Shown: positions 1-64,000 of the stretch, piece after piece
Layout of the letters: the number at the start of each line of letters is the position of its first letter
How positions within the stretch are numbered: position 1 is the first letter of the stretch
NCBI GenBank assembly: GCA_015075405.1
Contig: JABTUK010000001.1
Coordinates: 2,088,664 to 2,152,663 of the forward strand
DNA: 64,000 nucleotides
Source: Anaerolineales bacterium
GTDB taxonomy: Bacteria > Chloroflexota > Anaerolineae > 4572-78 > J111
Reading direction: 5' to 3'
Position numbers and translations under genes: made by a program
Notes under the pieces: generated by a model
Told to the model about the DNA's origin: nothing
What the model saw: only the letters and a program-made list of their open reading frames with translations
The model's database searches: none

Positions 1-2
1 CC

Positions 3-386
3 GCGCTGGACGAATTTGCCCGTAAGCAAACAGACAATTACCCTGCTATTGTGACAGCCCTGGAGTCGCTGCAAATTATTGAGGTGATTCCGCTCATTCC
101 TCTAGCCGATTTGGTTGCCTTTTGGCAAGGGGTCAACCAGTTTATTCAGGCCGCCGATGCGGAAGGCGAATACCTGGCCCTGGTAGACATGTTCGACCGG
201 CCCACCCCGGAGCAGCGCCAGGAAAAATTAACCTCTTTCCGCGCCGGGATTGACCTGGCTCGCCAGCGGCTTCACTATCTGCAATTGGATAGATTGATGA
301 GCGCCAGCCTGACCCGCAGTTACAGCCGTTTGGCCGACTTAATTGAAGGCCGTGTACCGGAGCCAGACTATCCCGATTTGGAGTAG
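3..386 (+). CDS. C-terminal part of a hypothetical protein, cut by the window edge
   Basis: The frame is open from the first bases of the window, so the gene probably begins upstream; the GTG at 51 is only the first start-like codon inside the window. About 127 codons are visible, ending in a Pro- and acid-rich tail (VPEPDYPDLE). The visible part looks mainly helical (LADLVAFWQGVNQF, GIDLARQRLHYLQLDRL) and has no catalytic motif, membrane segment or family signature that I recognise. It is followed by a palindromic repeat and a convergent protease gene. Reality of the gene is fairly sure from its length and codon use; its function is unknown. Confidence 0.6.
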   Translation, partial: ALDEFARKQTDNYPAIVTALESLQIIEVIPLIPLADLVAFWQGVNQFIQAADAEGEYLALVDMFDRPTPEQRQEKLTSFRAGIDLARQRLHYLQLDRLMSASLTRSYSRLADLIEGRVPEPDYPDLE

Positions 387-416
387 ACCTTAAACAGTTT
401 ATCTCCAATTATCGTT

Positions 417-544
417 TAACTACTCAGCCATGTCATTTCGAGCGACGTCAGGCGCGAGAAATCTTCTAATCCGCAGTTTACAGATAACGATCTCGGAGAT
501 TTCTCGGCTTTCAGCCTCGAAATGACATGAAGGATGAGTAGTTA
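417..544. repeat. ATGTCATTTCGA palindromic repeat, copy 1
   Basis: The ends are inverted, TAACTACTCA against TGAGTAGTTA. Inside these are ATGTCATTTCGAG and CTCGAAATGACAT, then GAGAAATC and GATTTCTC. The whole element could fold into one long hairpin. It fills the gap between the first gene and the stop of the convergent protease gene. Related copies are at about 16.1, 37.3, 51.5, 52.2, 52.8 and 60.5 kb. Confidence 0.85.
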
Positions 545-545
545 T

Positions 546-3500
546 TTATTTTTTCCGGATAATCGGCAAATAAAGCGTCTGAACCTTAAAGAAGGCCGGG
601 GCGGTGAGCCGCAGCGGATCATTCAAATCGTCATCAATTGTCACCCGGTTTCTGATGCTGCTGCTGGTATAGCTGACCAGAGCGCGATAGGTGAGCGTGG
701 CGGTTTGATTTTGGGCCAGAGGGGTGGTCCAGGTAAAGCTTTTACCCTGGCTAACCAGCGTCCCCTGACTGGGCGGGTCAATTGCTACCATTTCTAAGAC
801 AGCCGGCAGCGTATTGGTGGTGGTTACGAGCGGGTCATCCACCGGCCCGTCATTTTTTAAGATCACGGTATAGGTCAAAACATCCCCTTCGACAATCCCT
901 GTGGCCGGGGTAACGGTAAAAGTGGAGCCGCTCAATTGGGGGAAGTTGACCTGTACTTGAGCCACCCGGTCAAAGCGCAGGTTATGATCCGGGTAAGCCA
1001 GCCAGCTTACCTGGTTAACCCTGGCGCCCAACGGCAGCGAGTTAGCCAGGCTGGCGGTGTAAGTCAATGTTTTGGAGGTATTCCGGGCCAACGGCCCGCT
1101 CCAAATCAACTCCCCTCCGACCAGGCTCATTTCCGGCGAGGCCGTTACAAAAGTCAATTCGGCGGGAAAGGTGGCGGTAAAAGCGACGGTGGACAAATCG
1201 TTCCAACCATCGTTGGTTAGCATGGCCGTATAGGTAATATCTGTGCCATCGGTGGTGGCGGAGACGTTGGGCGTCACGGTCGAAGCGCCCAGCCAACTGA
1301 GCCAACCCACACTGCGCTGGAGCAGCCGGGCACGGTCGGCCGGAGCCGTCACTTCCGGGCCAAAGGCCATAAAGTTGGTGTGCCAGGCTCGGCCGCCGGA
1401 ACCAACCCCCTGGTTGGTCAGGCTGTTCGGTTGGTCTTCCTGCCCCACCCCGGCAATACGGGCGGAGGCAGTAGGAGTCAAGGCGTCGGTCCAATTGTCA
1501 TAACCGAGAGGGAAATCCAGGGGATAAGGACCCAAGGCCGTGCCTACCGGACTTCCTGGCTGGCCCAGAAAATGGGTGCTGCTGTAGTCTTCGATATGGG
1601 CTAAGACGCCCAGATAGTTTTGGGCAAAAGCGCTGGGTTTATGATTGGGTAATCCGTAAATATAATCCTGACTGCTCAATAACAACCGCCCGCCGCCGTT
1701 GAGGTAGGCGGCCAGGCGATCCTCTTCCTCGGTTAGCAGTGGTTGAAACCAATCATAGGCCGTGTACCAGATGGTCATGGGGTACATTTGCAGCGTTGCC
1801 AGGGGGGGGCTGGGCGGCGCTGCCCCGGACCAGGATTTGGGCACCAGCCAGTAGTCGTAAGGTATCTGGTTGGCTTCCAGCGCACTTTTGTATTCAGCCG
1901 CAAAGCTGTACCAGCGGTCGTCGTCAACCAACAGCACCGGCGCCGGGCTTTTGGTGGTGCGGGTAACGGTACTGCTGATAGCCGGGTTGCCGGCCGCTTG
2001 AACCGTGAGCGTGCGCGTAGCGGAGACGTGCCAACTGTTGCTCACATTGACCTGCACCCCCATTGTAATGGTTTGCGATTGGCAAGAGGTTAGGGACAGG
2101 CTGGGGGGTGGGGCCGGGTTGACCGGCCAGTTATGGGGAGTCCCGCTGCTAAGGGAGAGGTTGAAAGTGGCCGGAGCCGCGCCAATGTTGCGGACCCGCA
2201 CCGTATGAGAAGCCACCGCGCCAAAATTGCCGATAACTGTCTGCTCGGCGGGGGTTACCTCCACTCCGGCGGGAGCTGGCGGCTGGAGAAGCCAGTCGAG
2301 CGTGCGAGCTAAAGTTTGGCTGCGGTCGGCCCGGCTGTTGATCGCCTCAAAACCAAAAGGCAGAAAAGTAACTCGATAAGGAACGCACAGGCCGGTATAA
2401 ACTCCGGCCAGCCGGTTATCATTCCCATAAGTCAATAAATTCCGGGCAAAGTCGCTGTTCACATTCTCGATCACGTCAGGGTTGGTCTGGTTGTTGGCCC
2501 CGTCACCCCCGGCAATGGTCAGCGATAATCCGGCAAAGGGGCCGGTTATCACCCCCGTAGCCGAAAAAACCTCGCCGTTTTCCTCAAGAAACTGCGCTTT
2601 GAGATAGCCGCGAAAATAGGGGGCGCTGCCAAAGATAGACCCGCCGCCGTCAAAAAAGGCAACATCTTGCCCGCTGAGCAGCAGCTTGCCGCCCTGGCTC
2701 AAAAAACCACGCAGCGGCGCATCGGCCCCCACATAGCCCGGCGAGTCGAACGGGGCGGACCAGATAACTACATCGTAAGCGGTCAGGGTGCTGGTTACAG
2801 GCACATCATTGGGTGTGACAAACGGCTTGGTGATGGACCAGGTATCATAAGGGTAACGCAGATCGGTCAATGCTTGTTGATAATAGCCAATTTCACTTTC
2901 CTGATACCAGGGGCCGCTGTCCACGAGTAAAATTTTGGGGGCCGGGTCCAGCCAAAAATCCTGACTGGTAACGCCCCCGTCATTGATAGTCAGGCCGACA
3001 ACCTGGGTGATGCGATGCGCGGCGGCAACGACGGTGGCGGTGTAGATACCCACGCCTTCGGGCAGGCTTAAGCTGTAACTGCCATTAACGCCGGAGGTGG
3101 TCTGGGCCGGTGTTCCGGCAATGGTAATTGAAGCTGCCAGCGGCAGGCCGGTCCCAGTTTCACGGACAACTCCGGCCAGGGCGCCGGTTGGTTGGCGAGT
3201 CAGGTTGAAATTTTGAACGGTGGGAACACCCTGGACAACCGTAAGCCCAAATTCAGTAACAGGATTATAACCAAACGCTGAAGCGGTAACATCATAGACG
3301 CCGGGGGCTAATCCCTGGGCATAAGCGCCGGTGGCGGCTGTTGTGGCGTAAATCGTGGGACCTCCCCCATGCGGGGTGATCTGGATCGTCGCTCCGCCGA
3401 TGGGGAACCCCGCTTGAGTGACGGCTCCCTGAATTGTGCCAAATGAACCGGCGGCCATGACCGCATTGTAGGCATCAATGCGACCCCAGCCCGAATTGTT

Positions 3501-5063
3501 GTTGGGAATAGGGTTGTCAAGCGCTACGGCAGTTGAAGTTAATAGGGTAGAAATAAGGCTCAGATTGCCGCTTAAGGTCGGTGAGGCTTGCAGCATTAAG
3601 GCGACAACGCCGGCTACGTGAGGGGCAGCCATAGAGGTCCCACTTAAATAACCATAGGCTCCTCCCGGAAGGGTGGAACGTATCTCTTTGCCCGGGGCGG
3701 CAATTTCTGGCTTGATTTTGCCCCAGGGCGACGGTCCTCGACTGGAAAAAAGGGCGACCTGATCGTTGCTATCCGTTGCTCCTACCGCTAAAGCTATATT
3801 CAAACTGCCCGGCGACCCCACAGTGCCGGGGTCGGGGCCATTGTTGCCGGCGGCAAAAATAGGGTAAATGCCGGCGCTCAGCAAAGCCTGGATATCCGCT
3901 TGAAATTCGGTGCTGGCGCTGACATTACTGCTCCAGGAGTTATTAACCAGATTGGGGGCCAGGGCGGGGTTGCCGTTGGGGGCTAACATCCACTGGAAGG
4001 CGCTGTGCAGCCAGCTATCCAGCGCGCCGCCGCTGCTATCAAAGGCTTTAACGGCAATCCATTTGGCGCCGGGGGCCACACCGATGCCGTTATCACCCAC
4101 CATTGTGCCCATGGTGTGGCTGCCGTGCCCATTGCCGTCCACCGGATAGGTTGCGCCTTCGCCCGTAGCATCGAACCAATTGCCCAGGTGTTGGGGCAGT
4201 TTGCCGGGACCGGTATAGCCGCGATACTTTGTTTGCAGCGCCGGGTGCGCCCAATCTACGCCCGTATCAATGTTGGCAACCACCACCCCCGCTCCCGTAA
4301 TCCCTAGCGCCTGATGCACCAGATTTGCTCGAATTTTGACAATACCCCACTCGGGGGAGGATTGGAGGGTTGGAAGGTTAGAAGGTTGGAAGGTTAGAAG
4401 GTTGGAAAGGAGTGGAAGGTTAGAAGGTTGGAGGAATGGAACGGTAAAAATCCCACCTCCTCGCCTCCTCGCCTCCTCGTCTCCTCCAATCCTCACTTCT
4501 TTATCCAGCCGGACAATTTGCACGTCGGGGCGTGCGGCCAGGGTTAAGATTAGATCGAGCGAACCTTTAGCCGCCACAGCGTTGACAATCCACAAGGGAC
4601 GAATATCGGCGGCGGCGCTGATCTGCCCCTGACCGGTCAAAGAAGGGGCAGCCGGTGGACTGCTTAACGTTTGCAATACGCCGGCCTGGGTGTTGCGGGC
4701 TGTCTGCTGGAGGGCATTGACCACAGCCGTGCGTCTGAGCAATGGATCAGCAGCATTTTGCGCTCCTAAGGCTGAGGTTGCGGCCGCCAGATTGGTGGTG
4801 GTGTTGAGGTAAACAATAAAAGGAACCGGGGCTGTGTCGTTTTGCAGCAGCTTTTTGAGAAGCTGGGGTTCAATTTTGGTCAGCAGGGTCCGATCCAGCG
4901 AAGGCGGGAGGGCCGGTTCAGCCGCAGGAGCAGTGGGCAGGGGGTCCGAGTCTTTGGGGGGCAGCGAGTCTGGCTCCTGAGCGGAAGTGGGCCAGGCCAG
5001 TAAAACTGCCATGCTAAAAAACAGGACGAGGGAAAATAGAAGAACGGGAATTAGTCTGCGCAT
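546..5063 (-). CDS. Secreted subtilisin-like serine protease (S8) with C-terminal repeat domains
   Basis: A 1505-residue exported protease. An N-terminal signal peptide (about residues 1-29, hydrophobic core then PTSAQ) is followed by an inhibitor-like propeptide and an S8 catalytic domain. The triad is visible: Asp in ANIDTGVDWAHP (about 267), His in GNGHGSHTMG (about 314) and Ser in SGTSMAAPHVAG (about 474). Behind it come carboxypeptidase-regulatory-like beta modules (IQGAVTQAGFPIGGATI), two repeats beginning LLVD with W-Y-rich segments, and DUF11-like repeats near the C terminus. The last residues are LYLPIIRKK. Between propeptide and catalytic domain is a 46-codon low-complexity insert (see 4357-4494). 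Probably degrades extracellular protein; the natural substrate cannot be read from sequence. Confidence 0.93.
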   Translation of the reverse strand: MRRLIPVLLFSLVLFFSMAVLLAWPTSAQEPDSLPPKDSDPLPTAPAAEPALPPSLDRTLLTKIEPQLLKKLLQNDTAPVPFIVYLNTTTNLAAATSALGAQNAADPLLRRTAVVNALQQTARNTQAGVLQTLSSPPAAPSLTGQGQISAAADIRPLWIVNAVAAKGSLDLILTLAARPDVQIVRLDKEVRIGGDEEARRRGGGIFTVPFLQPSNLPLLSNLLTFQPSNLPTLQSSPEWGIVKIRANLVHQALGITGAGVVVANIDTGVDWAHPALQTKYRGYTGPGKLPQHLGNWFDATGEGATYPVDGNGHGSHTMGTMVGDNGIGVAPGAKWIAVKAFDSSGGALDSWLHSAFQWMLAPNGNPALAPNLVNNSWSSNVSASTEFQADIQALLSAGIYPIFAAGNNGPDPGTVGSPGSLNIALAVGATDSNDQVALFSSRGPSPWGKIKPEIAAPGKEIRSTLPGGAYGYLSGTSMAAPHVAGVVALMLQASPTLSGNLSLISTLLTSTAVALDNPIPNNNSGWGRIDAYNAVMAAGSFGTIQGAVTQAGFPIGGATIQITPHGGGPTIYATTAATGAYAQGLAPGVYDVTASAFGYNPVTEFGLTVVQGVPTVQNFNLTRQPTGALAGVVRETGTGLPLAASITIAGTPAQTTSGVNGSYSLSLPEGVGIYTATVVAAAHRITQVVGLTINDGGVTSQDFWLDPAPKILLVDSGPWYQESEIGYYQQALTDLRYPYDTWSITKPFVTPNDVPVTSTLTAYDVVIWSAPFDSPGYVGADAPLRGFLSQGGKLLLSGQDVAFFDGGGSIFGSAPYFRGYLKAQFLEENGEVFSATGVITGPFAGLSLTIAGGDGANNQTNPDVIENVNSDFARNLLTYGNDNRLAGVYTGLCVPYRVTFLPFGFEAINSRADRSQTLARTLDWLLQPPAPAGVEVTPAEQTVIGNFGAVASHTVRVRNIGAAPATFNLSLSSGTPHNWPVNPAPPPSLSLTSCQSQTITMGVQVNVSNSWHVSATRTLTVQAAGNPAISSTVTRTTKSPAPVLLVDDDRWYSFAAEYKSALEANQIPYDYWLVPKSWSGAAPPSPPLATLQMYPMTIWYTAYDWFQPLLTEEEDRLAAYLNGGGRLLLSSQDYIYGLPNHKPSAFAQNYLGVLAHIEDYSSTHFLGQPGSPVGTALGPYPLDFPLGYDNWTDALTPTASARIAGVGQEDQPNSLTNQGVGSGGRAWHTNFMAFGPEVTAPADRARLLQRSVGWLSWLGASTVTPNVSATTDGTDITYTAMLTNDGWNDLSTVAFTATFPAELTFVTASPEMSLVGGELIWSGPLARNTSKTLTYTASLANSLPLGARVNQVSWLAYPDHNLRFDRVAQVQVNFPQLSGSTFTVTPATGIVEGDVLTYTVILKNDGPVDDPLVTTTNTLPAVLEMVAIDPPSQGTLVSQGKSFTWTTPLAQNQTATLTYRALVSYTSSSIRNRVTIDDDLNDPLRLTAPAFFKVQTLYLPIIRKK
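4357..4494. repeat. Tandem-unit foldback inserted in frame in the protease gene
   Basis: A 138-bp block bounded by an exact 12-bp inverted repeat, GAGGATTGGAGG and CCTCCAATCCTC. Inside, one half repeats an 8-bp unit of type GGTTGGAA/GGTTAGAA and the other repeats TCCTCGCC. Its length is 46 codons, so the reading frame survives. It encodes the segment between LDKEVRI and PEWGIVKI, at the propeptide-catalytic domain junction. Confidence 0.75.
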
Positions 5064-5209
5064 AGGATGGGTTCCTGTCTATACGGTGAGAAAATCTCGA
5101 TCAATTTTAACCGATGGGAAAATTGAGCAGTTAACGATAGTTTAATCTGCTCTATTTGGATTCAAAATCTGCGGGGTATATTTGGGTATGTTCAAATTTA
5201 GTTGGAGAT

Positions 5210-5256
5210 GGAGTCCAAAGCTTGCTTTGGCTTTTCCAAACCAAGGTTTGGACTCC
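5210..5256. repeat. Inverted repeat, possible terminator or dispersed hairpin
   Basis: GGAGTCCAAA pairs with TTTGGACTCC around an inner partly paired segment. It lies in the 232-bp gap between murE (ends at 5296 on the minus strand) and the protease start at 5063. It could end murE transcription, though no T-tract follows. Nothing else is seen in the gap. Confidence 0.55.
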
Positions 5257-5295
5257 AATCCTTACAACTACCCCCTTATTTAGCTCAGACCCCAT

Positions 5296-6882
5296 TTATG
5301 TTGTTGCGGTAGGTAGGATCAACAGGGGTTGTCCACGCAAGGCTGAGCGCATAGCCTGGCGGTCGTCCCAGGGATACTCAGTCTCGCCGAAGCACATGCT
5401 CTGCTCGTGGCCTTTGCCCAGGGCAATAACTATATCATCAGGACCGGCTAACTGTACCGCTCGATAAATAGCCCGCCCCCGGTCGGGGACCCGCTCAAAA
5501 GTTTGGCCTTCTATTGCGCCTTGGGCCAGCATGGCCTCGGCGGTGGCGGCGATGATGGCATCCAGATTTTCGGTGCGGGGGTCTTCGGCGGTGATAAAGG
5601 TCAGGTCGGCCAGCTCGGTCGCAATCTGGCCCATCATGACCCGTTTTTCCACATCGCGCAGCCCGGCGCAGCCAAAAACGGCAATCACCCGGCCCGGCGT
5701 CAGGGTGCGGGCGACGGTGAGCGAGCGGCGCAGAGCGTTGGGGGTGTGAGCAAAATCCACAACCGCCATAAACGGCTGGCCTTCATGGATGCGCTCCATC
5801 CGGCCCGGCACCCCGGCCAAAGCGGCGATGCCTTGCTGAACCTGGGCCGGGCTGAGGTGAAAGACCTCCAGGGCGGCTGTAGCCGCAGCCAGGCAGTTGC
5901 TCACGTTGTAATCACCCACCAGCGTGGTTTCGGCGGTAAAGGTGTGGCTGCGGCTGCGGAGGGTAAACTGGGTTTTGTCGGGCCGGTAAACAAGATCGTG
6001 GGCGGTTACGCTGGCCTGCGGGTGGCCGCTCACGCTGTAGCCCAGCCAGGCGATGTTATGGACAGCTAGTCTGGCTTTGAGATATTCAAAAGACCAGTCA
6101 TCACAGTTGAGGATGGCGGTTTTGGGCAGTCCCTTGGGCGCAGCCGTTGCCAGCGATTCAAACAGCCCGGCTTTGGCGGCCCGGTAGGCGTCGAGTGAGC
6201 CATGCAAATCGAGATGCTCATGGGTAATGTTGGTCACAATTGCCACATCAAAATCACAGGCGGTCACCCGGTGGTGGGCCATGCCGTGCGAGGTGACTTC
6301 AAGCAGGCAAATTTCGGTTCCAGCCTCGACCATCTGCGCCAGGTAACGCTGCACGTCGGGGGAGTCGGGGGTGGTGGTGTGTAGCCCGGTGTCGAGGGTT
6401 TGCTCGCCGATGACGGCATTGACCGTGCTAATCATGCCAACCTTGTGACCGGCGCAAAGCATATGATACAGAAAGTTGGTGGTGGTGGTTTTGCCGTCGG
6501 TGCCGGTAATACCGACCATCTGCAAGCGGCGGGCGGGAAAACCGTGCCATGCGGCGGAGAGATGGGCCAGGCTCTCGCGGCCATCGGGGACGGTGATGCG
6601 GGGAGGCGGGGACGCGAGGACGCGATGAGGCGATAATTCTTCCTCTCTTCGCCTCATCGCCTCTTCGCCTCCCTCTTCGCTGACGATGGCGGCTGCGCCT
6701 CTGGCAATGGCGTCGGGGATGAAGCGGTGGCTGTCGAGGTTAACCCCGCGATAGGCCACAAAGAGCGTGCCCGGCTCCACCTGGCGCGAGTCGGCGGTGA
6801 TGCGGGTGATGTCGGGGTCGTCATTGCTGCTTTGAGTAAGTTCGTAAGCTGGCAGCGCAGCTAAGAGTTTGGAAAGTTTCAT
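5296..6882 (-). CDS. murE: UDP-N-acetylmuramoyl-tripeptide synthetase MurE
   Basis: Cytoplasmic Mur ligase adding the third residue to UDP-MurNAc-L-Ala-D-Glu in peptidoglycan synthesis. The ATP loop GTDGKTTT is near residue 126, followed by the central-domain segment LLEVTSHGMAHHR and a C-terminal EDPRTEN at about 434. In diaminopimelate-adding MurE this last motif is usually DNPR; the Arg is kept, so meso-diaminopimelate is the likely substrate, less sure than with the exact motif. I choose ATG 6882 (MKLSKLLAALPAYEL) because it gives the usual MurE N terminus and lies 13 bp after the stop of the small gene at 6896-7069. An upstream ATG at 6924 would overlap that gene. A low-complexity insert of about 25 residues lies between domains 1 and 2 (6600-6675). 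Confidence 0.95.
   Translation of the reverse strand: MKLSKLLAALPAYELTQSSNDDPDITRITADSRQVEPGTLFVAYRGVNLDSHRFIPDAIARGAAAIVSEEGGEEAMRRREEELSPHRVLASPPPRITVPDGRESLAHLSAAWHGFPARRLQMVGITGTDGKTTTTNFLYHMLCAGHKVGMISTVNAVIGEQTLDTGLHTTTPDSPDVQRYLAQMVEAGTEICLLEVTSHGMAHHRVTACDFDVAIVTNITHEHLDLHGSLDAYRAAKAGLFESLATAAPKGLPKTAILNCDDWSFEYLKARLAVHNIAWLGYSVSGHPQASVTAHDLVYRPDKTQFTLRSRSHTFTAETTLVGDYNVSNCLAAATAALEVFHLSPAQVQQGIAALAGVPGRMERIHEGQPFMAVVDFAHTPNALRRSLTVARTLTPGRVIAVFGCAGLRDVEKRVMMGQIATELADLTFITAEDPRTENLDAIIAATAEAMLAQGAIEGQTFERVPDRGRAIYRAVQLAGPDDIVIALGKGHEQSMCFGETEYPWDDRQAMRSALRGQPLLILPTATT
6600..6675. repeat. Foldback repeat inside murE
   Basis: One arm (GGGAGGCGGGG, then GATGAGGCGA) is answered by the near-complement TCGCCTCATCGCC, then CGCCTCCCTC, around a T-rich loop. 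In the protein it gives a Glu/Arg-rich then Pro-rich insert of about 25 residues, just before VPDGRESLAHLSAAW. It resembles the insert in the protease gene at 4357-4494. Confidence 0.65.
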
Positions 6883-6895
6883 GGAGTCTCTTTGG

Positions 6896-7069
6896 TTAAG
6901 CAAAGCTGGCAAAGCCGGTTTCATGGAGACGAATGAGCATGCGCAGGGCTTTGCGGGCGGTTTCAGGATAGCGAGACTCAGCCAGACGTAAAGTAACGAT
7001 TTTGTCCGCTACAGGAAAATCGTGGTGCTTCACAAAGTTAAGGGTGGAATCAAATGGCTCAAGCAACAT
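6896..7069 (-). CDS. Small hypothetical protein, 57 residues
   Basis: ATG 7069 to TAA 6896, too short for usual ORF cut-offs. It begins MLLEPFDSTLNF, then KHHDFPVADKIVTLRL and a basic helical tail (ARKALRMLIRLHETG). It starts 12 bp after the HNH gene stop and ends 13 bp before the murE ATG, fitting tightly between them with no overlap. I recognise no family. Position, codon use and clean spacing argue that it is translated; a role with the HNH gene or with murE is not shown. A weak point is that no strong ribosome binding site precedes it. Confidence 0.5.
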   Translation of the reverse strand: MLLEPFDSTLNFVKHHDFPVADKIVTLRLAESRYPETARKALRMLIRLHETGFASFA

Positions 7070-7081
7070 TTTTGGCCAGGT

Positions 7082-7516
7082 TTAATCTTGTGGCGGCCAC
7101 CAGCCGACACTGACCCATAGGCGTCGAGCTACGATAATTTCAGGATTATTCATTTGAAGGGCTATAATCGTGGCTCGACCGCAGGGAGTTTTACCCAAAA
7201 TCTCAACGCCATCCTCACTCCAGGCAAAATGTTCCGCCCACGTTTGCTGGCGCGGGTTGAATAGAGCAATCCATTCGCTTGTCTCGGGGTCGGGAGCGTG
7301 TGTTTGACCACCTTTGAACTCATTGCAGCGACGACAGGCTAACCATAAGTTCTCTTCGGTTGTTGGCCCATCGGCGGCTTGGGGAATAATATGATCAATC
7401 GTCATGGGCATCCCCAGTAGAGCTTCCGTTCGCAAACAGTAACCGCAACGGCGTCCAGCCTGCTGAATGATTCGCTCTCGAAGCGCCGCGGCTATATACC
7501 CCTTACTTGGACTCAT
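7082..7516 (-). CDS. HNH endonuclease
   Basis: A 144-residue protein with a compact HNH fold: CGYC (first zinc pair), DHIIPQAADG with the catalytic His, then ENLWLACRRCNEFKG with the second zinc pair and the motif Asn. The remaining C-terminal region (QTWAEHFAWSEDGVEI) is typical of small stand-alone HNH proteins. Such proteins cut DNA with a divalent metal, but whether this one acts in defence, mobility or repair is unknown. Its ATG overlaps the stop of the upstream gene by 4 bp, so the two are translationally coupled. Confidence 0.85.
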   Translation of the reverse strand: MSPSKGYIAAALRERIIQQAGRRCGYCLRTEALLGMPMTIDHIIPQAADGPTTEENLWLACRRCNEFKGGQTHAPDPETSEWIALFNPRQQTWAEHFAWSEDGVEILGKTPCGRATIIALQMNNPEIIVARRLWVSVGWWPPQD

Positions 7517-7944
7517 GAGGCAAAGGTGGTCAGTTGTTCAAGTTCAGCTAGGGTTGGGATACGTTGTCCACGGAAGCGGAGTAAAACTGCTGCACGTGCC
7601 TTGCGTAGCATAACCCGGTCAGCAGCATGCTGTAGTTGAGCAAGCTGTTCTCGCTCGGCCTGCGTTAGCTCGTTTGCTTGATTCTGCCAGAGTAATGTGT
7701 CTAGCTCTTGCTGTTGTTGAATGGGTACGGTTTCCAGCAATACCTGTCGAAGTGTATTGTCATCTAGCTCTTCCAATTGGGCTAATTCTTGAATCAAATC
7801 CGCAGGCAACCCTTCCAACGGAGGCAGCGATGTCTGAAGCGCTGTCAGCAGAACTGTTTCTACCGACTGGTCAGTGGCTTGAGCAATACGTTGAATTGGA
7901 TTATAGAGTTTATCAGGTAGGGTCAAGGTTACAGTTTGAGACAT
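7513..7944 (-). CDS. Hypothetical protein coupled to the HNH gene
   Basis: 143 residues. It begins MSQTVTLTLPDKLYNPIQRI, a short beta strand then helix like the start of ribbon-helix-helix or antitoxin proteins. Long Gln/Glu/Leu-rich helices follow (ELTQAEREQLAQLQHAADRVMLRKARAAVLL). It overlaps the HNH gene by 4 bp and starts 22 bp after the kinase gene upstream. I infer a DNA-binding or partner role for the HNH enzyme from the first 40 residues and the coupling; no enzyme motif is present. Confidence 0.6.
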   Translation of the reverse strand: MSQTVTLTLPDKLYNPIQRIAQATDQSVETVLLTALQTSLPPLEGLPADLIQELAQLEELDDNTLRQVLLETVPIQQQQELDTLLWQNQANELTQAEREQLAQLQHAADRVMLRKARAAVLLRFRGQRIPTLAELEQLTTFAS

Positions 7945-7965
7945 TCTCTAGCAGCCTTTCTTTTA

Positions 7966-9393
7966 TTAAGCCTGGCTCAATTTCATCGGGCGACTTTCGG
8001 TGCGATCCGCCGCGCTCCTGGGCAGCCAGAGGGTGAAGATGGAGCCTTTGCCCACCTCGCTGGTAACAGTAATCTGGCCGCCGTGAGCCTGGGCAATCCA
8101 CTGGGCGATGGACAGACCGAGGCCAGTCCCTTTTTGGTTGTTGTCTTCGGCCCGGTAGAAGCGTTCAAAGATGTGGGGTAGGGCAGTGGGCGCAATGCCC
8201 CGGCCCGTGTCGGCGACGGTAATGCGGATCCACTCCGGCTCTCGAAACAGAGAGAGGGTGACATAGCCGCCGGGAGGGGTATGCTTGAGGGCATTGGTCA
8301 CCAGGTTGAGTAACAACTGTTTGAGCCGGTCAGCGTCGCCTTGCACCACCGCCTGATCTTCGTGCCCCAATTGAATATTAACCCCATTAGCCGTGACCCG
8401 CGCCTGGCGATAGACATCGAGAATAATAGTGTCGAGTTCCACCGGCTGCATGCGCAGGCTCAGACCGGCGTCGGCCTGGGAAAGCAGCAGCAAATCGGCG
8501 ACGATGCGCGACATGCGGTCGAGTTCGCCGTCTATAATCGAGAGCGCTTCATTTAACTCATTAGGGTCGTTGGTTGCGCCCCGGCGCAGTAAATCTACGT
8601 TGCCGCGAATGACCGTCAGCGGGGTGCGTAGCTCGTGGGATACGTCGGCGCTGAGGCGGACCTGGGCTTGAAAGAAGTTGTCCAGGCGCTCCAGCATGTC
8701 GTTAATGGTCACAATCAGCCGGTCAATTTCGTCATTGGTGTTTGAAATGGGCAGCCGCTGTTTCAAATCCTGGGCGCTGACAATTTGCATGGCGGCCTGG
8801 TTGATCCTTTCAATGGGGCGGAGGGTGGTCCAGGCCAGAAATGCGCCGACCAGCCCGGCTAAAATTAACCCGGCCAGCGTGCCGCCAATCAGAAAAAAGA
8901 AGACCTGCTGGAGCGTGTCTTCTACTTCTTTGAGCGATTGACCTACCTGAACGGCGCCAACCACGCGCGGCCCCAGTCGAATGGGGGCGCTGTAAATTCT
9001 GATCGGCGTTTTATCAATGGTAATGGTTTTGAAGAGGGAATGACCGTCGCGGTTGGCCTGTAACATTTCTTGGTCGGCGGGAAAGCGTTGTTTGCCCAGG
9101 TTGTCGGTGGAGGTCACCAACGTGCCATCGGCCTGGATGACCTGGATAAAAATGGCCGGTGAGGAAAAAACATTAAGCTCAGGGACTTCAATCCCAACCA
9201 CATTGCCGCTCTGGCGGATCACCGCCTGGGCCACAATGCCCGCGCCGACCTGTTGAGCGCGGTCTTGCAAGTTGCCATTTATCTGGCTGTGCAGCGAGTA
9301 TCCAAGCACCCAATAGAGCAAGATGCTGAAAGTGACCAGAATTGCTCCCAGCAGAAAGGTATACCAGAGGGTCAGACGAATTCGAATCGGCAT
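7966..9393 (-). CDS. Membrane sensor histidine kinase
   Basis: 475 residues. A membrane segment at about 9-31 is followed by a periplasmic sensor region of about 130 residues, a second membrane segment near 165-190 and a HAMP linker. The dimerisation domain carries the phosphorylated His in DVSHELRTPLTVI (about 252). The ATPase domain shows the N box (LLNLVTNALKH), DTGRGIAP and GTGLGLSIAQW. The complete set of motifs indicates an active kinase. It follows the response regulator gene at 9550-10230 in the same direction, so the two form a pair. The signal sensed is not evident. Confidence 0.95.
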   Translation of the reverse strand: MPIRIRLTLWYTFLLGAILVTFSILLYWVLGYSLHSQINGNLQDRAQQVGAGIVAQAVIRQSGNVVGIEVPELNVFSSPAIFIQVIQADGTLVTSTDNLGKQRFPADQEMLQANRDGHSLFKTITIDKTPIRIYSAPIRLGPRVVGAVQVGQSLKEVEDTLQQVFFFLIGGTLAGLILAGLVGAFLAWTTLRPIERINQAAMQIVSAQDLKQRLPISNTNDEIDRLIVTINDMLERLDNFFQAQVRLSADVSHELRTPLTVIRGNVDLLRRGATNDPNELNEALSIIDGELDRMSRIVADLLLLSQADAGLSLRMQPVELDTIILDVYRQARVTANGVNIQLGHEDQAVVQGDADRLKQLLLNLVTNALKHTPPGGYVTLSLFREPEWIRITVADTGRGIAPTALPHIFERFYRAEDNNQKGTGLGLSIAQWIAQAHGGQITVTSEVGKGSIFTLWLPRSAADRTESRPMKLSQA

Positions 9394-9411
9394 GAAAAAT
9401 TAAGAAATTAA

Positions 9412-9547
9412 GGGAGTAGGGAGTAAGGAGTAGGGAGTAGGGGGTAAGAAAGGAGTAGGGAGTAGGGAGTAAGAAATAAGTTGGGTGGCGGTGAGAGAAA
9501 AGGGTAAGGTCATAATACAAAAAATCCAAAATCTAAAATCCAAAATC
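9412..9547. repeat. Heptanucleotide tandem repeats between regulator and kinase genes
   Basis: Two tandem blocks: GGGAGTA variants over 9412-9473 and AAAATCC/AAAATCT over about 9520-9547. Unlike most related sites here, no complementary arm is visible. It fills the 156-bp spacer inside the two-component operon. Confidence 0.75.
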
Positions 9548-9549
9548 GT

Positions 9550-10230
9550 TTAGCTTTCGCGCAGGGCATAACCGACCCCGCGAATAGTATGCAGCAGGCG
9601 GGTCTCACCCTCAGCCTCTAATTTCGAGCGCAAGTAGCGGATGTAAACTTCGATAATGTTCGACTCGCCGCCAAAATCATAGCCCCAGATGCGATCATAA
9701 ATCTGGTCGCGGGTGAGCACCTGATTGGGATGCCGCATAAAAAGTTCAAGCAAGTCGTATTCTTTGGCAGTCAGCTCTACATTGCGCTGGCCGCGATGGG
9801 CCATACGGGTGGTCGGGCTGAGGGTCAAATCGGCAAAGGTGAGCGGCGCGTCGGACTCAATGGGGGCGCGGCGGCGGCGCAGAGCGCGGACTCGCGCTAA
9901 AAGTTCTTCAAAGGCAAAAGGTTTGACCATGTAATCGTCGGCCCCGGCTTCCAGCCCGGCCACTTTGTCGGGAATGGCGTCTTTGGCCGTGAGCATCAGA
10001 ATCGGGACTTGCAGTTCGCCTTCACGAATGCGCCGGCAAACGTTCAAGCCGTCAATACCGGGCAGCATAACATCCAAAATAACCAAATCGGGCAGCTCGC
10101 CGAAGGCCAATTCCAGCCCGGTTTCGCCATCGGTGGCTTGAATCACATTGTAGCCTTCGCGCCGCAGCCCCCGGCTGATAAAACCGGCAATCTGCGGTTC
10201 ATCTTCAACCAACAAGATTTTGTCGTTCAT
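9550..10230 (-). CDS. OmpR/PhoB-family response regulator
   Basis: 226 residues. The receiver domain has acidic residues at the end of strand 1 (LLVEDEP), the phospho-acceptor Asp53 in [10 protein letters not shown], the Thr in MLTAKD and the Lys in MVKPF. A winged-helix DNA-binding domain fills about 130-224 ([18 protein letters not shown], then [15 protein letters not shown], ending [13 protein letters not shown]). Works with the kinase encoded just downstream at 7966-9393. Targets cannot be inferred. Confidence 0.96.
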
Positions 10231-10329
10231 GGAGGATTATTTTCTCTACTTTTAGATGGACTTGGTTCGTACATAATATTATACCAGAGGACAGCCGGGA
10301 GTTCAACAGGATTTCGTGGGGTTTGGGCC

Positions 10330-10386
10330 TGATACGTGATGCGTGATGCGTGATAACTCTAATCACGGGTCACGCATCACGTATCA
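10330..10386. repeat. Tandem-unit foldback downstream of recF
   Basis: The left arm repeats GATGCGT/GATACGT and the right arm is its near-complement (ATCACGGGTCACGCATC, then ACGTATCA), around the loop AACTCTA. It lies between the recF stop and the response regulator start, so it could end recF transcription on the minus strand. Confidence 0.75.
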
Positions 10387-10437
10387 CGTTACCGCTGATC
10401 CCTGAATTCCGAAAGAGCCACTATTTCTTGGAACCGC

Positions 10438-11649
10438 CTAAATCTGACCCACTTCTTCCAGTTGCCCCATTGTCACCGAGAACAGTTTGGAGCGCTGCCG
10501 AAACGCCTCGTCGTAATCGCTCCAATCGGTGGTGGTCAGGAGGGCCTGACCGGCCTGGTCCACAATATTGATGATATGCTGGCGGCGCTCGGCGTCGAGT
10601 TCGCTCATTACATCGTCAAGCAGGAGCACCGGGGTTTCGCCGGTGCTTTGCTGCATCAGGGCCACTTCGGCCAGCTTGGTACTCAGGGCGGCGGTGCGCT
10701 GCTGCCCACGCGAACCATAGAGGGTCATATCAATGCCGTCTACCAAAAAGTGCAAATCGTCGCGGTGCGGGCCAACCAGGGTGACGCCACGTTGAATATC
10801 TTCGCGCCGGGATTGCTGCAAATAGGCCAGAAATGTCTGGCGCACCTCTTTGACCGGCGGAGCGACCGTGCTGTAGGGGGCCAGGTCTTCCATAAGCAGG
10901 GGTAACTGGTAATCGGGTTTGGGGCGTTGGTACAGATCAAAGCTAGGGGCATAGTACAGACGCAGCCCTTCTTTGCCGCCGCTGACTTCGCGGTGGCGCT
11001 GCCGGGCCACCGCGTCCAACTCCAGCACGGCGTTGTGGCGCTGCGTCACCAGAGTAGCCCCATCGTGAGCGATTTGCTCATCCCAGTAAAGGAGTTGATC
11101 GGCGTTGCCGTTGCGCTCGGCCAAATCTTTGAGCAGGGCGTTGCGGTTAGCCAGGACTTTATTATAGCGGGTGAGAGCCTGGCAGTAATCCGGGTTGATC
11201 TGGCACAAGGTGGTATCCAGGTAGCGGCGGCGAATGGCCGGGGCGCCGGTGACTAATTCAATATCTTCGGGCAGGAACATGACCGTTGTCAATTTGCCGA
11301 CGATGTCTAAAGCCCGTTTTTTGCTGCCGTTGAGCCGAATATCTTTGCGAAAGCCGTCATTCTCACGAACCAGGGTAATGGCCAGCCGAAAACTATCCAG
11401 CTTGGTTTTGACGGTGGCTTCGACGCGGGCAAAAGGCAAGGGTTCCTGCTTGAGAGTCAGCCAGTTGATAAGCTGCTGGTCGGTGCGGGCGTGGACGCTG
11501 CGGGTGGTGGAAAGAAAAAAGATGGCTTCCAGCAGGCTGGTTTTACCCTGGGCGTTATCGCCGCGCAGCAAAATGGGGCCGGGTGGCAATTCGACGGCTA
11601 GACGGCTGTAATTGCGATAATTGGTTAGGGACAGGTGGCTAATGTGCAT
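10438..11649 (-). CDS. recF: DNA repair and replication protein RecF
   Basis: Cytoplasmic SMC-like ATPase that helps load RecA at gaps through RecOR. The protein begins MHISHLSLTNYRNYSRL, the usual RecF start. Walker A is GDNAQGKTS (Lys36), the ABC-like signature is GSRGQQRTAAL and Walker B is LLLDDVMSELD near the C terminus. The 403-residue length is slightly above usual. The frame stays open upstream to an ATG at 11709, but that stretch is a foldback repeat encoding non-family sequence, so ATG 11649 is chosen. The usual dnaA-dnaN-gyrB neighbours are absent from the window. Confidence 0.95.
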   Translation of the reverse strand: MHISHLSLTNYRNYSRLAVELPPGPILLRGDNAQGKTSLLEAIFFLSTTRSVHARTDQQLINWLTLKQEPLPFARVEATVKTKLDSFRLAITLVRENDGFRKDIRLNGSKKRALDIVGKLTTVMFLPEDIELVTGAPAIRRRYLDTTLCQINPDYCQALTRYNKVLANRNALLKDLAERNGNADQLLYWDEQIAHDGATLVTQRHNAVLELDAVARQRHREVSGGKEGLRLYYAPSFDLYQRPKPDYQLPLLMEDLAPYSTVAPPVKEVRQTFLAYLQQSRREDIQRGVTLVGPHRDDLHFLVDGIDMTLYGSRGQQRTAALSTKLAEVALMQQSTGETPVLLLDDVMSELDAERRQHIINIVDQAGQALLTTTDWSDYDEAFRQRSKLFSVTMGQLEEVGQI

Positions 11650-11681
11650 ATTTAATCTGGGTATGGGCCTGAAACATAAAA

Positions 11682-11710
11682 CGTGAAACGTAAAAACTTT
11701 ACGTTTCACG
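11682..11710. repeat. Foldback upstream of recF
   Basis: CGTGAAACGTAAA is followed after 3 bp by its exact reverse complement TTTACGTTTCACG. It sits just before the recF start on the minus strand and produces a false N-terminal extension of the recF frame. Confidence 0.75.
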
Positions 11711-11791
11711 AGCGTGTGAGGATTATAACATAAGAGGAAAGGGGAATGAAAAGCAGACTACGGATTCGGCGCGTTGCCTGCCTAAAATTAG

Positions 11792-11818
11792 CAGAGCCTT
11801 CCATTTGGGAAGGCTCTG
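11792..11818. terminator. Probable terminator downstream of the PfkB gene
   Basis: CAGAGCCTTCC and GGAAGGCTCTG form an 11-bp perfect stem with a short loop. Read on the minus strand it is followed by TAATTTT, a weak U-tract. It lies in the 447-bp gap (11710-12156) between recF and the PfkB gene. Apart from this hairpin and the repeat at 12024-12154 I see nothing there. Confidence 0.55.
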
Positions 11819-12023
11819 TTATTAGATCGGACGATATTAGGTTGTGATAAAACTAAAGCGCGGGTCGCTTTATAATAAATTTTGTGGGCGGCGAGGTTCT
11901 ACCCTGAACCTCTATGCACAACCCAACTTATTGTTTGTTAGTTTGACCCCGTCTGCTTTGAATCCAGTATAACAGAGGGTAGTACTTTAGGGTAGTGACA
12001 AATGTCATTAGGTGGGATGATGA

Positions 12024-12154
12024 ATGTCATTGCAAGGCCAGATGCCGAAGCAATCTCCCCGCCGGGGTAGGAGACTGCTTCGCCTGTGGCTCGCAGCGAC
12101 ATGATCAAGCTATTTTCGAGGAGACTGCTTCGCCTACGGCTCGCAGCGACATGA
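12024..12154. repeat. REP-like repeat of the ATGTCATTGC type with a duplicated half
   Basis: ATGTCATTGC and GAAGCAATCTCC face GGAGACTGCTTCG and GCAGCGACAT, a palindrome of about 80 bp (12024-12104). The right half is repeated almost exactly at 12118-12154. It lies directly downstream of the PfkB gene stop. Elements with this core are a familiar class in environmental bacterial genomes. Confidence 0.65.
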
Positions 12155-12156
12155 GG

Positions 12157-13215
12157 TTATTGACGAAGGAAATTATTAATCTCGCGCAGTTTCGCCAGCC
12201 GCTGTTCGGCCTGGGTGCGGCTGATTTGCAGGGCATGTAGTCCTCCAAACCCCTCGATAATGAACGAGGCGGAAACTGTGCCATATAAGGCCGCTTGCGC
12301 CGGGTCGCCGGTTTCGAGGTAGCCGATGGCAAAACCGCCGCAGAAGGAATCACCCGCGCCCGTCAAATCGTCTACCTGAGCGGGGTAGGGTAGAATTTGA
12401 TAGAAGGCATCACGCTCGCGGTCATAAAGGGCCGCGCCGTGATCGCCCTGTTTGATGACCACAATTTTGGGGCCGCGCCGGGCAATCTGGCGGCAGAAAA
12501 CGTCAACCTCGTAAGCAGGCATCAGGCTTTCGGCTTCAGCTTCGCTGGGCATAAAGGCGTCAGCCCGGCTGAGGAGTTTGAGCAGGTCGGGATCATCAAA
12601 GTTACCGTTGAGGTAATAAGGTAAAATATCCACGGAGACAAAAATATCGGGCCGCTCTTGCAGGGCCTCGATCCAGGCCAGGGTTGTTTCCAGGCGCATC
12701 GGCGACAGGTGGATCGAAGCCACATTCCATAAGGGGGGCGCTAATTCTTGGGGCAAGGGTGAGTTGCGGAGATGGACGCGCCGGGCGGCGGCGCTGTAAG
12801 CGGCGCTCTCCTCGGCTGTCAGTGGGGTGCTGCTAAACGGGCTGGGCGTTAAGAGGACTACTTCGGTGTTGCGAGAAAAGTAGCGCCGGTAGCCGCTCAA
12901 CTCGTAAATGGTCCAGGCCCGCAGCGTTTCTTCGTCTTTCTGGATCAAGCCGGAAGTATCAATGGCGCTTTGTTCGAGGCGAGCGGTGTATTCGGGCGGC
13001 CAATCGTAGCCGACAACGGCGGCAATGCCCACTTGATTCGACCAAATATTGGCTCCCACTGCGGCATAAAGGGCATTTCCACCCGGATCCGCCATGCTGG
13101 TGCGGCCATCGGCATAGACGGTGTCGTTCAAGGCCAGCGAGCCAACGCAAAGATGTTTTGTTCCCAAGATGTCCTCCCCGGATTGCAGAATAACATAAGC
13201 CGGGCGCTCTGTCAA
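12157..13215 (-). CDS. PfkB-family carbohydrate kinase
   Basis: 352 residues of the ribokinase/PfkB fold. The first signature-like region is PGGNALYAAVGANIW, and the C-terminal signature DDLTGAGDSFCGGFA carries the catalytic Asp (about 289) and the anion hole. VVIKQGDHGAALYD is the typical strand before it. These enzymes phosphorylate sugars or nucleosides with ATP; the substrate is not predictable and no sugar pathway genes adjoin. It follows an FHA gene from which it is separated by a terminator, so it is probably transcribed alone. Confidence 0.88.
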   Translation of the reverse strand: MTERPAYVILQSGEDILGTKHLCVGSLALNDTVYADGRTSMADPGGNALYAAVGANIWSNQVGIAAVVGYDWPPEYTARLEQSAIDTSGLIQKDEETLRAWTIYELSGYRRYFSRNTEVVLLTPSPFSSTPLTAEESAAYSAAARRVHLRNSPLPQELAPPLWNVASIHLSPMRLETTLAWIEALQERPDIFVSVDILPYYLNGNFDDPDLLKLLSRADAFMPSEAEAESLMPAYEVDVFCRQIARRGPKIVVIKQGDHGAALYDRERDAFYQILPYPAQVDDLTGAGDSFCGGFAIGYLETGDPAQAALYGTVSASFIIEGFGGLHALQISRTQAEQRLAKLREINNFLRQ

Positions 13216-13230
13216 TGGGGCAGATATAAC

Positions 13231-13273
13231 AAAAAGCCGCCCCGTTGTCCTGTTGACAGGTGGGCCGGCTTTT
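13231..13273 (-). terminator. Rho-independent terminator of the FHA gene
   Basis: On the minus strand AAAAGCCGGCCC pairs with GGGGCGGCTTTT (one mismatch), with CCTGTCAACAGG inside, and is followed by TTTTTGTT. It lies 30 bp beyond the stop of the FHA gene at 13304. Confidence 0.8.
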
Positions 13274-13303
13274 GATCCAAATAAGCGAGAGAGTTAATTG
13301 AAG

Positions 13304-13897
13304 TCAAGCCAAATTATAATAAAGCTCCAGCGTTTGCCTGAACACTTCGATTCCGGTGGCATTTCGGAACGAAATCGGGTCGAGTAACGCCCAGCCGGCT
13401 ACAGCCAGCAAGCCGCAAATACAGAGCAATAATAAACAGCCACAGCCATAGAGGAGATACTGGGTGGATTTATTGTTGGCTCGAGCTGCCGGCGCGCCAG
13501 GTGGAGGGGCGTAAGCCGGAGCTTGTTGGGGCGGAGCCTGATAAAAGGCCGGCCCTATCTCCGCCCCGGAGAGCTGAAAGACCAGCGCTGTTTGTCCAAT
13601 GCCGATGCTATCGCCGGGATTAAGGGCCTGCGGCATGGTAATCTGCATCCCGTTAACAAAGGTGCCGTTAGTGCTGCCCATGTCTTCGATAACGTAACGG
13701 CCTCCTTGCCAGCTCACACGGGCATGGCGGCGTGAGGATTCGGGGTCTTGGAGGACAATATCCAGCCCTTCTTCCCGCCCCAGGATTACCTGGCTGCCAG
13801 AGATGACAAAGCTCATCCCTGCCTGAGTGCCCTGCCGAACCACCAGGGTGGCACTGGGCCGGCCCTGCCCCATCATCGTTGGTTCGTTGTCGTACAT
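13304..13897 (-). CDS. FHA-domain protein with a C-terminal membrane anchor
   Basis: 197 residues. An FHA phosphothreonine-binding domain covers about 15-110, with the conserved motifs VILGREEGLDIVL, SSRRHARV and DMGSTNGTFVNG. A Pro/Ala-rich linker (QAPPQQAPAYAPPPG) leads to one membrane helix at about 152-175 that is rich in Cys and Leu. The FHA domain should face the cytoplasm and bind a phosphoprotein, possibly a substrate of a Ser/Thr kinase encoded elsewhere. It lies downstream of a second FHA gene in the same direction. Confidence 0.88.
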   Translation of the reverse strand: MYDNEPTMMGQGRPSATLVVRQGTQAGMSFVISGSQVILGREEGLDIVLQDPESSRRHARVSWQGGRYVIEDMGSTNGTFVNGMQITMPQALNPGDSIGIGQTALVFQLSGAEIGPAFYQAPPQQAPAYAPPPGAPAARANNKSTQYLLYGCGCLLLLCICGLLAVAGWALLDPISFRNATGIEVFRQTLELYYNLA

Positions 13898-14046
13898 TGT
13901 CGTGCGGTCCTCCTGGTCGAAATAGTGAAAAATAGCAGCGGGCTTGTCCCTATCTCAGGCGACTACAAGGGTCGCGCTACCGTTACTTTAGACTTTGACT
14001 ATATTAGCAAAGAAACCGGAAGATTGTCAATTTTTCCGGCAGTGAG

Positions 14047-15951
14047 TTATCGCCATGTCACCCATTCAACATCCAAATCATCATCGCTGCCATTGGGAAA
14101 CCAGAGCTTGCCCAGCCGGCCCTGGTTGGTTCGATAGCAAATCGAGCCTCCTTCTAAAATTCTATTGCCCGAATCAGCAGGGTCGTCACTGCCATCCATA
14201 AAATCGTAAGCCCCGAAAGAAGCGTTTTCACATTCGCTTTTTGAAAGGTTTCTTAAATCACTCAAATCTCGCATGGGGGCTAGTTGAGCGCCATTTCTGG
14301 CTCTAAAGTATCGTTCGTCATCGTCAACATCCCACCTAAAGTCATTGCCGCCATCATCAACGTCAATCGCGTCACCATCTGATAACTCAGCCGAGCCGGC
14401 CGAGAAAATGGGGTTGTTAACCTCCACCCGGATTTCTTCTCTGTATTCAGAGCCATCCAACCGGATGACTCGAAAATCGTAAGTTTTTGACTCCTTGGGG
14501 CAATCTCTGATATTGGCCGAACCGCCTACCCCTTGGTCTTCAAAGTAAACTTCGCGCACGCCACTGGTATTCCAGGTGACATTAACACAATCCCCCCCCT
14601 CAATATTGGTGGGCGAAACATTGAAGTCAATAAAGGTTGGTTGGCCGGTGGGGGTGGGCGTGGGTGTATCGGTAGGTGTGGGCGTGGGTGGGAGAGCAGT
14701 GGCCGTGGGTGTATCGGTTGGCGGCACTACTGTCGCGGTCGGCGTAGGGGTGCCGGTGGGGGTGGGCGGAGCCTGGGCAACTGCCACGTTATCTGCGTTG
14801 GCGGTAGTAGAAAAGGCCGGGTCGGCGGCTACCCAGCCGATGCCATCGGCCGCCGGGCTAAAGCGGATTTGCCACCATTGGCGGGTTTCATCGCGGCCAA
14901 TAATTTCAACGGTCACTCCGGCGGGCAGGAGACCCAACAGGTCATACTGAATCCCCGGCCCGGAGCGCACATTGAGATCGGTTTTGGTGGTCAGAGAAGG
15001 ATTGGCCGGTACAGTGGGGGTCGGCGTCTCAGTCGGCGCTGTTGGGGTGGGGGTCTCATCTCCGGCGTTGTCAGCGCCGGCATTTACCGTCACGGTCGTG
15101 GGGGCGCTGACCTGCCCTTCCGAGTTAAAAGCTTTGACTTCAAGGGTATAGGTTCCCGGAGCGGGCGGCGTCCATTGGAAGGAAGCAGTCAGGGTGGCCT
15201 GGCCTTGTTCTACCGGGCTGATGGCGTCGGCGGTTTTGATGTTGCTCACCCACAGTTCCATCCGCTTGACTCCGGTGGGGTCTGAGGCCGTCGCCTGGAC
15301 TGTGACCGGCACGTTGACTTGCACCTGACTGTTGGCTATAGGCGCGGTAATAACAACGGTGGGAATCCCGCCCACGGTTGAGCCGCGATCCTGGGTTAAA
15401 AAGTAAGCCGTAACCCCGGCAATAATGACGACTACCAAAATTAAGGCAATGATTCCGCCGACCACCAACATATTGAAGCCGGACGATTCGGCAGGCGGCG
15501 CTGAGATAGGTCGGGGGGAGGGCGGGCTGCTCACGCGCGGCGGGACTGGCGGCGGCGAAGCAACCGGCGGCGGGTAGGTTCGCTTATCCATCGAAATTTG
15601 CGTTATGCCGATGGTAGTAGGGGCGGCAAACCCTTTGACCCCAAAAACAGATGAGCCGATGCTGATAATATCGGCCGGTTGCAAGACCTGCTGACCCACC
15701 ACCGGCTTGCCATTGACCAACGTGCCATTGGTGCTGCCCAGGTCTTCAATAATTATTTCGTCGCCCTGGCGAAGCAGGCGGGCGTGATTGCGAGACACCT
15801 GGGTGTCGTCTAAAACAATATCATTTTCCGTGCCCCGGCCAAAAGATAGGATATCTCCGGTAATCGGAAACCCTTTGCCCGCCAACGGCCCGGCATGCAC
15901 AACCAGTTGCAGTTGACCGGGACCGGGACTATAAGCTGATGGATGACTCAT
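14047..15951 (-). CDS. FHA-domain membrane protein with Ig-like and SH3 extracellular modules
   Basis: 634 residues. A cytoplasmic FHA domain at about 10-100 (GRGTENDIVLDD, VSRNHARL, DLGSTNGTLVNG) is followed by a Pro/Ser linker and one membrane helix near 160-185. Outside are an Ig-like domain (about 200-290), a TPTPT linker, a bacterial SH3 domain (LNVRSGPGIQYDLLGLLPAG), a second TPTPT linker and an Ig-like C-terminal region of about 190 residues. The layout suggests phospho-signalling inside coupled to wall binding outside; that is inference. The start codon at 15951 gives MSHPSAYSPGPGQLQL immediately before the FHA domain. Confidence 0.85.
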   Translation of the reverse strand: MSHPSAYSPGPGQLQLVVHAGPLAGKGFPITGDILSFGRGTENDIVLDDTQVSRNHARLLRQGDEIIIEDLGSTNGTLVNGKPVVGQQVLQPADIISIGSSVFGVKGFAAPTTIGITQISMDKRTYPPPVASPPPVPPRVSSPPSPRPISAPPAESSGFNMLVVGGIIALILVVVIIAGVTAYFLTQDRGSTVGGIPTVVITAPIANSQVQVNVPVTVQATASDPTGVKRMELWVSNIKTADAISPVEQGQATLTASFQWTPPAPGTYTLEVKAFNSEGQVSAPTTVTVNAGADNAGDETPTPTAPTETPTPTVPANPSLTTKTDLNVRSGPGIQYDLLGLLPAGVTVEIIGRDETRQWWQIRFSPAADGIGWVAADPAFSTTANADNVAVAQAPPTPTGTPTPTATVVPPTDTPTATALPPTPTPTDTPTPTPTGQPTFIDFNVSPTNIEGGDCVNVTWNTSGVREVYFEDQGVGGSANIRDCPKESKTYDFRVIRLDGSEYREEIRVEVNNPIFSAGSAELSDGDAIDVDDGGNDFRWDVDDDERYFRARNGAQLAPMRDLSDLRNLSKSECENASFGAYDFMDGSDDPADSGNRILEGGSICYRTNQGRLGKLWFPNGSDDDLDVEWVTWR

Positions 15952-16123
15952 AAAAAGAACTCCCCCGATTGATGTGCGTGACTTATGATAACCCTATTTG
16001 ATTGTAAACTCAAGTTATTCGTTTGCTTGTTGTATGGGATTGTATACTCGTCAACCGCCAAAACCTTCATTATTTTCTGTCAAGTTGAGTTTGAAGGCAA
16101 AGTATGTTACATTAAACAAGAAG

Positions 16124-16248
16124 GTAGCTGCTCCGGCATGTCATTTCGACCGAAGGGAGAAATCCCCCTGCCTTACTTTTACATGGTGCGCCATGGGGAC
16201 CCTTCACGTCGACCTTCGGCCTCGAAATGACATGCGCTTGAGTAGTAA
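16124..16248. repeat. ATGTCATTTCGA palindromic repeat, copy 2
   Basis: Inner arms CATGTCATTTCGACCGAAGG and CCTTCGGCCTCGAAATGACA, with GAGAAATC inside and TGAGTAGTAA at the right end; the left outer end is degraded. It occupies much of the 331-bp divergent gap between the FHA gene (15951) and the secreted protein gene (16283). Otherwise only the ribosome binding site GGGAGG at 16271 is seen there. Confidence 0.85.
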
Positions 16249-16282
16249 CCTAAGAATAATCAAACCCTGCGGGAGGCGTACC

Positions 16283-17134
16283 ATGCGTAAATCTCAAATC
16301 GGACTGGTAGCAGTTATTTCGACGTTTTTAACCTTGCTCATTATCAGTGGGTCGCTATTGATTTTTAGCCAAGTTTCAGCCGCGCCGAGCGCAGCTCCTT
16401 TGGCTCAAACTAACGCCTCTCTGAGTTATACGAGCGTCTCGGCTCTGGCTTTTGGGCCGGTAAGCCAGTTTGCGGTTTATTACAAAGATTTTAATCAGCA
16501 GCTTTTAACGCTGGGCAATCAACCGCGCAATTTTACCGGCGATAGCAACCGCTTTATCGCTTCCCTAACCCTGGCCGACCAAACCGTGCTGAGCGGCCTG
16601 ACCGTATTTGGTCAGGATTTTGACCCTCAGGGCGAAATCCGGCTGCGATTCAAACGCTGCGATCACAACCAGCCGCGCTGTGTTATCCTGGCCGAAAACG
16701 CCAGCACCGTAGAATATGACGGCGGACTCTTTGAAAAAGTTTCACTTTTTAATGAGCCGGTGGATAACGCCTTTTACGACTATTTTCTGGAACTCGAACT
16801 CACGGCCCTGGGCAACAGCGGGCTGCGCTCGGTGCGCCTGGAAACAACCAGCGCCGGGACCGGATCGCCGCCCCCAGCCAATCTCCAGAAGTGGTCGCTT
16901 TCCGGCGAAACCACCAGCTTCCGCCTGCCCAACCAAACCACCACCCAGGCCCGCATCTGCACCGACGACTTCGGACACCTGGATAACCCCACCCATTACC
17001 CCATTCTGGTGGTTGACGGCCAGGTGATTAACCTGGCTTCGAACACCTGCATTTTGGTCTGGGGTTACAGCATTGAACTGCGTCGCAATTATAACACCGG
17101 CCCGTCGTCGGGAACCTATCAATTTTTAAGATAG
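16283..17134 (+). CDS. Secreted hypothetical protein
   Basis: 283 residues from ATG 16283, which has GGGAGG at 16271 as ribosome binding site. The frame is open further upstream but only through the palindromic repeat, so the long version is rejected. A signal peptide (about 1-35: basic MRKSQIG, hydrophobic core, QVSAAP) leads to a mature protein rich in beta-strand residues with four Cys (KRCDHNQPRCVIL, RICTDDFG, NTCILVWG) that may form disulphides. No known domain recognised. Probably a surface protein. Confidence 0.8.
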   Translation: MRKSQIGLVAVISTFLTLLIISGSLLIFSQVSAAPSAAPLAQTNASLSYTSVSALAFGPVSQFAVYYKDFNQQLLTLGNQPRNFTGDSNRFIASLTLADQTVLSGLTVFGQDFDPQGEIRLRFKRCDHNQPRCVILAENASTVEYDGGLFEKVSLFNEPVDNAFYDYFLELELTALGNSGLRSVRLETTSAGTGSPPPANLQKWSLSGETTSFRLPNQTTTQARICTDDFGHLDNPTHYPILVVDGQVINLASNTCILVWGYSIELRRNYNTGPSSGTYQFLR

Positions 17135-17149
17135 CTGATTTCACCCAAT

Positions 17150-17190
17150 CAAAAAGAGCAACGTGCGATTCAGCGGCGTTGCTCTTTTGA
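17150..17190. terminator. Bidirectional terminator between convergent genes
   Basis: AAAAAGAGCAACG and CGTTGCTCTTTTG form a 12-13 bp stem flanked by A on the left and T on the right, so it can work in both directions. It sits between the secreted protein gene (stop 17134) and the lipoprotein gene (stop 17223). Confidence 0.85.
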
Positions 17191-17222
17191 TTCCACAGTT
17201 GGCTTGAAACTTATCCGATTTC

Positions 17223-19364
17223 TTACTTAAAGAATATCCAAAAAACAACCAACAGCAACACCAACGATACCCCGGCCACAATGGGTACATCCTGACAAGC
17301 AAATGGCAAGGTAATGCCCCCAATCTGGTTCAGGGTGCAGCTTGGGGTCTCTGATACTTTCGGGGTAAACCCGGTCCCGTCAGAGGTTACGGCGCAAATA
17401 ACAAACGCTTCATTGCTTTTGGAGGGTGTGGCCGCTTCGCCATTTTTGCGGGCTTCCAGGTAATAATTAACCCCGTATTCCACATTGGGGTTAAGCGTGG
17501 TGTCAGCCGGACAAAAGATAGAAGTTAAATGCTCGGCGGTGCTGATTGGTTCCTGGGCCTGGGCGGCTGCGCCGGCCTGCGCCCCTAAGATTTCTCTGGG
17601 CAATTGGTCACAGCGGGCGGATGAACGACAAACTACCGCAGCTCCATCCGCATCAGTGCCTACCAATCCCGGTGAGGCCCGCCGAACCAACGTCCATTCA
17701 CCCTCACTCTGTCCACAGGTCCAGTTCCAGCCGGGGATTAAACAATTCGACACCCCCCGCCGGCGCTGGTAAAGGTCGGCATTAAAGAAGATTTCGTTGA
17801 CTTCTTTATCATAATGCTGCCATTGGGCCTGGACTGTGCCCGGCGTTACGGCTGCCGAAAAAGAGGCATTTTGGTCAGCCGGGGTAACCGGAGCGCCAGC
17901 GGCCAGCAAGATATCCAACTCAAACTCGCTGCCGGCGCGGGGCACCACGTCAACATAAACCGTTGCCGGAATGGTACAGTTATTATTATCCGCATACAAC
18001 GTCAGGGTGTGGCGGCCCAGCCGGTTGGGTAAGAAACGGATGCGGTCACTGGGACTATCAGGATTCTGGGAAGTGGAGCGACCGGTCGGGTCTTCAAACA
18101 CAATATCAATATTGGTCGCATTAATTACCTGATAATCCAGGATGACCGGGTCTCCCACTTCTCCCCTGACATTGGTGGGATTGGTGGGCCGGTAAACATC
18201 GCCGATACCCAGAATTTCGAACCGATTAATGACCGGCGAACCATAGACGCCGGGGCCGCAATCTCGGACAACCTCCATAGTCACCCCCATAATGGGGCCA
18301 AAAAAGACGCCGTGCGGATTGCGCATGCGCCAGAAGCTCTGGTGAATCCCCGGCGTAACCGGCGCCACGAGGCCGACTTCGAGAACAGCCACCTGGTTGG
18401 GTTTACCCTCCGGCACAATCAGGCGGCCCCGGTCCACAATGGTGTTGGGCCGAACCGGTTCGTTGGGAAAGGTGTACTCAAAAGCCACCCCGCCCGAACC
18501 CATAGATCGGCCGCCATAAAAGGCCAATTCATACCCCGTTCCCCAGGTACAGGTGCCTACATTTTGTAAGCGCCAGGCCCGGAAAACGGTAGCGCCGCCA
18601 GCTACTTTGGGGGCTAAATCGTCAGCTTCAGTAATCACTTCCCGCCGGCTGGTATCCGAAGCATACGGCCCCAGGTATTCCGCCGCATCACACACCGGCG
18701 GGCTGACATTTAATAAAGGCGACTGTACCGGGCCGGGCGGTACGCCGGGGGCCGGCGGGGGCGGTGGATAGCGCGGAACAGGGGTGGCGGTTGGGTTGGG
18801 GGTTGAAGTAGCTACTACCACAATTGTTGCATCATCACCCGCTTGAAATGCGCCAGATCCTTCACCGGGCGTAACCGGCAGCGGAGTGGGCGGAATAGCT
18901 GTCGGCTGTAACTGGGCACTTAGTGAGACTGGGGTAGGAGGAGGAGGAGTTAGCGAAACCACGGTATCCGAGATAACTTCATAATTTCTAACTTGTTCAT
19001 TTACCACCGAGTTATTTGCATTAAAAGCTTTTATTCTGATAGTGTGGGTGTTAACCTCGGTGGGCCGCCATTCCTGGAGCAGGCCGCCGTTCTGAGGAAT
19101 GTCAGATCGTATCAACTGCTCGGCCGGGGCGCTGGGTTTTTTAACCCACAACTCCACGCGTGATACGTCGCTGCTGTATTGACCGCTTTGAATATAGATC
19201 GGCCCGCCCAGCAGAACTTTGGCGCTCTCTGCCGGCGATAGGATCGCTGGAGGCGTTGGCACGGCGACTTCTTCATTACCACAGGCAGCCAGGAGCAATG
19301 CCAGGAACGCCAGAATAAAAATTCGGGCTAAAACTGTTATGTGCTGAAAGAAATATTTAACCAC
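17223..19364 (-). CDS. Lipoprotein with an NBR1-like Ig domain
   Basis: 713 residues if started at GTG 19364, which lies 7 bp after AAGGAG; a GTG at 19388 lies before that site and is less likely. The signal sequence ends in a lipobox (LALLLAACGN), so the protein is membrane-anchored outside the cell. An Ig-like domain (about 40-125), a TPTP-type linker and an NBR1/next-to-BRCA1-like Ig domain (FRAWRLQNVGTCTWGTGYEL, then VTPGIHQSFWRMRNPHG) follow, then further beta-rich regions. A hydrophobic segment (VSLVLLLVVFWIFF) ends the protein, odd for a lipoprotein. A second lipoprotein gene lies 51 bp upstream. Function unknown; likely cell-surface binding. Confidence 0.83.
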   Translation of the reverse strand: MVKYFFQHITVLARIFILAFLALLLAACGNEEVAVPTPPAILSPAESAKVLLGGPIYIQSGQYSSDVSRVELWVKKPSAPAEQLIRSDIPQNGGLLQEWRPTEVNTHTIRIKAFNANNSVVNEQVRNYEVISDTVVSLTPPPPTPVSLSAQLQPTAIPPTPLPVTPGEGSGAFQAGDDATIVVVATSTPNPTATPVPRYPPPPPAPGVPPGPVQSPLLNVSPPVCDAAEYLGPYASDTSRREVITEADDLAPKVAGGATVFRAWRLQNVGTCTWGTGYELAFYGGRSMGSGGVAFEYTFPNEPVRPNTIVDRGRLIVPEGKPNQVAVLEVGLVAPVTPGIHQSFWRMRNPHGVFFGPIMGVTMEVVRDCGPGVYGSPVINRFEILGIGDVYRPTNPTNVRGEVGDPVILDYQVINATNIDIVFEDPTGRSTSQNPDSPSDRIRFLPNRLGRHTLTLYADNNNCTIPATVYVDVVPRAGSEFELDILLAAGAPVTPADQNASFSAAVTPGTVQAQWQHYDKEVNEIFFNADLYQRRRGVSNCLIPGWNWTCGQSEGEWTLVRRASPGLVGTDADGAAVVCRSSARCDQLPREILGAQAGAAAQAQEPISTAEHLTSIFCPADTTLNPNVEYGVNYYLEARKNGEAATPSKSNEAFVICAVTSDGTGFTPKVSETPSCTLNQIGGITLPFACQDVPIVAGVSLVLLLVVFWIFFK

Positions 19365-19415
19365 TTCATCTCTCCTTAATGACCACACCTTCCTGCCCTT
19401 ACCCTACAAAGGGGG

Positions 19416-19844
19416 TTAGGATGGGGGTACCTGCACATCAAAACCAATCGCATTTGAGGAGTAGGATTTACCCTGTAGATTGTAGCCCACAACTTTTATG
19501 ATATAATGCCCCACTTGTTTGGGGGTAAATGTTTGGGAGGCAGTAAAACTTTTCTGCTGAAAAGCAGCGGCGTCAGAGCGAACCAGTACCTCTTGGTTGT
19601 CCGGCAGCGTCACATATAGGTCAACGTGAGATACCCCGGCGCTGGCGTCGGTGCGAGAGCGAACCTCGATGGATTTGTTTAATGGAAGCGGTCCATCAGG
19701 GGCACGCACCAGTAACTCGGTTTGAATTTCGGGCAGAGGTTTGGCTTCGGTTTCCGCCGAGCGGCAGGCTGTTATCAACCCCAGGCCCAGCAACAAGGCT
19801 GCTATAAAGCCTAATCGCCATCCGGTAGATTTTTTGACCCTCAT
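19416..19844 (-). CDS. Small lipoprotein with an Ig-like domain
   Basis: 142 residues. A basic N terminus and hydrophobic core end in the lipobox LGLITACRS, so Cys27 should be lipidated. The remainder is an Ig-like beta domain (SIEVRSRTDASAGVSHVDLY, then HYIIKVVGYNLQG) related to the first Ig-like domain of the next gene. The two genes are transcribed together and probably arose from related modules. No enzymatic motif. Confidence 0.78.
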   Translation of the reverse strand: MRVKKSTGWRLGFIAALLLGLGLITACRSAETEAKPLPEIQTELLVRAPDGPLPLNKSIEVRSRTDASAGVSHVDLYVTLPDNQEVLVRSDAAAFQQKSFTASQTFTPKQVGHYIIKVVGYNLQGKSYSSNAIGFDVQVPPS

Positions 19845-20002
19845 ATTTGACAGCTCCCTGAGCGATGATGACTTTCTCTAATTATACAATATGTAAACTC
19901 AATATGTAAAGTTAATTATAACATAACGTGGAGAATTTGGGTAGTTAATCCAGTTCTTTTTGAGAGTTGTTCCAGTTCAACAGACACAAAAGAAGTAGTG
20001 AA

Positions 20003-20081
20003 CAGTAATCAGTAGTCAGTAGTCAGTAGTCAGTAGTCAGTAGTCAGATAACTGATTACTGGTCACTGATAACTGATTACT
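20003..20081. repeat. Heptanucleotide foldback in a divergent gap
   Basis: The left arm repeats GTCAGTA about five times after AGTAATCA; the right arm (ACTGATTACTGGTCAC, then ACTGATTACT) is its imperfect complement. It lies in the 342-bp gap between the lipoprotein and sigma factor genes, which are divergent, so a terminator role is unlikely. Nothing else is clear in the gap. Confidence 0.8.
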
Positions 20082-20186
20082 ATTTCTCCTGAGTCGGCAA
20101 AGCGCTGGTTGAGTGTGGGAATTTTGTGGCCTGTTTTTAGCCATTTTTAATCTAAATATGCTATGATGAGGCGTCACCAATTGTAA

Positions 20187-20840
20187 ATGATGAAGGTTCT
20201 CGACGTGGCGGCGTATAATAGCGTACAAGAGAAAAGAACTCTTGAGCAAAACCCAACCGAAAACGCGCTCATTCAACGCTGGCAGCGTGGCGAAGCTGCC
20301 GCCTTTGACGAGCTGTACACCCGGCATGCCCCGGCTATCTACCGCCTGGGTTGGGCCATGTTGCAGCAAACGCAATCGGCAGAGGATGTGGTTCAAGAAA
20401 CGTTTTTGCGCGCCCACAAAGCGCGGCAGCGTTTTGATCCCAGCCGGGCCAGCTTTGGTACATGGCTTTACCAAATTGCGCTAAACTACTGCCGCAGCCA
20501 TTTGCGCCGTAAACGCTTGTTGACCATTCCCTGGCTGCGTCAGAATGAAGAGACACCTGACCTACCCGACTTCCGGCCTGGCCCGGAAAGCACAGCTTTG
20601 CGCGGCGAATACCGGCACATCCTGTGGGAAGCGGTCCAAAACCTGAGCGCGCCGTTACGAGAGGTGATTACCTTGCATTATTATTTAGAACTGCCTGCCG
20701 TAGAAATTGCGGCTATGCTTGACTGCCCGGAAGGAACCATTTATTCCCGGCTGCACAACGCCCGCCGTCGTCTGGCGGAAACACTGGCGGAAAAGGGCCT
20801 GACGACCCCAGAGATGCTTGAGGCTCAGAATGCCCACTGA
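20187..20840 (+). CDS. ECF-type RNA polymerase sigma factor
   Basis: 217 residues. Region 2 covers about 35-105: FDELYTRHAPAIYRLGW, then AEDVVQETFLRAHKA and FGTWLYQIALNYCRSHLRR. Region 4 is at about 150-205: LSAPLREVITLHYYLEL, then EIAAMLDCPEGTIYSRLHNA. No region 3 lies between, as in the ECF group. It overlaps the anti-sigma gene by 11 bp, so the pair is co-translated and the sigma factor should be held inactive by that membrane protein until an outside signal arrives. ATG 20187 and ATG 20190 are both possible starts. Confidence 0.95.
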   Translation: MMKVLDVAAYNSVQEKRTLEQNPTENALIQRWQRGEAAAFDELYTRHAPAIYRLGWAMLQQTQSAEDVVQETFLRAHKARQRFDPSRASFGTWLYQIALNYCRSHLRRKRLLTIPWLRQNEETPDLPDFRPGPESTALRGEYRHILWEAVQNLSAPLREVITLHYYLELPAVEIAAMLDCPEGTIYSRLHNARRRLAETLAEKGLTTPEMLEAQNAH

Positions 20841-22338
20841 CCATGTTACCTCAGCCCTTGAAGCCTATCTGGATTATCAGCTTGCCCCGGAGGAGCGCCG
20901 GGCCGTCGAGATGCATCTGGCGGTGTGCCCAACCTGCCGGGAGGATCTGCGGGCGGCCCGTCACCTGGCTAACGAATTGCGGCCCACTTTAATAGCCGCC
21001 CTGGGGCAGCCTGTACCTTCACCCGCACTGCGGCAGCGTGTCCGGCGCGCCCTTGAGACCAATTCAGAGTCGCAACGTCGGTTCATCAGTTGGGCCGTTA
21101 CCGGCAAGGTATTTAATGCTGTCGGAACTCTGGCGGTTATTGCTTTGCTGGCATTTGGTGTTTGGACGGTGATTCAAGGACAACTGCCGGGATCTGAAGT
21201 TTTACCGCAATTTATCCCGCTAACCTCCGGCCCCGAAGAGATAGATGAGACGGTCGAGGCGACCACCCCTACGCCCGCGCCTACCCCTACGTCCACCCTG
21301 GCCCCGATCAAGTCTTTCGATGGGGATTCTCTGCCAGGGCCTGTGGTTCCGTTTGAGAGCAATCCAGAGGAGAAGGCTCCAGAAACTCTCTCCGCGCCTG
21401 AAATCACCCAGCAAGAAACGGCTGCGCCTCCTGCGCCGGTCCCACCGGCCCCTGTGGTAGAAGTCGAACCACCCACCGGAACGATTGCTTTCGCCTATTA
21501 CAATCCGGCTCCGGGGCGGCAGGTTTATGAAACGCATCTCATTAATGCCGATGGCAGCAACCATCGTCTCTTTCCGTTGGACGGCGTATCGGAACCGGCG
21601 CTCCGAGCCACCACCAATGGAACCTATCACCTGGCCTATCGCGCTTACAGCGAACCCACCAGTCCTCGCTCGCTATTGAGCAGCGATCTGGAAGGTAAAA
21701 TTGCTGACCGGGTGGGTGGTTTTTGGGAAGATGCCCAGCCTGACTGGTCGCCAACCGAAGAGCGACTTATTTATGCCTCGCAACGGGAAGTTGACCGGCG
21801 CTGGCGGCTGTATACCTCGTGGGGAGGTGGCGAAAGGGAGATCAATCTGCGGCGCGAGGGCAAATCACCCACTTTTGCGCCCGATGGTTTTCGTTTTGCT
21901 TTTGAAAGTTGTGACAACACCGGCAATCAGTGCGGGTTGTGGGTGGGCGATTTGAAGAACAGCGAATACGACTCTCAGCCTATTTTGGAAAACCCGCTGG
22001 CTCAAGCGCCGGATTGGTCGCCGGTGGCTGAAGAAATTGCCTATATGGCCAATCCTGATGGTAACTGGGACCTCTACCTGGTTAACAGTGACGGCACAAA
22101 CGTGCGCCGTCTAACCGACGATCCGGCCATCGAGGGCTTACCGGCCTGGTCGCCCGATGGCAAATGGCTGGCCTTTCTGTCGAATCGAGAGGGTAATTGG
22201 GGTATCTGGCTGCTCCACCTGGCCAGCGGCGAAACCCGGCGTATCTTTGAGTTTGATGGCGGCGTTTTCACCCCGCCCAATCGCTCCCCTTACGGCCAGC
22301 GTGACTGGTACGACGAGCAGATAAGCTGGAGCGAATAA
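20830..22338 (+). CDS. Membrane anti-sigma factor with a TolB-like beta-propeller
   Basis: 502 residues from ATG 20830 (GAGG six bases before); a TTG at 20818 is less likely. The N terminus is a zinc-finger anti-sigma domain with His and two Cys (VEMHLAVCPTCREDL). A membrane helix (FNAVGTLAVIALLAFGVW) lies near residues 95-120, then a Thr/Pro-rich linker. Outside are PD40/TolB-like propeller repeats, each with a W-S-P or A-P-D-G turn (PDWSPTEERLIYAS, PTFAPDGFRFAFES, PDWSPVAEEIAYMA, PAWSPDGKWLAFLS). The propeller probably senses an external ligand and controls the sigma factor encoded just upstream. Confidence 0.88.
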   Translation: MPTDHVTSALEAYLDYQLAPEERRAVEMHLAVCPTCREDLRAARHLANELRPTLIAALGQPVPSPALRQRVRRALETNSESQRRFISWAVTGKVFNAVGTLAVIALLAFGVWTVIQGQLPGSEVLPQFIPLTSGPEEIDETVEATTPTPAPTPTSTLAPIKSFDGDSLPGPVVPFESNPEEKAPETLSAPEITQQETAAPPAPVPPAPVVEVEPPTGTIAFAYYNPAPGRQVYETHLINADGSNHRLFPLDGVSEPALRATTNGTYHLAYRAYSEPTSPRSLLSSDLEGKIADRVGGFWEDAQPDWSPTEERLIYASQREVDRRWRLYTSWGGGEREINLRREGKSPTFAPDGFRFAFESCDNTGNQCGLWVGDLKNSEYDSQPILENPLAQAPDWSPVAEEIAYMANPDGNWDLYLVNSDGTNVRRLTDDPAIEGLPAWSPDGKWLAFLSNREGNWGIWLLHLASGETRRIFEFDGGVFTPPNRSPYGQRDWYDEQISWSE

Positions 22339-22437
22339 AAAAGTGTCAAGTGTTAAAGTGTCAAGTGTCAAGTAAAATTCAACTTATCACTTGACACTTG
22401 ATACCTGACACCTGACACTTGATACCTGACACTTTTT
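22338..22437. terminator. Heptanucleotide foldback between convergent genes, probable bidirectional terminator
   Basis: AAAAAGTGTCAAGTGT and further AAGTGTC units face ACTTGACACTTGA, CCTGACAC and GACACTTTTT. The arms begin at the stop codon of the anti-sigma gene and end in the stop codon of the convergent gene at 22436. T and A runs at both ends fit termination in both directions. Confidence 0.75.
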
Positions 22438-22888
22438 ACGCCACCTGTTTGTGCCACCTTTCCAGATCGGGCAGATGCTCCGCGTAATGTTCCCAGGTTT
22501 CTTCGGCGATAGATTGCTGGACGATTTTGCTGGTGAGGCGGACGGGCGGTATGGCCCGAATGGCGGTCAGCATAGTCTGGTGGGCTTGGCGAAAGTCATC
22601 CTCTACCTCGGCCCAACTCCACTCTTGCCGCTCCTGAAAAAATTCGTGGTTTAAAGCTTCTACATCCGGCAGTGCTCTGAGGGGAAGATCGCTTTGATGT
22701 GACTCATTGAGCAGCGAGGCGCAGCGCCATTCCCAGGCGGCAATGTGGCTCAGGACATCCTTCACCGACCAGCCGTTGGCCAGGGTTGGCTCAAGCAGGG
22801 CTGTTACCGGCACGCTGCGATACAAGCGCACCAGTTGAGTGTAACCCTGCTCGATCTTTTCGATGAGTGCTTCAGGAGTGGTCTCCAT
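22436..22888 (-). CDS. DinB/ClbS-like four-helix protein
   Basis: 150 residues, mainly helical. The segment NGWSVKDVLSHIAAWEWR carries the His typical of the DinB/DfsB/ClbS superfamily, whose first helix pair often places His residues at a metal site. The C-terminal His residues (TWEHYAEHLPDLERWHKQV) could complete it. Members act as thiol transferases or resistance proteins, but most are uncharacterised. Probably monocistronic, since a foldback terminator follows and another foldback precedes it. Confidence 0.75.
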   Translation of the reverse strand: METTPEALIEKIEQGYTQLVRLYRSVPVTALLEPTLANGWSVKDVLSHIAAWEWRCASLLNESHQSDLPLRALPDVEALNHEFFQERQEWSWAEVEDDFRQAHQTMLTAIRAIPPVRLTSKIVQQSIAEETWEHYAEHLPDLERWHKQVA

Positions 22889-22903
22889 TGATTCTCCTGG
22901 GAG

Positions 22904-22952
22904 TTAGGAGATTGGAGATTATTAGCCTGAATCTCTAATCTCCAATCTCTAA
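22904..22952. repeat. Heptanucleotide foldback
   Basis: TTAGGAGATTGGAGATTA is answered by TAATCTCCAATCTCTAA, around a short loop. It lies between the DinB-like gene start and the mrp stop on the minus strand and could terminate mrp. Confidence 0.75.
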
Positions 22953-22992
22953 TCTTGCTGTGAATTGGGAAAGCTACTTATTCTACGATCCT

Positions 22993-24087
22993 CTAATTTA
23001 GAATAGATAAGGTTGGGTCGGCCTGGAATTGGCGTGGGCTGTGCAGTAAATTCTGTACACTGATCGCCGCCGCCACCTTCTGCGCTACCGCTCGAATTGC
23101 CTGCGCCGCCACCGATTCGGGGGCGCGGACCACAATCGGGCTACCTTCATCGCCGCCCATGCGGACCTGCGGTTCCAGCGGCACTTCGCCCAAAAAGTCG
23201 GCTCCCACTTCTTTGGCCATCGCGGCTCCCCCGCCATGCCCAAAAATATCGTAACGGTGGCCGGTATCGGGGGCCACAAAATAGCTCATATTCTCGATCA
23301 CCCCCAAAATGGGCACATTCAACTGCTGGAACATGGCCACCCCACGCACCACATCGCTGAGCGCGACCTGCTGGGGCGTAGTCACAATCACCGCACCGGT
23401 TAGGCTGAGGCTTTGGGCCAGGCTTAAGCTGGCGTCGCCGGTGCCGGGCGGCAGGTCCACCACCAGGTAATCCAGGCTGCCCCACTCCACATCCTGCAAA
23501 AATTGGCGCAGGGCGTTATGGATCATCGGGCCGCGCCAGATCACCGGCTGGTTGGCATCCACCAAAAAGCCCATGCTCATAATTTTAACATTATAGGCTT
23601 CGGGCGGGATAATCTTGTTGTTGTGGCCTTTGGGCCGCTCGTTGATGCCCATCATCATCGGGATGTTAGGGCCGTAGACATCGGCGTCCAGCAGACCCAC
23701 TTTAGCGCCATCCAGGGCCAGGCTGAGGGCCAGATTAGCCGACATAGTGCTTTTGCCCACCCCCCCTTTGCCCGAGGCGACGGCAATGGCATTTTTGACG
23801 CCGATATTCATTTTGCTCATCAGGCGAGCGTCGGCGGGGATGTTGGAGTCAAAGCTAATATTGACCTTTTCCACGCCGGGAATGGCAAGCAAGGCCGCAT
23901 TCGCATCGGCCTCCATCTTGTGTTTCAAAGGGCAGGCCGGGGTGGTGAGCATAATTGTAAAGTTGACCTGGCCTCCGTTAATTTGCACATTTTTGACCAT
24001 ATCCAGTGTGACCAGGTCCCGATGCAGTTCCGGCTCGATGACGTGGCTAAGCGCCTCCATCACTTGAGCTTCAGTGATTTTTGACAT
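22993..24087 (-). CDS. mrp: Mrp/ApbC-type iron-sulfur carrier ATPase
   Basis: 364 residues. An N-terminal DUF59/MIP18 domain (about 5-85, with [10 protein letters not shown]) is fused to a deviant-Walker P-loop ATPase: [30 protein letters not shown] and [15 protein letters not shown]. Family members bind and transfer Fe-S clusters to apoproteins. The usual CxxC after ENMSYF is absent: the sequence is [21 protein letters not shown], a variant also seen in many Mrp proteins, so cluster binding may differ. It lies 95 bp downstream of the sufR-like gene, in keeping with a role in Fe-S assembly with the suf genes. Confidence 0.93.
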
Positions 24088-24181
24088 AAATTTACTCCTG
24101 GCTAAAGATAGGAAAGGCAGGTCTTAGACCTGCCCTCATAGTAACGGTAATTTTAATGGAGGTAATGCCTCGCGGCAAATG

Positions 24182-24853
24182 TTAAGACCCGGCCTGCATT
24201 TTGGGCCGGATTTCGTAGACGCAGGCGCCGTCACCCCGGGCCAGATGGCCGGTGCGGGTTACTTGAGCATCGAGCAGGGACTCTAACATGGCCTGATCGT
24301 GGCTGCAGGCGGAGTCACACCCGGCGGCAACGTTGATAATCGGGCAGTTGGCCTCACGCAAGATGAAGGTGTCTTCCTGAACCCGTTCCCAGCTCGACAT
24401 ATAGCCGTCGGCCTCGCGCAGTTGGGTTACTTGCTCCAGCCGAATATCCAGGGTTTTGCCGTTGACCTTGCGCTGATAATCGTTGATGAACTGTTCGGAG
24501 CGGACCCGAAACACCGCATCTACCGCATCTGTGCCATACAAATCTCGAATGGTTTCCAGGACGGTGCTGGCTAACTCCTCATAGCGGCGCGGGAAATAGT
24601 TGGCCGCCGCCACGCCGAGGCGATAGACAAAACTGGGCCGGCCCATGCCCCGCTGCACTTCTTCATATTCAACCAACTGATCGCTTTCCAACTTGGTTAA
24701 ATGCCGACGTACTGCTACCGCGCTGATGCCCAAGGTCTCGGCCAATTGATCAGCAGTCAGCTCCTTCTCTTCTTTCAGCAGCGTCAAAATTCGGCGGCGG
24801 GTCAACGGCATATGTTTGTGAATCAGGGAGGTATTTTCACTTCCAATCATCAT
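24182..24853 (-). CDS. sufR: SufR-like iron-sulfur transcriptional regulator
   Basis: 223 residues. An N-terminal winged helix-turn-helix (RRRILTLLKEEKELTADQLA, then SAVAVRRHLTKLE) is followed by a sensor region with Cys170, Cys179, Cys183 and Cys211 (NCPIINVAAGCDSAC, then GDGACVYEI). SufR proteins bind an Fe-S cluster through such cysteines and repress the suf operon when clusters suffice. Cys170 and Cys183 have the C-x12-C spacing known from cyanobacterial SufR; a His (GHL) stands where a further Cys might be expected. Divergent from sufC with 324 bp between, so it likely controls that promoter and its own. ATG 24853 or 24850, both after GGAG. Confidence 0.9.
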   Translation of the reverse strand: MMIGSENTSLIHKHMPLTRRRILTLLKEEKELTADQLAETLGISAVAVRRHLTKLESDQLVEYEEVQRGMGRPSFVYRLGVAAANYFPRRYEELASTVLETIRDLYGTDAVDAVFRVRSEQFINDYQRKVNGKTLDIRLEQVTQLREADGYMSSWERVQEDTFILREANCPIINVAAGCDSACSHDQAMLESLLDAQVTRTGHLARGDGACVYEIRPKMQAGS

Positions 24854-24870
24854 TTGTTTTACTCCGGGGC

Positions 24871-24990
24871 AAAAAGATAAGAAACAAAAAAATAAGAAAT
24901 AAGAAGTGTAGATAATGACGCGCTACTCTAATTTCTTACGGTATTCTTATTTCTAATTTCTTATTTCTAATTTCTTAATTCTTATTTTTC
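24871..24990. repeat. AT-rich heptanucleotide foldback in the sufR-sufC gap
   Basis: Left arm with AAATAAGAAATAAGAA; right arm repeating TTCTTATTTCTAATTTC, an imperfect complement. It fills the sufR side of the 324-bp divergent gap; the sufC promoter is further right at 25094. Confidence 0.7.
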
Positions 24991-25093
24991 TACTTTCGTA
25001 TTTTATATGCTAATATCAATAAATTTTGTTCTTCGAGCTTTGCGAGATTGTACCACAACTTTTTCAACTTTGCAATATTAAATAACAAAATAG

Positions 25094-25122
25094 TTGACAA
25101 AGTCGGGGGGGTGTGCTACAAT
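25094..25122 (+). promoter_or_regulatory. Sigma70-type promoter of the suf operon
   Basis: TTGACA at 25094-25099 and TACAAT at 25117-25122, with a 17-bp spacer holding a run of seven G. This matches consensus closely and lies 55 bp before the sufC ATG. SufR probably acts here, but I could not identify a convincing palindrome. Confidence 0.8.
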
Positions 25123-25177
25123 AGCCGCGCAATCAAAAATGCTACTTAATCCCACTTGAAGGAGTTTTGAAGTTAAG

Positions 25178-25954
25178 ATGTCCCTCGTAATCAAGGATTT
25201 ACGCGTCAGCATTGACGAGAAACCCATTTTGAAAGGGTTGAATTTGGAAGTCGGCCTGGGCGAAGTGCATGCCATTATGGGGCCGAATGGTTCCGGCAAA
25301 AGCACCCTGGCTTATGCCTTGGCCGGCCATCCCAAATATGAAGTTGAAGATGGCGAAGTTTGGATGGACGATGTCAACCTGCTGGAATTGACCCCCGATG
25401 AGCGAGCCAAGATGGGCCTGTTCCTGGCCTTCCAGTACCCGACGGCGATTCCCGGCATCAGCATGGCCAACTTTTTGCGCACGGCGGTGAATGCGGTCAA
25501 AGGTGAGAAGAATGGCGACGGCAAAAACAAAGGTATTCCCATCACCGAGTTCCGCAAGTTGATGACCGAAAAGATGAACCTGCTCAAAATTGATAAAGAG
25601 TTTGCCCGCCGCTACCTGAACGAAGGCTTTTCTGGTGGGGAGAAGAAGCGGGCCGAGATTTTACAGATGGCTTTGTTGGAACCGAAATATGCCATTCTGG
25701 ATGAAACCGACTCCGGTTTGGATATTGACGCGTTGAAGGTTGTCTCCGAGGGAGTGAACGCCCTGACCGGCCCCAACCGCTCCTTTATTGTCATTACCCA
25801 CTACCAACGCATTCTCAATTACGTCAAGCCGGATTTTGTGCATATCCTCTACAACGGCCAGATTATCGAATCGGGTGGGCCGGAACTGGCGCTGCGGCTG
25901 GAGCAGGAAGGTTACGACAATTTAATCAAAGAGAAAGAAATGGAGGCGGCATAA
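25178..25954 (+). CDS. sufC: SUF system ATPase SufC
   Basis: 258-residue ABC-type ATPase of the SufBCD scaffold that builds Fe-S clusters in the cytoplasm. Walker A is GPNGSGKST (Lys41), the Q loop is [12 protein letters not shown], the signature is [15 protein letters not shown], and Walker B continues as [15 protein letters not shown]. The H-loop His is in [10 protein letters not shown]. All motifs are intact. First gene of the operon; sufB follows after one base. Confidence 0.97.
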
Positions 25955-25955
25955 G

Positions 25956-27368
25956 ATGGCAACAACCTTTGATGTCAATCTTGATGATTATAAATATGGT
26001 TTCAGCGTCCCCGAAAATTACGCCTTCAAGGCTCGCAAAGGGCTGGATGAAGATATTGTCCGTGAAATTTCGTGGATGAAAAAAGAGCCGGAGTGGATGC
26101 TGGAGTATCGGCTGCGCGGCTATCGTCACTTTTTGGAGCGGCCTATGCCTCAGTGGCCGGGGCGCGGTCAGCTCGACACGATTGACTTTGACGATATTTA
26201 TTATTACATCAAACCCATTGATTCCGACAAGGCCTTTAAATCCTGGGATGATGTGCCCGAAGATATTCGCAAAACCTTTGACCGGTTGGGCATCCCCGAA
26301 GCCGAGCAGAAGTTCCTGGCCGGCGTGGGCGCCCAATATGAGAGCGAAGTGGTCTACCACAGCATCATCGAAGACCTGGAAAAAAAAGGCGTTATCTTTT
26401 TGGATATGGATGCGGCGCTGCGCGACCATCCTGATATCGTCAAGGAATATTTCGGCACGGTTATTCCGCCGGAAGATAACAAATTTGCCGCGCTGAATAC
26501 AGCGGTTTGGTCAGGTGGCAGCTTTATTTATGTCCCCAAAGGGGTGCATGTGGACCTGCCGCTGCAAGCCTACTTCCGCATCAATGCCCAGAGCATGGGC
26601 CAGTTTGAACGTACCCTGATTATTGTAGATGAAGGTGCTTATGTTCATTACGTTGAAGGCTGTACCGCCCCAACGTATTCGACCGACAGCCTGCACAGCG
26701 CTGTGGTCGAAATCATTGTCAAAGACAATGCTCGCTGTCGCTACTCAACCATTCAGAACTGGAGCCACAATGTTTACAACTTGGTCACCAAGCGGGCGCA
26801 GGCATTTAAACATGCGACGATGGAATGGGTGGATGGTAACCTCGGCTCCAAGCTGACGGTGAAGTATCCGGCGGTTTGGCTGTTGGGTGATGGGGCACAT
26901 GGCGAAGTTCTATCTATTGCTTTTGCCGGCAAGGGACAACACCAGGATGCCGGCGGCAAGATTGTCCATGCCGCGCCCAATACCAGCTCGGTGATTACCA
27001 GTAAATCCATCAGCAAGGGCGGCGGGCGCAGCACCTATCGCGGTTTGATTAAAGTTGCGCCGGGCGCGGTCAACAGCAAGAGCAACGTGGTGTGTGACGC
27101 TCTGATCCTGGATGAGAAGTCCGCTTCCGATACCTTCCCTTACATCGAAATCGAAGAGCAGGATGTCTCGATTGGACACGAGGCCAGTGTGTCCAAAGTG
27201 TCTGAAGAGCAGCTTTTCTACCTGATGAGCCGGGGGATTCCAGAGGACCAGGCGGCTAACATGATCGTCAGCGGCTTCATCGAGCCGATTGTGAAGGAAC
27301 TGCCGATGGAGTACGCCCTGGAAATGAATCGCCTCATCGAAATGGAAATGGAGGGGTCTGTAGGCTAA
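25956..27368 (+). CDS. sufB: SUF scaffold protein SufB
   Basis: 470 residues, the usual SufB length. The N-terminal part ([20 protein letters not shown]) and the beta-helix core are typical. The C-terminal region has [16 protein letters not shown], whose Cys matches the cluster-assembly Cys known in the family, and [20 protein letters not shown] with the conserved His/Glu. SufB accepts sulfur and, with SufC and SufD, forms the nascent cluster. Starts one base after sufC ends and is followed by sufD after one base. Confidence 0.97.
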
Positions 27369-27369
27369 T

Positions 27370-28731
27370 ATGGCGGCGCAAGTATTAACCCCTACCAGCA
27401 AGTCATCCGACAAATTACTCGAAGCGGGTGTTTTCACCCGCAGCACCGTTGAGGCTATTGCGGCTCATGAGCCGGCCTGGCTGCAAGACAAGCGCCAAAT
27501 GGCCTGGGCGGTGTTTGAAGAAACACCTATGCCCACCACTTCCGACGAAGATTGGCGGCGCACCGATTTACGCAAAATCCGCTGGGAAAAGTTTCGGCTG
27601 GCCGAAGCGTCTTCCGTGCAAGCCAACACCCTGGCCGATCTGCCCGACGATGTGCGCGACGCCCTGGAAGAGAAATATCCGGCGGCAGGACGGATTGTCA
27701 TCGCTAACGACCGGCTGGTCTACCGCGAACTCGATCCGGCTCTGGCCGAGCAGGGAGTCATTTTCACCAGTTTGGCCGCAGCAGCAGTGGAGCACGCCGA
27801 CCTGGTGCAAAAATACCTGGGCAGCCAGGCTGTGCCGCCGTCAAACAGCAAATTTGCGGCGCTCAACAGCGCCTTGTGGCGGGGTGGCGTTTTTCTGTAC
27901 ATTCCCAAAGAGGTCGAGGTGGAAAATCCTTTCCAGACCGCCCTTATTTTGGAAGGCGAAGGCAGCGCCATCTTCCCGCGCACGTTGATTGTGGCCGAGC
28001 GGCATGCCCAGGTCACTTATATTGAAGAAGCCATTTCCCACAGCGAGCACGGTCAGGCCCTCAACGCCGGGGTGGTGGAAATTTACGCCCAGGCCGGGGC
28101 GCAGGTGCGTTATGTGGATGTGCAGCGTTGGGGCGAAGATGTTTACAACTTCAACGTCAAGCGCTCGGTCGGCCAGAATGACAGCACCGTAATTTGGGAG
28201 ACCGGCCAACTGGGCGGCCGCCTGACCAAGAGCTACTTTGACAGCGAACTGCCCGGCAACGGCGCTTCGATGGAGTTTAACGGCGTCTACTTTATGCAGG
28301 GCAAGCAGCACCTCGACGTGGACAGCCTGATCCATCACATCGGCGCCTCCACCGGCGGCGACCTGCTGCTGCACGGTGCGGTCAAAGACAAAAGCCGCAG
28401 CGTGTTCACCGGTCTGATCAAAATCGAGCCGACGGCCCAACAGACCAACTCCTATCTCAAAAGCGAGAACCTCATTCTGGACCATAGCGCCCGCGCCGAT
28501 GCTATCCCCAGCCTGGAGATTGACGCCAACGACGTGCGCGCTTCGCACGGAGCGACCATCGGCAAAATTGATGAAGAGTACATCTTCTACCTGATGAGCC
28601 GGGGGATTCCGCGCAATACCGCTGTCCGCATGGTGGTTGAAGGCTTTTTCTACAAAGTTTTTGACCGCATGTACAACCAGCGGGTCCGGGAAAAGCTGTT
28701 CAACGCTGTTTCTGCCAAAATTGGTGATTAA
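27370..28731 (+). CDS. sufD: SUF scaffold protein SufD
   Basis: 453 residues, paralogous to SufB. The N-terminal helical domain contains AWLQDKRQMAWAVFEETPMP, close to the usual W-L-x-x-x-R-x-x-A pattern. The C-terminal region has NLILDHSARADAIPSLEI and VRASHGATIGKIDEEYIFYL, with the His that pairs with the SufB Cys at the assembly site. Last gene of the tight sufCBD block; a perfect 16-bp hairpin follows. Confidence 0.96.
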   Translation: MAAQVLTPTSKSSDKLLEAGVFTRSTVEAIAAHEPAWLQDKRQMAWAVFEETPMPTTSDEDWRRTDLRKIRWEKFRLAEASSVQANTLADLPDDVRDALEEKYPAAGRIVIANDRLVYRELDPALAEQGVIFTSLAAAAVEHADLVQKYLGSQAVPPSNSKFAALNSALWRGGVFLYIPKEVEVENPFQTALILEGEGSAIFPRTLIVAERHAQVTYIEEAISHSEHGQALNAGVVEIYAQAGAQVRYVDVQRWGEDVYNFNVKRSVGQNDSTVIWETGQLGGRLTKSYFDSELPGNGASMEFNGVYFMQGKQHLDVDSLIHHIGASTGGDLLLHGAVKDKSRSVFTGLIKIEPTAQQTNSYLKSENLILDHSARADAIPSLEIDANDVRASHGATIGKIDEEYIFYLMSRGIPRNTAVRMVVEGFFYKVFDRMYNQRVREKLFNAVSAKIGD

Positions 28732-28743
28732 AAGATTTATCTC

Positions 28744-28789
28744 GTTATCTCGTTCCCAACGCTTCGCGTCAGTTTGGGAACGAGATAAC
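28744..28789 (+). terminator. Hairpin terminator after sufD
   Basis: GTTATCTCGTTCCCAA and TTGGGAACGAGATAAC form a 16-bp perfect stem beginning 13 bp after the sufD stop. There is no clear T-tract, so termination may be partial. It marks the border between sufCBD and the rhodanese unit; 28790-28906 holds no gene but a diverged copy of the downstream leader. Confidence 0.65.
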
Positions 28790-28906
28790 AAGAAATTCAG
28801 TGGTTGCACCTCTCCAATCTGTGTGATTGTAGGAACGACCTATCAGGTTATTTCTCTTACAAACACGGTTGCAGCTAACTCTTAATGAAGAGGGGAGGAC
28901 TCATAG

Positions 28907-28963
28907 ATGAGCGAGCGGAATAACCTATTCTCCCATCGCTCCAATCTGTGTTGTTGTAAATAA
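28907..28963 (+). CDS. Cys-rich upstream ORF, candidate leader peptide of the rhodanese gene
   Basis: An 18-codon ORF, MSERNNLFSHRSNLCCCK, with three consecutive Cys codons two places before the stop. A strong ribosome binding site (GGGGAGGA at 28893-28900) lies 6 bp before the ATG. It ends 84 bp before the rhodanese ATG. Short Cys-run ORFs upstream of sulfur genes, including sulfurtransferases, are known in mycobacteria, where slow translation at low cysteine changes downstream expression. A similar role here is inference. Pairing of AATCA (28972), TGATT (28981) and AATCA (28996) offers alternative small hairpins downstream. Confidence 0.6.
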   Translation: MSERNNLFSHRSNLCCCK

Positions 28964-29047
28964 GGTCATTGAATCAACACTGATTGGAGATTTGTAATCA
29001 ATCGTTGCTGCAATTTTAAGGGTATCAACTAGAGGAGAGTAAACCCC

Positions 29048-29896
29048 ATGAGTGAGCAAAATTACGCCCACCCCGAAGCGCTGGTCAGCACGCAGTGGGT
29101 GGCCGATCATCTTAATGACCCCAGTATTCGCCTTGTCGAGTCCAATGAGGACATTTTGCTGTATGATAAGGGCCATATCCCCGGCGCGGTCAAAATTGAC
29201 TGGGTTGGCGATTTAAATGATCCGCTGGTGCGGGATTACCTTGACGGCGAGCGCTTTGCCAGATTGTTGTCAAGTAAAGGTATCAGCAAAGAGACCACGG
29301 TTATCTTTTACGGCGACAAAAATAACTGGTGGGCCACTTATGCTTTTTGGGTGTTCCAACTATTTGGTCATACCAAAGCCAAAATTATGAACGGCGGGCG
29401 CAAAAAGTGGGAAGAAGAGGGCCGGCCTCTAACCACCGAAGTGCCGCAGTATCCAACCACCACTTATCCTGTCCCGCAGCGAGATGACAGCAAGATTCGA
29501 GCTTTCCGCGATCAAGTGCGGGAGCACGTCAACAAAGGGGGGGCGCTGGTGGATGTCCGCTCGCCGGGTGAATACAGCGGCGAACTGCTGCACATGGCCG
29601 ACTATCCCCAGGAAGGGGCGCTGCGCGGTGGGCATATCCCCGGAGCCAAAAATATCCCTTGGGCCAGGGCAGCCAACGACGACGGTACTTTCAAATCGCC
29701 CGAGGAACTACGGGCGCTGTATGAGGGCCAGGGCATTACTCCTGATAAAGATGTGGTGGCCTACTGCCGCATCGGCGAGCGCAGCAGTCACACCTGGTTT
29801 GTTTTAACCTACTTACTGGGCTATCCCCAGGTGCGCAACTACGACGGCAGTTGGACCGAGTGGGGCAACCTGGTGGGAGCGCCAATTGAGCGATAG
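29048..29896 (+). CDS. Thiosulfate/3-mercaptopyruvate sulfurtransferase with two rhodanese domains
   Basis: 282 residues. The N-terminal rhodanese domain (about 10-130, [20 protein letters not shown]) lacks a catalytic Cys, and the C-terminal one (about 155-280) carries it in [15 protein letters not shown]. The active-site loop C-R-I-G-E-R resembles the CysA2/SseA group of thiosulfate sulfurtransferases. It would deliver sulfane sulfur to Fe-S or cysteine synthesis genes around it. ATG 29048 follows GAGGAG. Preceded by a Cys-codon leader ORF and followed by a terminator at 30019, so it is its own transcription unit. Confidence 0.94.
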
Positions 29897-29940
29897 CTTT
29901 TCTATGAATAAGGTACAATAAGTTGTATTGAGGCAAGTTA

Positions 29941-30000
29941 GCCGGGATTAGGGGATTTGGGGATAAAATAAAAAAATCTCCCAATCTCCTAATTTCGGCC
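29941..30000. repeat. Heptanucleotide foldback after the rhodanese gene
   Basis: Two 24-base arms (29941-29964 and 29977-30000) repeating GGGATTT-like units and their complement. Opposed as RNA, 19 positions are Watson-Crick, 4 are G-U and 1 is a mismatch. It precedes the T-tailed terminator at 30019. Confidence 0.75.
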
Positions 30001-30018
30001 TCTAAGCTTGGGGGCAGC

Positions 30019-30049
30019 GGGGGCAGTAAAGCCACAATGCCCCCTTTTT
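30019..30049 (+). terminator. Rho-independent terminator of the rhodanese gene
   Basis: GGGGGCA and TGCCCCC with a 12-base loop, followed directly by TTTTT. Because the stem contains the ATG at 30037, that codon is not a credible start of the next gene. Confidence 0.85.
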
Positions 30050-30060
30050 ATCAAACAGTT

Positions 30061-30456
30061 ATGGACCGACAACAACACATTGACAAACTACTCGAACATT
30101 TTGACGCGCCCCGGCATCGCGGCGCTATTGCCGGGGCCGATGTGGTTATGACCGGCGGCAATCCCAGTTGCGGCGATACGATTACGATTTATATGAATGT
30201 TGATGGCCAAAATCGAGTTGAGCAAATTCAATTTGAAGGTGAAGGCTGCACCATCAGCCAGGCTTCGGCTTCGATTTTGTTGGACCGGGTGCAGGGCAAA
30301 ACCCTTGCCGAAATAGAGGCCATAGACTATAATGACCTGATTGAAGAACTGGGCCGGGATATTGTGTTGACCCGCGTCCGTTGCGCTACTTTGAGCCTGA
30401 GCACGCTCAAAAATGCCATTCAAAAGTATTATCAGGGTAGCAAGGTAGCAAGGTAG
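30061..30456 (+). CDS. IscU/NifU-N-like scaffold protein, paralogue 1
   Basis: 131 residues from ATG 30061 (MDRQQHIDKLLEHF). Three conserved Cys are present with the Asp: NPSCGDTITIYM, EGEGCTISQASAS and TRVRCATLSLSTL. IscU-like proteins hold a nascent cluster or, as SufU, accept sulfur from SufS with a zinc ion. Differs from the second copy at 32488 in a shorter C terminus ending in repeat-derived codons (QGSKVAR), since the GGTAGCAA repeat runs into the gene. Lies 88 bp before sufS, supporting a partner role. Confidence 0.9.
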   Translation: MDRQQHIDKLLEHFDAPRHRGAIAGADVVMTGGNPSCGDTITIYMNVDGQNRVEQIQFEGEGCTISQASASILLDRVQGKTLAEIEAIDYNDLIEELGRDIVLTRVRCATLSLSTLKNAIQKYYQGSKVAR

Positions 30457-30500
30457 CAGTAAAGTTATTTGCGACCCTGCTACTTCACCCCTTCGGGTGC
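30434..30500. repeat. Octanucleotide tandem foldback across the scaffold gene end
   Basis: GGTAGCAA is repeated about three times across the last codons and stop of the gene ending at 30456. The partial complement TTGCGACCCTGCTACTT follows. A second complement, GCGACCTTGCAACTTGCC, lies at about 30510-30530. The tail of the protein is therefore repeat-encoded. Confidence 0.65.
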
Positions 30501-30543
30501 GCCGAAGAGCGTGCGACCTTGCAACTTGCCTGGAGCTAAATTC

Positions 30544-31770
30544 ATGTTTGACGTTCAACGTATCCGCCAGGATTTTCCGATCTTGCAGCAGCAGGTTAAT
30601 GGAAAGCCCCTGGTTTATCTTGACAGCACGGCCAGTTCGCAAAAGCCGCTCTCGGTCATCGAGGCCATGAACACCTACTATCGTGAGTACAACGCCAATG
30701 TGCATCGCGGCATTTATCAAATCAGCGAGAAAGCCTCGGAGGCGTATGAGACGGCCCGCAAGAAAGTAGGCCGTTTTATCAATGCCCGCAGTTGGCGCGA
30801 GGTGATTTTTACCCGCAACGCCACCGAAAGTATTAATCTGGTGGCCTATAGTTGGGGGTTGAACAATATCAAAGCGGGGGATATTATCCTGACCAGCGAA
30901 ATGGAGCATCACGCCAATCTGGTGCCGTGGCAGCAGTTGGCCGCTCGAACCGGAGCCACCGTTAAATACATTCCGGTGGATGAGCATGGCTACCTGGATA
31001 TGGCCACCTTCGACGCCTGGCTGACCCCCCAAGTCAAGCTGGTCAGCATTACCCAGATGAGCAATGTGCTGGGGACGGTTACTCCTGTGGGTGAGATTGC
31101 GCAAAAAGCTCACGCCGTCGGCGCGCTGGTGCTACTGGATGGGGCGCAGGCGGTGCCTCACATGCCGACCGATGTCCAGGCGTTTGAATGCGATTTTCTG
31201 GCCTTTTCCGGCCACAAAATGTTGGGACCGACCGGCATCGGGGTGTTGTGGGGGCGCAAGGAGATTTTGGCCGACATGCCGCCTTTTATGACCGGCGGCG
31301 ATATGATCAAGAAAGTTACTTTTGAGGGCAGCACCTGGAATGAACTGCCCTGGAAATTCGAGGCCGGTACCCCGGCCATCGCCGAGGCGGTCGGTTTGGG
31401 GGCTGCGGTAGATTATTTGAATGAATTGGGCATGCGCAACGTGCGCCGCCACGAAATCGAATTGACGACTTACGCTTTTCACCGGCTCAGCCAGGTGGAA
31501 GGGATTCGCATTTATGGCCCACACGACCCGACGGCGCGGGGGGGCGCCGTCGCCTTTACCCTGGGCGATATTCATCCCCATGATATTGCCGCCGTGCTGG
31601 ATAGCGAGGGTATCTGTGTGCGAGCCGGGCATCACTGCGCCATGCCTTTGCACGACAAGTTGGGTCTTCAAGCGACGGCGCGGGCCAGTTTTTATGTGTA
31701 TAATCTGCCGGAGGAAGTGGATCGGTTGGCGGAGGGGTTGGATAAGGCCAGGGAGTTATTGGGAAGGTGA
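30544..31770 (+). CDS. sufS: Cysteine desulfurase SufS
   Basis: 408 residues from ATG 30544, preceded by GGAG; the open frame extends upstream through repeat sequence and is not used. PLP enzyme taking sulfur from cysteine as a persulfide. It has TEMEHH-like ILTSEMEHHANLVPW, the PLP Lys in FLAFSGHKMLGPTGIGVLW (about 225), TFEGSTWNELPWKFEAGTP, and the catalytic Cys in VRAGHHCAMPLH (about 365). Group II (SufS) type. Works with the IscU-like proteins on either side. Confidence 0.97.
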   Translation: MFDVQRIRQDFPILQQQVNGKPLVYLDSTASSQKPLSVIEAMNTYYREYNANVHRGIYQISEKASEAYETARKKVGRFINARSWREVIFTRNATESINLVAYSWGLNNIKAGDIILTSEMEHHANLVPWQQLAARTGATVKYIPVDEHGYLDMATFDAWLTPQVKLVSITQMSNVLGTVTPVGEIAQKAHAVGALVLLDGAQAVPHMPTDVQAFECDFLAFSGHKMLGPTGIGVLWGRKEILADMPPFMTGGDMIKKVTFEGSTWNELPWKFEAGTPAIAEAVGLGAAVDYLNELGMRNVRRHEIELTTYAFHRLSQVEGIRIYGPHDPTARGGAVAFTLGDIHPHDIAAVLDSEGICVRAGHHCAMPLHDKLGLQATARASFYVYNLPEEVDRLAEGLDKARELLGR

Positions 31771-31817
31771 GTTTACAAATAGAATGGGTGTAAAGTAGCG
31801 GTATTAAAGGGCGTTTC

Positions 31818-32126
31818 GTGTCATACACTATTGATTTTGAATCAGATGCCTGGCAAGACCTTAAACTACTTCGCAAGGGTGAACAAGTAAAAATCCTCAA
31901 GGCAATCGAGACGCACTTAAGTTATGATCCTACCCGACAGAGCAAAAGCCGGATTAAAAAATTGCGGCTTGGCAGCCAGCCGCCTTATCGGTTGAGAGTA
32001 GATGAATTTCGGGTTTTTTACGATGTAGAGCAGGAAGAGCAAAAAGTTATAATCTATGGCGTCGCTTATAAAGAACATGCGCTCGATTGGTTAGCCGATT
32101 TTGCTCAAAAGAGAGGCAATCTATGA
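31818..32126 (+). CDS. RelE/ParE-family toxin
   Basis: 102 residues from GTG 31818. The fold pattern is typical of RelE/ParE: DFESDAWQDLKLLRKGEQVK helix pair, then KKLRLGSQPPYRLRVDEFRVFYDVE with the basic strand, and VIIYGVAYKEHAL. RelE members cut mRNA on the ribosome, ParE members block gyrase; the basic residues do not decide which. The stop overlaps the next ATG (ATGA). The toxin gene comes first, the reverse of the common order. Confidence 0.85.
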   Translation: MSYTIDFESDAWQDLKLLRKGEQVKILKAIETHLSYDPTRQSKSRIKKLRLGSQPPYRLRVDEFRVFYDVEQEEQKVIIYGVAYKEHALDWLADFAQKRGNL

Positions 32127-32482
32127 AAACCGTTACAGTCAATGAACTTCATCAGCGCCTCGATGAATATTTAGTACAGGCACAAGTAGAAGAAATAGTA
32201 ATTAGGTTAAATAATGGAGAACTGTTGCGACTTTCGGCTATAAGTCCCGAAGATTTGGCGGATGAAGCACTGGAAAGTGACCCTCGCTTTGAGCAACTTA
32301 TTACTGAACGGCGCGAACGTTATAAACAAAGTGGCGGAGTCCCATTCACAACCGTTCGTCAAGTTTTGATTGACGAGTTGATCCAAAACCTTAACCATAC
32401 CGATCCTCAAGTGCGCCAGGAAGCAGCTAAATATTTAGCTGAGTTGGATCAAGTTGCGCCAAAAGTTGACCCCGGTGAGTAA
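32123..32482 (+). CDS. Antitoxin of the RelE-type pair
   Basis: 119 residues from ATG 32123, overlapping the toxin stop by 4 bp. The N terminus MKTVTVNELHQRLDEYLVQ and GELLRLSAISPEDL resemble Phd/YefM-type antitoxins, which bind DNA with this part and block the toxin with the C terminus. The C-terminal half has a HEAT-like stretch (DPQVRQEAAKYLAEL), longer than usual for the family. Only 5 bp separate it from sufU, so the pair appears to be embedded in the suf transcription unit. Confidence 0.75.
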   Translation: MKTVTVNELHQRLDEYLVQAQVEEIVIRLNNGELLRLSAISPEDLADEALESDPRFEQLITERRERYKQSGGVPFTTVRQVLIDELIQNLNHTDPQVRQEAAKYLAELDQVAPKVDPGE

Positions 32483-32487
32483 ACAAT

Positions 32488-32892
32488 ATGGACGACTTTT
32501 ATAAAGAAAACATTCTCGATCACTATCGCCACCCGCGCAATGCGGGCAAACTGGAGCATCCCACCCACTCGCACGAGGAGCACAATCCCCTGTGCGGCGA
32601 TGTGATTCGGATGGATTTGCGCGTGAACGAACAGAATATCATTGAGGAAGTTGCCTTTACCGGCAAAGGCTGTGCCATCAGCCAGGCCAGCGCCAGCATG
32701 CTCACCGAAATGATCCAGGGTAAATCGCTGGAGGAAGCGAAGCAGATTGGCAAAGAAGAGATTTTGGAAGCCCTGGGGATTGAAATTGGCCCGGTTCGCT
32801 TGAAGTGCGCGCTCCTGTCGCTCAAGGTGTTAAAGGCAGGAGCCTATGGTTTAAGCGAGGAAGATTGGAATACCGACGACGAAGAGTGGTAA
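32488..32892 (+). CDS. sufU: SufU-type Fe-S scaffold or sulfur-transfer protein
   Basis: 134 residues. Begins MDDFYKENILDHYRHPRNAG as SufU does. Metal and sulfur ligands are NPLCGD, GKGCAISQASASM and RLKCALLSLKVL. SufU binds zinc and accepts persulfide from SufS. The acidic C terminus (SEEDWNTDDEEW) is unusual for its length. Second IscU-like gene in the cluster, after sufS and the toxin-antitoxin pair. Confidence 0.92.
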   Translation: MDDFYKENILDHYRHPRNAGKLEHPTHSHEEHNPLCGDVIRMDLRVNEQNIIEEVAFTGKGCAISQASASMLTEMIQGKSLEEAKQIGKEEILEALGIEIGPVRLKCALLSLKVLKAGAYGLSEEDWNTDDEEW

Positions 32893-32925
32893 CGTACCGA
32901 TGACACAGAAGTTGATAGTGGACTT

Positions 32926-33588
32926 ATGGTAGACAAATTGCTGGACGCGCCTCAAACTAAAATCATAGATTATCTAGCATCGGATGGTGAGCCTATGGGT
33001 GAAACGGGTATCCACTCGCTCCGCATTCTTAATTCGCTAGGGGCATTGCGAGCTTGGTTTCGTCACCGTCCCGATGTCTACGTTGGGGCCAATATGTTTA
33101 TGTACTATACGGAGGCTCATCCGGCTGATGTCGTTGCCCCAGATTTATTTGTCGTTCTCGGTACGCGCAAAGAAGAAAGGCGCACCTGGAAAATTTGGGA
33201 GGAAGGTAAAGCGCCCGACTTTATCATCGAATTTACATCGGAAGCGACCAAAGGCAAAGATCGCTGGTTCAAACGGGGCTTGTACGAGGAATTGGGGGTG
33301 CAGGAGTATTTTCAATTTGATCCACTTCAGGATTATCTTAAGCCGCAACTGCAAGGATATTTTCTTGAAGGCAGCCAGTATCAACCCATTGAGCCGGAGT
33401 TTAGTGAAGAGGGGTATCTCCAGTTGAAAAGTCTGGTTTTGAACTTATACTTGAGAAACGAAGGCGACGATTTGAGATTTTATGAAGTTAAAAGTGGAGC
33501 CAAACTTCTGACTTTGGAAGAAGCCGAAGAAGAACTGGCTCGCCTGCGAGCCGAATACGAAAAACTTAAAAAACAATTGGGAGCATAA
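32926..33588 (+). CDS. Uma2-family (DUF820) putative nuclease
   Basis: 220 residues. The PD-(D/E)XK-like core is visible as VVAPDLFVVLG, then APDFIIEFTSEATKGKD, with YEELGVQEYFQFDP after it. A C-terminal coiled-coil (LEEAEEELARLRAEYEKL) follows, as in many Uma2 proteins. Uma2 genes are abundant in Cyanobacteria and Chloroflexota, but the biological role is unproven. No obvious link to the neighbouring Fe-S genes. Confidence 0.85.
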   Translation: MVDKLLDAPQTKIIDYLASDGEPMGETGIHSLRILNSLGALRAWFRHRPDVYVGANMFMYYTEAHPADVVAPDLFVVLGTRKEERRTWKIWEEGKAPDFIIEFTSEATKGKDRWFKRGLYEELGVQEYFQFDPLQDYLKPQLQGYFLEGSQYQPIEPEFSEEGYLQLKSLVLNLYLRNEGDDLRFYEVKSGAKLLTLEEAEEELARLRAEYEKLKKQLGA

Positions 33589-33597
33589 AATAAAACG

Positions 33598-33909
33598 ATG
33601 TCGAAGTTCGTCAAGGTAGCTAAAACTTCTGACCTTGCCCCCGGCGAAAAGATGCTGGTTGAATACGACGATGAAGATGTGGGTCTGTTTAACCTCGATG
33701 GTGAATTTTACGCTATTTCCGATGTTTGTACCCACGATGGCGGCCCACTGGTAGAGGGTCATCTGGAGGGCGAATGTATCATTTGTCCCCGGCACGGGGC
33801 CAGGTTCAACATCAAAACCGGCCAGCAAACCATGCCTGCTTTTTCGCCGGTGCCGTTGTATGAAGTAAAAATTGAAGGCGAGGATATTCTGATCGCGCCA
33901 AAAGAATAA
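33598..33909 (+). CDS. Rieske [2Fe-2S] ferredoxin
   Basis: 103 residues, one Rieske domain. Cluster ligands are C-x-H in VCTHDGGPLVEG and C-x2-H in CPRHGARFNI. No signal peptide or membrane segment, so a soluble electron carrier or nitrite-reductase-small-subunit-like protein. Position among suf genes suggests a client of, or electron supply for, the same system. Confidence 0.93.
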   Translation: MSKFVKVAKTSDLAPGEKMLVEYDDEDVGLFNLDGEFYAISDVCTHDGGPLVEGHLEGECIICPRHGARFNIKTGQQTMPAFSPVPLYEVKIEGEDILIAPKE

Positions 33910-33977
33910 AAAAGGTAGCAGGGTCGCAGGATGTACTACCCCTGTCTACTGTCTACCGTTTTTGAAGGAGAGAAATT

Positions 33978-34289
33978 ATGTCCGAAGAAATGAATGTTGC
34001 CCCGGTGACAGAAGAAGAAGTGCGCGAAGCGCTGCGCGGCGTGCTGGACCCTGAATTGCACCTGGATGTGGTCGCTTTAGGGTTGATTAGAAGCATTGAG
34101 TTGGACAGCACGCCGGTGTTGGTCAGAATGTTGCTGACCACGCCGTTTTGCCCCTACGGTCCCTGGTTGGTGCAGCAGGTCAAAGAAACTGCCGAAAAAG
34201 CGAGCGGGCGTGAAGCCAGGGTTGAAGTGCTGCCGGAGCAGTGGAACCCGGAAATGATGGAAGACCCGACGTTACTGGGGTTCTTTTGA
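33978..34289 (+). CDS. DUF59/MIP18-family Fe-S assembly protein
   Basis: 103 residues from ATG 33978 after GGAG. EEEVREALRGVLDPELHLDV and LGLIRSIELD mark the DUF59 domain, with a Cys in TTPFCPYGPW. Such proteins (SufT, PaaD, and the N-terminal part of Mrp) mature Fe-S proteins. Similar in sequence to residues 1-90 of the mrp product at 22993. The end is followed by a foldback repeat that closes the suf segment. Confidence 0.88.
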   Translation: MSEEMNVAPVTEEEVREALRGVLDPELHLDVVALGLIRSIELDSTPVLVRMLLTTPFCPYGPWLVQQVKETAEKASGREARVEVLPEQWNPEMMEDPTLLGFF

Positions 34290-34297
34290 TCGAAGAA

Positions 34298-34376
34298 CGG
34301 GAAGGTTGGAAGGCTGGAAGATTGGAGATAGAGGCTGTCCTCCAACCTTCCAGCTATCCAGTCTTCCGACCTTCCG
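34298..34376. repeat. Octanucleotide foldback after the DUF59 gene
   Basis: CGGGAAGGTTGGAAGGCTGG continues as a GGAAGGTT-type tandem; its counterpart CTCCAACCTTCCAG and further CTTCC units follow after a short loop. Same unit type as inside the protease gene (4357-4494). Confidence 0.75.
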
Positions 34377-34379
34377 AAT

Positions 34380-34408
34380 TTGACCAATCTGGGCCTGTCG
34401 GGTAAGAT
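34380..34408 (+). promoter_or_regulatory. Candidate promoter of the cysO leader
   Basis: TTGACC at 34380-34385 and TAAGAT at 34403-34408 with a 17-bp spacer. Transcription would start near 34415, about 325 bp before cysO. It would make an RNA with the upstream ORF and terminator described below. Confidence 0.5.
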
Positions 34409-34435
34409 ATGGCCCACTCAACTCGTCCAACGGAT

Positions 34436-34504
34436 ATGATAGCTGTGAACCTATTTCTCACTGTTTCAACTGAACTTTGCACATGTAGTAAGCGGGCACG
34501 GTAG
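34436..34504 (+). CDS. Upstream ORF with two Cys codons, candidate leader peptide of the cysO operon
   Basis: 22 codons from ATG 34436 to TAG 34502, beginning MIAVNLFLTV and ending TELCTCSKRAR. TGC is at 34478 and TGT at 34484. The pattern L-C-x-C-(S)-K resembles L-C-C-C-K in the ORF upstream of the rhodanese gene. There is no ribosome binding site, a weakness, though Cys-run leader ORFs known elsewhere are often leaderless. The ORF's 3' end overlaps the first arm of a hairpin (34492). Confidence 0.4.
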   Translation: MIAVNLFLTVSTELCTCSKRAR

Positions 34505-34674
34505 CCCCGTTCTCGGCGTTTGAGAGCGAGGGCTGCGGTAGCCCGCATCGCCGTGCAGCAACGACGATGAGACTCTCAACGAAATCTATTCCTGTCAAAC
34601 AAAAACCATAACCTTATAAAGTAGTTATTAAACTTGGCTCATCGTCTATTTATTAGCAGCGATGAGCCTTTTTT
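34492..34674 (+). promoter_or_regulatory. Structured leader, possible attenuator of the cysO operon
   Basis: A layered hairpin is visible: GCGGGC (34492) with GCCCGC (34541), AGCCC (34503) with GGGCT (34530), CGTTCTC (34508) with GAGAGCG (34522). Downstream, GACGATGAG (34563-34571) can pair perfectly over 9 bp with CTCATCGTC (34638-34646), which contains most of the first arm of the terminator. Forming that helix would prevent the terminator. TTGAGAG (34520) can also pair with CTCTCAA (34573). No known riboswitch consensus was recognised. Regulation by cysteine through the upstream ORF is inference. Confidence 0.5.
34636..34674 (+). terminator. T-tailed terminator upstream of cysO
   Basis: GGCTCATCG and CGATGAGCC form a 9-bp perfect stem followed by TTTTTT. 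It lies 67 bp before the cysO ATG, after the candidate promoter, and no promoter is clear between it and the gene. This makes it a candidate attenuator rather than only the end of an upstream unit. Confidence 0.85.
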
Positions 34675-34741
34675 ATTTGTATCTGTCTACAAAATCCGAG
34701 TGTCTGAATAAATTCCAATAAAGGAGAAAAATTACCTGACT

Positions 34742-35017
34742 ATGACAACTGTACGAATTCCCAGCCCCCTGCGACGCTACACCAACGGCCAAAGTAAAGT
34801 CGAAGGCAGTGGGGCGACTGTTCGTGAATTGATTGGCAATTTAGAGACGCAATACCCCGGCATCCAATCGCGCCTGTGTGAAGCCGACGGTCAAATTAAA
34901 CGTTACGTCAATGTGTTTGTCAACGAGGAAGAAATCCGCACGCTGCAAGGGGCCGACACCCCCGTAGCGGACAGAGATGAGGTCTCGATTATTCCCGCGA
35001 TGGCGGGCGGCCGCTAA
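34742..35017 (+). CDS. cysO: CysO-like (ThiS/MoaD family) sulfur carrier protein
   Basis: 91 residues, ubiquitin-like fold. TTVRIPSPLRRYTNGQSKVE, then VRELIGNLETQYPGIQSRLC and the end VSIIPAMAGGR. CysO of actinobacteria ends in AVAGG; its C-terminal Gly becomes a thiocarboxylate that supplies sulfur to CysM for cysteine synthesis. Here an extra Arg follows Gly-Gly, so it may need trimming first. The next genes encode a MoeZ-like activator and a CysM-like synthase, supporting this assignment. Preceded by AAAGGAG. Confidence 0.85.
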   Translation: MTTVRIPSPLRRYTNGQSKVEGSGATVRELIGNLETQYPGIQSRLCEADGQIKRYVNVFVNEEEIRTLQGADTPVADRDEVSIIPAMAGGR

Positions 35018-35032
35018 CGGCAGGGGGATACC

Positions 35033-36253
35033 ATGAGTTACGTTACCAGCGATCAATTGATCGCCAAGCTCAGAAAAGAAATCAAAGAGATTGACGCCCA
35101 CGAATTGGCCCGGCGCATGCAAAGCGACGAGGATTTAACCGTGATTGACGTGCGTGAATTGGACGAATGGAGCCAGGGCCGCATCAAAGGCTCGGTCCAT
35201 ATTCCGCGCGGCTTTTTGGAACTGCGGGTCGAAGCCCTGGTTCCACAGCGCGACCAGTTCATCGCTGTGACCTGCGCCGGCGGTACCCGCAGCCTCTTGG
35301 CCGCGCGTGATTTACAGGAGTTGGGCTACACCAATGTGGTTTCGGTGGCGGGCGGCTTCAACGGCTGGAAAAATGCCGGCTATCCTTTCTCCAAGCCCCA
35401 AATTCTCAATGAAGACCAGCGCCATCGCTACAGCCGCCATACCATTATGCCTGAAGTGGGCGAGGAAGGGCAGTTGCAACTGCTGGGGGCCAGCGTGCTA
35501 CTCATCGGCGCGGGTGGGCTGGGCAGTCCGGCGGCCATTTATTTGGCGGCGGCCGGTGTGGGCAAAATCGGGATTGTGGATTTCGACGTGGTAGACACCA
35601 GCAACTTGCAGCGCCAGATTGTTCATCGCCTGGAAGATGTGGACAAGCCCAAAGTCGAATCGGCGGCCCGGACCATCGCTCAACTGAACCCCGATGTCAA
35701 AGTCATCGGCCACCAGACCCAGTTGACCAGCCACAACGCGCTCGACATCATCAGCCAGTATGATGTGGTCATCAACGGCTCCGATAACTTCCCCACCCGC
35801 TACCTGGTCAACGATGCCTGTGTGCTGCTGGGCAAAAAGTTGGTGGATGGCAGCATCTTCCGCTTTGAAGGCCAGGTGACGGTTTACGACACGGCCAACG
35901 GCAGCCCTTGCTATCGCTGCCTCTACCCCGACCCACCCCCTCCCGGCGAGGTGCCAAGCTGCGCCGAAGGCGGCGTGCTGGGCGTCCTGCCTGGGATCAT
36001 TGGCAGTGTGGAAGCAGTCGAAGCCATCAAGTTGATTCTGGGCATTGGCAGCCCGCTGACCGGCCGTTTGCTGCTCTACGATGCGCTGGAAGCCGAATTC
36101 CGAGAAGTTAGAGTCCGCAAGAACCCGGATTGCCCGGTTTGCGGTGAGCACCCGACTGTGACCCAGTTGATTGATTATGAGCAGTTCTGCGGTATTCCCC
36201 ACGCTGCGCCAGTCAATGTCAATGGCGTCGGTCAGCCGGTGTTAGTCAGTTGA
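35033..36253 (+). CDS. moeZ: Rhodanese-adenylyltransferase fusion (MoeZ/MoeB-like) activating the sulfur carrier
   Basis: 406 residues. N-terminal rhodanese domain (about 15-125) with Cys81 in AVTCAGGTRSLL; then a ThiF/MoeB adenylation domain with the nucleotide loop LLIGAGGLGSPAAIYLA, the conserved R-Q in NLQRQIVHRLEDV, zinc cysteines CYRCLYPDPP and CPVCGEH, and a catalytic Cys in EVPSCAEGG. It would adenylate the carrier C terminus and add sulfur. Most MoeZ proteins have the rhodanese domain at the C terminus; here it is at the N terminus. Starts 15 bp after cysO. Confidence 0.92.
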   Translation: MSYVTSDQLIAKLRKEIKEIDAHELARRMQSDEDLTVIDVRELDEWSQGRIKGSVHIPRGFLELRVEALVPQRDQFIAVTCAGGTRSLLAARDLQELGYTNVVSVAGGFNGWKNAGYPFSKPQILNEDQRHRYSRHTIMPEVGEEGQLQLLGASVLLIGAGGLGSPAAIYLAAAGVGKIGIVDFDVVDTSNLQRQIVHRLEDVDKPKVESAARTIAQLNPDVKVIGHQTQLTSHNALDIISQYDVVINGSDNFPTRYLVNDACVLLGKKLVDGSIFRFEGQVTVYDTANGSPCYRCLYPDPPPPGEVPSCAEGGVLGVLPGIIGSVEAVEAIKLILGIGSPLTGRLLLYDALEAEFREVRVRKNPDCPVCGEHPTVTQLIDYEQFCGIPHAAPVNVNGVGQPVLVS

Positions 36254-36284
36254 ACGTTGAACGTTTCAACGTTTAACCTTCAAC
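36249..36284. repeat. Heptanucleotide foldback across the moeZ stop
   Basis: GTTGAACGTTGAA and TTCAACGTTTAAC, then TTCAAC. The TGA stop of the fusion gene lies inside the left arm. It fills the 47-bp gap before cysM. Confidence 0.7.
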
Positions 36285-36300
36285 CAGAAAAGAGATCGTT

Positions 36301-37272
36301 ATGACCCTTTTAGATACCCTTGAAAAACCCAAAACAATCAATCCCGTTTTTGTCACCCGGCGGCCGCCCCATTTAGGCGAAAGTTTGCTGTCGCGGATTG
36401 GCAACACCCCGCTGCTGCCGCTGCATCGCCTGGCGGCTGCCGCCGGGGTTGACCCTAACGTGGTAGTTTTTGCCAAAGCGGAATGGTTCAACGCCAGCGG
36501 CTCGGTCAAAGCGCGACCGGCCCTCTTTATGATTGAGGAAGGGGAACGCAGCGGCCTGCTCACCCCCGACAAAACCATTATTGACGCCACCTCCGGCAAC
36601 ACCGGCATTGCCCTGGCCATGATTGGCGCGGTCAAAGGTTACAAAGTCAAATTGGTTATGCCGGCCAATGTCAGCAGCGAGCGCAAAAATATTCTTAAGG
36701 CTTACGGAGCGGAACTGGTTCTGACCGACCCCCTGGAAGGGATTGACCTGTCCATTCGCACCGCCCGGCAACTGGCCACGGAAAACCCCGACCTCTACTT
36801 CCGGCCCGACCAGTACAACAATCCGGTCAACTGGCAGGCTCACTACCAGACCACCGGCGTGGAAATCTGGGATCAAACCGGCGGAGCGGTGACTCACTTT
36901 GTGGCCGGCATTGGCACCAGCGGCACGTTGATGGGCACGGGTCGCCGCCTGAAGGATTTTAACCCCCAGGTTGAAGTGATAGCGGTAGAACCGGCGGATG
37001 AATTAGCCATTATCGAGGGCCTCAAGCACATGGAAACCAGCATCGTCCCCGGCATTTACGACCCGGATTTTGCCGACCGCAACATCGCCGTTTATCCCAA
37101 CGACGCCCATGAGTTGGCTCGCCGGCTGGCCCTGGAAGAAGGCATGTTCGTCGGCTATTCCGCCGGAGCGGCGGCCTGGGCAGCTTTGCAAGTAGCCAAA
37201 ACCCTCACTCACGGCGTTGTCGTCACCGTTTTCCCAGATGGCGGGGAGAAGTATTTGAGCGTTGCGGGTTAA
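36301..37272 (+). CDS. cysM: Cysteine synthase of the CysM type
   Basis: 323 residues. PLP fold-type II: the cofactor Lys70 in FNASGSVKARPALF, the loop ATSGNTGIALAMIGA, and the glycine loop AGIGTSGTLMGTG. Sequence flow (TIIDATSGNTG, IVPGIYDPDFADR) follows mycobacterial CysM, which uses O-phosphoserine and CysO thiocarboxylate. From memory, the Arg important for phosphoserine binding follows the E-P of a late motif; here the sequence is VEPADEL, so the acceptor substrate is uncertain. Third gene of the carrier operon. Confidence 0.9.
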   Translation: MTLLDTLEKPKTINPVFVTRRPPHLGESLLSRIGNTPLLPLHRLAAAAGVDPNVVVFAKAEWFNASGSVKARPALFMIEEGERSGLLTPDKTIIDATSGNTGIALAMIGAVKGYKVKLVMPANVSSERKNILKAYGAELVLTDPLEGIDLSIRTARQLATENPDLYFRPDQYNNPVNWQAHYQTTGVEIWDQTGGAVTHFVAGIGTSGTLMGTGRRLKDFNPQVEVIAVEPADELAIIEGLKHMETSIVPGIYDPDFADRNIAVYPNDAHELARRLALEEGMFVGYSAGAAAWAALQVAKTLTHGVVVTVFPDGGEKYLSVAG

Positions 37273-37287
37273 AACAAAAGATCGGAC

Positions 37288-37418
37288 GTAACTGCACAGG
37301 TATCATGTCATTTCGACGAGCCTGCGAGGAGAAATCTTCCAGGTCGGTGCTTGAATAGCCTGCGAGCGGGGAAGATTTCTCGGCCTACGGCCTCGAAATG
37401 ACATGCCTGTGTTGTTAC
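37288..37418. repeat. ATGTCATTTCGA palindromic repeat, copy 3
   Basis: Inner arms ATGTCATTTCGACGAG and CTCGAAATGACAT with GAGAAATC/GATTTCTC. The outer arms differ from the family (GTAACTGCACAGG and CCTGTGTTGTTAC) but still pair with each other. It lies just after cysM in the 409-bp gap to the CBS gene. Confidence 0.85.
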
Positions 37419-37446
37419 GATTGGACAACTACTCAGCTACCATCTC

Positions 37447-37522
37447 AGGCAAGCTTGTGACCGCTAACGGCCGACCGCCAGAATTTATCCAAAACCCGGC
37501 TTTTCGGCGGTCACGGTTGCCT
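37447..37522 (+). other. Structured non-coding element, possible small RNA
   Basis: AGGCAAGCTTGTGACCGC faces GCGGTCACGGTTGCCT around a GC-rich interior. A T-containing terminator follows at 37564. No ORF is present. It may be a small RNA or the 3' end of the preceding operon; strand is assumed. Confidence 0.4.
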
Positions 37523-37563
37523 AAATTGGGGGTTGGTTGAGTGTTTATATCAACTATAGTTAA

Positions 37564-37598
37564 GGAACCTGCCGGGTAAAGGCAGGTTTCTTAATTTT
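37564..37598 (+). terminator. Rho-independent terminator before the CBS gene
   Basis: GGAACCTGCC and GGCAGGTTTC pair around GGGTAAA, followed by TTAATTTT. It directly precedes the CBS gene promoter. Confidence 0.75.
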
Positions 37599-37600
37599 GG

Positions 37601-37628
37601 TTGACAATTGTTAGAATCAGTTTATACT
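37601..37628 (+). promoter_or_regulatory. Sigma70-type promoter of the CBS gene
   Basis: TTGACA at 37601-37606 and TATACT at 37623-37628 with a 16-bp spacer, 54 bp before the CBS gene start. Confidence 0.7.
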
Positions 37629-37681
37629 CTCGTCTGTCAGCCATCATTAGCCAATGTGGTTTTTCAAGGGGGAAGGATCAA

Positions 37682-38116
37682 ATGAACATTAAAAGTATTC
37701 TGGCTAAAAAAGGAATGACGGTTGTAACCATCCATCCTAACCAATCTATTCGTGAGGCGATTGCCCGGCTGGCCCAACACAATATTGGGGCGCTGGTCGC
37801 GGTGGATGAGGCTAATCTGCCGGTGGGTATTTTATCTGAGCGCGATATTACCCGCGCCCTGGCTGCAGACGAGCAGATATTTACTAAATTAGTCAGTGAA
37901 CTGATGACCAAAAATGTGATTACCGGCTTGCCCCAGGATGATTTGATCTCGGTGGCTAATACCATGACCGAAAGACGGATTCGCCATTTGCCGGTGGTGG
38001 AAAAAGGCAAACTGGTGGGTATTGTCTCCATCGGCGATGTGGTCAAAGCTCAGCGTGATCAATATCAGGGCGAGGTTGATACGCTCCAGTCTCAAATTTT
38101 GGGCGAAAAAGCCTGA
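37682..38116 (+). CDS. CBS-domain pair protein
   Basis: 144 residues from ATG 37682 (after GGGGGAAGGA); an upstream start at 37601 would lie in the promoter. Two CBS motifs fill the protein: VVTIHPNQSIREAIARLAQH with GILSERDITRAL, and DDLISVANTMTERRIRHLPV with LVGIVSIGDVV. Such pairs bind adenine nucleotides or metals and regulate partner proteins. No fused enzyme, so the partner is unknown. Probably co-transcribed with the reductase downstream. Confidence 0.92.
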   Translation: MNIKSILAKKGMTVVTIHPNQSIREAIARLAQHNIGALVAVDEANLPVGILSERDITRALAADEQIFTKLVSELMTKNVITGLPQDDLISVANTMTERRIRHLPVVEKGKLVGIVSIGDVVKAQRDQYQGEVDTLQSQILGEKA

Positions 38117-38136
38117 TACTTCGCAAGGTAGGTTTA

Positions 38137-39537
38137 ATGGCTCAATTAGGCACTACTACAAATCCCCTCCGTGTCGCCGTTATCGGTTCCGGTCCCACCG
38201 CCTTCTACGCCGCCGACCACCTCCTCAAACAAAAGGACCTTGTTGTTAAAATTGACATGTTTGACCGCTTGCCCACGCCCTATGGTTTGGTGCGCGGCGG
38301 GGTGGCCCCCGATCATCAAAAAATAAAATCGGTCACCGCCGCCTATGATAAAACGGCCGCTCATCCCAACTTTCACTTCTTTGGCAATGTTGAATTTGGC
38401 CGGGACATTACCCTGGCCGACGTGCGTGACCATTATCATCAGGTTATCTACTGCACCGGGGCGCAAACCGACCGCAGTATGAACATCCCCGGCGAAGAGT
38501 TGCAGGGCAGCCATGCCGCCACCGAGTTTGTAGCCTGGTACAACGGCCACCCCGATTACCGGGATTGTCAGTTTGACCTGTCGCAAGAACGGGCGGCGGT
38601 GGTGGGTGTAGGCAACGTGGCCGTAGACGTGGCCCGCATGTTGTGCCGCACCCCCGCCGAATTGGCCCCAACCGATATTGCCGATTATGCCCTGGAAGCC
38701 CTGAGCCACAGCAAGATTAAAGAAGTGTATTTGCTGGGGCGGCGCGGCCCGGCCCAGGCCGCCTTTACCAACCCCGAAATCAAGGAGTTGGGTGAATTGG
38801 CCGCCGCCGACATTTACGTGCCACCGGCTGAGGCGGAACTGGATGAATTGAGCAAAGCAGAACTGGAACGCTCGCAAGACCGGCTGACGATGAAGAAGGT
38901 GGAAATTTTGCAGAGCTATGCCCACCGGCCCGACGAGGACAAACCTCGCCAGTTGGTAGTCCGTTTTTTGGTTTCGCCGGTGGAACTGCTGGGCGATGAA
39001 AAGGGGCGGGTACGAGCCATCCGGCTGGTAAAAAACAGGCTCCAGCCGACTGAGGCCGGAACGCTGCGGGCGGAACCCACCGGAGAATACGAAGAACTGC
39101 CGGCCGGCCTGGTCTTTCGCTCGGTCGGGTATCGTGGTGTGCCGCTGCCCGGCGTGCCCTTTAATGATAAATGGGGCGTTATTCTCAACAACAAGGGCCG
39201 GGTGATCAACCCCGAAACGCAGCAGCCGGAGGTGGGTCAATACTGCGCCGGTTGGATCAAACGCGGCCCCAGCGGGGTGATCGGCACCAACAAACCGGAT
39301 GCGGTTGAAACTGTCACTTGTATGCTCGAAGATGTGGCTCAGGGTTTAACCTTTCAGCCCGCCCACCCTGAACCGGAGACTGTTGAGGCGCTGATCCACC
39401 AGCGCCAGCCTCGTTACGTGACCTACGCCGATTGGCTCCGGCTGGATGAAATCGAGGTGGCGCGGGGGCAAGAACTGGGCCGCCCGCGCCTTAAATTTAC
39501 CCGCGTCGAAGATATGCTGGCGGCGCTGGGGCGTTGA
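38137..39537 (+). CDS. Ferredoxin-NADP+ reductase, FprA/adrenodoxin-reductase type
   Basis: 466 residues. FAD-binding loop GSGPTAFYAADHLL near the N terminus, the family motif YGLVRGGVAPDHQKIK, an NADP region with VVGVGNVAVDVARML and YLLGRRGPAQAAF, and the C-terminal GWIKRGPSGVIGTNKPDA. Moves electrons between NADPH and ferredoxin; could reduce ferredoxin for Fe-S assembly. Ends 4 bp into the following kinase gene if the latter starts at TTG 39534. Confidence 0.95.
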   Translation: MAQLGTTTNPLRVAVIGSGPTAFYAADHLLKQKDLVVKIDMFDRLPTPYGLVRGGVAPDHQKIKSVTAAYDKTAAHPNFHFFGNVEFGRDITLADVRDHYHQVIYCTGAQTDRSMNIPGEELQGSHAATEFVAWYNGHPDYRDCQFDLSQERAAVVGVGNVAVDVARMLCRTPAELAPTDIADYALEALSHSKIKEVYLLGRRGPAQAAFTNPEIKELGELAAADIYVPPAEAELDELSKAELERSQDRLTMKKVEILQSYAHRPDEDKPRQLVVRFLVSPVELLGDEKGRVRAIRLVKNRLQPTEAGTLRAEPTGEYEELPAGLVFRSVGYRGVPLPGVPFNDKWGVILNNKGRVINPETQQPEVGQYCAGWIKRGPSGVIGTNKPDAVETVTCMLEDVAQGLTFQPAHPEPETVEALIHQRQPRYVTYADWLRLDEIEVARGQELGRPRLKFTRVEDMLAALGR

Positions 39538-40802
39538 GCAGAATAAACTTTGAACCTATGACCCTTCAATTTTTAACCCCGCAACACCTCCATGATCTGT
39601 TAGAATCGCCTGTCTCTACCGAGCCACCGCCAGTCCGGTTAAACTCTCCTATTCTGGGCCTGTTAGCCTCGGCTGACCGCGAAATCATGGCCGACATGAT
39701 AACCGAATGTTCTTATCCACCGGGGACGATTATCTTCAACGAGGGCGATGTTGGCGATGCTTTGTATATTATTCGTTCTGGTCGGGTAGTTGTGGTGAAG
39801 GGGGGCTTTCAAACGCCCATCATCCTGGGCTACCGGGGGACAGGGGAAATCATTGGAGAAATGGCTCTGTTAGAAGACAAACCTCGTTCCGCTTCGGTCG
39901 TAGCCGTCGAAGAAGTACGTCTTTTAAAAGTCAGCCGTGAAAAATTTCAATCTCTGCGGGATAATAGCCCCATCTTTGAGATGGACATTGCTAAAGCTTT
40001 GAGCGCCCGGCTACGCGCCGCCGATGAAGCCCGTGAGGAAGGGCTACAGGCTAAACAATCGCTGTCGGCTCAACTTTCGGCTTTGCAAACTGAAAAAGAG
40101 CAGTTGTTAGAACTACAGCGTCTGCGCGTTGAGGCCAGCGATTTTATGGTGCATGATTTGCGCAACCCGCTCAGCCTGGTCAGCGGCGCGCTGAATGTGC
40201 TGGAAATGACCCTACCCCCGGATATTTTGCAGGCCAACCGGGAGATTTTTAACCTGGCTACAATCAACTGCCAGCGTTTGAACTGGATGATTGACTCACT
40301 CCTGGATATCGCCCGGATGGAAGCGGGCGAAACGGCGCTGCTATTGACCGAAGTGAATTTGGCTGAGTTGGTTGAAAATGTCACAAGCCGGTTGAAAAAC
40401 CCGGCGGAGATTAAAAGTTTGAGTCTGAGTACGGCTGTCCCGACCGATCTCTTCCCCCTCAAAGCCGATAGGGAAAAAATTGAGCGGGTGCTGACTAACT
40501 TAATTGACAACGCCATCAAATTTACGCCTGCCGGGGGGCAAATTACGGTTTCAGTGGAAGCGCAGGCTGAACAATGGATAGTTCGGGTCATCAATACCGG
40601 GCCAATTATCCCTCCTGCCAACCGTGAACACATCTTTGAGCGTTTTGTCCGGCTTTCCGGCGAAACCCTCAGAACCCGCGGCTCCGGGTTGGGGCTGGCC
40701 TTTTGCCGCCTGGCCGTAGAAGCGCATGGGGGCCGCATTTGGGTAGAACCAGATGCTAACGGCCAGGGCAACAGCTTTACTTTTACCCTGCCCAGAACTT
40801 AA
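39534..40802 (+). CDS. Soluble histidine kinase with a cyclic-nucleotide-binding domain
   Basis: 422 residues from TTG 39534, which overlaps the previous stop (TTGA); ATG 39558 is equally possible. A cNMP-binding fold at about 50-165 (GTIIFNEGDVGDALYIIRSG, then IGEMALLEDKPRSASV) is followed by a coiled-coil linker. The HisKA domain has the phospho-His in FMVHDLRNPLSLVSG (about 206), and the ATPase domain has NLIDNAIKFTPAGG and RGSGLGLAFCRL. No membrane helix. Links a cyclic nucleotide or redox ligand to phosphorylation; partner unknown. Confidence 0.92.
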   Translation: MSRINFEPMTLQFLTPQHLHDLLESPVSTEPPPVRLNSPILGLLASADREIMADMITECSYPPGTIIFNEGDVGDALYIIRSGRVVVVKGGFQTPIILGYRGTGEIIGEMALLEDKPRSASVVAVEEVRLLKVSREKFQSLRDNSPIFEMDIAKALSARLRAADEAREEGLQAKQSLSAQLSALQTEKEQLLELQRLRVEASDFMVHDLRNPLSLVSGALNVLEMTLPPDILQANREIFNLATINCQRLNWMIDSLLDIARMEAGETALLLTEVNLAELVENVTSRLKNPAEIKSLSLSTAVPTDLFPLKADREKIERVLTNLIDNAIKFTPAGGQITVSVEAQAEQWIVRVINTGPIIPPANREHIFERFVRLSGETLRTRGSGLGLAFCRLAVEAHGGRIWVEPDANGQGNSFTFTLPRT

Positions 40803-40834
40803 CCCACCTCAACCCTTTTTAAAAAGTCCTCTAA

Positions 40835-40867
40835 AGAGCCGTCAGGTTTATCAAACCTGGCAGCTCT
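40835..40867. terminator. Hairpin after the kinase gene
   Basis: AGAGC ... CAGGTTT ATC AAACCTG ... GCTCT, a nested stem 33 bp after the kinase stop. No T-tract, so terminator strength is doubtful. It lies just before the metallo-hydrolase start. Confidence 0.45.
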
Positions 40868-40889
40868 CCTTGTTGCCGGGAGGTTTATT

Positions 40890-41669
40890 ATCGAACGCAC
40901 CCTCACCCAAACTCACCCCCACGTCTGGCGGCTGGTCGCGCCCAACCCTTCGCCCATGACCGGGCCGGGGACAAACACCTATTTCGTCGGTGGGCAAAAA
41001 GTTGTCATCATTGACCCTGGCCCGGCCGACGACGCTCACCAGGAAAATATCATTGCCGCCTTGCAAACCCTTCAGGCCGCAGCCCAGGCCGTTGTCATCA
41101 CCCACTCCCACCCGGACCACAGCGGCGGCGCACCCGCCCTGGCCCACCGCCTCGACGTCCCCCTGCTCAGCTTTGGTCATCCCCTCCACCATAACGATAC
41201 GCTCCCCTTAGACCTTCCGCCTTCATCCTTCCGCCCTCATCCTTCCTTAACCATCCTCCACACCCCCGGCCACACCCCCGACCATCTCTGCCTGTGGTGG
41301 GCCGAACCCCGTCTCCTGTTTGCCGGGGATTTGGTTGCCGGGCAGGGCACGGTGCTGATTATCCCCCCTGAAGGCGACATGACCGCCTACCTGGACTCGC
41401 TGCGGGCGATGCTGGCCCTGTCGCCGCAGGCCATTTTGCCCGGCCACGGCCCGGTTATCGCCGACGCGCCCGCTTTGCTGCAGCAGTATCTGGACCACCG
41501 GCTGCAGCGCGAACAGCAGGTGCTCGACCTGCTGGCCCAGGGCTATACCACCGCCACCGCCATCGCCGCCCACATTTACGCCGACCGCCCCGAAGCGCTG
41601 GAGATTGCCACTTTGCAAGTCGAGGCCCATTTGCAAAAGCTGAGAAAAGAGGGCCGCTTCGTGTCATAG
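40890..41669 (+). CDS. Metallo-beta-lactamase-fold hydrolase (LACTB2/glyoxalase-II-like)
   Basis: About 259 residues. The metal motif T-H-S-H-P-D-H is in VVITHSHPDHSGG; later ligands are in LHTPGHTPDHLC, LLFAGDLVAG and LPGHGPVIAD. A small C-terminal winged-helix-like region (ATAIAAHIYADRPEAL) resembles LACTB2. The first ATG (40956) would cut into a conserved N terminus, since HPHVWRLVAPNPSPMTGPG is encoded upstream. No ATG, GTG or TTG lies in that stretch; GGGAGG at 40878 sits before ATT 40887 and ATC 40890. I place the start at 40890 with low certainty; 40956 is the conservative choice. Confidence 0.85.
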   Translation: MERTLTQTHPHVWRLVAPNPSPMTGPGTNTYFVGGQKVVIIDPGPADDAHQENIIAALQTLQAAAQAVVITHSHPDHSGGAPALAHRLDVPLLSFGHPLHHNDTLPLDLPPSSFRPHPSLTILHTPGHTPDHLCLWWAEPRLLFAGDLVAGQGTVLIIPPEGDMTAYLDSLRAMLALSPQAILPGHGPVIADAPALLQQYLDHRLQREQQVLDLLAQGYTTATAIAAHIYADRPEALEIATLQVEAHLQKLRKEGRFVS

Positions 41670-41704
41670 AGTCTCCACTTGCGTTTTGCCGTAATCAGTA
41701 CAAA

Positions 41705-42877
41705 ATGAGGAAAACTTACGGTTACACGGGGGAATGGTATGAGGGTTACATGAACTTGCTCCACTTGCGGGCAAGGTGGTATTCGCCCGGTGAAGGCGTT
41801 TTTCTCAGCCGGGATCCGGTGGAGAGCGAGCCGCCGTATCAGTATGTGCGGGGGAATCCCATAAATTGGACAGATCCAAGTGGTTTACTTCCGAATTATG
41901 TCATTGCTCGTGAGTTAGGATTTAACAATTTCGACGACGTTATGGCAGCAGCTCGAGGGCAATGGGGACTTCTTAAGGCATTACAGGATGCAAAAAACGG
42001 TGATAAAATTTATTATTATCAAGGTCTTTTGCCACCTTCAGAGGCAAACTATCGTGGTGACACCGCTGTACCTGGCTTGCAGGGTGACTGGGGTAGGGCC
42101 GCCACAATCTTATGCCTTGATGGAAAGTTGAGAATACAATGGTCTGGGCTTCCAGTGAATAGTGGACAGAGGATAGTTGACAAAAGTCCCTTTGCCCATT
42201 CCGCAGGTGGATACTGGGCATATTCAATCAATAAGCAGCCTATTAGAGGTGATTCTCAGAGAATTGCCTATACCAATTTGAATACAAGTGGGCGACGATC
42301 TTACGACTTCGTTGGAATTCAGGATCAATTCTCACCTACTTTCCTAAAGATACTATCCGGTGGTGGAACCTACATTGTTGATAGATATGGGAGGCGATAC
42401 ATTGGTTACGGAATTTCTTTCGGTTTAGGCCTCAGTCCAGCAGATGTTCGGTTTTTTGGTGGTTTGCACTCAGGAAACTGGGATAATTCTAGGAATACAG
42501 TGCTTTTTGGGCAGGGACATTCAATACCGGATCCTATTCAACTTCAAAATTTCATCATAGGGTGGAGTTTGGGAAGTTCCGTGTCACCAATCGTTGGAGG
42601 TTCAGCATTTGGGAATGCATCTGGTTTAGGAGCATCTATCTCTGCTGGTACAAACATAGGGTTTAGTGTATTAGATTATGGAATAAATACCTGGGCCATT
42701 GATGATTTACCAAGGGAAGAATATGCTTGGAATTGGGCAGATAAAATCCCCGGATTTGATGCAAGTAATATTATTAAAGATGATAAAAAATCTCCTAATG
42801 TTTGTCTGGAATGTACAGGTGGATATTTCCACAATCCTATTAATATTCCTCCAGTTCCTCCACCAAGTGTAAAGTAG
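41705..42877 (+). CDS. Orphan RHS-core tip with a variable C-terminal domain, putative polymorphic toxin
   Basis: 390 residues. Residues 5-60 are the RHS repeat-associated core: YGYTGEWYEGYMNLLHLRAR, then SRDPVESEPPYQYVRGNPIN and WTDPSG. The remaining 330 residues are not recognised and use more A/T than the neighbours. The large RHS barrel and export parts are missing, so this is either a displaced tip cassette or a silent toxin tip waiting for recombination. A small membrane protein gene follows, as immunity genes do. Core assignment is firm; toxin activity is inference. Confidence 0.75.
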   Translation: MRKTYGYTGEWYEGYMNLLHLRARWYSPGEGVFLSRDPVESEPPYQYVRGNPINWTDPSGLLPNYVIARELGFNNFDDVMAAARGQWGLLKALQDAKNGDKIYYYQGLLPPSEANYRGDTAVPGLQGDWGRAATILCLDGKLRIQWSGLPVNSGQRIVDKSPFAHSAGGYWAYSINKQPIRGDSQRIAYTNLNTSGRRSYDFVGIQDQFSPTFLKILSGGGTYIVDRYGRRYIGYGISFGLGLSPADVRFFGGLHSGNWDNSRNTVLFGQGHSIPDPIQLQNFIIGWSLGSSVSPIVGGSAFGNASGLGASISAGTNIGFSVLDYGINTWAIDDLPREEYAWNWADKIPGFDASNIIKDDKKSPNVCLECTGGYFHNPINIPPVPPPSVK

Positions 42878-42926
42878 GGTCGAGTCCCGGATTTATCTGA
42901 TTTTAGATTTAACTGGAGTAACTAAA

Positions 42927-43244
42927 GTGCAAACTAGATTAGCAACCATTATAATCTTTGCTCTAACAGTTTTGCTTATCTGTGGGTCATGTCTACTGAA
43001 CCTGACTGTACCCCGTCCAGCAAATAATGAGATTGAGATATGGGGGAGATTTTTTGCCAGCATCTTCGGTTTTAGTGCGGCTATTGGAATTGGATTAACA
43101 TTTATAACTGTTCCCGAAAATTGGTTAGAAAAGTATCTACACCCATATTATCAACGAAGTGATATACCATACAAAGTTATAGCAGGGGTCCTTAATATTA
43201 TCATAGGAATTATAGGAATTCTTGTAATCGTTTTTGGGAACTGA
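42927..43244 (+). CDS. Small membrane protein, candidate immunity protein
   Basis: 105 residues from GTG 42927, after GGAG. A hydrophobic N-terminal segment (LATIIIFALTVLLICGSCLL), a second near 45-65 (FFASIFGFSAAIGIGLTF) and a third at the C terminus (VIAGVLNIIIGIIGILVIVF). No family recognised. Its place directly downstream of an RHS toxin tip and its low GC are typical of immunity genes; this is inference by position. Confidence 0.6.
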   Translation: MQTRLATIIIFALTVLLICGSCLLNLTVPRPANNEIEIWGRFFASIFGFSAAIGIGLTFITVPENWLEKYLHPYYQRSDIPYKVIAGVLNIIIGIIGILVIVFGN

Positions 43245-43292
43245 TCAGGTGGGACCAAAAAGTAAGACTCAACATAACTCAATCCTCAAGGC

Positions 43293-43324
43293 GGAACTAA
43301 TTGATGATGGTTCCACTTTTTTTA
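43293..43324 (+). terminator. Terminator after the RHS/immunity pair
   Basis: GGAAC and GTTCC with a 12-base loop, followed by ACTTTTTTTT. The stem is short but the T-run is strong. Confidence 0.6.
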
Positions 43325-43388
43325 TCTGTTTGAATCATTGAAATGTAGTGTTCTATAAAATTGTTACACTAGCCGAAATTCATTGTCT

Positions 43389-43930
43389 TTAGTGGTTCGA
43401 GCGAACACATCCATTACTGCCTGAAGTGCGAAGTGGGTAATCGCCGCTCTCCAGCCCTGCCATCACCCGCTCATAATCTCTAGCAATCGTGCCATCATAC
43501 AGCCGAGCATACCGCAGCGTCGTCTCCACCCGCTGATGGCCCAAAATCCGCTGTACAGTCAGGATCGGCGTTCCCGCATTGAGTAACAACGTCGCGCAGC
43601 TAAAGCGTAGTTGATGCGGCGTTATATGCAGCCCACACCGTTCCCCATAAAACCGCAACCGCCGGCCACAATACCCGACCTTGAGCGGCTGATGGCGATA
43701 GATAAAAACGTGATCCGTTTCCGCCAGGCCACGAATTGCCAGATAAGCTTTCAGCGCCTCAATCCCCGTTTGGCTCAAAAACACAATTCGATCTTGCAGT
43801 CCCTTGCTCTGCTCGATGCGTACCTGCCTGGCTCCCAGGTTCAGGTTATTGAGACGTAAACGACGAATTTCACAAGTGCGGAGGCCTCTGTGCAGCATCA
43901 ACCACCTTTGGTCAGGCGCAATCTATTAGG
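43389..43930 (-). pseudogene. Tyrosine recombinase, C-terminal catalytic fragment
   Basis: Encodes most of an integrase catalytic domain: Arg in HRGLRTCEIRRL, His-x-x-Arg in TPHQLRFSCATLLL, His in ILGHQRVETT and the Tyr nucleophile in TTLRYARLYDG. The N-terminal core-binding domain is missing: in frame, a stop lies about 30 bp before the first plausible start. A matching N-terminal piece lies at 44774-44881 on the same strand, so the gene appears to have been split. Confidence 0.7.
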
Positions 43931-44057
43931 TCTTGTTGTGAGTATAGGGCTGAGCGGAGGCTACTCTGGTTCAGTGGGTTTGAGACCGGTGTTCAGGCAT
44001 AAATCTAGGGAGTCGAACCAGCGAGCCGGATAGTAGCATAGGGGGTAAGCGGTATAT

Positions 44058-44405
44058 TCAATCCGGCCTAAACTCCCGGATCAATATTTGAGCAATTCTC
44101 TCTCGTAAATCTGGCACGGCCTGCGTTGCTGTTTGCCAGATAATGCCAGGCTTTATCGAGAAGTATGAATGAACCAACAGATTACGCATCCCCACGATTC
44201 TTGGCCACTCGACTTCTGGGTAGCGATCACGGAGACGGGGAGATATTTTGCCGGCCGCTTCGCCAATGACCTCTATCTTTTGAATGACCGCACTCTGGCG
44301 CAACTCGTCTTGTAAAAATGCTGCCTGGTCAATACCAGCGATGAAACGAGCAATGGCATCAGCCGCTTCAACGATGTCGGTCAAGTACTGTTCTTCAGAC
44401 CGCAT
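44058..44405 (-). CDS. HEPN-domain toxin, HepT-like (DUF86)
   Basis: 115 helical residues. The catalytic-type motif R-x4-H is in GMRNLLVHSYF, as in HepT RNases. The preceding helices (YLTDIVEAADAIARFIAG, VIQKIEVIGEAAGKIS) match the family. It overlaps the nucleotidyltransferase gene by 11 bp. In characterised pairs, the MNT partner modifies HepT with AMP groups to neutralise it. Confidence 0.9.
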   Translation of the reverse strand: MRSEEQYLTDIVEAADAIARFIAGIDQAAFLQDELRQSAVIQKIEVIGEAAGKISPRLRDRYPEVEWPRIVGMRNLLVHSYFSIKPGIIWQTATQAVPDLRERIAQILIREFRPD

Positions 44406-44700
44406 AAACGACCTGTAAGCTGTTTAGCACCTCATCTTTGATGAGGGGTTTTAACCCATCCCGCAGCACCAAATCAGCTTGACGTTGGAGCAGGGTGGAC
44501 AACTCTAGCTGCATTCCGGCCAAATCTATCAGGGTTAACGTTTCGTCTGCGCCCGGCTCAAAATCAATCAACACATCCACATCACTGTGCGGGGTAAAAT
44601 CTTGGCGTAGGACTGAGCCAAACAGAGCCAGTTCTCTAATTTTATATCGCCGGCAGAAGGCCGCGATTTCAGAGGTAGGGATTTCTAAGTTGATTGTCAT
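44395..44700 (-). CDS. Minimal nucleotidyltransferase antitoxin, MntA-like
   Basis: 101 residues. The polymerase-beta motif GSVLRQDFTPHSDVDVLIDF has the G-S and D-x-D catalytic residues. A C-terminal helix (QLELSTLLQRQADLVL) leads to a further acidic residue. Transcribed with HepT as a HEPN/MNT module, which lies between two fragments of a broken integrase. Confidence 0.9.
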   Translation of the reverse strand: MTINLEIPTSEIAAFCRRYKIRELALFGSVLRQDFTPHSDVDVLIDFEPGADETLTLIDLAGMQLELSTLLQRQADLVLRDGLKPLIKDEVLNSLQVVYAV

Positions 44701-44773
44701 TATAATTTACTCAGGGCTGCTTTTGAATGGTCATAAAGCATCATAGCCATAAAGTATGGGAAAGTCAAAAGTA

Positions 44774-44881
44774 TCAGGTAAGTGCAAATAAGCCTGAATC
44801 ACTGGTGTAGTGACAGTGGGTGCTGGTGTGCCGTCTTTGCCGCCACAAGTGCTTCTTAAATTTTTCGATTTCAGGGAACAT
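44774..44881 (-). pseudogene. Tyrosine recombinase, N-terminal fragment
   Basis: ATG 44881, with GGAGGTAAAA just before it, encodes 35 residues: FPEIEKFKKHLWRQRRHTST and HCHYTSDSGLFALT. This pattern resembles the core-binding domain of tyrosine recombinases. A TGA ends it. I read it as the start of the gene whose catalytic half is at 43389-43930. The rest of 44701-44972 has only a TTAGAACC/GGTTCTAA hairpin. Confidence 0.5.
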
Positions 44882-44972
44882 TTTTACCTCCAGATGGTTA
44901 GATGATTTAGAACCGGAGTTGGTTCTAAGACCATTCTACCACCAGGAGGTATTTTGCTAACTGTCGGGGTCT

Positions 44973-45080
44973 TTACTGAGGTTTACATTGGTTCTCGTCA
45001 TAAACTTTAATCTTGCCATCAGGCATTATCGTGCATTTAATTGATTTTGCTTCTTTTTCTAGGCGTGATAAATCTATAAT
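44973..45080 (-). pseudogene. C-terminal end of a second RHS toxin tip, cut off by an IS
   Basis: From the IS left end at 45081 down to TAA 44973 the minus strand encodes IIDLSRLEKEAKSIK, then CTIMPDGKIKVYDENQCKPQ, with no stop. It has no start codon of its own and lies exactly where the RHS tip broken at 46327 should continue. Confidence 0.6.
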
Positions 45081-45150
45081 TGACCCCAAAAACTGGACCA
45101 CGAGCTAAGGTGGATTGAAGTATAATCTAGCCAACTCGTGGAGGAGTAAA

Positions 45151-45438
45151 TTGACTAAAAAACGTAAACAATACAATGCTCAATTCAAGTTCAAGGTTGC
45201 CCTCGAAGCGGTCAAAGGGTTGAAAACAATCAATCAATTGGCCAGCGAACACGAACTACACCCCAATCAGATCAGCCAGTGGAAACGGCAATTGCTGGAA
45301 GAGGGGGCCACCATTTTTGGTAACGGTTCGGTCCAACAACAACGTGAGGCGGCCAAAACAGAGGCAGAACTGTACGAGCAGATTGGTCGGCTCAAAATGG
45401 AAGTGGAATGGTTAAAAAAAAGCACCCAGTTCAATTGA
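45151..45438 (+). CDS. IS3-family transposase OrfA
   Basis: 95 residues from TTG 45151, which has GGAGG upstream; a TTG at 45115 is open but has no such site. Helix-turn-helix in FKFKVALEAVKGLKTINQLA and HELHPNQISQWKRQL, then a leucine-zipper-like helix (ELYEQIGRLKMEVEWLKK). Binds the IS ends and pairs with OrfB. A run of eight A near the end is a possible slip site, but OrfB is in the +1 frame. Confidence 0.88.
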   Translation: MTKKRKQYNAQFKFKVALEAVKGLKTINQLASEHELHPNQISQWKRQLLEEGATIFGNGSVQQQREAAKTEAELYEQIGRLKMEVEWLKKSTQFN

Positions 45439-45448
45439 GGCCAAACGC

Positions 45449-46258
45449 ATGTTGATTGAACCGAACCATCCAGCCTTGAGTATCCGTCGTCAATGTGAGT
45501 TGTTGGATTTGAACCGTGCGACCTTCTACTACCAACCTGCCAGCGAGTCGGAGTTCAATCTAGAATTGATGCGGCTGATTGATGGGCAGTATCTCAAAAC
45601 ACCCTTTTATGGCTGGCCCAAGATGACCGTTTATTTACAGAAGCTCGGCTATCCGATCAACCATAAGCGGGTGCAACGCTTGATGCACCTGATGGGGCTG
45701 CAAGCGATTTATCCCAAACCGCGAACCAGCCACCCGGCCCCTGAGCACAAGATTTACCCGTACCTGTTGCGCAATTTGGTCATCACCCGTCCGAACCAAG
45801 CCTGGGGTGCTGACATTACCTATGTGCCTTTGCTGCACGGCTTTATGTATCTGGTCGCCATTATCGATTGGTTCAGTCGCTATGTCCTGGCCTGGCAACT
45901 GTCCAACACCTTAGATAGTTACTTCTGTATCCAGGCTTTACAGCAAGCCTTAAAGCAGGGCCAGCCTGAGATTTTTAACACGGACCAGGGGGCGCAATTC
46001 ACCGCCAACGCCTTCACCGCCATCTTGGAAACAGCCGGAATACGGATCAGTATGGATGGTCGAGGGCGGGCGCTGGATAACATCTTTGTCGAGCGTTTGT
46101 GGCGCACCCTCAAGTACGAAGACATCTATTTGAAGGATTACGCCACTGTCCCGACCCTAATCACCGGATTGACCCATTACTTTGACTTCTACAACCATGA
46201 ACGGCCTCATCAAAGTCTGGGATATTGTACACCGGCTCAACTCTATTTCGGTTGCTAA
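45449..46258 (+). CDS. IS3-family transposase OrfB
   Basis: 269 residues. The DDE triad lies in WGADITYVPL, NTDQGAQFTANAF and DNIFVERLWRTLK. The N terminus NHPALSIRRQCELLDLNRAT is typical. The frame is open upstream of the ATG back into orfA (KAPSSIEAKRM), so a fused product by frameshift is possible. All catalytic residues are intact, so the element may still move. Confidence 0.93.
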   Translation: MLIEPNHPALSIRRQCELLDLNRATFYYQPASESEFNLELMRLIDGQYLKTPFYGWPKMTVYLQKLGYPINHKRVQRLMHLMGLQAIYPKPRTSHPAPEHKIYPYLLRNLVITRPNQAWGADITYVPLLHGFMYLVAIIDWFSRYVLAWQLSNTLDSYFCIQALQQALKQGQPEIFNTDQGAQFTANAFTAILETAGIRISMDGRGRALDNIFVERLWRTLKYEDIYLKDYATVPTLITGLTHYFDFYNHERPHQSLGYCTPAQLYFGC

Positions 46259-46327
46259 ACGGATCATCAGAATGTTAACAATTATCCACCTTATTTTTCT
46301 CGATCTGTGGTCTTGACAAATGGGTCA

Positions 46328-46740
46328 AGTATAGACTATTAATAATTTTATCAAATGGGTGATAAGACGAATCTAAATTTAACTCCTTTAAGGCGGGAGG
46401 ATAAGTGTCTAAGAATCCGATCCTAAACGGATTGATCATCAGCAACCATATTTGATTATATCTTGCTCCAACTTCTTTACCATAAGCGTTATGTAAGGCA
46501 ATTTCTTCTCTAAGCCAGTCAGTCACATCTGGACCACAACTACGACCAGAACAAGATGGACTATATCCTGAAGGGTCTATCCGATTCACCGGATTCCCCC
46601 GCACATACTGATACGGCGGCTCACTCTCCACCGAATCGCGACTCAAAAACGTGCCGGTTTCGCCGTTGTACCACCTCGCCCGCAGATGCAGCAGGTTAAT
46701 GTAACCCTCATACCATTCCCCCGTGTAACCGTAAGGCTCG
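46328..46740 (-). pseudogene. RHS-core tip, C-terminal toxin part interrupted by the IS
   Basis: The minus strand encodes PYGYTGEWYEGYINLLHLRA, WYNGETGTFLSRDSVESEPP and YQYVRGNPVNRIDPSG, nearly the same core as at 41705. It continues into an unrelated tip (VTDWLREEIALHNAYGKEV). The IS begins at 46327, so the last 17 residues of the open frame are IS-encoded and the true end is at 44973-45080. A stop lies just upstream of the core, so the 5' part is missing too. Confidence 0.75.
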
Positions 46741-46790
46741 CTAGCTCATATTCAATCAATGTCAAAAATCATAGGCTCGTTATTCAATAA

Positions 46791-46817
46791 GAAAGCGTCC
46801 TGGCGGGGGACGCTTTC
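46791..46817 (-). terminator. Terminator downstream of the C39 peptidase remnant
   Basis: GAAAGCGTCC and GGACGCTTTC form a 10-bp perfect stem; on the minus strand it continues TTATT. It lies 35 bp after the C39-like pseudogene. Confidence 0.7.
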
Positions 46818-46851
46818 TGTTTACTCAGGTAATGAACCATAGATCAAGCCA

Positions 46852-47313
46852 TTAAGCTTGAGGCATAATGACACTATAGCGATAATCAAATTCCATCCAG
46901 GCTAATTCAAACTCAGTCACCGAAACAGCCTGGGGGGAGGTTTCAAAAGCTGGGTCGTTTAGATAGATGGTATTTTCATCAAAACCTACCACTACCACTG
47001 CGTGGTCTATGCTGTAGGTCCAATAAGCCAACTCTGCCGTCCGAACCAGAGCAATTCACGGCCTTCCATTCAGTAAGTGATCTTTGATCTCATTGAGACT
47101 GCCTTCTCGATAAATAACCTCCACACCTAATGAGACTAGATTTTTTAGATTGCGTCCCGGAGTGCCAAAAGGTTTTACCTTCAGCAGCTTAAGGAGTCGA
47201 TTGTAATCGGGGTTCTTTCCCAAATGGGCCAGAACCATCGCGGCACACGCCGCCAAACAATCAGCTTCCTGCCGTTGTTGCTTATGCGGAATGGAGAGCA
47301 AGATATTCGGCAC
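46852..47313 (-). pseudogene. C39-like cysteine peptidase with an internal stop
   Basis: Read through one TGA (47056-47058), the frame is a complete C39-like peptidase of about 153 codons. The catalytic Cys is in QEADCLAACAAMVLAHLG, the His in SIDHAVVVVGFDENT and the Asp in IYLNDPAFE. The stop lies between GRP and IALVRTAELAYW. Such peptidases cut leader peptides or are bacteriocin-linked; this one is probably inactive. It overlaps the upstream gene by 32 bp. Confidence 0.75.
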
Positions 47314-47626
47314 GTCGCTCTATCTCCTGGACGAGAGTAGGGGTGAGCTGCAGTTGACCTGTTTCCACATCGACGTCAATGGTTCCTACTTCTCCCCGAT
47401 CCCCGGTCGGTGGCATTGACAGAATAACCGGTACGCGCCAACAAATTCTTTCTCCAACGATGAGCGTGGGTTCGGCGGCATGCATCTGGGTACTGATCTC
47501 ATCAGCGACAAAGCCGGTTACCTTCTGGCGAGCGCTGAAGGCTGTCACATTCACCGTAGCTGACAATTGGATGTTAATTGAGAGTTGCCCACTGGTAGGA
47601 GCCAGACTTTCCACTTTGACACTCAT
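47282..47626 (-). CDS. Hypothetical protein upstream of the C39-like gene
   Basis: 114 residues, beta-rich at the N terminus (KVESLAPTSGQLSINIQLSA), then ARQKVTGFVADEISTQMHAA and IDVDVETGQLQLTPTLVQEI with a helical end (ERRAEYLAL). Cys-poor and without a signal peptide. Overlaps the C39-like gene by 32 bp, so the pair was an operon. No family recognised; possibly the partner or substrate of the peptidase. Confidence 0.6.
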   Translation of the reverse strand: MSVKVESLAPTSGQLSINIQLSATVNVTAFSARQKVTGFVADEISTQMHAAEPTLIVGERICWRVPVILSMPPTGDRGEVGTIDVDVETGQLQLTPTLVQEIERRAEYLALHSA

Positions 47627-47752
47627 TTGTTCTCCTTAACCAACAAGGGATTGTAACCCATAGTTGTCATCTTTTATCAACGGCTACAATAACCAGAATT
47701 GGGTGTAACTATTAAGCGGATGCTATCATTTTATCATCCTTTGCCTGAACAA

Positions 47753-48094
47753 TCAATCAGTATGTGGGTGCGTTTCAAAATAGGTCATGGCACGGGCGTG
47801 CTTACTGAAATAATTAGTTTCGCGGTTTCGGTCGGCCGGGTTAAGATCGAGTTGTTTGAGGGCCTTAACCACGGACTGGATTTCGCCGCGCCACAGTTGA
47901 TTTTTGCGCTTATTCAACCACTGCTGGCCTTGTCGGTTGGCCTCACCAAAGGTTTGACGGGCCAGACCAGCCAAGTGTTCACAGGCGTGATACCAATCGA
48001 CAATACGAATGGAATCGTAGTAACACCGTTGATACAAACCATCAATCCACTCGGCCCCATCGCCCATCAAAACCGTATCAGGGGATTGTCACCC
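47753..48094 (-). pseudogene. ISKra4-type transposase fragment
   Basis: About 113 codons of the catalytic region: MGDGAEWIDGLYQRCYYDSI and RIVDWYHACEHLAGLARQ match ISKra4-like transposases. A stop lies upstream in frame (TGA before CAA TCC CCT) and the C terminus ends in HPHTD. Neither end of an element is visible. The gap 47627-47752 to the left holds nothing clear. Confidence 0.7.
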
Positions 48095-48183
48095 ATAAAC
48101 TCCACGGTTACCCTGGATGTAGGCACTTGGGCAGTTTCAAGATTTAAATCATCCAATTATCCTCACCGGCTTGATGCGTGATA

Positions 48184-48420
48184 CGTGAATGGAATCTGAA
48201 AACCGGCCAGAGCGGTTACACCGGCACGTCGTATCTGCAACCCCTGCCGGATATTGACACCCTGTACCAAACCAGCGAAATTACGGCCAGCCCTAAAGCT
48301 GCCTATCCCATTGACTTCACCACGCCCGGCCCCTATACCGTGTGACGACGGGGCTACCGGGCCAACGCCACTGGGGATTCGGTGTATGTGGGGCTGGCTG
48401 AACAGGTAATAACTCTGACT
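48184..48420 (+). pseudogene. Remnant of a large RHS-type or surface protein
   Basis: The plus strand reads TGQSGYTGTSYLQPLP, then PKAAYPIDFTTPGPYTV, TGA (48343), then RRGYRANATGDSVYVGL. The pattern resembles carbohydrate-binding-like modules of secreted Chloroflexota proteins, in which a Trp usually follows Y-T-V, so TGA may replace TGG. Both ends are missing. Confidence 0.55.
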
Positions 48421-48428
48421 GGCTTTAG

Positions 48429-48455
48429 CCCCTCAAGAGAGGGCGCTCTTTTTTT
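48429..48455 (+). terminator. Terminator after the remnant
   Basis: CCCTC AAGA GAGGG, then GCGCTCTTTTTTT. Short stem with a strong T-run. The stretch 48456-48624 holds nothing further that I can name. Confidence 0.6.
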
Positions 48456-48624
48456 GGTACGCCAATGGTTCGCTTGCGGCCATTGGCTTAAAGGTCAGTT
48501 GGAATTTCAAACATTATTTATCTGAGTTGCTATTTCGGAGAAAAACGATTATATTTCCAACGCGGTTCTAAAAATACCGGTCAAGATTGCTTATTAATCA
48601 AACACAATTCTAACGATAAGGGTG

Positions 48625-48750
48625 TATAATCTTGCCGTATAAGGCAACTCCAAGAAAATAATTACTCAATATTCGTCTTGCGTGAGATAAAGCGGACGGA
48701 ACAGGCAAGACGAAACACGTTTTGGTTAATTTAAATCTTGGAACTGCCTA
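48625..48750 (+). promoter_or_regulatory. TATAAT box and nested hairpin upstream of the FmdB-like gene
   Basis: TATAAT at 48625 (no good -35 box) would start an RNA near 48637. The leader then folds as AAGGCAACTCCAAGA (48641) against TCTTGGAACTGCCTA (48736), with TTCGTCTTGC (48672) against GCAAGACGAA (48705) inside. GGCAA (48643) can also pair with TTGCC (48632). Known riboswitches were not recognised. Confidence 0.45.
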
Positions 48751-48789
48751 ATACTTTTGATTTGCCTCCAAAGAGTTCAGGAGTACAAG

Positions 48790-49089
48790 ATGCCCATCTA
48801 TGAATATGAATGTTTAACCTGTGGGGTAACGTTTGAAAAGCGCCAGAGCTTTAGCGATGAGCCTAAAGCAGATTGTCCCAATGGCCACCCGGAAACGCGG
48901 CGGCTTCTGGCGGCCCCGGCGATTGTTTTCAAGGGGAGCGGTTTTTATATCAACGACAGCAAAGCCAGCAAAAGCAGTATCAACGGCGCTTCGTCTAAAA
49001 GCGAGAAATCGGATAGCGGCGCCGAGTCAAAATCTGAAAGTAAAGCGGAAACCAAAGCTGAAAGCAGTCCGGCCAAAACCGAAGCTTAG
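48790..49089 (+). CDS. FmdB-family zinc-ribbon protein
   Basis: 99 residues from ATG 48790 (GGAG before it). The N-terminal 40 residues are an FmdB-type zinc ribbon: MPIYEYECLTCGVTFEKRQS, CPNGHPETRRLL, with C-x2-C and C-x3-H ligands where the standard second pair is C-x2-C. The rest is a Lys/Ser/Glu-rich disordered tail (SKSEKSDSGAESKSESKAET). The family is a presumed regulator; role unproven. A strong terminator follows. Confidence 0.9.
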   Translation: MPIYEYECLTCGVTFEKRQSFSDEPKADCPNGHPETRRLLAAPAIVFKGSGFYINDSKASKSSINGASSKSEKSDSGAESKSESKAETKAESSPAKTEA

Positions 49090-49108
49090 CTCAGGTTTCG
49101 TTGCTGTC

Positions 49109-49139
49109 AAAAAAGCCCGGACTGACGCCGGGTTTTTTT
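49109..49139 (+). terminator. Rho-independent terminator of the FmdB-like gene
   Basis: AAAAAAGCCCGG ACTGACG CCGGGTTTTTTT, a clear stem with A and T flanks 20 bp after the stop. Confidence 0.9.
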
Positions 49140-49165
49140 ATTTCAACCGATGAGGAATTTTAGCC

Positions 49166-51502
49166 ATGCCTATTCCAACATCACCGCCTTCTAAAATATT
49201 AGATTTAACCCTCACCCTGAGCAATTATCCCATTCTAGCCAAAAAAATTCGCGCCCAGATGCGTCAGGAACTTTTTGTCAAAGGAATTATTACGCCCACC
49301 ATGTTGGAGGATGAGGTGGAGCGGAAAGCCATTGATACCCAGCGACAAGAAGGGCTGACCGACCCCTTGCACCAGGAAACGGAAGAGATCTGGCAAAAGC
49401 GGTTAAGCCGGGTACGCGATAACCTGACCGATTTTTATTTTGCCTATAACTTGCCCTTTAGTCGCTTTGAAGAAATTGTAAAAGCGGCGGTCAACGAGAA
49501 TAGGGTAGGCCAGCCCCACAAAGTCATTCTCACCTTCAACCCAGAGTTGGCCCCCTGGTATATGCTGTTTGAGCAGGCTGAAAAATATACCAACTATCCC
49601 CCGGAGATGTTTGAAAGCGTCAAGCATCACGTGCGAGAGATTATTGTGGTGCTGCTTAAAAGCCTGGTCAGCGATCAACTGGCCTTTGTGCGGATTGCCC
49701 GCAACTTTGTCAATATTTTTGATTTGAAAGAAATCATGGCTCGCAAGATTGGGCGGGGCAAAATTGGGGGTAAATCAGCGGGCATGATCCTGGCCTATAA
49801 AATTCTCTGCCAACCTGACCCAGAGGATGTCATTGATTTGAAGGAACACGTGACCCTGCCCGAAACCTACTTTATCGGCAGTGATGTTTACTATGATTTT
49901 AAGACCGTCAATAATTTTGAACAGACCACCAGCCAGAAGTATCTGACCCGCGAGGAAATCGAACGGCAGTATCCTCGCATTCGCGCGGCTTACCTGGCCG
50001 GCCGTTTTCCAGAGGATGCCACCCAGCGACTGCGGGAAATGCTGGCTGAAATTGGTCAATCCCCCATTATTGTTCGTTCATCGAGTTTATTAGAAGATAA
50101 CTTTGGCAGCGCTTTTGCCGGTAAATATGACAGCTTTTTTCTACCCAATCAAGGAAACCCCGAAGAAAATTTAGCGGCCCTCATCCGGGCGGTGATTCAA
50201 ATTTATGCCAGCATCCTCAGCCCCGATGCGCTGTTTTACCGCCAGATTCAAGAGTTAGACGATTATGATGAGCGCATGGCCATCCTGATTCAAAAAGTGC
50301 AGGGTGAGCGTTATGGCAAATATTTCTTCCCTTACATTGCCGGTGTGGGCTATAGCTCCAATCCCTTTATTTGGAACAAGAAACTCAAACGGGAAGATGG
50401 ATTTTTGCGGATAGTTTTAGGGATGGGAACCCGCGCCGTAGACCGAGTAGATCGGGATTATCCGCGCATGGTGGGCCTGAGCCATCCCCAACTGCGTCCG
50501 GTGAGCGGGCCGGCCGATATTATCAAGTATTCGCAGCGTTTTATGGATGTGATTGATTTGGAGGAAAATGCCTTTAAAACAATCCCGGTTAGCGAGATAC
50601 TCTCCAGCAGTTTTCCGGGGGTGCAGTATTTAGCCTCGGTTGATGAGGGAGATTTTGTAAAGCCTATTTTTTCGCTGGGCACGGCCATTCCGCCGGAGAA
50701 AATGGTGCTTACCTTTGATAACCTGCTCAAGAATACCGATTTCGTCAAGCTCATGAAAACAATTCTCAAGAAGTTGGATCGTTATTATGAACGTCCCATA
50801 GATATTGAATTTGCGGTCCAGTTCATTCCCGGCTACCCCAAACCCGACTTCAAAATTTTTCTGTTGCAGTGCCGACCGCTCAGCAACCACAACTGGGCGC
50901 AGAATATATCGCTGCCACGGGATGTTGCTGTGGCCGATCAGATTTTTACCGCAAATCGGCTGGTGCCATCGGGGGTGGTTGATAAAATTAAATACATCGT
51001 CTATGTTGACCCTTTGGCCTACAGCCAGCTTAGCGATACCAGCGTGCGTATGGAAATAGCGCGGATTGTCGGGCGGCTCAACAAACGTCTCGAGGGAGAA
51101 AAATTCATCTTGATGGGGCCGGGGCGTTGGGGCAGTTCAAATATTGATTTGGGCGTTAAGGTCACGTATGCCGATATTTATAATACTTCTATGCTCATTG
51201 AAATTGCCGTGGCGCGTAATGGGCTTACCCCGGAACTGTCTTATGGAACCCACTTTTTTCAAGATTTGGTTGAGAGTAACATCTATCCCCTGGCGCTTTT
51301 CCCGGATAATCCAGACATTCTGTTTAATTACAATTTCATTAATCAGAGTCCAAATAAACTGGCCCTGTTATTACCCCAGGACGGCCTGTACGCCGACTAT
51401 ATTAAAGTCGTCAATGTAGCCGAAGTATGTCCTCACAAGCTGCTGCGCGTGGTCATGAGCGCCGAAGAAAGTATGGCGCTGGGGTATTTACACACTTATT
51501 AA
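49166..51502 (+). CDS. PEP/pyruvate-binding domain protein without a phosphohistidine domain
   Basis: 778 residues. An N-terminal helical region of about 190 residues precedes an ATP-grasp PEP/pyruvate-binding domain: KIGRGKIGGKSAGMILAYKI, SPIIVRSSSLLEDNFGSAFA with the conserved Arg-Ser-Ser, and ERYGKYFFPYIAGVGYSSNP. The C-terminal half has IDIEFAVQFIPGYPKPDFKI and ILLQCRPLS-like FLLQCRPLSNH. The TGG-x-x-SH-A phosphohistidine motif of PEP synthase is not present, so it cannot perform the full PEP synthase reaction. May phosphorylate another substrate. Lies before a signalling cluster. Confidence 0.85.
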   Translation: MPIPTSPPSKILDLTLTLSNYPILAKKIRAQMRQELFVKGIITPTMLEDEVERKAIDTQRQEGLTDPLHQETEEIWQKRLSRVRDNLTDFYFAYNLPFSRFEEIVKAAVNENRVGQPHKVILTFNPELAPWYMLFEQAEKYTNYPPEMFESVKHHVREIIVVLLKSLVSDQLAFVRIARNFVNIFDLKEIMARKIGRGKIGGKSAGMILAYKILCQPDPEDVIDLKEHVTLPETYFIGSDVYYDFKTVNNFEQTTSQKYLTREEIERQYPRIRAAYLAGRFPEDATQRLREMLAEIGQSPIIVRSSSLLEDNFGSAFAGKYDSFFLPNQGNPEENLAALIRAVIQIYASILSPDALFYRQIQELDDYDERMAILIQKVQGERYGKYFFPYIAGVGYSSNPFIWNKKLKREDGFLRIVLGMGTRAVDRVDRDYPRMVGLSHPQLRPVSGPADIIKYSQRFMDVIDLEENAFKTIPVSEILSSSFPGVQYLASVDEGDFVKPIFSLGTAIPPEKMVLTFDNLLKNTDFVKLMKTILKKLDRYYERPIDIEFAVQFIPGYPKPDFKIFLLQCRPLSNHNWAQNISLPRDVAVADQIFTANRLVPSGVVDKIKYIVYVDPLAYSQLSDTSVRMEIARIVGRLNKRLEGEKFILMGPGRWGSSNIDLGVKVTYADIYNTSMLIEIAVARNGLTPELSYGTHFFQDLVESNIYPLALFPDNPDILFNYNFINQSPNKLALLLPQDGLYADYIKVVNVAEVCPHKLLRVVMSAEESMALGYLHTY

Positions 51503-51520
51503 TCACAGGACCTACGCGGT

Positions 51521-51620
51521 CATGTCATTTCGAGCGACGAGGAGCGACGCGAAGCGTCCCTCAAAACTACTCTTGCCAGACAAGGTATTAGGGATTTCTC
51601 CCTTCGGTCGAAATGACATG
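51521..51620. repeat. ATGTCATTTCGA palindromic repeat, copy 4
   Basis: CATGTCATTTCGAGCGACGA and CCTTCGGTCGAAATGACATG with GATTTCTCCC. Outer ends are degraded. Lies after the PEP-binding gene and before a terminator. Confidence 0.82.
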
Positions 51621-51644
51621 GCTTAGCAGTTACCTCCTAACAAG

Positions 51645-51676
51645 AAAAGCCCCTACCAAATTGGTAGAGGCTTTTT
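51645..51676. terminator. Bidirectional terminator between convergent genes
   Basis: AAAAGCCCCTACCAA and TTGGTAGAGGCTTTTT, a near-perfect 15-bp stem with A/T flanks on both sides. Shared by the PEP-binding gene and the DNA-binding gene ending at 51700. Confidence 0.88.
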
Positions 51677-51699
51677 CTGTGAGCAAAAGTTAAACTTAC

Positions 51700-52023
51700 T
51701 TAAATGCGTAATTCATAACCCTGACCTCGACGGGTCAGAATAAATTCAGGCACACGGGGATTTTCTTCAATTTTTTGACGCAGCCAGCAAATGTGTACAT
51801 CCAGGGTGCGAGTGTCGCCCAGATACTCCGTATTCCACACCTCTTGCATCAACTCACTACGACTTACTACCTTGCCAACATTCTTCATGAGGAGGGCCAT
51901 CAGTTTAGTTTCTTTGGGGGTGAGGTGTACCTCGCCATCCTTTTTCTTCAAGCTGGCTTTTTCCAGGTCTAAAACCATGCCGCTCACTTCGAGTGCTTTG
52001 CTAATTGACTTTTGGCGAGGCAT
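51700..52023 (-). CDS. Stand-alone OmpR/PhoB-type winged-helix DNA-binding protein
   Basis: 107 residues, only the effector half of an OmpR-like regulator: VHLTPKETKLMALLMKNVGK, VVSRSELMQEVWNTEYLGD, TRTLDVHICWLRQKIEENPR and the wing RRGQGYELRI. No receiver domain. A receiver-only gene lies 311 bp upstream on the same strand, so the two may act together or this one may work without phosphorylation. Confidence 0.9.
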   Translation of the reverse strand: MPRQKSISKALEVSGMVLDLEKASLKKKDGEVHLTPKETKLMALLMKNVGKVVSRSELMQEVWNTEYLGDTRTLDVHICWLRQKIEENPRVPEFILTRRGQGYELRI

Positions 52024-52197
52024 AATAGTTCCTCCTCCTTGCGCTTTGGTTGTTAATTCATTCAGTTGGTACTTGTTAATTAAGTTAAGTTGGGCCTATT
52101 ATAGCATCCCTAAAGTCAAAAATCTATAGGAAGTGTGTCCCAACCCCCCTGTTTAACGATAGTACTCTTGTAGCGCCGCCAAAATCATAAATTTTAG

Positions 52198-52311
52198 GTA
52201 ACTACTCAGCCATGTCATTTCGACCGAAGAGAGAAATCCCCGAGGCCGATGTAGCGCGGTAGGGATTTCTCGGCCTACGGCCTCGAAATGACAGGAGGGC
52301 TGAGTAGTTAC
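52198..52311. repeat. ATGTCATTTCGA palindromic repeat, copy 5
   Basis: The best-preserved copy: GTAACTACTCAGCCATGTCA at one end and GGCTGAGTAGTTAC at the other, with GAGAAATCCC and GGGATTTCTC inside. It fills the 311-bp gap between the DNA-binding and receiver genes; the rest of the gap shows nothing clear. Confidence 0.9.
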
Positions 52312-52334
52312 AATTTTAGACTTAAAGTGAACGG

Positions 52335-52703
52335 TTACCCTATGACAGACTCAACCTTTTCAATGAGAGCAATAGGACTGAAGGGTTTGGTAAAGTAATC
52401 GTCAGCCCCGGCCACTTTGCCGTTTTCAACATCAACTTCTTGCCCTCTGGCCGAAAGCATCACAATGGTGATATCGGCGGTGACCGGATCAGCTTTAAGG
52501 AGACGACATGCTTCCAGTCCATCCACATCGCTGCCGGGCATCATGATATCTAGCAAAATGATGTCAGGATGCTCTGCCCTGGCAATATCAATTGCTTGCT
52601 GGCCATTTTCGGCCGATAAAATCTGATAATCACCGATTTCAAGTGTGACTTGAACTAATTCTCGCACTTCAACTTGGTCATCTACAATCAGGATTTTTTT
52701 CAT
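52335..52703 (-). CDS. Single-domain response regulator receiver
   Basis: 122 residues, receiver domain only: acidic DD in ILIVDDQVE, phospho-acceptor Asp in IILLDIMMPGSDVDG, Thr/Ser in IVMLSARG and Lys in DYFTKPFSP. All phosphorylation residues are present. No output domain, so it acts by protein contact, perhaps with the DNA-binding protein downstream or with the hybrid kinases upstream in the same direction. Confidence 0.94.
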   Translation of the reverse strand: MKKILIVDDQVEVRELVQVTLEIGDYQILSAENGQQAIDIARAEHPDIILLDIMMPGSDVDGLEACRLLKADPVTADITIVMLSARGQEVDVENGKVAGADDYFTKPFSPIALIEKVESVIG

Positions 52704-52744
52704 CGGGATTACTCCTCCAATAAGTCAAAAATGATAATCAATTT

Positions 52745-52866
52745 GTTACCGCTCAAGCTCATATCATTTCGAGACCGAAGGTCGAGAAATCTTCAAGGCG
52801 CAACCTATGAAAGTAAGGTGTCGGGGATTTCTCCCTGCGGTCGAAATGACATGGCTGAGTAGTTAC
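52745..52866. repeat. ATGTCATTTCGA palindromic repeat, copy 6
   Basis: ATATCATTTCGAGACCGAAG and GCGGTCGAAATGACATGGC, with GAGAAATC and GATTTCTC, ending in CTGAGTAGTTAC. Lies between the receiver gene start and the kinase stop. Confidence 0.85.
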
Positions 52867-52871
52867 GGGCA

Positions 52872-55800
52872 TCAACTGGTGATTGATTTGTTCAACCCTT
52901 CAACAGAGGCCTGAATGCGAGCGCTGGATTTTACCAACGCTCGATTGACCCGAACAGTTAAATCAGCCATCCCGTAAGGTTTTACCAGATAATCGGATGC
53001 TCCTTTTTGAATGGCTCTTTCTATTTCTGTGGTTGTGTCCATAGCTGAAGTGATGATGACTGGCGTATCTTTGGTTAAATAATTTGTTTGAAGACGTTCC
53101 AGAACCTCAAAACCGGTCATCCCTGGCAAAGCCAAATCAAGCAGAATCAGGTGGGGCAGGCAGGAGTTTGCCAATTTTAGACCCTCTCCTCCGTCCCCGG
53201 CCCCCAAAACTATAAAGCCTTCGCTTTTCAAAACACGTTGTTGTAATTCACGCAGATTTTGATCATCTTCGATGATTAGAATATAAACAGGCCGGTTGCG
53301 GAATGGCAAAAGAATATGAACAGTGGTCCCAACTTCATACTGGCTCTCGATCCAGATTTTACCTCTGTGTCGCTCGACAATCAAGCGGCTAATAGTCATA
53401 CCCAGCCCGGTGCCCCCTACTGCTGTATTAGAGGCATCGGCCCGATAGAAGCGATCAAAAACCTGGGCCACTTGTTCTGGAGTCATACCAATTCCTTGGT
53501 CGGTTAAGGTTAGATGAAGCAGATTGTAAGCTTCTTCAATCGAAGCCTCCAGGATGATGTCGCCGCCGGCAGGGGAGTATTTGGTGGCATTGCTGAGCAA
53601 ATTCTTAAAGAGTTGAGCCAGTTTTACGGCGTCCCCTTTTATTTGAGGCCAACTATCAGGGCCAACCAGATGATAATGATGGGCTGGCTGATTTTCTTGA
53701 AAGCCAAAGATACTCTCTTCAGCCAGCTTTCTCAAATCAACCCACTCTTCGGTAATCTCAAAGCCCTCTCCGGCTTCCAGTCGAGAGAGGTCCAATAAGT
53801 CATCAAGAATGGCCCGTAAGGCGTCTGCCTGCTGATTGATAAAGGTGAGGTAGCGATTTCGGCGCTCTTCGTTCAATGGGCGGGTTAGTAGAATTTCACT
53901 AAAACCTAAAATAGAGGTCAAAGGGGTACGTAATTCGTGAGCGGCCATGGAAATAAATTCACTTTTCAGCCGGTCCATTTCTTTGAAGGGGGTAATATCG
54001 CTTTGAACGCCTACAAAGCCTGTTGGCTGCCCATCCGGGCCGGGAATAGGGGTAATGGTTAAAAGAACATCATACAGGCTGCCATCTTTTCGTTTGTTGA
54101 CTAACTCGCCTCGCCAGGTTTGCCCGGTGCGGATAGTTTGCCACATTTGGGTGTAAAAAATTGGGCTTTGCCGTTCGCTTTTCCAGATGCGGGGTGTTTT
54201 GCCAATGGTTTCTGTGGCGCTGAAGCCTGTCAATTTTTCCAAAGCGGGGTTGATGTATTCTATTACGCCCGCCAGGTTGGTTACTAAAATACCTTCACCT
54301 ACGGCATCGAAAATGGCTTGAAGTTCAGCCGTGCGGGCCCGGACACGCTCATCAAGGGTTTGGTTGATGTTGCGTAGTTCATTGGTTAGCCATTCTCGCT
54401 CCAGTTCGGCCTGTTTCCGCTCGGTTATATCACTGACCAGTCCGTAAACAAGCTTAGAGGATGGCCCTTCTGGCTGAACTCTGACGCTATCGCGCACCCA
54501 AATAATTTGACCATCGGCTCGAACCAGGCGATATTCCACTTCGCTGTGGCGTCCTTTTTCTTGTTGGGCTACCTGGGCTGCCGCAGCAGCTCTATCATCA
54601 GGATGAATGACGGTAGAGGGCCAAAAGCGCCAATCATTCATAAACTTTTCCATAGGATAGCCGGTCAAAACTTCGGCGTGAGGTGAAAGGTAAAGATTGA
54701 TGTGTTCACCTGTGTCTGTTACCCGTGTAACATAAATGTGGTCGCTGATCGAGTCAACCACCAGGCGGAAGCGCTCTTCACTGGCTCGCAATTCGGCCTC
54801 AGCCCGTTCCCGTTCTTGCTGCTCGCGAACATTTTGGAGAGCAATGGAGAGATATTCGGCAACTTCGGTAATCGTTGTAATCTCATGTGCGCTCCATTGG
54901 CGTGGTTCAGAGGCATCGAGGCAGAGCACGCCAATCAAGTTATCCGAATGGTGCAGGGGCATATCAATAAAGGCTTTCACGCCGCTGGCAGTAATGATGT
55001 CGGTTAATCCAATCAGTCGAGAGTCTTGGCTAGTATCTTTAACGATGACGGGTTTATGTTTGCGTAGAAGCTCAAAGTAATCTGGAGCTGTAGCAAGATT
55101 AAAGGCGATACTGGCCAAAGGGGACATTCCTGAGGGTTCAATGGCATGGATTTGAACCACATTCCCTTGTGCGTCAACAGTAGAATAGCCTACCCGGAGG
55201 GTAGGAAAATAGTCGGCCACTTGATTAAGGGTGCGTTGGATAACCTGATTGGCTGACAAACCGGCATTGACGTGAGTAGAGATGCTGTTCAACAACTTTA
55301 GACGGGCCTGACTGTCTCGGAGGGCTTGTTCTGTTTCTTTGAGTTTGCTGATATCATGACTGAGGCCAATAATCCCTACAATTTGGTCTTGATTATCACG
55401 TAAAGGAACGGTAGTGGTTGAATACCAACCCTGTTTTTGGTCGCTTGGGGTAATAAATAACTCTTCGTGGTTAATGATAGGCTGGCCTGATTGGATAACA
55501 GTCTGTTCAACAAGATAATATTGTTCGGCTAACTCTCGATTGAGAAAATCAAAATCCGTTTTGCCCACTAGCTCATCTGGGCTGGATACCCCAATGGCTT
55601 GAGCTACGGCTTTACTGCCCAGTAGAAATCGCCCCTCTGTATCTTTAACATAAATAAAATCGGGCACATTGTCAATCAAGGTGCGTAATAGATTGCGTTC
55701 AGCCGCCAACGCCTCTTCAGCCCGTTTGCGTTCTGCCAACTCTTGCCGGGCCTGCTCATGTAAGCGGGCATTTTCCAGGGCTATTGCAGCGGCATTGACC

Positions 55801-56402
55801 AGAGGTTGTAGACGTTCAACATCTTCAGTCGAAAATTTATCAGGTGTATCTGCATCTAGCCCTAACAGGCCCAAAACATGATCACCTAAACAAATGGGAG
55901 CCGCCAGATGCGATCTAATCCAGCTGGTGTGGGGCAGGGATATCCAGCGAGGATCCTGCCGGGTATCGGATATAATTAAAGCTTGATGAGACTGCACAAC
56001 TTCAGCATCAAACGGAAATTCAGCTAAAGGCTGATCTTGACCAGAAGCCAGTTGCGTATCAAAAGCCATTTCACCCTGCCTGTAAGCTATCCGCAGGATA
56101 TTACCGGTGAGGAGCCTAATAGTGGCTTTTTTACAAGGGACAATCTGCTGTACCTGCCGCAAAATTTCTTCCAATACGGCAGCCGGACTGGTCTGCGCGG
56201 TTAGAGCCAGCGTCACTTGAGAAAGTGTTTCGGCCCGGAGGCGCTGTTCCCTTTCGGTAGCCAGTAGCCGCTCTAAATCTGCCTCAATCTTTTTGCGGGC
56301 AGTCATATCGTTCAGTTCGTCTTGGGTTTGTGTAGGTTCAGGGTTGAGACTGGTTTGCTGAAGCGCAGGCTTCTTCTTGAGGCCAGGTAATGTTTCAGTC
56401 AT
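52872..56402 (-). CDS. Multi-sensor hybrid histidine kinase with a C-terminal receiver
   Basis: 1176 residues from ATG 56402, which has AGGAGGGAGG before it and overlaps the preceding stop. Domains in order: GAF (about 60-215), PAS (230-360, KDTEGRFLLGSKAVAQAIG), GAF (370-530), two PAS (545-800), HisKA with His in MAAHELRTPLTSILGF (about 820), ATPase (NLLSNATKYSPAGG, GGTGLGMTISRL) and a receiver with Asp in LILLDLALPGMTG (about 1088). No membrane segments, so a cytoplasmic sensor. It overlaps the next kinase gene by 8 bp and is co-expressed with it. Confidence 0.93.
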   Translation of the reverse strand: MTETLPGLKKKPALQQTSLNPEPTQTQDELNDMTARKKIEADLERLLATEREQRLRAETLSQVTLALTAQTSPAAVLEEILRQVQQIVPCKKATIRLLTGNILRIAYRQGEMAFDTQLASGQDQPLAEFPFDAEVVQSHQALIISDTRQDPRWISLPHTSWIRSHLAAPICLGDHVLGLLGLDADTPDKFSTEDVERLQPLVNAAAIALENARLHEQARQELAERKRAEEALAAERNLLRTLIDNVPDFIYVKDTEGRFLLGSKAVAQAIGVSSPDELVGKTDFDFLNRELAEQYYLVEQTVIQSGQPIINHEELFITPSDQKQGWYSTTTVPLRDNQDQIVGIIGLSHDISKLKETEQALRDSQARLKLLNSISTHVNAGLSANQVIQRTLNQVADYFPTLRVGYSTVDAQGNVVQIHAIEPSGMSPLASIAFNLATAPDYFELLRKHKPVIVKDTSQDSRLIGLTDIITASGVKAFIDMPLHHSDNLIGVLCLDASEPRQWSAHEITTITEVAEYLSIALQNVREQQERERAEAELRASEERFRLVVDSISDHIYVTRVTDTGEHINLYLSPHAEVLTGYPMEKFMNDWRFWPSTVIHPDDRAAAAAQVAQQEKGRHSEVEYRLVRADGQIIWVRDSVRVQPEGPSSKLVYGLVSDITERKQAELEREWLTNELRNINQTLDERVRARTAELQAIFDAVGEGILVTNLAGVIEYINPALEKLTGFSATETIGKTPRIWKSERQSPIFYTQMWQTIRTGQTWRGELVNKRKDGSLYDVLLTITPIPGPDGQPTGFVGVQSDITPFKEMDRLKSEFISMAAHELRTPLTSILGFSEILLTRPLNEERRNRYLTFINQQADALRAILDDLLDLSRLEAGEGFEITEEWVDLRKLAEESIFGFQENQPAHHYHLVGPDSWPQIKGDAVKLAQLFKNLLSNATKYSPAGGDIILEASIEEAYNLLHLTLTDQGIGMTPEQVAQVFDRFYRADASNTAVGGTGLGMTISRLIVERHRGKIWIESQYEVGTTVHILLPFRNRPVYILIIEDDQNLRELQQRVLKSEGFIVLGAGDGGEGLKLANSCLPHLILLDLALPGMTGFEVLERLQTNYLTKDTPVIITSAMDTTTEIERAIQKGASDYLVKPYGMADLTVRVNRALVKSSARIQASVEGLNKSITS

Positions 56403-59400
56403 CCTCCCTCCTGGACGCGCCCTTTGATTCAATTTTAAGGGATTGGCTAATGGTTTGGGCCAACTGGCGTCTATTTAAGGGTTTTTGCAACCAATCAACA
56501 ATGCCTTGATCTAACAAATCTTTTGACTCCGTTTCGAGAGGGTAGCCGGTTAAAGCGATAACTTTAACAGCGGGATATTTTGCCCGCAAATTTTGAGCCA
56601 GGGCAATTCCCCCCATCTCTGGCATTGTTACGTCGGTCAACACTAAAGCGATCTTCTCGTGGCATTGGTCGTATAGGTCTAAGGCCTGCCGCCCGTTGGT
56701 AGCAGTGATTACTTGATAGCCAAGATGTTTCAACATAGCCTGGGTAACTTCGAGCACTACTAAATTATCCTCTACCAGCAGGATCAATTCGCCGTGTCCA
56801 GGGGATGTGTCTGTTTCGGTCAGCGGCGATAAAGGTTGTGATGATGGTAAGGTTACGGGCAAGTAGAGGGTGAAAGTTGTCCCCTGCCCCAACTCCGTCT
56901 GGACATCAATATAGCCTTCGTGTTGGGTAATAATACCATACACCTGGGCCAAACCCAACCCCGTCCCCTTGCCCACATCTTTGGTGGTAAAAAAAGGCTC
57001 AAATATCCGGGGTAGGGCCTCGGTTGAAATGCCGGTTCCGGTATCTGAAATGGAGAGGGCCAGCCAGTGACCGGGTGACATCTCTGGATAGGGTGGACGC
57101 TCATCAGCTTCCACCTTGATGGGGCTGAGGCGAAAATACAACGCCCCTCCCATTGGCATAGCATCCCGCGCATTGACAGCTAAGTTAGTCAAAACCTGTT
57201 GGATTTGGGTTGGGTCGGCATTGAGGGTGTAGGCTTCATAACTGGCTGGTTCAATTTCTAAAATAATCCGGATATCCTCTGAAATAGTCCGCTCCAACAG
57301 CTTGATGGTTTCTTTGAGAAAAGAAGAAAATTCAAGAGGGCGCTTTTCAGTAATAGATTGACGGCTAAAATCCAAAATTTGGCGGATAAGCGCGGCAGCG
57401 CGTTGACCTTGTTGGATAACCCGCTGGAGGTCCTCATCAATTATCGGCGGAAGCTCAGGATGAATACGGGCCAATTCGACAAAGCCAATCATACTGGTCA
57501 AAATATTGTTGAAATCGTGGGCAATTCCGGCGGCTAATTGGCCTACGGCTACCAAGCGATCCTGTTGCTGAGTTCTTTCCTGAACGGCTCGCTCAGTCGT
57601 CACGTCACGGATGACCAAAGTCCAGCCGCCTGCTTCAGGCCCAGCGGCTACAGGCATAGCCACTGTTTCAAATATACGGCGTGGATAACCTGTTGTTTCT
57701 ATCTGTTGCGGCATGCCGAGGGCGGGAGGGGCTATCATAGCCTCAATAGCTTGGTCGCCCAAATAAATGAGTTGATCACCTGGAGATACTGGGGTTAGGA
57801 CGGCCAAAAATTTTTGAGCAGCGGGGTTGATCAGGGCTATCCGCCGTTCCGCATCGAGTAAAACAATGCCGTCGGGTAAGTGGGCCACCAAACTTTCTAA
57901 TCGCTGGTGCTCAGCAGCCAAAAGCCGCTGGAGGCGTTGGATGGACTCGGCGGCCTGGTTAGCTATTGTCCGCAGCAGACGCGCTTGCTCCAGATTGAAT
58001 TGATTGGGCTGTTCGGCCCCTACAAAAAGTAAGCCCACGGGCGTTTCATCAATAACAATGGGCACTTGCATGATCGAGGCCAAATCTTGTAGGGGAAGGT
58101 GTGGCGGTATTTCGACTCTGGACTGAATACGCCGCACCTCTACAGCATGGGCTAAAGGGCGGTTGAGAACAATCTCCATTATTTCTTGAATATTGGCCTC
58201 AACCGACCTGGAAAGGGGACGTTGACTCTGAATAACTAAGGCGCCGCTTGAGTTGTTGACCAAAAGACTGGCCGCTACATCGTGAGGAATAGCTTGGTAT
58301 AAGTGAATTAAAATAAGCCGAATAATATCATTGAGCTGAGTAGCCTCACCCAAGGCTTGAGTCAGTTGATAGAGCACTTCAAGTTCAAAGGTGCGCTCGG
58401 CCACGCGTAGCTCTAATTCAGCCGCATAACGTTGGGCTTGCTCATACAAATGCACGTTTTGGATGGCAACGGCGGCCCGCTGGGCAATATCTTGACATAA
58501 AGCTATTTCTTCAGCCGTGAAGTCTCGCTGCCGGCTGTCCCATAACTCGGCATAGGCAATTGTCTGCCCGCCAATTTGGAGCGGGATGTCTAAGATTGTT
58601 TGCGCACCCTGCTGCCGCATATAGCTTTGCATCGCCTCGCTCAGGTCCGGATCGTTTAAATGAAAAAGGCTGGATTGTCCCGCCTGTAAGGCGGCGCTCA
58701 TTTCGGGGAATTCATGCGGTAAGTCATAAGTAAAGCCCAGTTCAGAAACAGCTTCCTGAACCTGGGCGGCCGGGCCAAAGTACTCAGCCAGCAGCGTTGA
58801 GACCATTGTTTCTGGGTCGAGACCACAAATGTAGACACTGGTGGCATTGACTATTTGGCCCATCTGCTCGGCAATACGCTTTAACACCGTCTCTAGTTCT
58901 AAAGTTGAGGAGATGATGGCGCCCGCTTCGCGCAGGGCCTTTTGTTCTTCCAGTCGTCGCCGGGTTTCGGTATAAAGCCGGGCGTTCTCGATAGCCATCG
59001 CGGCCTGGTTGGCAAACGCTTGGGCCAGGTCTGCCTGGGCCTCAGTATATGCGCCCACCTGCCGGCTATCGAGTGTAACATAGCCGATGAATTGACCGCG
59101 TACGAGCAAGGGTATGGCCATCCACCCCCGCACATAATCGGTGTTTCCCCACCGCTTAAAGTGAGGTTCAGCCTGAGCATCGGGCAAGCAAATGGGGCGT
59201 TGGGTGCGTTGTAGTTTTTCCACAAAAGGATCATAAGTGGCTACTGGAATATTCTGGTGTATCAAATCCGGGGAGGGCAGCCTTCTACCGGCAACGGCGC
59301 GCAGGTGATCCCCCTCTAACAAGAAGACACAGGCGCTATGGTAAGGAATAACTTGTTCCAGCTGGGTCAGAATATTATCCAGAACTTGTTCAAGCTCAAG

Positions 59401-60498
59401 GGCTGAAGTGAGCGCAGCAGCGGCCTCTCTTAAGGTTTCGGCTTCACGCCGGCGGCTCGCTTCGGCGGCAAAGAGGCGTGCGTTTTCCAGAGCCAACGCT
59501 GCCTGGCTGGCAAAAACAGCCATGTGTTTAGCATGCTTAGCCTGGTAAAAATTGGGTTCAGTTTTATCCAATGAGAAAAAGGCGATTACCTGGCCTTGAG
59601 CTACAATAGGTGTGCCGATCCATGAACGAACATGGGCCCACTCTGTCCCTTTTATCCAGGTAGGATCAGTTGAGGTATCGGAGATAACCAGCGGTTCTTT
59701 GCTTTCAGCCATACGCCGCATATTTGGGGTTGCGGCCAGTTCAAAAGAGAGAGATGCTGCTTTGGTCGCATCTGTACCGAATTTCTCATGGCCTCGCGTG
59801 CGAACCACATGGGCTACCCCCTGTTCGACCAAAAATACGTTGCCGGTATCGTAAGGCGCTATGTGGGCCACCTGGTCCAGGAGCCGGTCGAGAACGAGAT
59901 CAAAGTCGAGGGTGGCGCTCAAGGTTGCGCCTACTTCACGCAGAGCTTCAGCCAACTCGCGTTGTTCTCGCTCGGCTTCTAGCAGACGGGTGTTGCCTAT
60001 GGCAATGCCGGCCTGGTCAGCAAAAGCTTGCAAACGTTGCGCATCCACCTGGGCATAAAAGCCAAGTTGACTACTGGTTAAGTTAAGAAAGCCAACCACC
60101 TGGTTCCGCAGGCGAATGGGCGTGCCCACATAGGAGCGGATCCAACGAGTCGAAGGAATGTCAACCCAGTCAGGGTAGAGATGGGTATCGGAGATAATAA
60201 GAGGTTGGCCGGTTTGGGCTATTTTGTGGAGATTGGGTATCTCAGCCAGGGAGAAGCGCATGCCCAGTATTGAAGCCTGGTCGCGCTCCAGATAACCTCG
60301 GTTGCCGGCCACATAAATAGTATTATCCTCAAGGAGCATAATATCGGCAGTATCGTGTGGCACAACTCGTCCAACATTAGCCAGAATACATTCCAGAAGT
60401 TCATCCAGATTGAGGGCGCTATTGAGGGCAGCAGCAATATCACTTAAGGCTGCCACAAATTCACTGTCGGAAATAACTAAACTTTTTGTCTCTGTCAT
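56395..60498 (-). CDS. Multi-GAF hybrid histidine kinase with a C-terminal receiver
   Basis: 1367 residues. Five GAF-like domains lie in tandem, at about 20-175, 190-345, 360-510, 525-685 and 710-865. The first three share a motif such as IISDTHLYPDW or VISDTSTDPTW followed by RSYVGTPI or RSWIGTPI. A PAS-like region, HisKA with His in AAGIAHDFNNILTSMIG (about 994), ATPase (LAVNARDAMPMGG, GKGTGLGLAQVYG) and a receiver with Asp in LVLTDVTMPEMGG (about 1287) follow. No membrane helix. The ligands of the GAF domains are unknown. Likely co-transcribed with the hybrid kinase downstream. Confidence 0.93.
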   Translation of the reverse strand: MTETKSLVISDSEFVAALSDIAAALNSALNLDELLECILANVGRVVPHDTADIMLLEDNTIYVAGNRGYLERDQASILGMRFSLAEIPNLHKIAQTGQPLIISDTHLYPDWVDIPSTRWIRSYVGTPIRLRNQVVGFLNLTSSQLGFYAQVDAQRLQAFADQAGIAIGNTRLLEAEREQRELAEALREVGATLSATLDFDLVLDRLLDQVAHIAPYDTGNVFLVEQGVAHVVRTRGHEKFGTDATKAASLSFELAATPNMRRMAESKEPLVISDTSTDPTWIKGTEWAHVRSWIGTPIVAQGQVIAFFSLDKTEPNFYQAKHAKHMAVFASQAALALENARLFAAEASRRREAETLREAAAALTSALELEQVLDNILTQLEQVIPYHSACVFLLEGDHLRAVAGRRLPSPDLIHQNIPVATYDPFVEKLQRTQRPICLPDAQAEPHFKRWGNTDYVRGWMAIPLLVRGQFIGYVTLDSRQVGAYTEAQADLAQAFANQAAMAIENARLYTETRRRLEEQKALREAGAIISSTLELETVLKRIAEQMGQIVNATSVYICGLDPETMVSTLLAEYFGPAAQVQEAVSELGFTYDLPHEFPEMSAALQAGQSSLFHLNDPDLSEAMQSYMRQQGAQTILDIPLQIGGQTIAYAELWDSRQRDFTAEEIALCQDIAQRAAVAIQNVHLYEQAQRYAAELELRVAERTFELEVLYQLTQALGEATQLNDIIRLILIHLYQAIPHDVAASLLVNNSSGALVIQSQRPLSRSVEANIQEIMEIVLNRPLAHAVEVRRIQSRVEIPPHLPLQDLASIMQVPIVIDETPVGLLFVGAEQPNQFNLEQARLLRTIANQAAESIQRLQRLLAAEHQRLESLVAHLPDGIVLLDAERRIALINPAAQKFLAVLTPVSPGDQLIYLGDQAIEAMIAPPALGMPQQIETTGYPRRIFETVAMPVAAGPEAGGWTLVIRDVTTERAVQERTQQQDRLVAVGQLAAGIAHDFNNILTSMIGFVELARIHPELPPIIDEDLQRVIQQGQRAAALIRQILDFSRQSITEKRPLEFSSFLKETIKLLERTISEDIRIILEIEPASYEAYTLNADPTQIQQVLTNLAVNARDAMPMGGALYFRLSPIKVEADERPPYPEMSPGHWLALSISDTGTGISTEALPRIFEPFFTTKDVGKGTGLGLAQVYGIITQHEGYIDVQTELGQGTTFTLYLPVTLPSSQPLSPLTETDTSPGHGELILLVEDNLVVLEVTQAMLKHLGYQVITATNGRQALDLYDQCHEKIALVLTDVTMPEMGGIALAQNLRAKYPAVKVIALTGYPLETESKDLLDQGIVDWLQKPLNRRQLAQTISQSLKIESKGASRREDD

Positions 60499-60506
60499 TT
60501 CAGTCT

Positions 60507-60663
60507 TATGTCATTTCGAGGCCACAGGCCAAGAAATCCCCAAAGCTTAACCAGTAAAAGTGGTTTGACCGGACAAATTGATAAAAAAAACCACTGCTTG
60601 CCAGTTATGTCTTGGGTAAAAGTAAGCCCTGGGAAATTCTCCTTTTGGTCGAAATGACATACC
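60507..60663. repeat. ATGTCATTTCGA palindromic repeat, copy 7 (long form)
   Basis: TATGTCATTTCGAGG at one end and GGTCGAAATGACATA at the other; interior about 50 bp longer than in other copies. It covers the start region of the multi-GAF kinase gene on the minus strand and ends about 90 bp before the next gene's stop. Confidence 0.82.
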
Positions 60664-60754
60664 TGAAATCCCTGAGAGTAAAAATTCTTTATAAATGGGG
60701 CAGGATATTTTGCCTCATAGATATGCTTCATAGAGAAACAAAGGGGAGCAACTA

Positions 60755-62185
60755 CTAATCCGATAAACTCATTAACGTTTGAACAATCTTTTGGGTTTGT
60801 TCAAAGGTTTGGTTATAAGCCGTGGCGCCGGGTTGAAGGGCGGCCAGTCGGTTTAGCTCTTTAGCCAAGCTTGCGCTAAGGCTGTTAATCTGTTCCATTT
60901 TTTTGCTCAATTTCCGTTCAGCAGTGACAGCGCGAGCCATATCTTGGGCATAAACCAGCATTTGCTGGTGAATTACATCAAGGCGATTATCAATGGAGGT
61001 ACTAAAGGATTCGGTGAGGATAGGAAGCATTACCCGAAAGGTGCTGCCCCGGCCCAATTGGCTGGTAACCCAAAGTTGACCCCCATGCCGTTCCACCCCT
61101 CGTTGGGCAATATTTAAACCCAGACCTAACCCACCCACACCCCGAATCAAATGCTCTTCGACCTGATAAAATTTGTCGAAGATTTTATCAAGTTCAGTTT
61201 GGGGAATACCGATACCGGTATCTTCGATTTCAATAATGATCCCTTTTTTCTCGTGAGTTTCATGGGTTGAAGTGGCTGCAGACACACCCTGGACTCTTAC
61301 CAGGATTTTGCCCTGAGGTTTGTTAAATTTAACTGCATTTTCTAAAAGTTGGTAAATAACCTCAGTCAGAATACGTTGATCACCTTGAACAACTATCGCC
61401 TCATCAGGTAAATCAAATTGATAACTCAAGCCTTTTGTGGTGATTTGTGGCTGTAAAATGGTAATACATTTTTGCAACAGTCGGCCAAGATCAATATCAG
61501 TTACATGGAGGCTGTCTGTCGTTAGAGGTTGGGTCGCAGCAAAATCTACTAACTCATCAATGATACCTTTTAAGCGATCAGTTGATTGCAAAATCAAGTC
61601 CATAATTTCGGTGGCAATAGGATTGCCTGCGTCCTTTAAATCTTCTTTTAGAACGGAGACAAAGCCCATAACTCCAGCTAGAGGCGTCCGCAACTCGTGA
61701 GCGGCGATGTTGATAAATTCACTTTTTAAGCCTTCTAAACGCTGGCGCTCGGTTAAATCGTGAAAAACCAAGATCCAACCCTGTTTATTATCCAGAGGCG
61801 AAAAATTAATTAACAAGGTTCGGTTAACCGGCTTGGTTGTCTGAATCTCAACACTGTTTTGTTTGTCTAACCCTTTAGATAGCAAACTCATGCTTTTGAG
61901 CAGAGTTTCTGTGGGTAAAAGATTGGCTAACGACTGACCAACACAATCGGGCTTTTGCTCAAATAAAGCTAGAAAGCGAGGGTTTACCTCGGTGAGGATT
62001 AAATCATGGTCTACTACAGCCAACCCGGTCGGGACTGTATCGAAGATTGCCTGTAATTTTTGGGAAGTTACTTCTAATTTTTTGCGCCGCTCTTTTTCCA
62101 AAGCGTAAAGCCGGGCCAGGTCTCTACCATAAGCTTGAGCTTGGGCATAAGCTTGCTGAGCTTCAAGTTGTTTGTCATCCACCAT
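60755..62185 (-). CDS. PAS-domain histidine kinase with coiled-coil ends
   Basis: 476 residues. N-terminal coiled coil (about 1-45), PAS (about 45-150, KLQAIFDTVPTGLAVVDHDL), HisKA with His in IAAHELRTPLAGVMGF (about 162), ATPase domain (LLENAVKFNKPQG, EDTGIGIPQ, GGLGLGLNIAQRG) and a C-terminal helical tail (AVTAERKLSKKMEQINSLSA). No receiver and no membrane segment. Same direction as the hybrid kinases downstream; together they could form one phosphorelay with the single receiver at 52335. Confidence 0.93.
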   Translation of the reverse strand: MVDDKQLEAQQAYAQAQAYGRDLARLYALEKERRKKLEVTSQKLQAIFDTVPTGLAVVDHDLILTEVNPRFLALFEQKPDCVGQSLANLLPTETLLKSMSLLSKGLDKQNSVEIQTTKPVNRTLLINFSPLDNKQGWILVFHDLTERQRLEGLKSEFINIAAHELRTPLAGVMGFVSVLKEDLKDAGNPIATEIMDLILQSTDRLKGIIDELVDFAATQPLTTDSLHVTDIDLGRLLQKCITILQPQITTKGLSYQFDLPDEAIVVQGDQRILTEVIYQLLENAVKFNKPQGKILVRVQGVSAATSTHETHEKKGIIIEIEDTGIGIPQTELDKIFDKFYQVEEHLIRGVGGLGLGLNIAQRGVERHGGQLWVTSQLGRGSTFRVMLPILTESFSTSIDNRLDVIHQQMLVYAQDMARAVTAERKLSKKMEQINSLSASLAKELNRLAALQPGATAYNQTFEQTQKIVQTLMSLSD

Positions 62186-62233
62186 TTAATTGCTCCTTGT
62201 ACGTGAACCTGGCCTTCTAAATAACTGGTATCA

Positions 62234-62320
62234 GTGGATCCAAATTTCCCGTAGGGGGGCATCCCTATGCCGCCCGCTGACGCATAGGGATGCGCCAGCT
62301 ACGGTGAAAAATTGGATCTA
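62234..62320. repeat. Palindromic element upstream of the SorC promoter
   Basis: Outer arms TGGATCCAAATTTCCCGTAG and CTACGGTGAAAAATTGGATC (imperfect); inner GCATCCCTATG and CATAGGGATGC (perfect). A MITE-like hairpin in the divergent gap between kinase and SorC genes, unlike the ATGTCATTTCGA family in sequence. Confidence 0.6.
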
Positions 62321-62329
62321 CTGGGTCTA

Positions 62330-62356
62330 CTCACATTTGTTAACATATTCTCACAA
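62330..62356 (+). promoter_or_regulatory. Operator-like site 1 upstream of the SorC gene
   Basis: A 27-bp site beginning CTCACATTTG and ending TCTCACAA, matching site 2 at 20 of 27 positions. It ends 14 bp before the -35 box. Confidence 0.5.
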
Positions 62357-62369
62357 CGTTGAATTCAAT

Positions 62370-62398
62370 TTGACAAGATTCTAAAAGAGCTTTATAAT
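62370..62398 (+). promoter_or_regulatory. Sigma70 promoter of the sorC-gutM genes
   Basis: TTGACA at 62370-62375 and TATAAT at 62393-62398 with a 17-bp spacer, an exact consensus. Transcription would start about 40 bp before the ATG at 62448. Flanked by two operator-like repeats. Confidence 0.9.
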
Positions 62399-62401
62399 TT
62401 G

Positions 62402-62428
62402 CTCACATTTGCTAATAATAATTCACAA
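62402..62428 (+). promoter_or_regulatory. Operator-like site 2 overlapping the transcription start
   Basis: Begins CTCACATTTG and ends TTCACAA; centre 72 bp from site 1. A regulator bound here would block the start of transcription, and binding both sites would loop the promoter. The likely binder is the SorC protein itself. Confidence 0.5.
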
Positions 62429-62447
62429 TTTCTACTCAGGTCTTATC

Positions 62448-63401
62448 ATGGAAGATGACCGGTTGGAACTACTGGGGCAAGTAGCATCTTGGTATTATGA
62501 AGACAACCTGGACCAATCTGTTATTGCCGAACGGATTGGAAAATCTCGCTCCATGGTTTCCCGGATTCTCCAAGAGGCCCGTGAAGTGGGCCTGGTAGAA
62601 ATTAAAGTAACCTTTCCCCTCAAAAGAGATACCGAATTAGAATCCCTTCTCACTCAAACATTTAACCTCAGGCAAGCCTATGTTCTGGCTAATCCTCCTG
62701 ATAATCAAGACCTCCTCTGGCAGCGTTTAGGCAGTTTAGGAGCGCGCTGCCTGCAAAATCACCTTCACGACGGCATTAAAATTGGCCTGGGTTCAGGCAC
62801 AACCGTTCACCAGGTTGTCCGGGCCATGCCCAGGGTGGAATTGAAGGAAGCCAAAGTTGTGCAGATTTCGGGCGCTCTCGGCAGCGGTAATCCGGTATTC
62901 GATGGTTCCGAACTTGCGCGCTGGCTGTCAGAGAAGTTATCGGCCAGCTATCATGTGCTTTATGCCCCACTGGTGGTTAAAGATGAGGCCCTGGCCGAGT
63001 CTTTATTACAAGACCCGACCATTGCTAATACCTTAACTGAAGCCAGTCAAGTAGACCTGGCCTTGATTGGGATTGGTACGCTTGATCCCAAGCTATCCAG
63101 CTTACAGCGAGTGGGGTATCTTAATAAAACAGATTTGGCGGCTTTGCATGAAATTGGGGCTATTGGCGATATTTTGTCTCGCCATTTTAATGCGGAGGGA
63201 AATCCGGTTGACCTGCCGGCCAATCGCCGCGTGATTGGCCTGGATTTAGCCACCATTCACGCCATTCCTACGGTTATCGCTGTAGCCGGTAACGTCATCA
63301 AGGCGCCCGCCATTCTGGCAGCTTTGCGGGGCGGCTTTGTTACTGTATTAGTTACCGACTGTCTCACCGCTACAGAGGTTTTGGCCTTACACGGAGGATA
63401 A
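62448..63401 (+). CDS. SorC/DeoR-family sugar-binding transcriptional regulator
   Basis: 317 residues from ATG 62448; the frame is open to 62409 but that would start inside the operator. The helix-turn-helix is DQSVIAERIGKSRSMVSRIL near residues 18-38. The effector domain is typical: IKIGLGSGTTVHQVVRAM, VVQISGALGSG and VDLALIGIGTLDP, with a late AVAGNVIKAPAILAALRGG. Binds a phosphorylated sugar or polyol. Followed by gutM after 4 bp, so a sugar-alcohol operon probably continues past the window. Confidence 0.93.
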   Translation: MEDDRLELLGQVASWYYEDNLDQSVIAERIGKSRSMVSRILQEAREVGLVEIKVTFPLKRDTELESLLTQTFNLRQAYVLANPPDNQDLLWQRLGSLGARCLQNHLHDGIKIGLGSGTTVHQVVRAMPRVELKEAKVVQISGALGSGNPVFDGSELARWLSEKLSASYHVLYAPLVVKDEALAESLLQDPTIANTLTEASQVDLALIGIGTLDPKLSSLQRVGYLNKTDLAALHEIGAIGDILSRHFNAEGNPVDLPANRRVIGLDLATIHAIPTVIAVAGNVIKAPAILAALRGGFVTVLVTDCLTATEVLALHGG

Positions 63402-63405
63402 AATA

Positions 63406-63840
63406 ATGGAGCTGATTACCAACAATCCAGGTCTCACCTTCTTAGCTTTAGGCATATTGTGGCTCATGCAATTTGGGCTGGCTTATTGGCAAATGCGTCG
63501 TTTTTACCAGCGGATGATTATCCTGCGCCGCAGCGGCTTGACCGCTATTGGGCTAAGCGGGAATCGTTACAAGGGACGATCCTACGCGGTGCTCACCATT
63601 GGCGAAGATGGCCGGATTATCCATGCTGAACACTTTTCCGGTTGGACCGTATTTGCCCAGTTAAAGCCAATCCCGCAATTGGTTGGCATGTCGCTGCCAG
63701 AGCTTTTAACCCACGAGGAGACTCTCCCCGTCTCTAAAAAGCTGCGGCCTGCCATTGCTAATGCCGCCAGGGATTTGCAAGCAGCCCAAAATAAAGGAAA
63801 CGTCAGTACCTTTTCCCAAGTCAACTTAGGCATCAGCTAA
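63406..63840 (+). CDS. gutM: GutM-like glucitol operon activator protein
   Basis: 144 residues. An N-terminal membrane helix (LTFLALGILWLMQFGLAYW) is followed by QMRRFYQRMIILRRSG, GNRYKGRSYAVLTIGEDGRI and TVFAQLKPIPQLVGMSLPEL, matching GutM proteins that accompany sugar-alcohol operons. GutM is known as an activator of the glucitol operon in enteric bacteria. Here it follows a SorC regulator; the substrate genes are outside the window. Confidence 0.9.
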   Translation: MELITNNPGLTFLALGILWLMQFGLAYWQMRRFYQRMIILRRSGLTAIGLSGNRYKGRSYAVLTIGEDGRIIHAEHFSGWTVFAQLKPIPQLVGMSLPELLTHEETLPVSKKLRPAIANAARDLQAAQNKGNVSTFSQVNLGIS

Positions 63841-63851
63841 TGATTGGATAA

Positions 63852-63925
63852 GTTGTAACTTAACTTCAAATCCGAACTCATCGCTTGACTCCTCAAAATT
63901 TATAACCGCAGAAGTAAGTTACAAC
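63852..63925. repeat. Inverted repeat after gutM
   Basis: GTTGTAACTTAACTTC (63852) and GAAGTAAGTTACAAC (63911) pair apart from one base, around a 43-base interior. May be the end of the sorC-gutM transcript or a regulatory site for the next gene. Confidence 0.5.
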
Positions 63926-63987
63926 GATGTAATGGAACAGGAGGCGCCTATTAAGACAATACCACAGCCGAGAAGCAAGACCAAAAC

Positions 63988-64000
63988 GTTACTACTCAGG
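63988..64000. repeat. Possible start of another ATGTCATTTCGA palindrome
   Basis: The last bases, TTACTACTCAGG, match the outer end (TAACTACTCAG) of the palindromic family. The window stops before the diagnostic core. Confidence 0.35.

Follow-up and report, generated by a model that had tools for sequence, protein, structure and literature searches.

The window, by which we mean the whole stretch of 64,000 nucleotides that was analyzed, contains three consecutive genes related to cysteine or sulfur metabolism, preceded by a leader with a short open reading frame (ORF), two predicted hairpins (P1 and P2) and an intrinsic terminator (Table 1). All of the leader parts that a sequence-only reading of this DNA had named were found at their positions, base for base; its description of the downstream genes as a cysteine-making pathway was supported by the Pfam and NCBIfam matches. 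For the cysO-like gene, no NCBIfam model scored above its cut-off. On the 5΄ side of the leader, at 30469-34289, Pfam matches indicated an Fe-S assembly gene set comprising a class-V aminotransferase (SufS-like), a NifU-type scaffold, a Rieske protein and an FeS_assembly_P protein.

Table 1. Features of the leader and the genes downstream of it in the window
Feature	Positions	Strand	Basis and remarks
Sigma-70-like promoter, TTGACC-17-TAAGAT	34380..34408	+	Consensus scan; TTGACC 34380-34385, TAAGAT 34403-34408
Leader ORF, 22 codons, MIAVNLFLTVSTELCTCSKRAR and stop	34436..34504	+	ATG 34436, TAG 34502-34504; putative translation
Putative regulatory Cys codons, TGC (34478) and TGT (34484)	34478..34486	+	Sequence
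Predicted hairpin P1	34492..34546	+	First arm extends over the end of the ORF (last codons and stop)
Predicted hairpin P2 (ATCG..CGAT)	34547..34568	+	Masks part of GACGATGAG
Putative antiterminator strand GACGATGAG	34563..34571	+	Pairs with CTCATCGTC at 34638-34646
ACTCTC	34572..34577	+	May pair with GAGAGC (34522-34527) once P1 is blocked; from the fold predicted for a ribosome at the stop
Intrinsic terminator GGCTCATCG..CGATGAGCC with six T	34636..34674	+	Sequence and fold; second arm and six T 34660-34674
cysO-like sulfur carrier, ThiS family	34742..35017	+	Pfam PF02597, E 1.2e-16; named from its neighbors
moeZ/moeB-like adenylyltransferase with rhodanese domain	35033..36253	+	Pfam PF00899 and PF00581; NCBIfam NF006444 MoeB above cut-off
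cysM-like cysteine synthase	36301..37272	+	NCBIfam TIGR01136 cysKM above cut-off; TIGR01138 cysM below (375.7 vs 394.2)

The promoter-like site would place the transcription start at about 34415. In 1.4 kb the scan returned two such sites, compared with 1.0 expected by shuffling, and was thus at chance level by itself, but TTGAC-spacer-GTAAGAT or GTATGAT recurs 5΄ of 8 of the 13 leaders identified within the order. The ORF has an alternative start (GTG at 34445); in the window, as had been remarked from the sequence, no ribosome binding site can be clearly made out for it. Its two Cys codons, the overlap of its end with the first arm of P1, the perfect complementarity of GACGATGAG to 34638-34646 and the position of the six-T terminator, 67 bp before cysO, all agreed with the sequence-only reading. 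That reading had added that a strong promoter behind the terminator would make the latter irrelevant; the consensus scan found no promoter-like site between the terminator and cysO. A simple terminator scan listed no site; the scan is limited to loops of 8 bases, and the loop here has 15. The predicted folds of 34478-34680 (z = –4.65, 0 of 200 shuffles) and of 34415-34741 (z = –3.80, 0 of 100 shuffles) lay below those of shuffled sequences.

No Rfam family matched the window at its gathering score, and none of the 12 matches obtained for 34300-34760 at E values up to 10 reached its gathering score, so that by Rfam match the leader belongs to no known riboswitch or T-box family. The miRNA-like matches below threshold correspond to a purine-rich hairpin at 34300-34376. 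Purine-rich GGAAGGTTGGAAGG repeats are found at this place and at 4364-4434 of the window, and the copy at 34300 could form a long imperfect hairpin with a CCAACCTTCC partner, directly 5΄ of the promoter.

A DNA search of 61 genomes detected the leader in 8, including the genome of the window, and a covariance model built from these 8 leaders was used on the genomes of the family, the order and the class; most of the genomes surveyed are incomplete. With this model, the leader and its ORF were found in 8 of the 12 family genomes and in 11 of the 25 order genomes, and the 4 family genomes that yielded no match are 55–90% complete. At E ≤ 0.01, matches were obtained in 19 of 396 class genomes. 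Eight of the matched genomes lie beyond the order; four of their matches were judged to be real (L105, L107, L108 and L110), three were rejected as chance on reading (L103, L106 and L109) and one (L104) is possible. At L104, on the minus strand at about 1500-1615, possible in-frame C-S-C-S-K-R codons, the frame being set by eye, precede a GCGGGC..GCCCGC pairing, and an NMT1-type substrate-binding protein is encoded downstream; this arrangement suggests possible cysteine control of a sulfonate-type transporter. A separate pattern scan of genome contigs returned 73 stretches, 10 of which were assigned: six lie in members of the order (L036, L037, L046, L075, L077 and L083), and four (L058, L062, L069 and L091) were read as chance.

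A count anchored on the gene is free of any search pattern. A cysO match of some kind was present in 18 of the 25 order genomes, and only the 11 matches with E < 1e-30 were taken. In all 11 of these genomes, an ORF with a run of Cys codons was found upstream of cysO, within 420 nt in 10 genomes and about 515 nt upstream in the remaining one (G010). Two of these leaders (L200 and L202, both ending in RAP before the stop) had been missed by the covariance model. In all 13 order-level leaders (11 found by the model, together with L200 and L202), positions –24 and –18 relative to the stop are occupied by Cys codons, which answers the question of Cys codon conservation on which the sequence-only reading had made its proposal depend. 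The in-frame Cys runs vary from 2 to 5 codons and keep their register with P1 in all 13 leaders; the tails of the 11 model-found leaders include LCTC, NCCTC, VCCCTC, ICCCICC, TCCCTC, KCVC and ICCTC, and the site of the Cys codons of the window is occupied in relatives by CCTC, CCCTC, CCCICC and similar sequences.

Six further loci with cysK-like genes (L244-L249) were examined, and a Cys leader was found at four of them, including one each in the genome of the window and in its sister genome (L245), with none seen at L246 and L248. In these four leaders a Cys codon starts 8 nt before the foot of the hairpin, which is the exact spacing that was sought. The second Cys leader of the window's genome (L244, on G000:C4), which encodes MCCCSCLLRRWGIHQ followed by a stop, ends 246 nt upstream of a cysteine synthase match at 322604, and a terminator-like hairpin with T5 lies between the two.

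We evaluated the predicted pairings across the 13 order-level sequences by shuffling the sequences and by sliding the pairing partners. In P1, 90.8% of the cells were paired, compared with 36.5–53.9% for slid partners, and the covariation score (0.304) exceeded the mean of shuffled alignments (0.234) and all slid versions (≤ 0.155), with 0 of 500 shuffles as high. The number of P1 pairs changed on both sides was not exceptional; there were four, a number matched or exceeded by 41 of 500 shuffles and by two slid versions (5 and 6). In P2, 84.6% of the cells were paired, compared with 8.3–71.8% for slid partners; three pairs were changed on both sides, and each pair was broken in one to three of the 13 sequences. 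At least five T follow the terminator stem in 12 of the 13 leaders, the exception being L100. For the GAGAGC:ACTCTC lock predicted in the stop state, no covariation support was found in the relatives.

For the window, 1 of 500 shuffles gave a match at least as good as that between GACGATGAG and the first arm of the terminator; over 15 leaders, the anchors of which were chosen by eye, 40 of 7500 did so. In family f3, this pairing covaries, appearing as GGATGAGCC/GGCTCATCC and as GATGGGTC/GGCCCATC. Both results support the earlier claim that antiterminator and terminator exclude each other, and the loss of this pairing in relatives, which had been named as grounds for giving up the proposal, was not observed.

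We then computed the effect of ribosome position on folding. The leading edge of the ribosome was assumed to lie 12 nt past the start of the A-site codon. The Cys codon at –24 in the A site then places the edge at –12; P1 begins at –10 and would therefore stay free. A ribosome stalled at Cys –18 would reach about five bases into P1, and one at the stop, with its edge at +12, would cover the first arm of P1. The proposal that a ribosome stalled at the Cys codons would cover this arm is thus not supported in the form in which it was made. From the stalled to the stop state, the difference in free energy between the antiterminator and terminator forms increased by 3.1–17.6 kcal/mol, that is, toward the terminator, in all 12 order-level leaders used (L100 was left out), and, when the 24-nt P1 segment was shuffled, a shift as large arose in 9 of 240 cases. 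The sign of the difference changed in 7 of the 12 leaders; the antiterminator was favored in both states in L003, and the terminator in both states in L001 (the window), L098, L099 and L202. Without a ribosome, the terminator was favored in all 12. In the blocked folding, which had been suggested as a check, the computed shift from stall to stop runs opposite to the step that the sequence-only reading had proposed.

All folding was performed at equilibrium. In the window, the difference was +4.8 kcal/mol in the stalled state and +9.3 kcal/mol at the stop, a shift of 4.5 kcal/mol without a change of sign, and the equilibrium probability of the terminator was 0.99 in both states. Because the terminator is the favored equilibrium form whether the ribosome is stalled or at the stop, a switch in the window would have to be kinetic. 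Before the second arm of the terminator has emerged, the probability of the antiterminator was 0.99 with a stalled ribosome, 0.49 with a ribosome at the stop and 0.99 without a ribosome. The computed direction varies with the assumed footprint: when only a 30-nt footprint was blocked, it held in 12, 11 and 8 of the 12 leaders for the stop versus Cys –24 and in 10, 11 and 8 for the stop versus Cys –18, at edges of +10, +13 and +16, respectively, where +13 corresponds to the main assumption made above.

To survey the class, the search pattern TGYNNNTGYNNNNNGCGRGNNCGNTAR was run on 396 class genomes, with the reversed pattern as a control. The pattern occurred at 70 places in 68 genomes, compared with 31 places for the control, and the unit of ORF and hairpin was kept at 50 of the 70 places, in 16 families; L121 was set aside (contig end), and 19 places were dropped (long frames or no sulfur gene). 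This survey is biased, because the pattern forces the spacing from CxC to the stop as well as an R-x-R ending, and the 50 leaders were kept by eye with the downstream gene as part of the judgement. Outside the class, the pattern occurred at 8 places in 8 of 345 genomes, compared with 37 for the control; therefore, no enrichment was found there. A peptide role for the R-G/A-R ending was considered and dropped, because the pattern forces this ending and leaders found through their genes end in RAP or RGS or run on. We also examined 24 class genomes without a pattern match, from families without a kept leader; 23 had a cysteine synthase match, and 29 of the 30 loci returned were inspected. At 8 of the 29 loci (7 genomes), a short ORF that carries CxC or CC toward its end was judged to be leader-like. 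A T5 run lay within 250 nt of the match at 8 of 8 leader-like loci and at 1 of 21 others, where leader-likeness was judged by eye with the T5 column in view.

Among the 50 kept leaders, P1 duplex energies ranged from –18.7 to –34.9 kcal/mol in all 50, as calculated by a finder that always returns some duplex. The P1 arms of a leader paired better with each other than the mean of pairings across families in 44 of 50 leaders, and no better in 6 (four f46 leaders, L133 and L170); their own value was reached by 109 of 10000 shuffles in two-base blocks. Folding was computed for 49 leaders; L132 was excluded, as the script found no terminator, and for L111 the hairpin used by the script differs from that used in the antiterminator shuffle test. 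Between stall and stop, the probability of the terminator increased by over 0.2 in 22 of the 49 leaders and decreased as much in none, compared with a rise of this size in 32 of 588 shuffles of the P1 segment. The other 27 leaders, including all eight of f13, five of f35 and three of f33, stayed within 0.2 at equilibrium. The second arm of P1 overlaps the first arm of the terminator in f37 (8/8), f35 (5/5), f46 (3/4), f33 (2/3) and f48 (1/2); in these families, therefore, P1 itself would be the read-through form, that is, the antiterminator.

Pfam analysis of 19 proteins encoded behind kept class leaders showed 12 PALP domains (cysteine synthase type), 3 rhodanese domains, 3 DUF4395 domains and 1 sulfite/nitrite reductase; sulfur-related domains were thus present in 16 of the 19 representatives, and DUF4395, whose function is unknown, in 3. 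The DUF4395 genes lie behind the Cys leaders at L123, L144 and L146 (families f33 and f56). At L154, the stretch examined contained no gene of 90 aa. A gene for a Prok-JAB protease lies behind the cysteine synthase gene at L166:2673-2999, and L172 and L178 are alike judging by the start of the sequence only; the arrangement is similar to the Mec+/CysO/CysM pathway of mycobacteria.

The leader combines repeated Cys codons, downstream genes of the same pathway and a terminator with a mutually exclusive antiterminator. With its parts, their conservation, the statistical support for P1 and the antiterminator pairing in relatives and the downstream gene families established, we predict that 34415-34741 is very probably a ribosome-mediated transcription attenuator, one that likely senses charged Cys-tRNA. 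When cysteine is plentiful, the ribosome would reach the stop codon and cover the first arm of P1; the freed second arm of P1 and P2 would then hold GACGATGAG, the terminator would form and transcription would end before cysO. When cysteine is short, the ribosome would stall with a Cys codon in the A site, just short of P1; P1 would form, and GACGATGAG would capture the first arm of the terminator, so that cysO-moeZ-cysM would be transcribed. Without a ribosome, the terminator would be the favored fold. Read-through in the window would depend on the antiterminator forming first; elsewhere in the class, the role of antiterminator would fall to P1 itself in several families.

The sequence-only reading had the stalled ribosome cover the first arm of P1; in this version, P1 would be disrupted by the stall and GACGATGAG thereby freed. 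The five or so P1 bases covered at Cys –18 would fit this order of events, as would the finding that, in several leaders including that of the window, the antiterminator is about as favorable at Cys –18 as at Cys –24. However, the upper part of P1 still folds at Cys –18 in 10 of 11 leaders, and the much larger part of P1 that is covered when the ribosome is at the stop goes with a shift toward the terminator in every leader computed. Because of the blocked folding, and because of the arm overlap between P1 and the terminator in the five families named above, this step is most likely reversed, and we regard the version in which P1 is disrupted by the stall as unlikely. A metabolite-binding riboswitch, whose aptamer for a sulfur compound would consist of P1 and P2 and in which the ORF would play no part, might be suspected from the high sequence conservation of P1 and P2 in the family (8 leaders; mean column identity 83%) and from the terminator that follows. 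Such an aptamer is very improbable, given that no Rfam family reached threshold, that the register between Cys run and P1 is kept whatever the length of the run and that the ORF and P1 recur beyond the order with different sequence between them.

A Cys-responsive system is described for mycobacteria in the available text of PMC9031893, and by analogy a stall in the present ORF might open the ribosome binding site of cysO, the hairpin being no terminator in vivo. We attach little credence to a translational attenuator of this type: the six-T terminator stands 67 bp upstream of cysO, the T run after the stem is kept in nearly all order-level leaders, and the AAAGGAG before cysO falls outside the predicted switch. 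The adjoining Fe-S assembly gene raises the question of whether the hairpin merely terminates that gene and the Cys ORF arose by chance. This is extremely improbable, as a promoter-like site that recurs in relatives lies between the gene and the leader, and as Cys leaders also precede cysM-, cysK-, rhodanese- and DUF4395-type genes elsewhere.

The transcription attenuator proposed here is of a known kind; what is new is the phylum, the layout with a hairpin over the stop codon and the class-wide spread. The trp and his leader-peptide attenuators consist of codons for the amino acid of the pathway in a short ORF, alternative hairpins and an intrinsic terminator ahead of biosynthetic genes, all of which have counterparts in the present leader. 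Unlike these, the window leader would be specific for cysteine, has a stop codon that forms part of the first arm of P1, the switch hairpin, and would use a separate distal antiterminator strand as a signal relay. As far as the accessible portions of PMC8632094 describe it, the uORFC-8-2 motif upstream of cysS in Rhodobacterales combines an intrinsic terminator with a uORF in which two Cys codons are conserved, as here, and read-through upon Cys-tRNA shortage was proposed. In that motif, however, the Cys codons are in tandem within the first stem and cysS is the only gene, whereas the window has C-x-C 5΄ of P1, genes that make cysteine or move sulfur and a host of another phylum, and its leader thus falls outside the motif.

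The polycysteine leaderless ORFs of mycobacteria (Canestrari 2020) are characterized, in the parts of PMC9031893 and PMC13236596 available, as Cys-responsive translational attenuators; they share with the present leader an ORF with Cys codons before cysteine genes and, as proposed here, ribosome speed as the sensor. They are described as translational and leaderless, and the type lacks a conserved terminator hairpin between ORF and gene, whereas the window has an intrinsic terminator with a conserved alternative pairing. The ATG of the window's ORF lies about 20 nt past the transcription start expected from the promoter-like site. The short ORFs of actinobacterial cys leader peptides, which precede cys operons or cbs, likewise carry runs of Cys codons close to the stop, but according to the available part of PMC1262725 conserved terminator hairpins were not found in the mycobacterial ones. 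Our search of full-text literature, based on listings and the beginnings of abstracts with sparse coverage of subscription journals, returned no leader-peptide attenuator from Chloroflexi or Anaerolineae, and the word Chloroflexi does not occur in the available main text of PMC2965389.

Taken across the class, the leaders probably represent a cysteine attenuator regulon of Anaerolineae with a C-x-C-x-x-R sensor, the last codons of which form the first arm of P1, and at least two outputs: P1 may serve directly as the antiterminator, in several families, or may steer a relay antiterminator, in the order of the window. The genes under such control would be those for cysteine synthase, CysO, rhodanese, DUF4395 and sulfite reductase, and possibly a sulfonate-type transporter. 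If this is true, Chloroflexota would gain a cysteine regulon that can be read from sequence, in which termination modules vary while the sensor stays the same: a Cys codon that starts 8 nt ahead of a hairpin over the end of the ORF. DUF4395 and rhodanese proteins, whose roles are unclear, would be linked to cysteine supply, and the position of DUF4395 genes behind Cys leaders would tie this domain to the supply of cysteine or sulfur.
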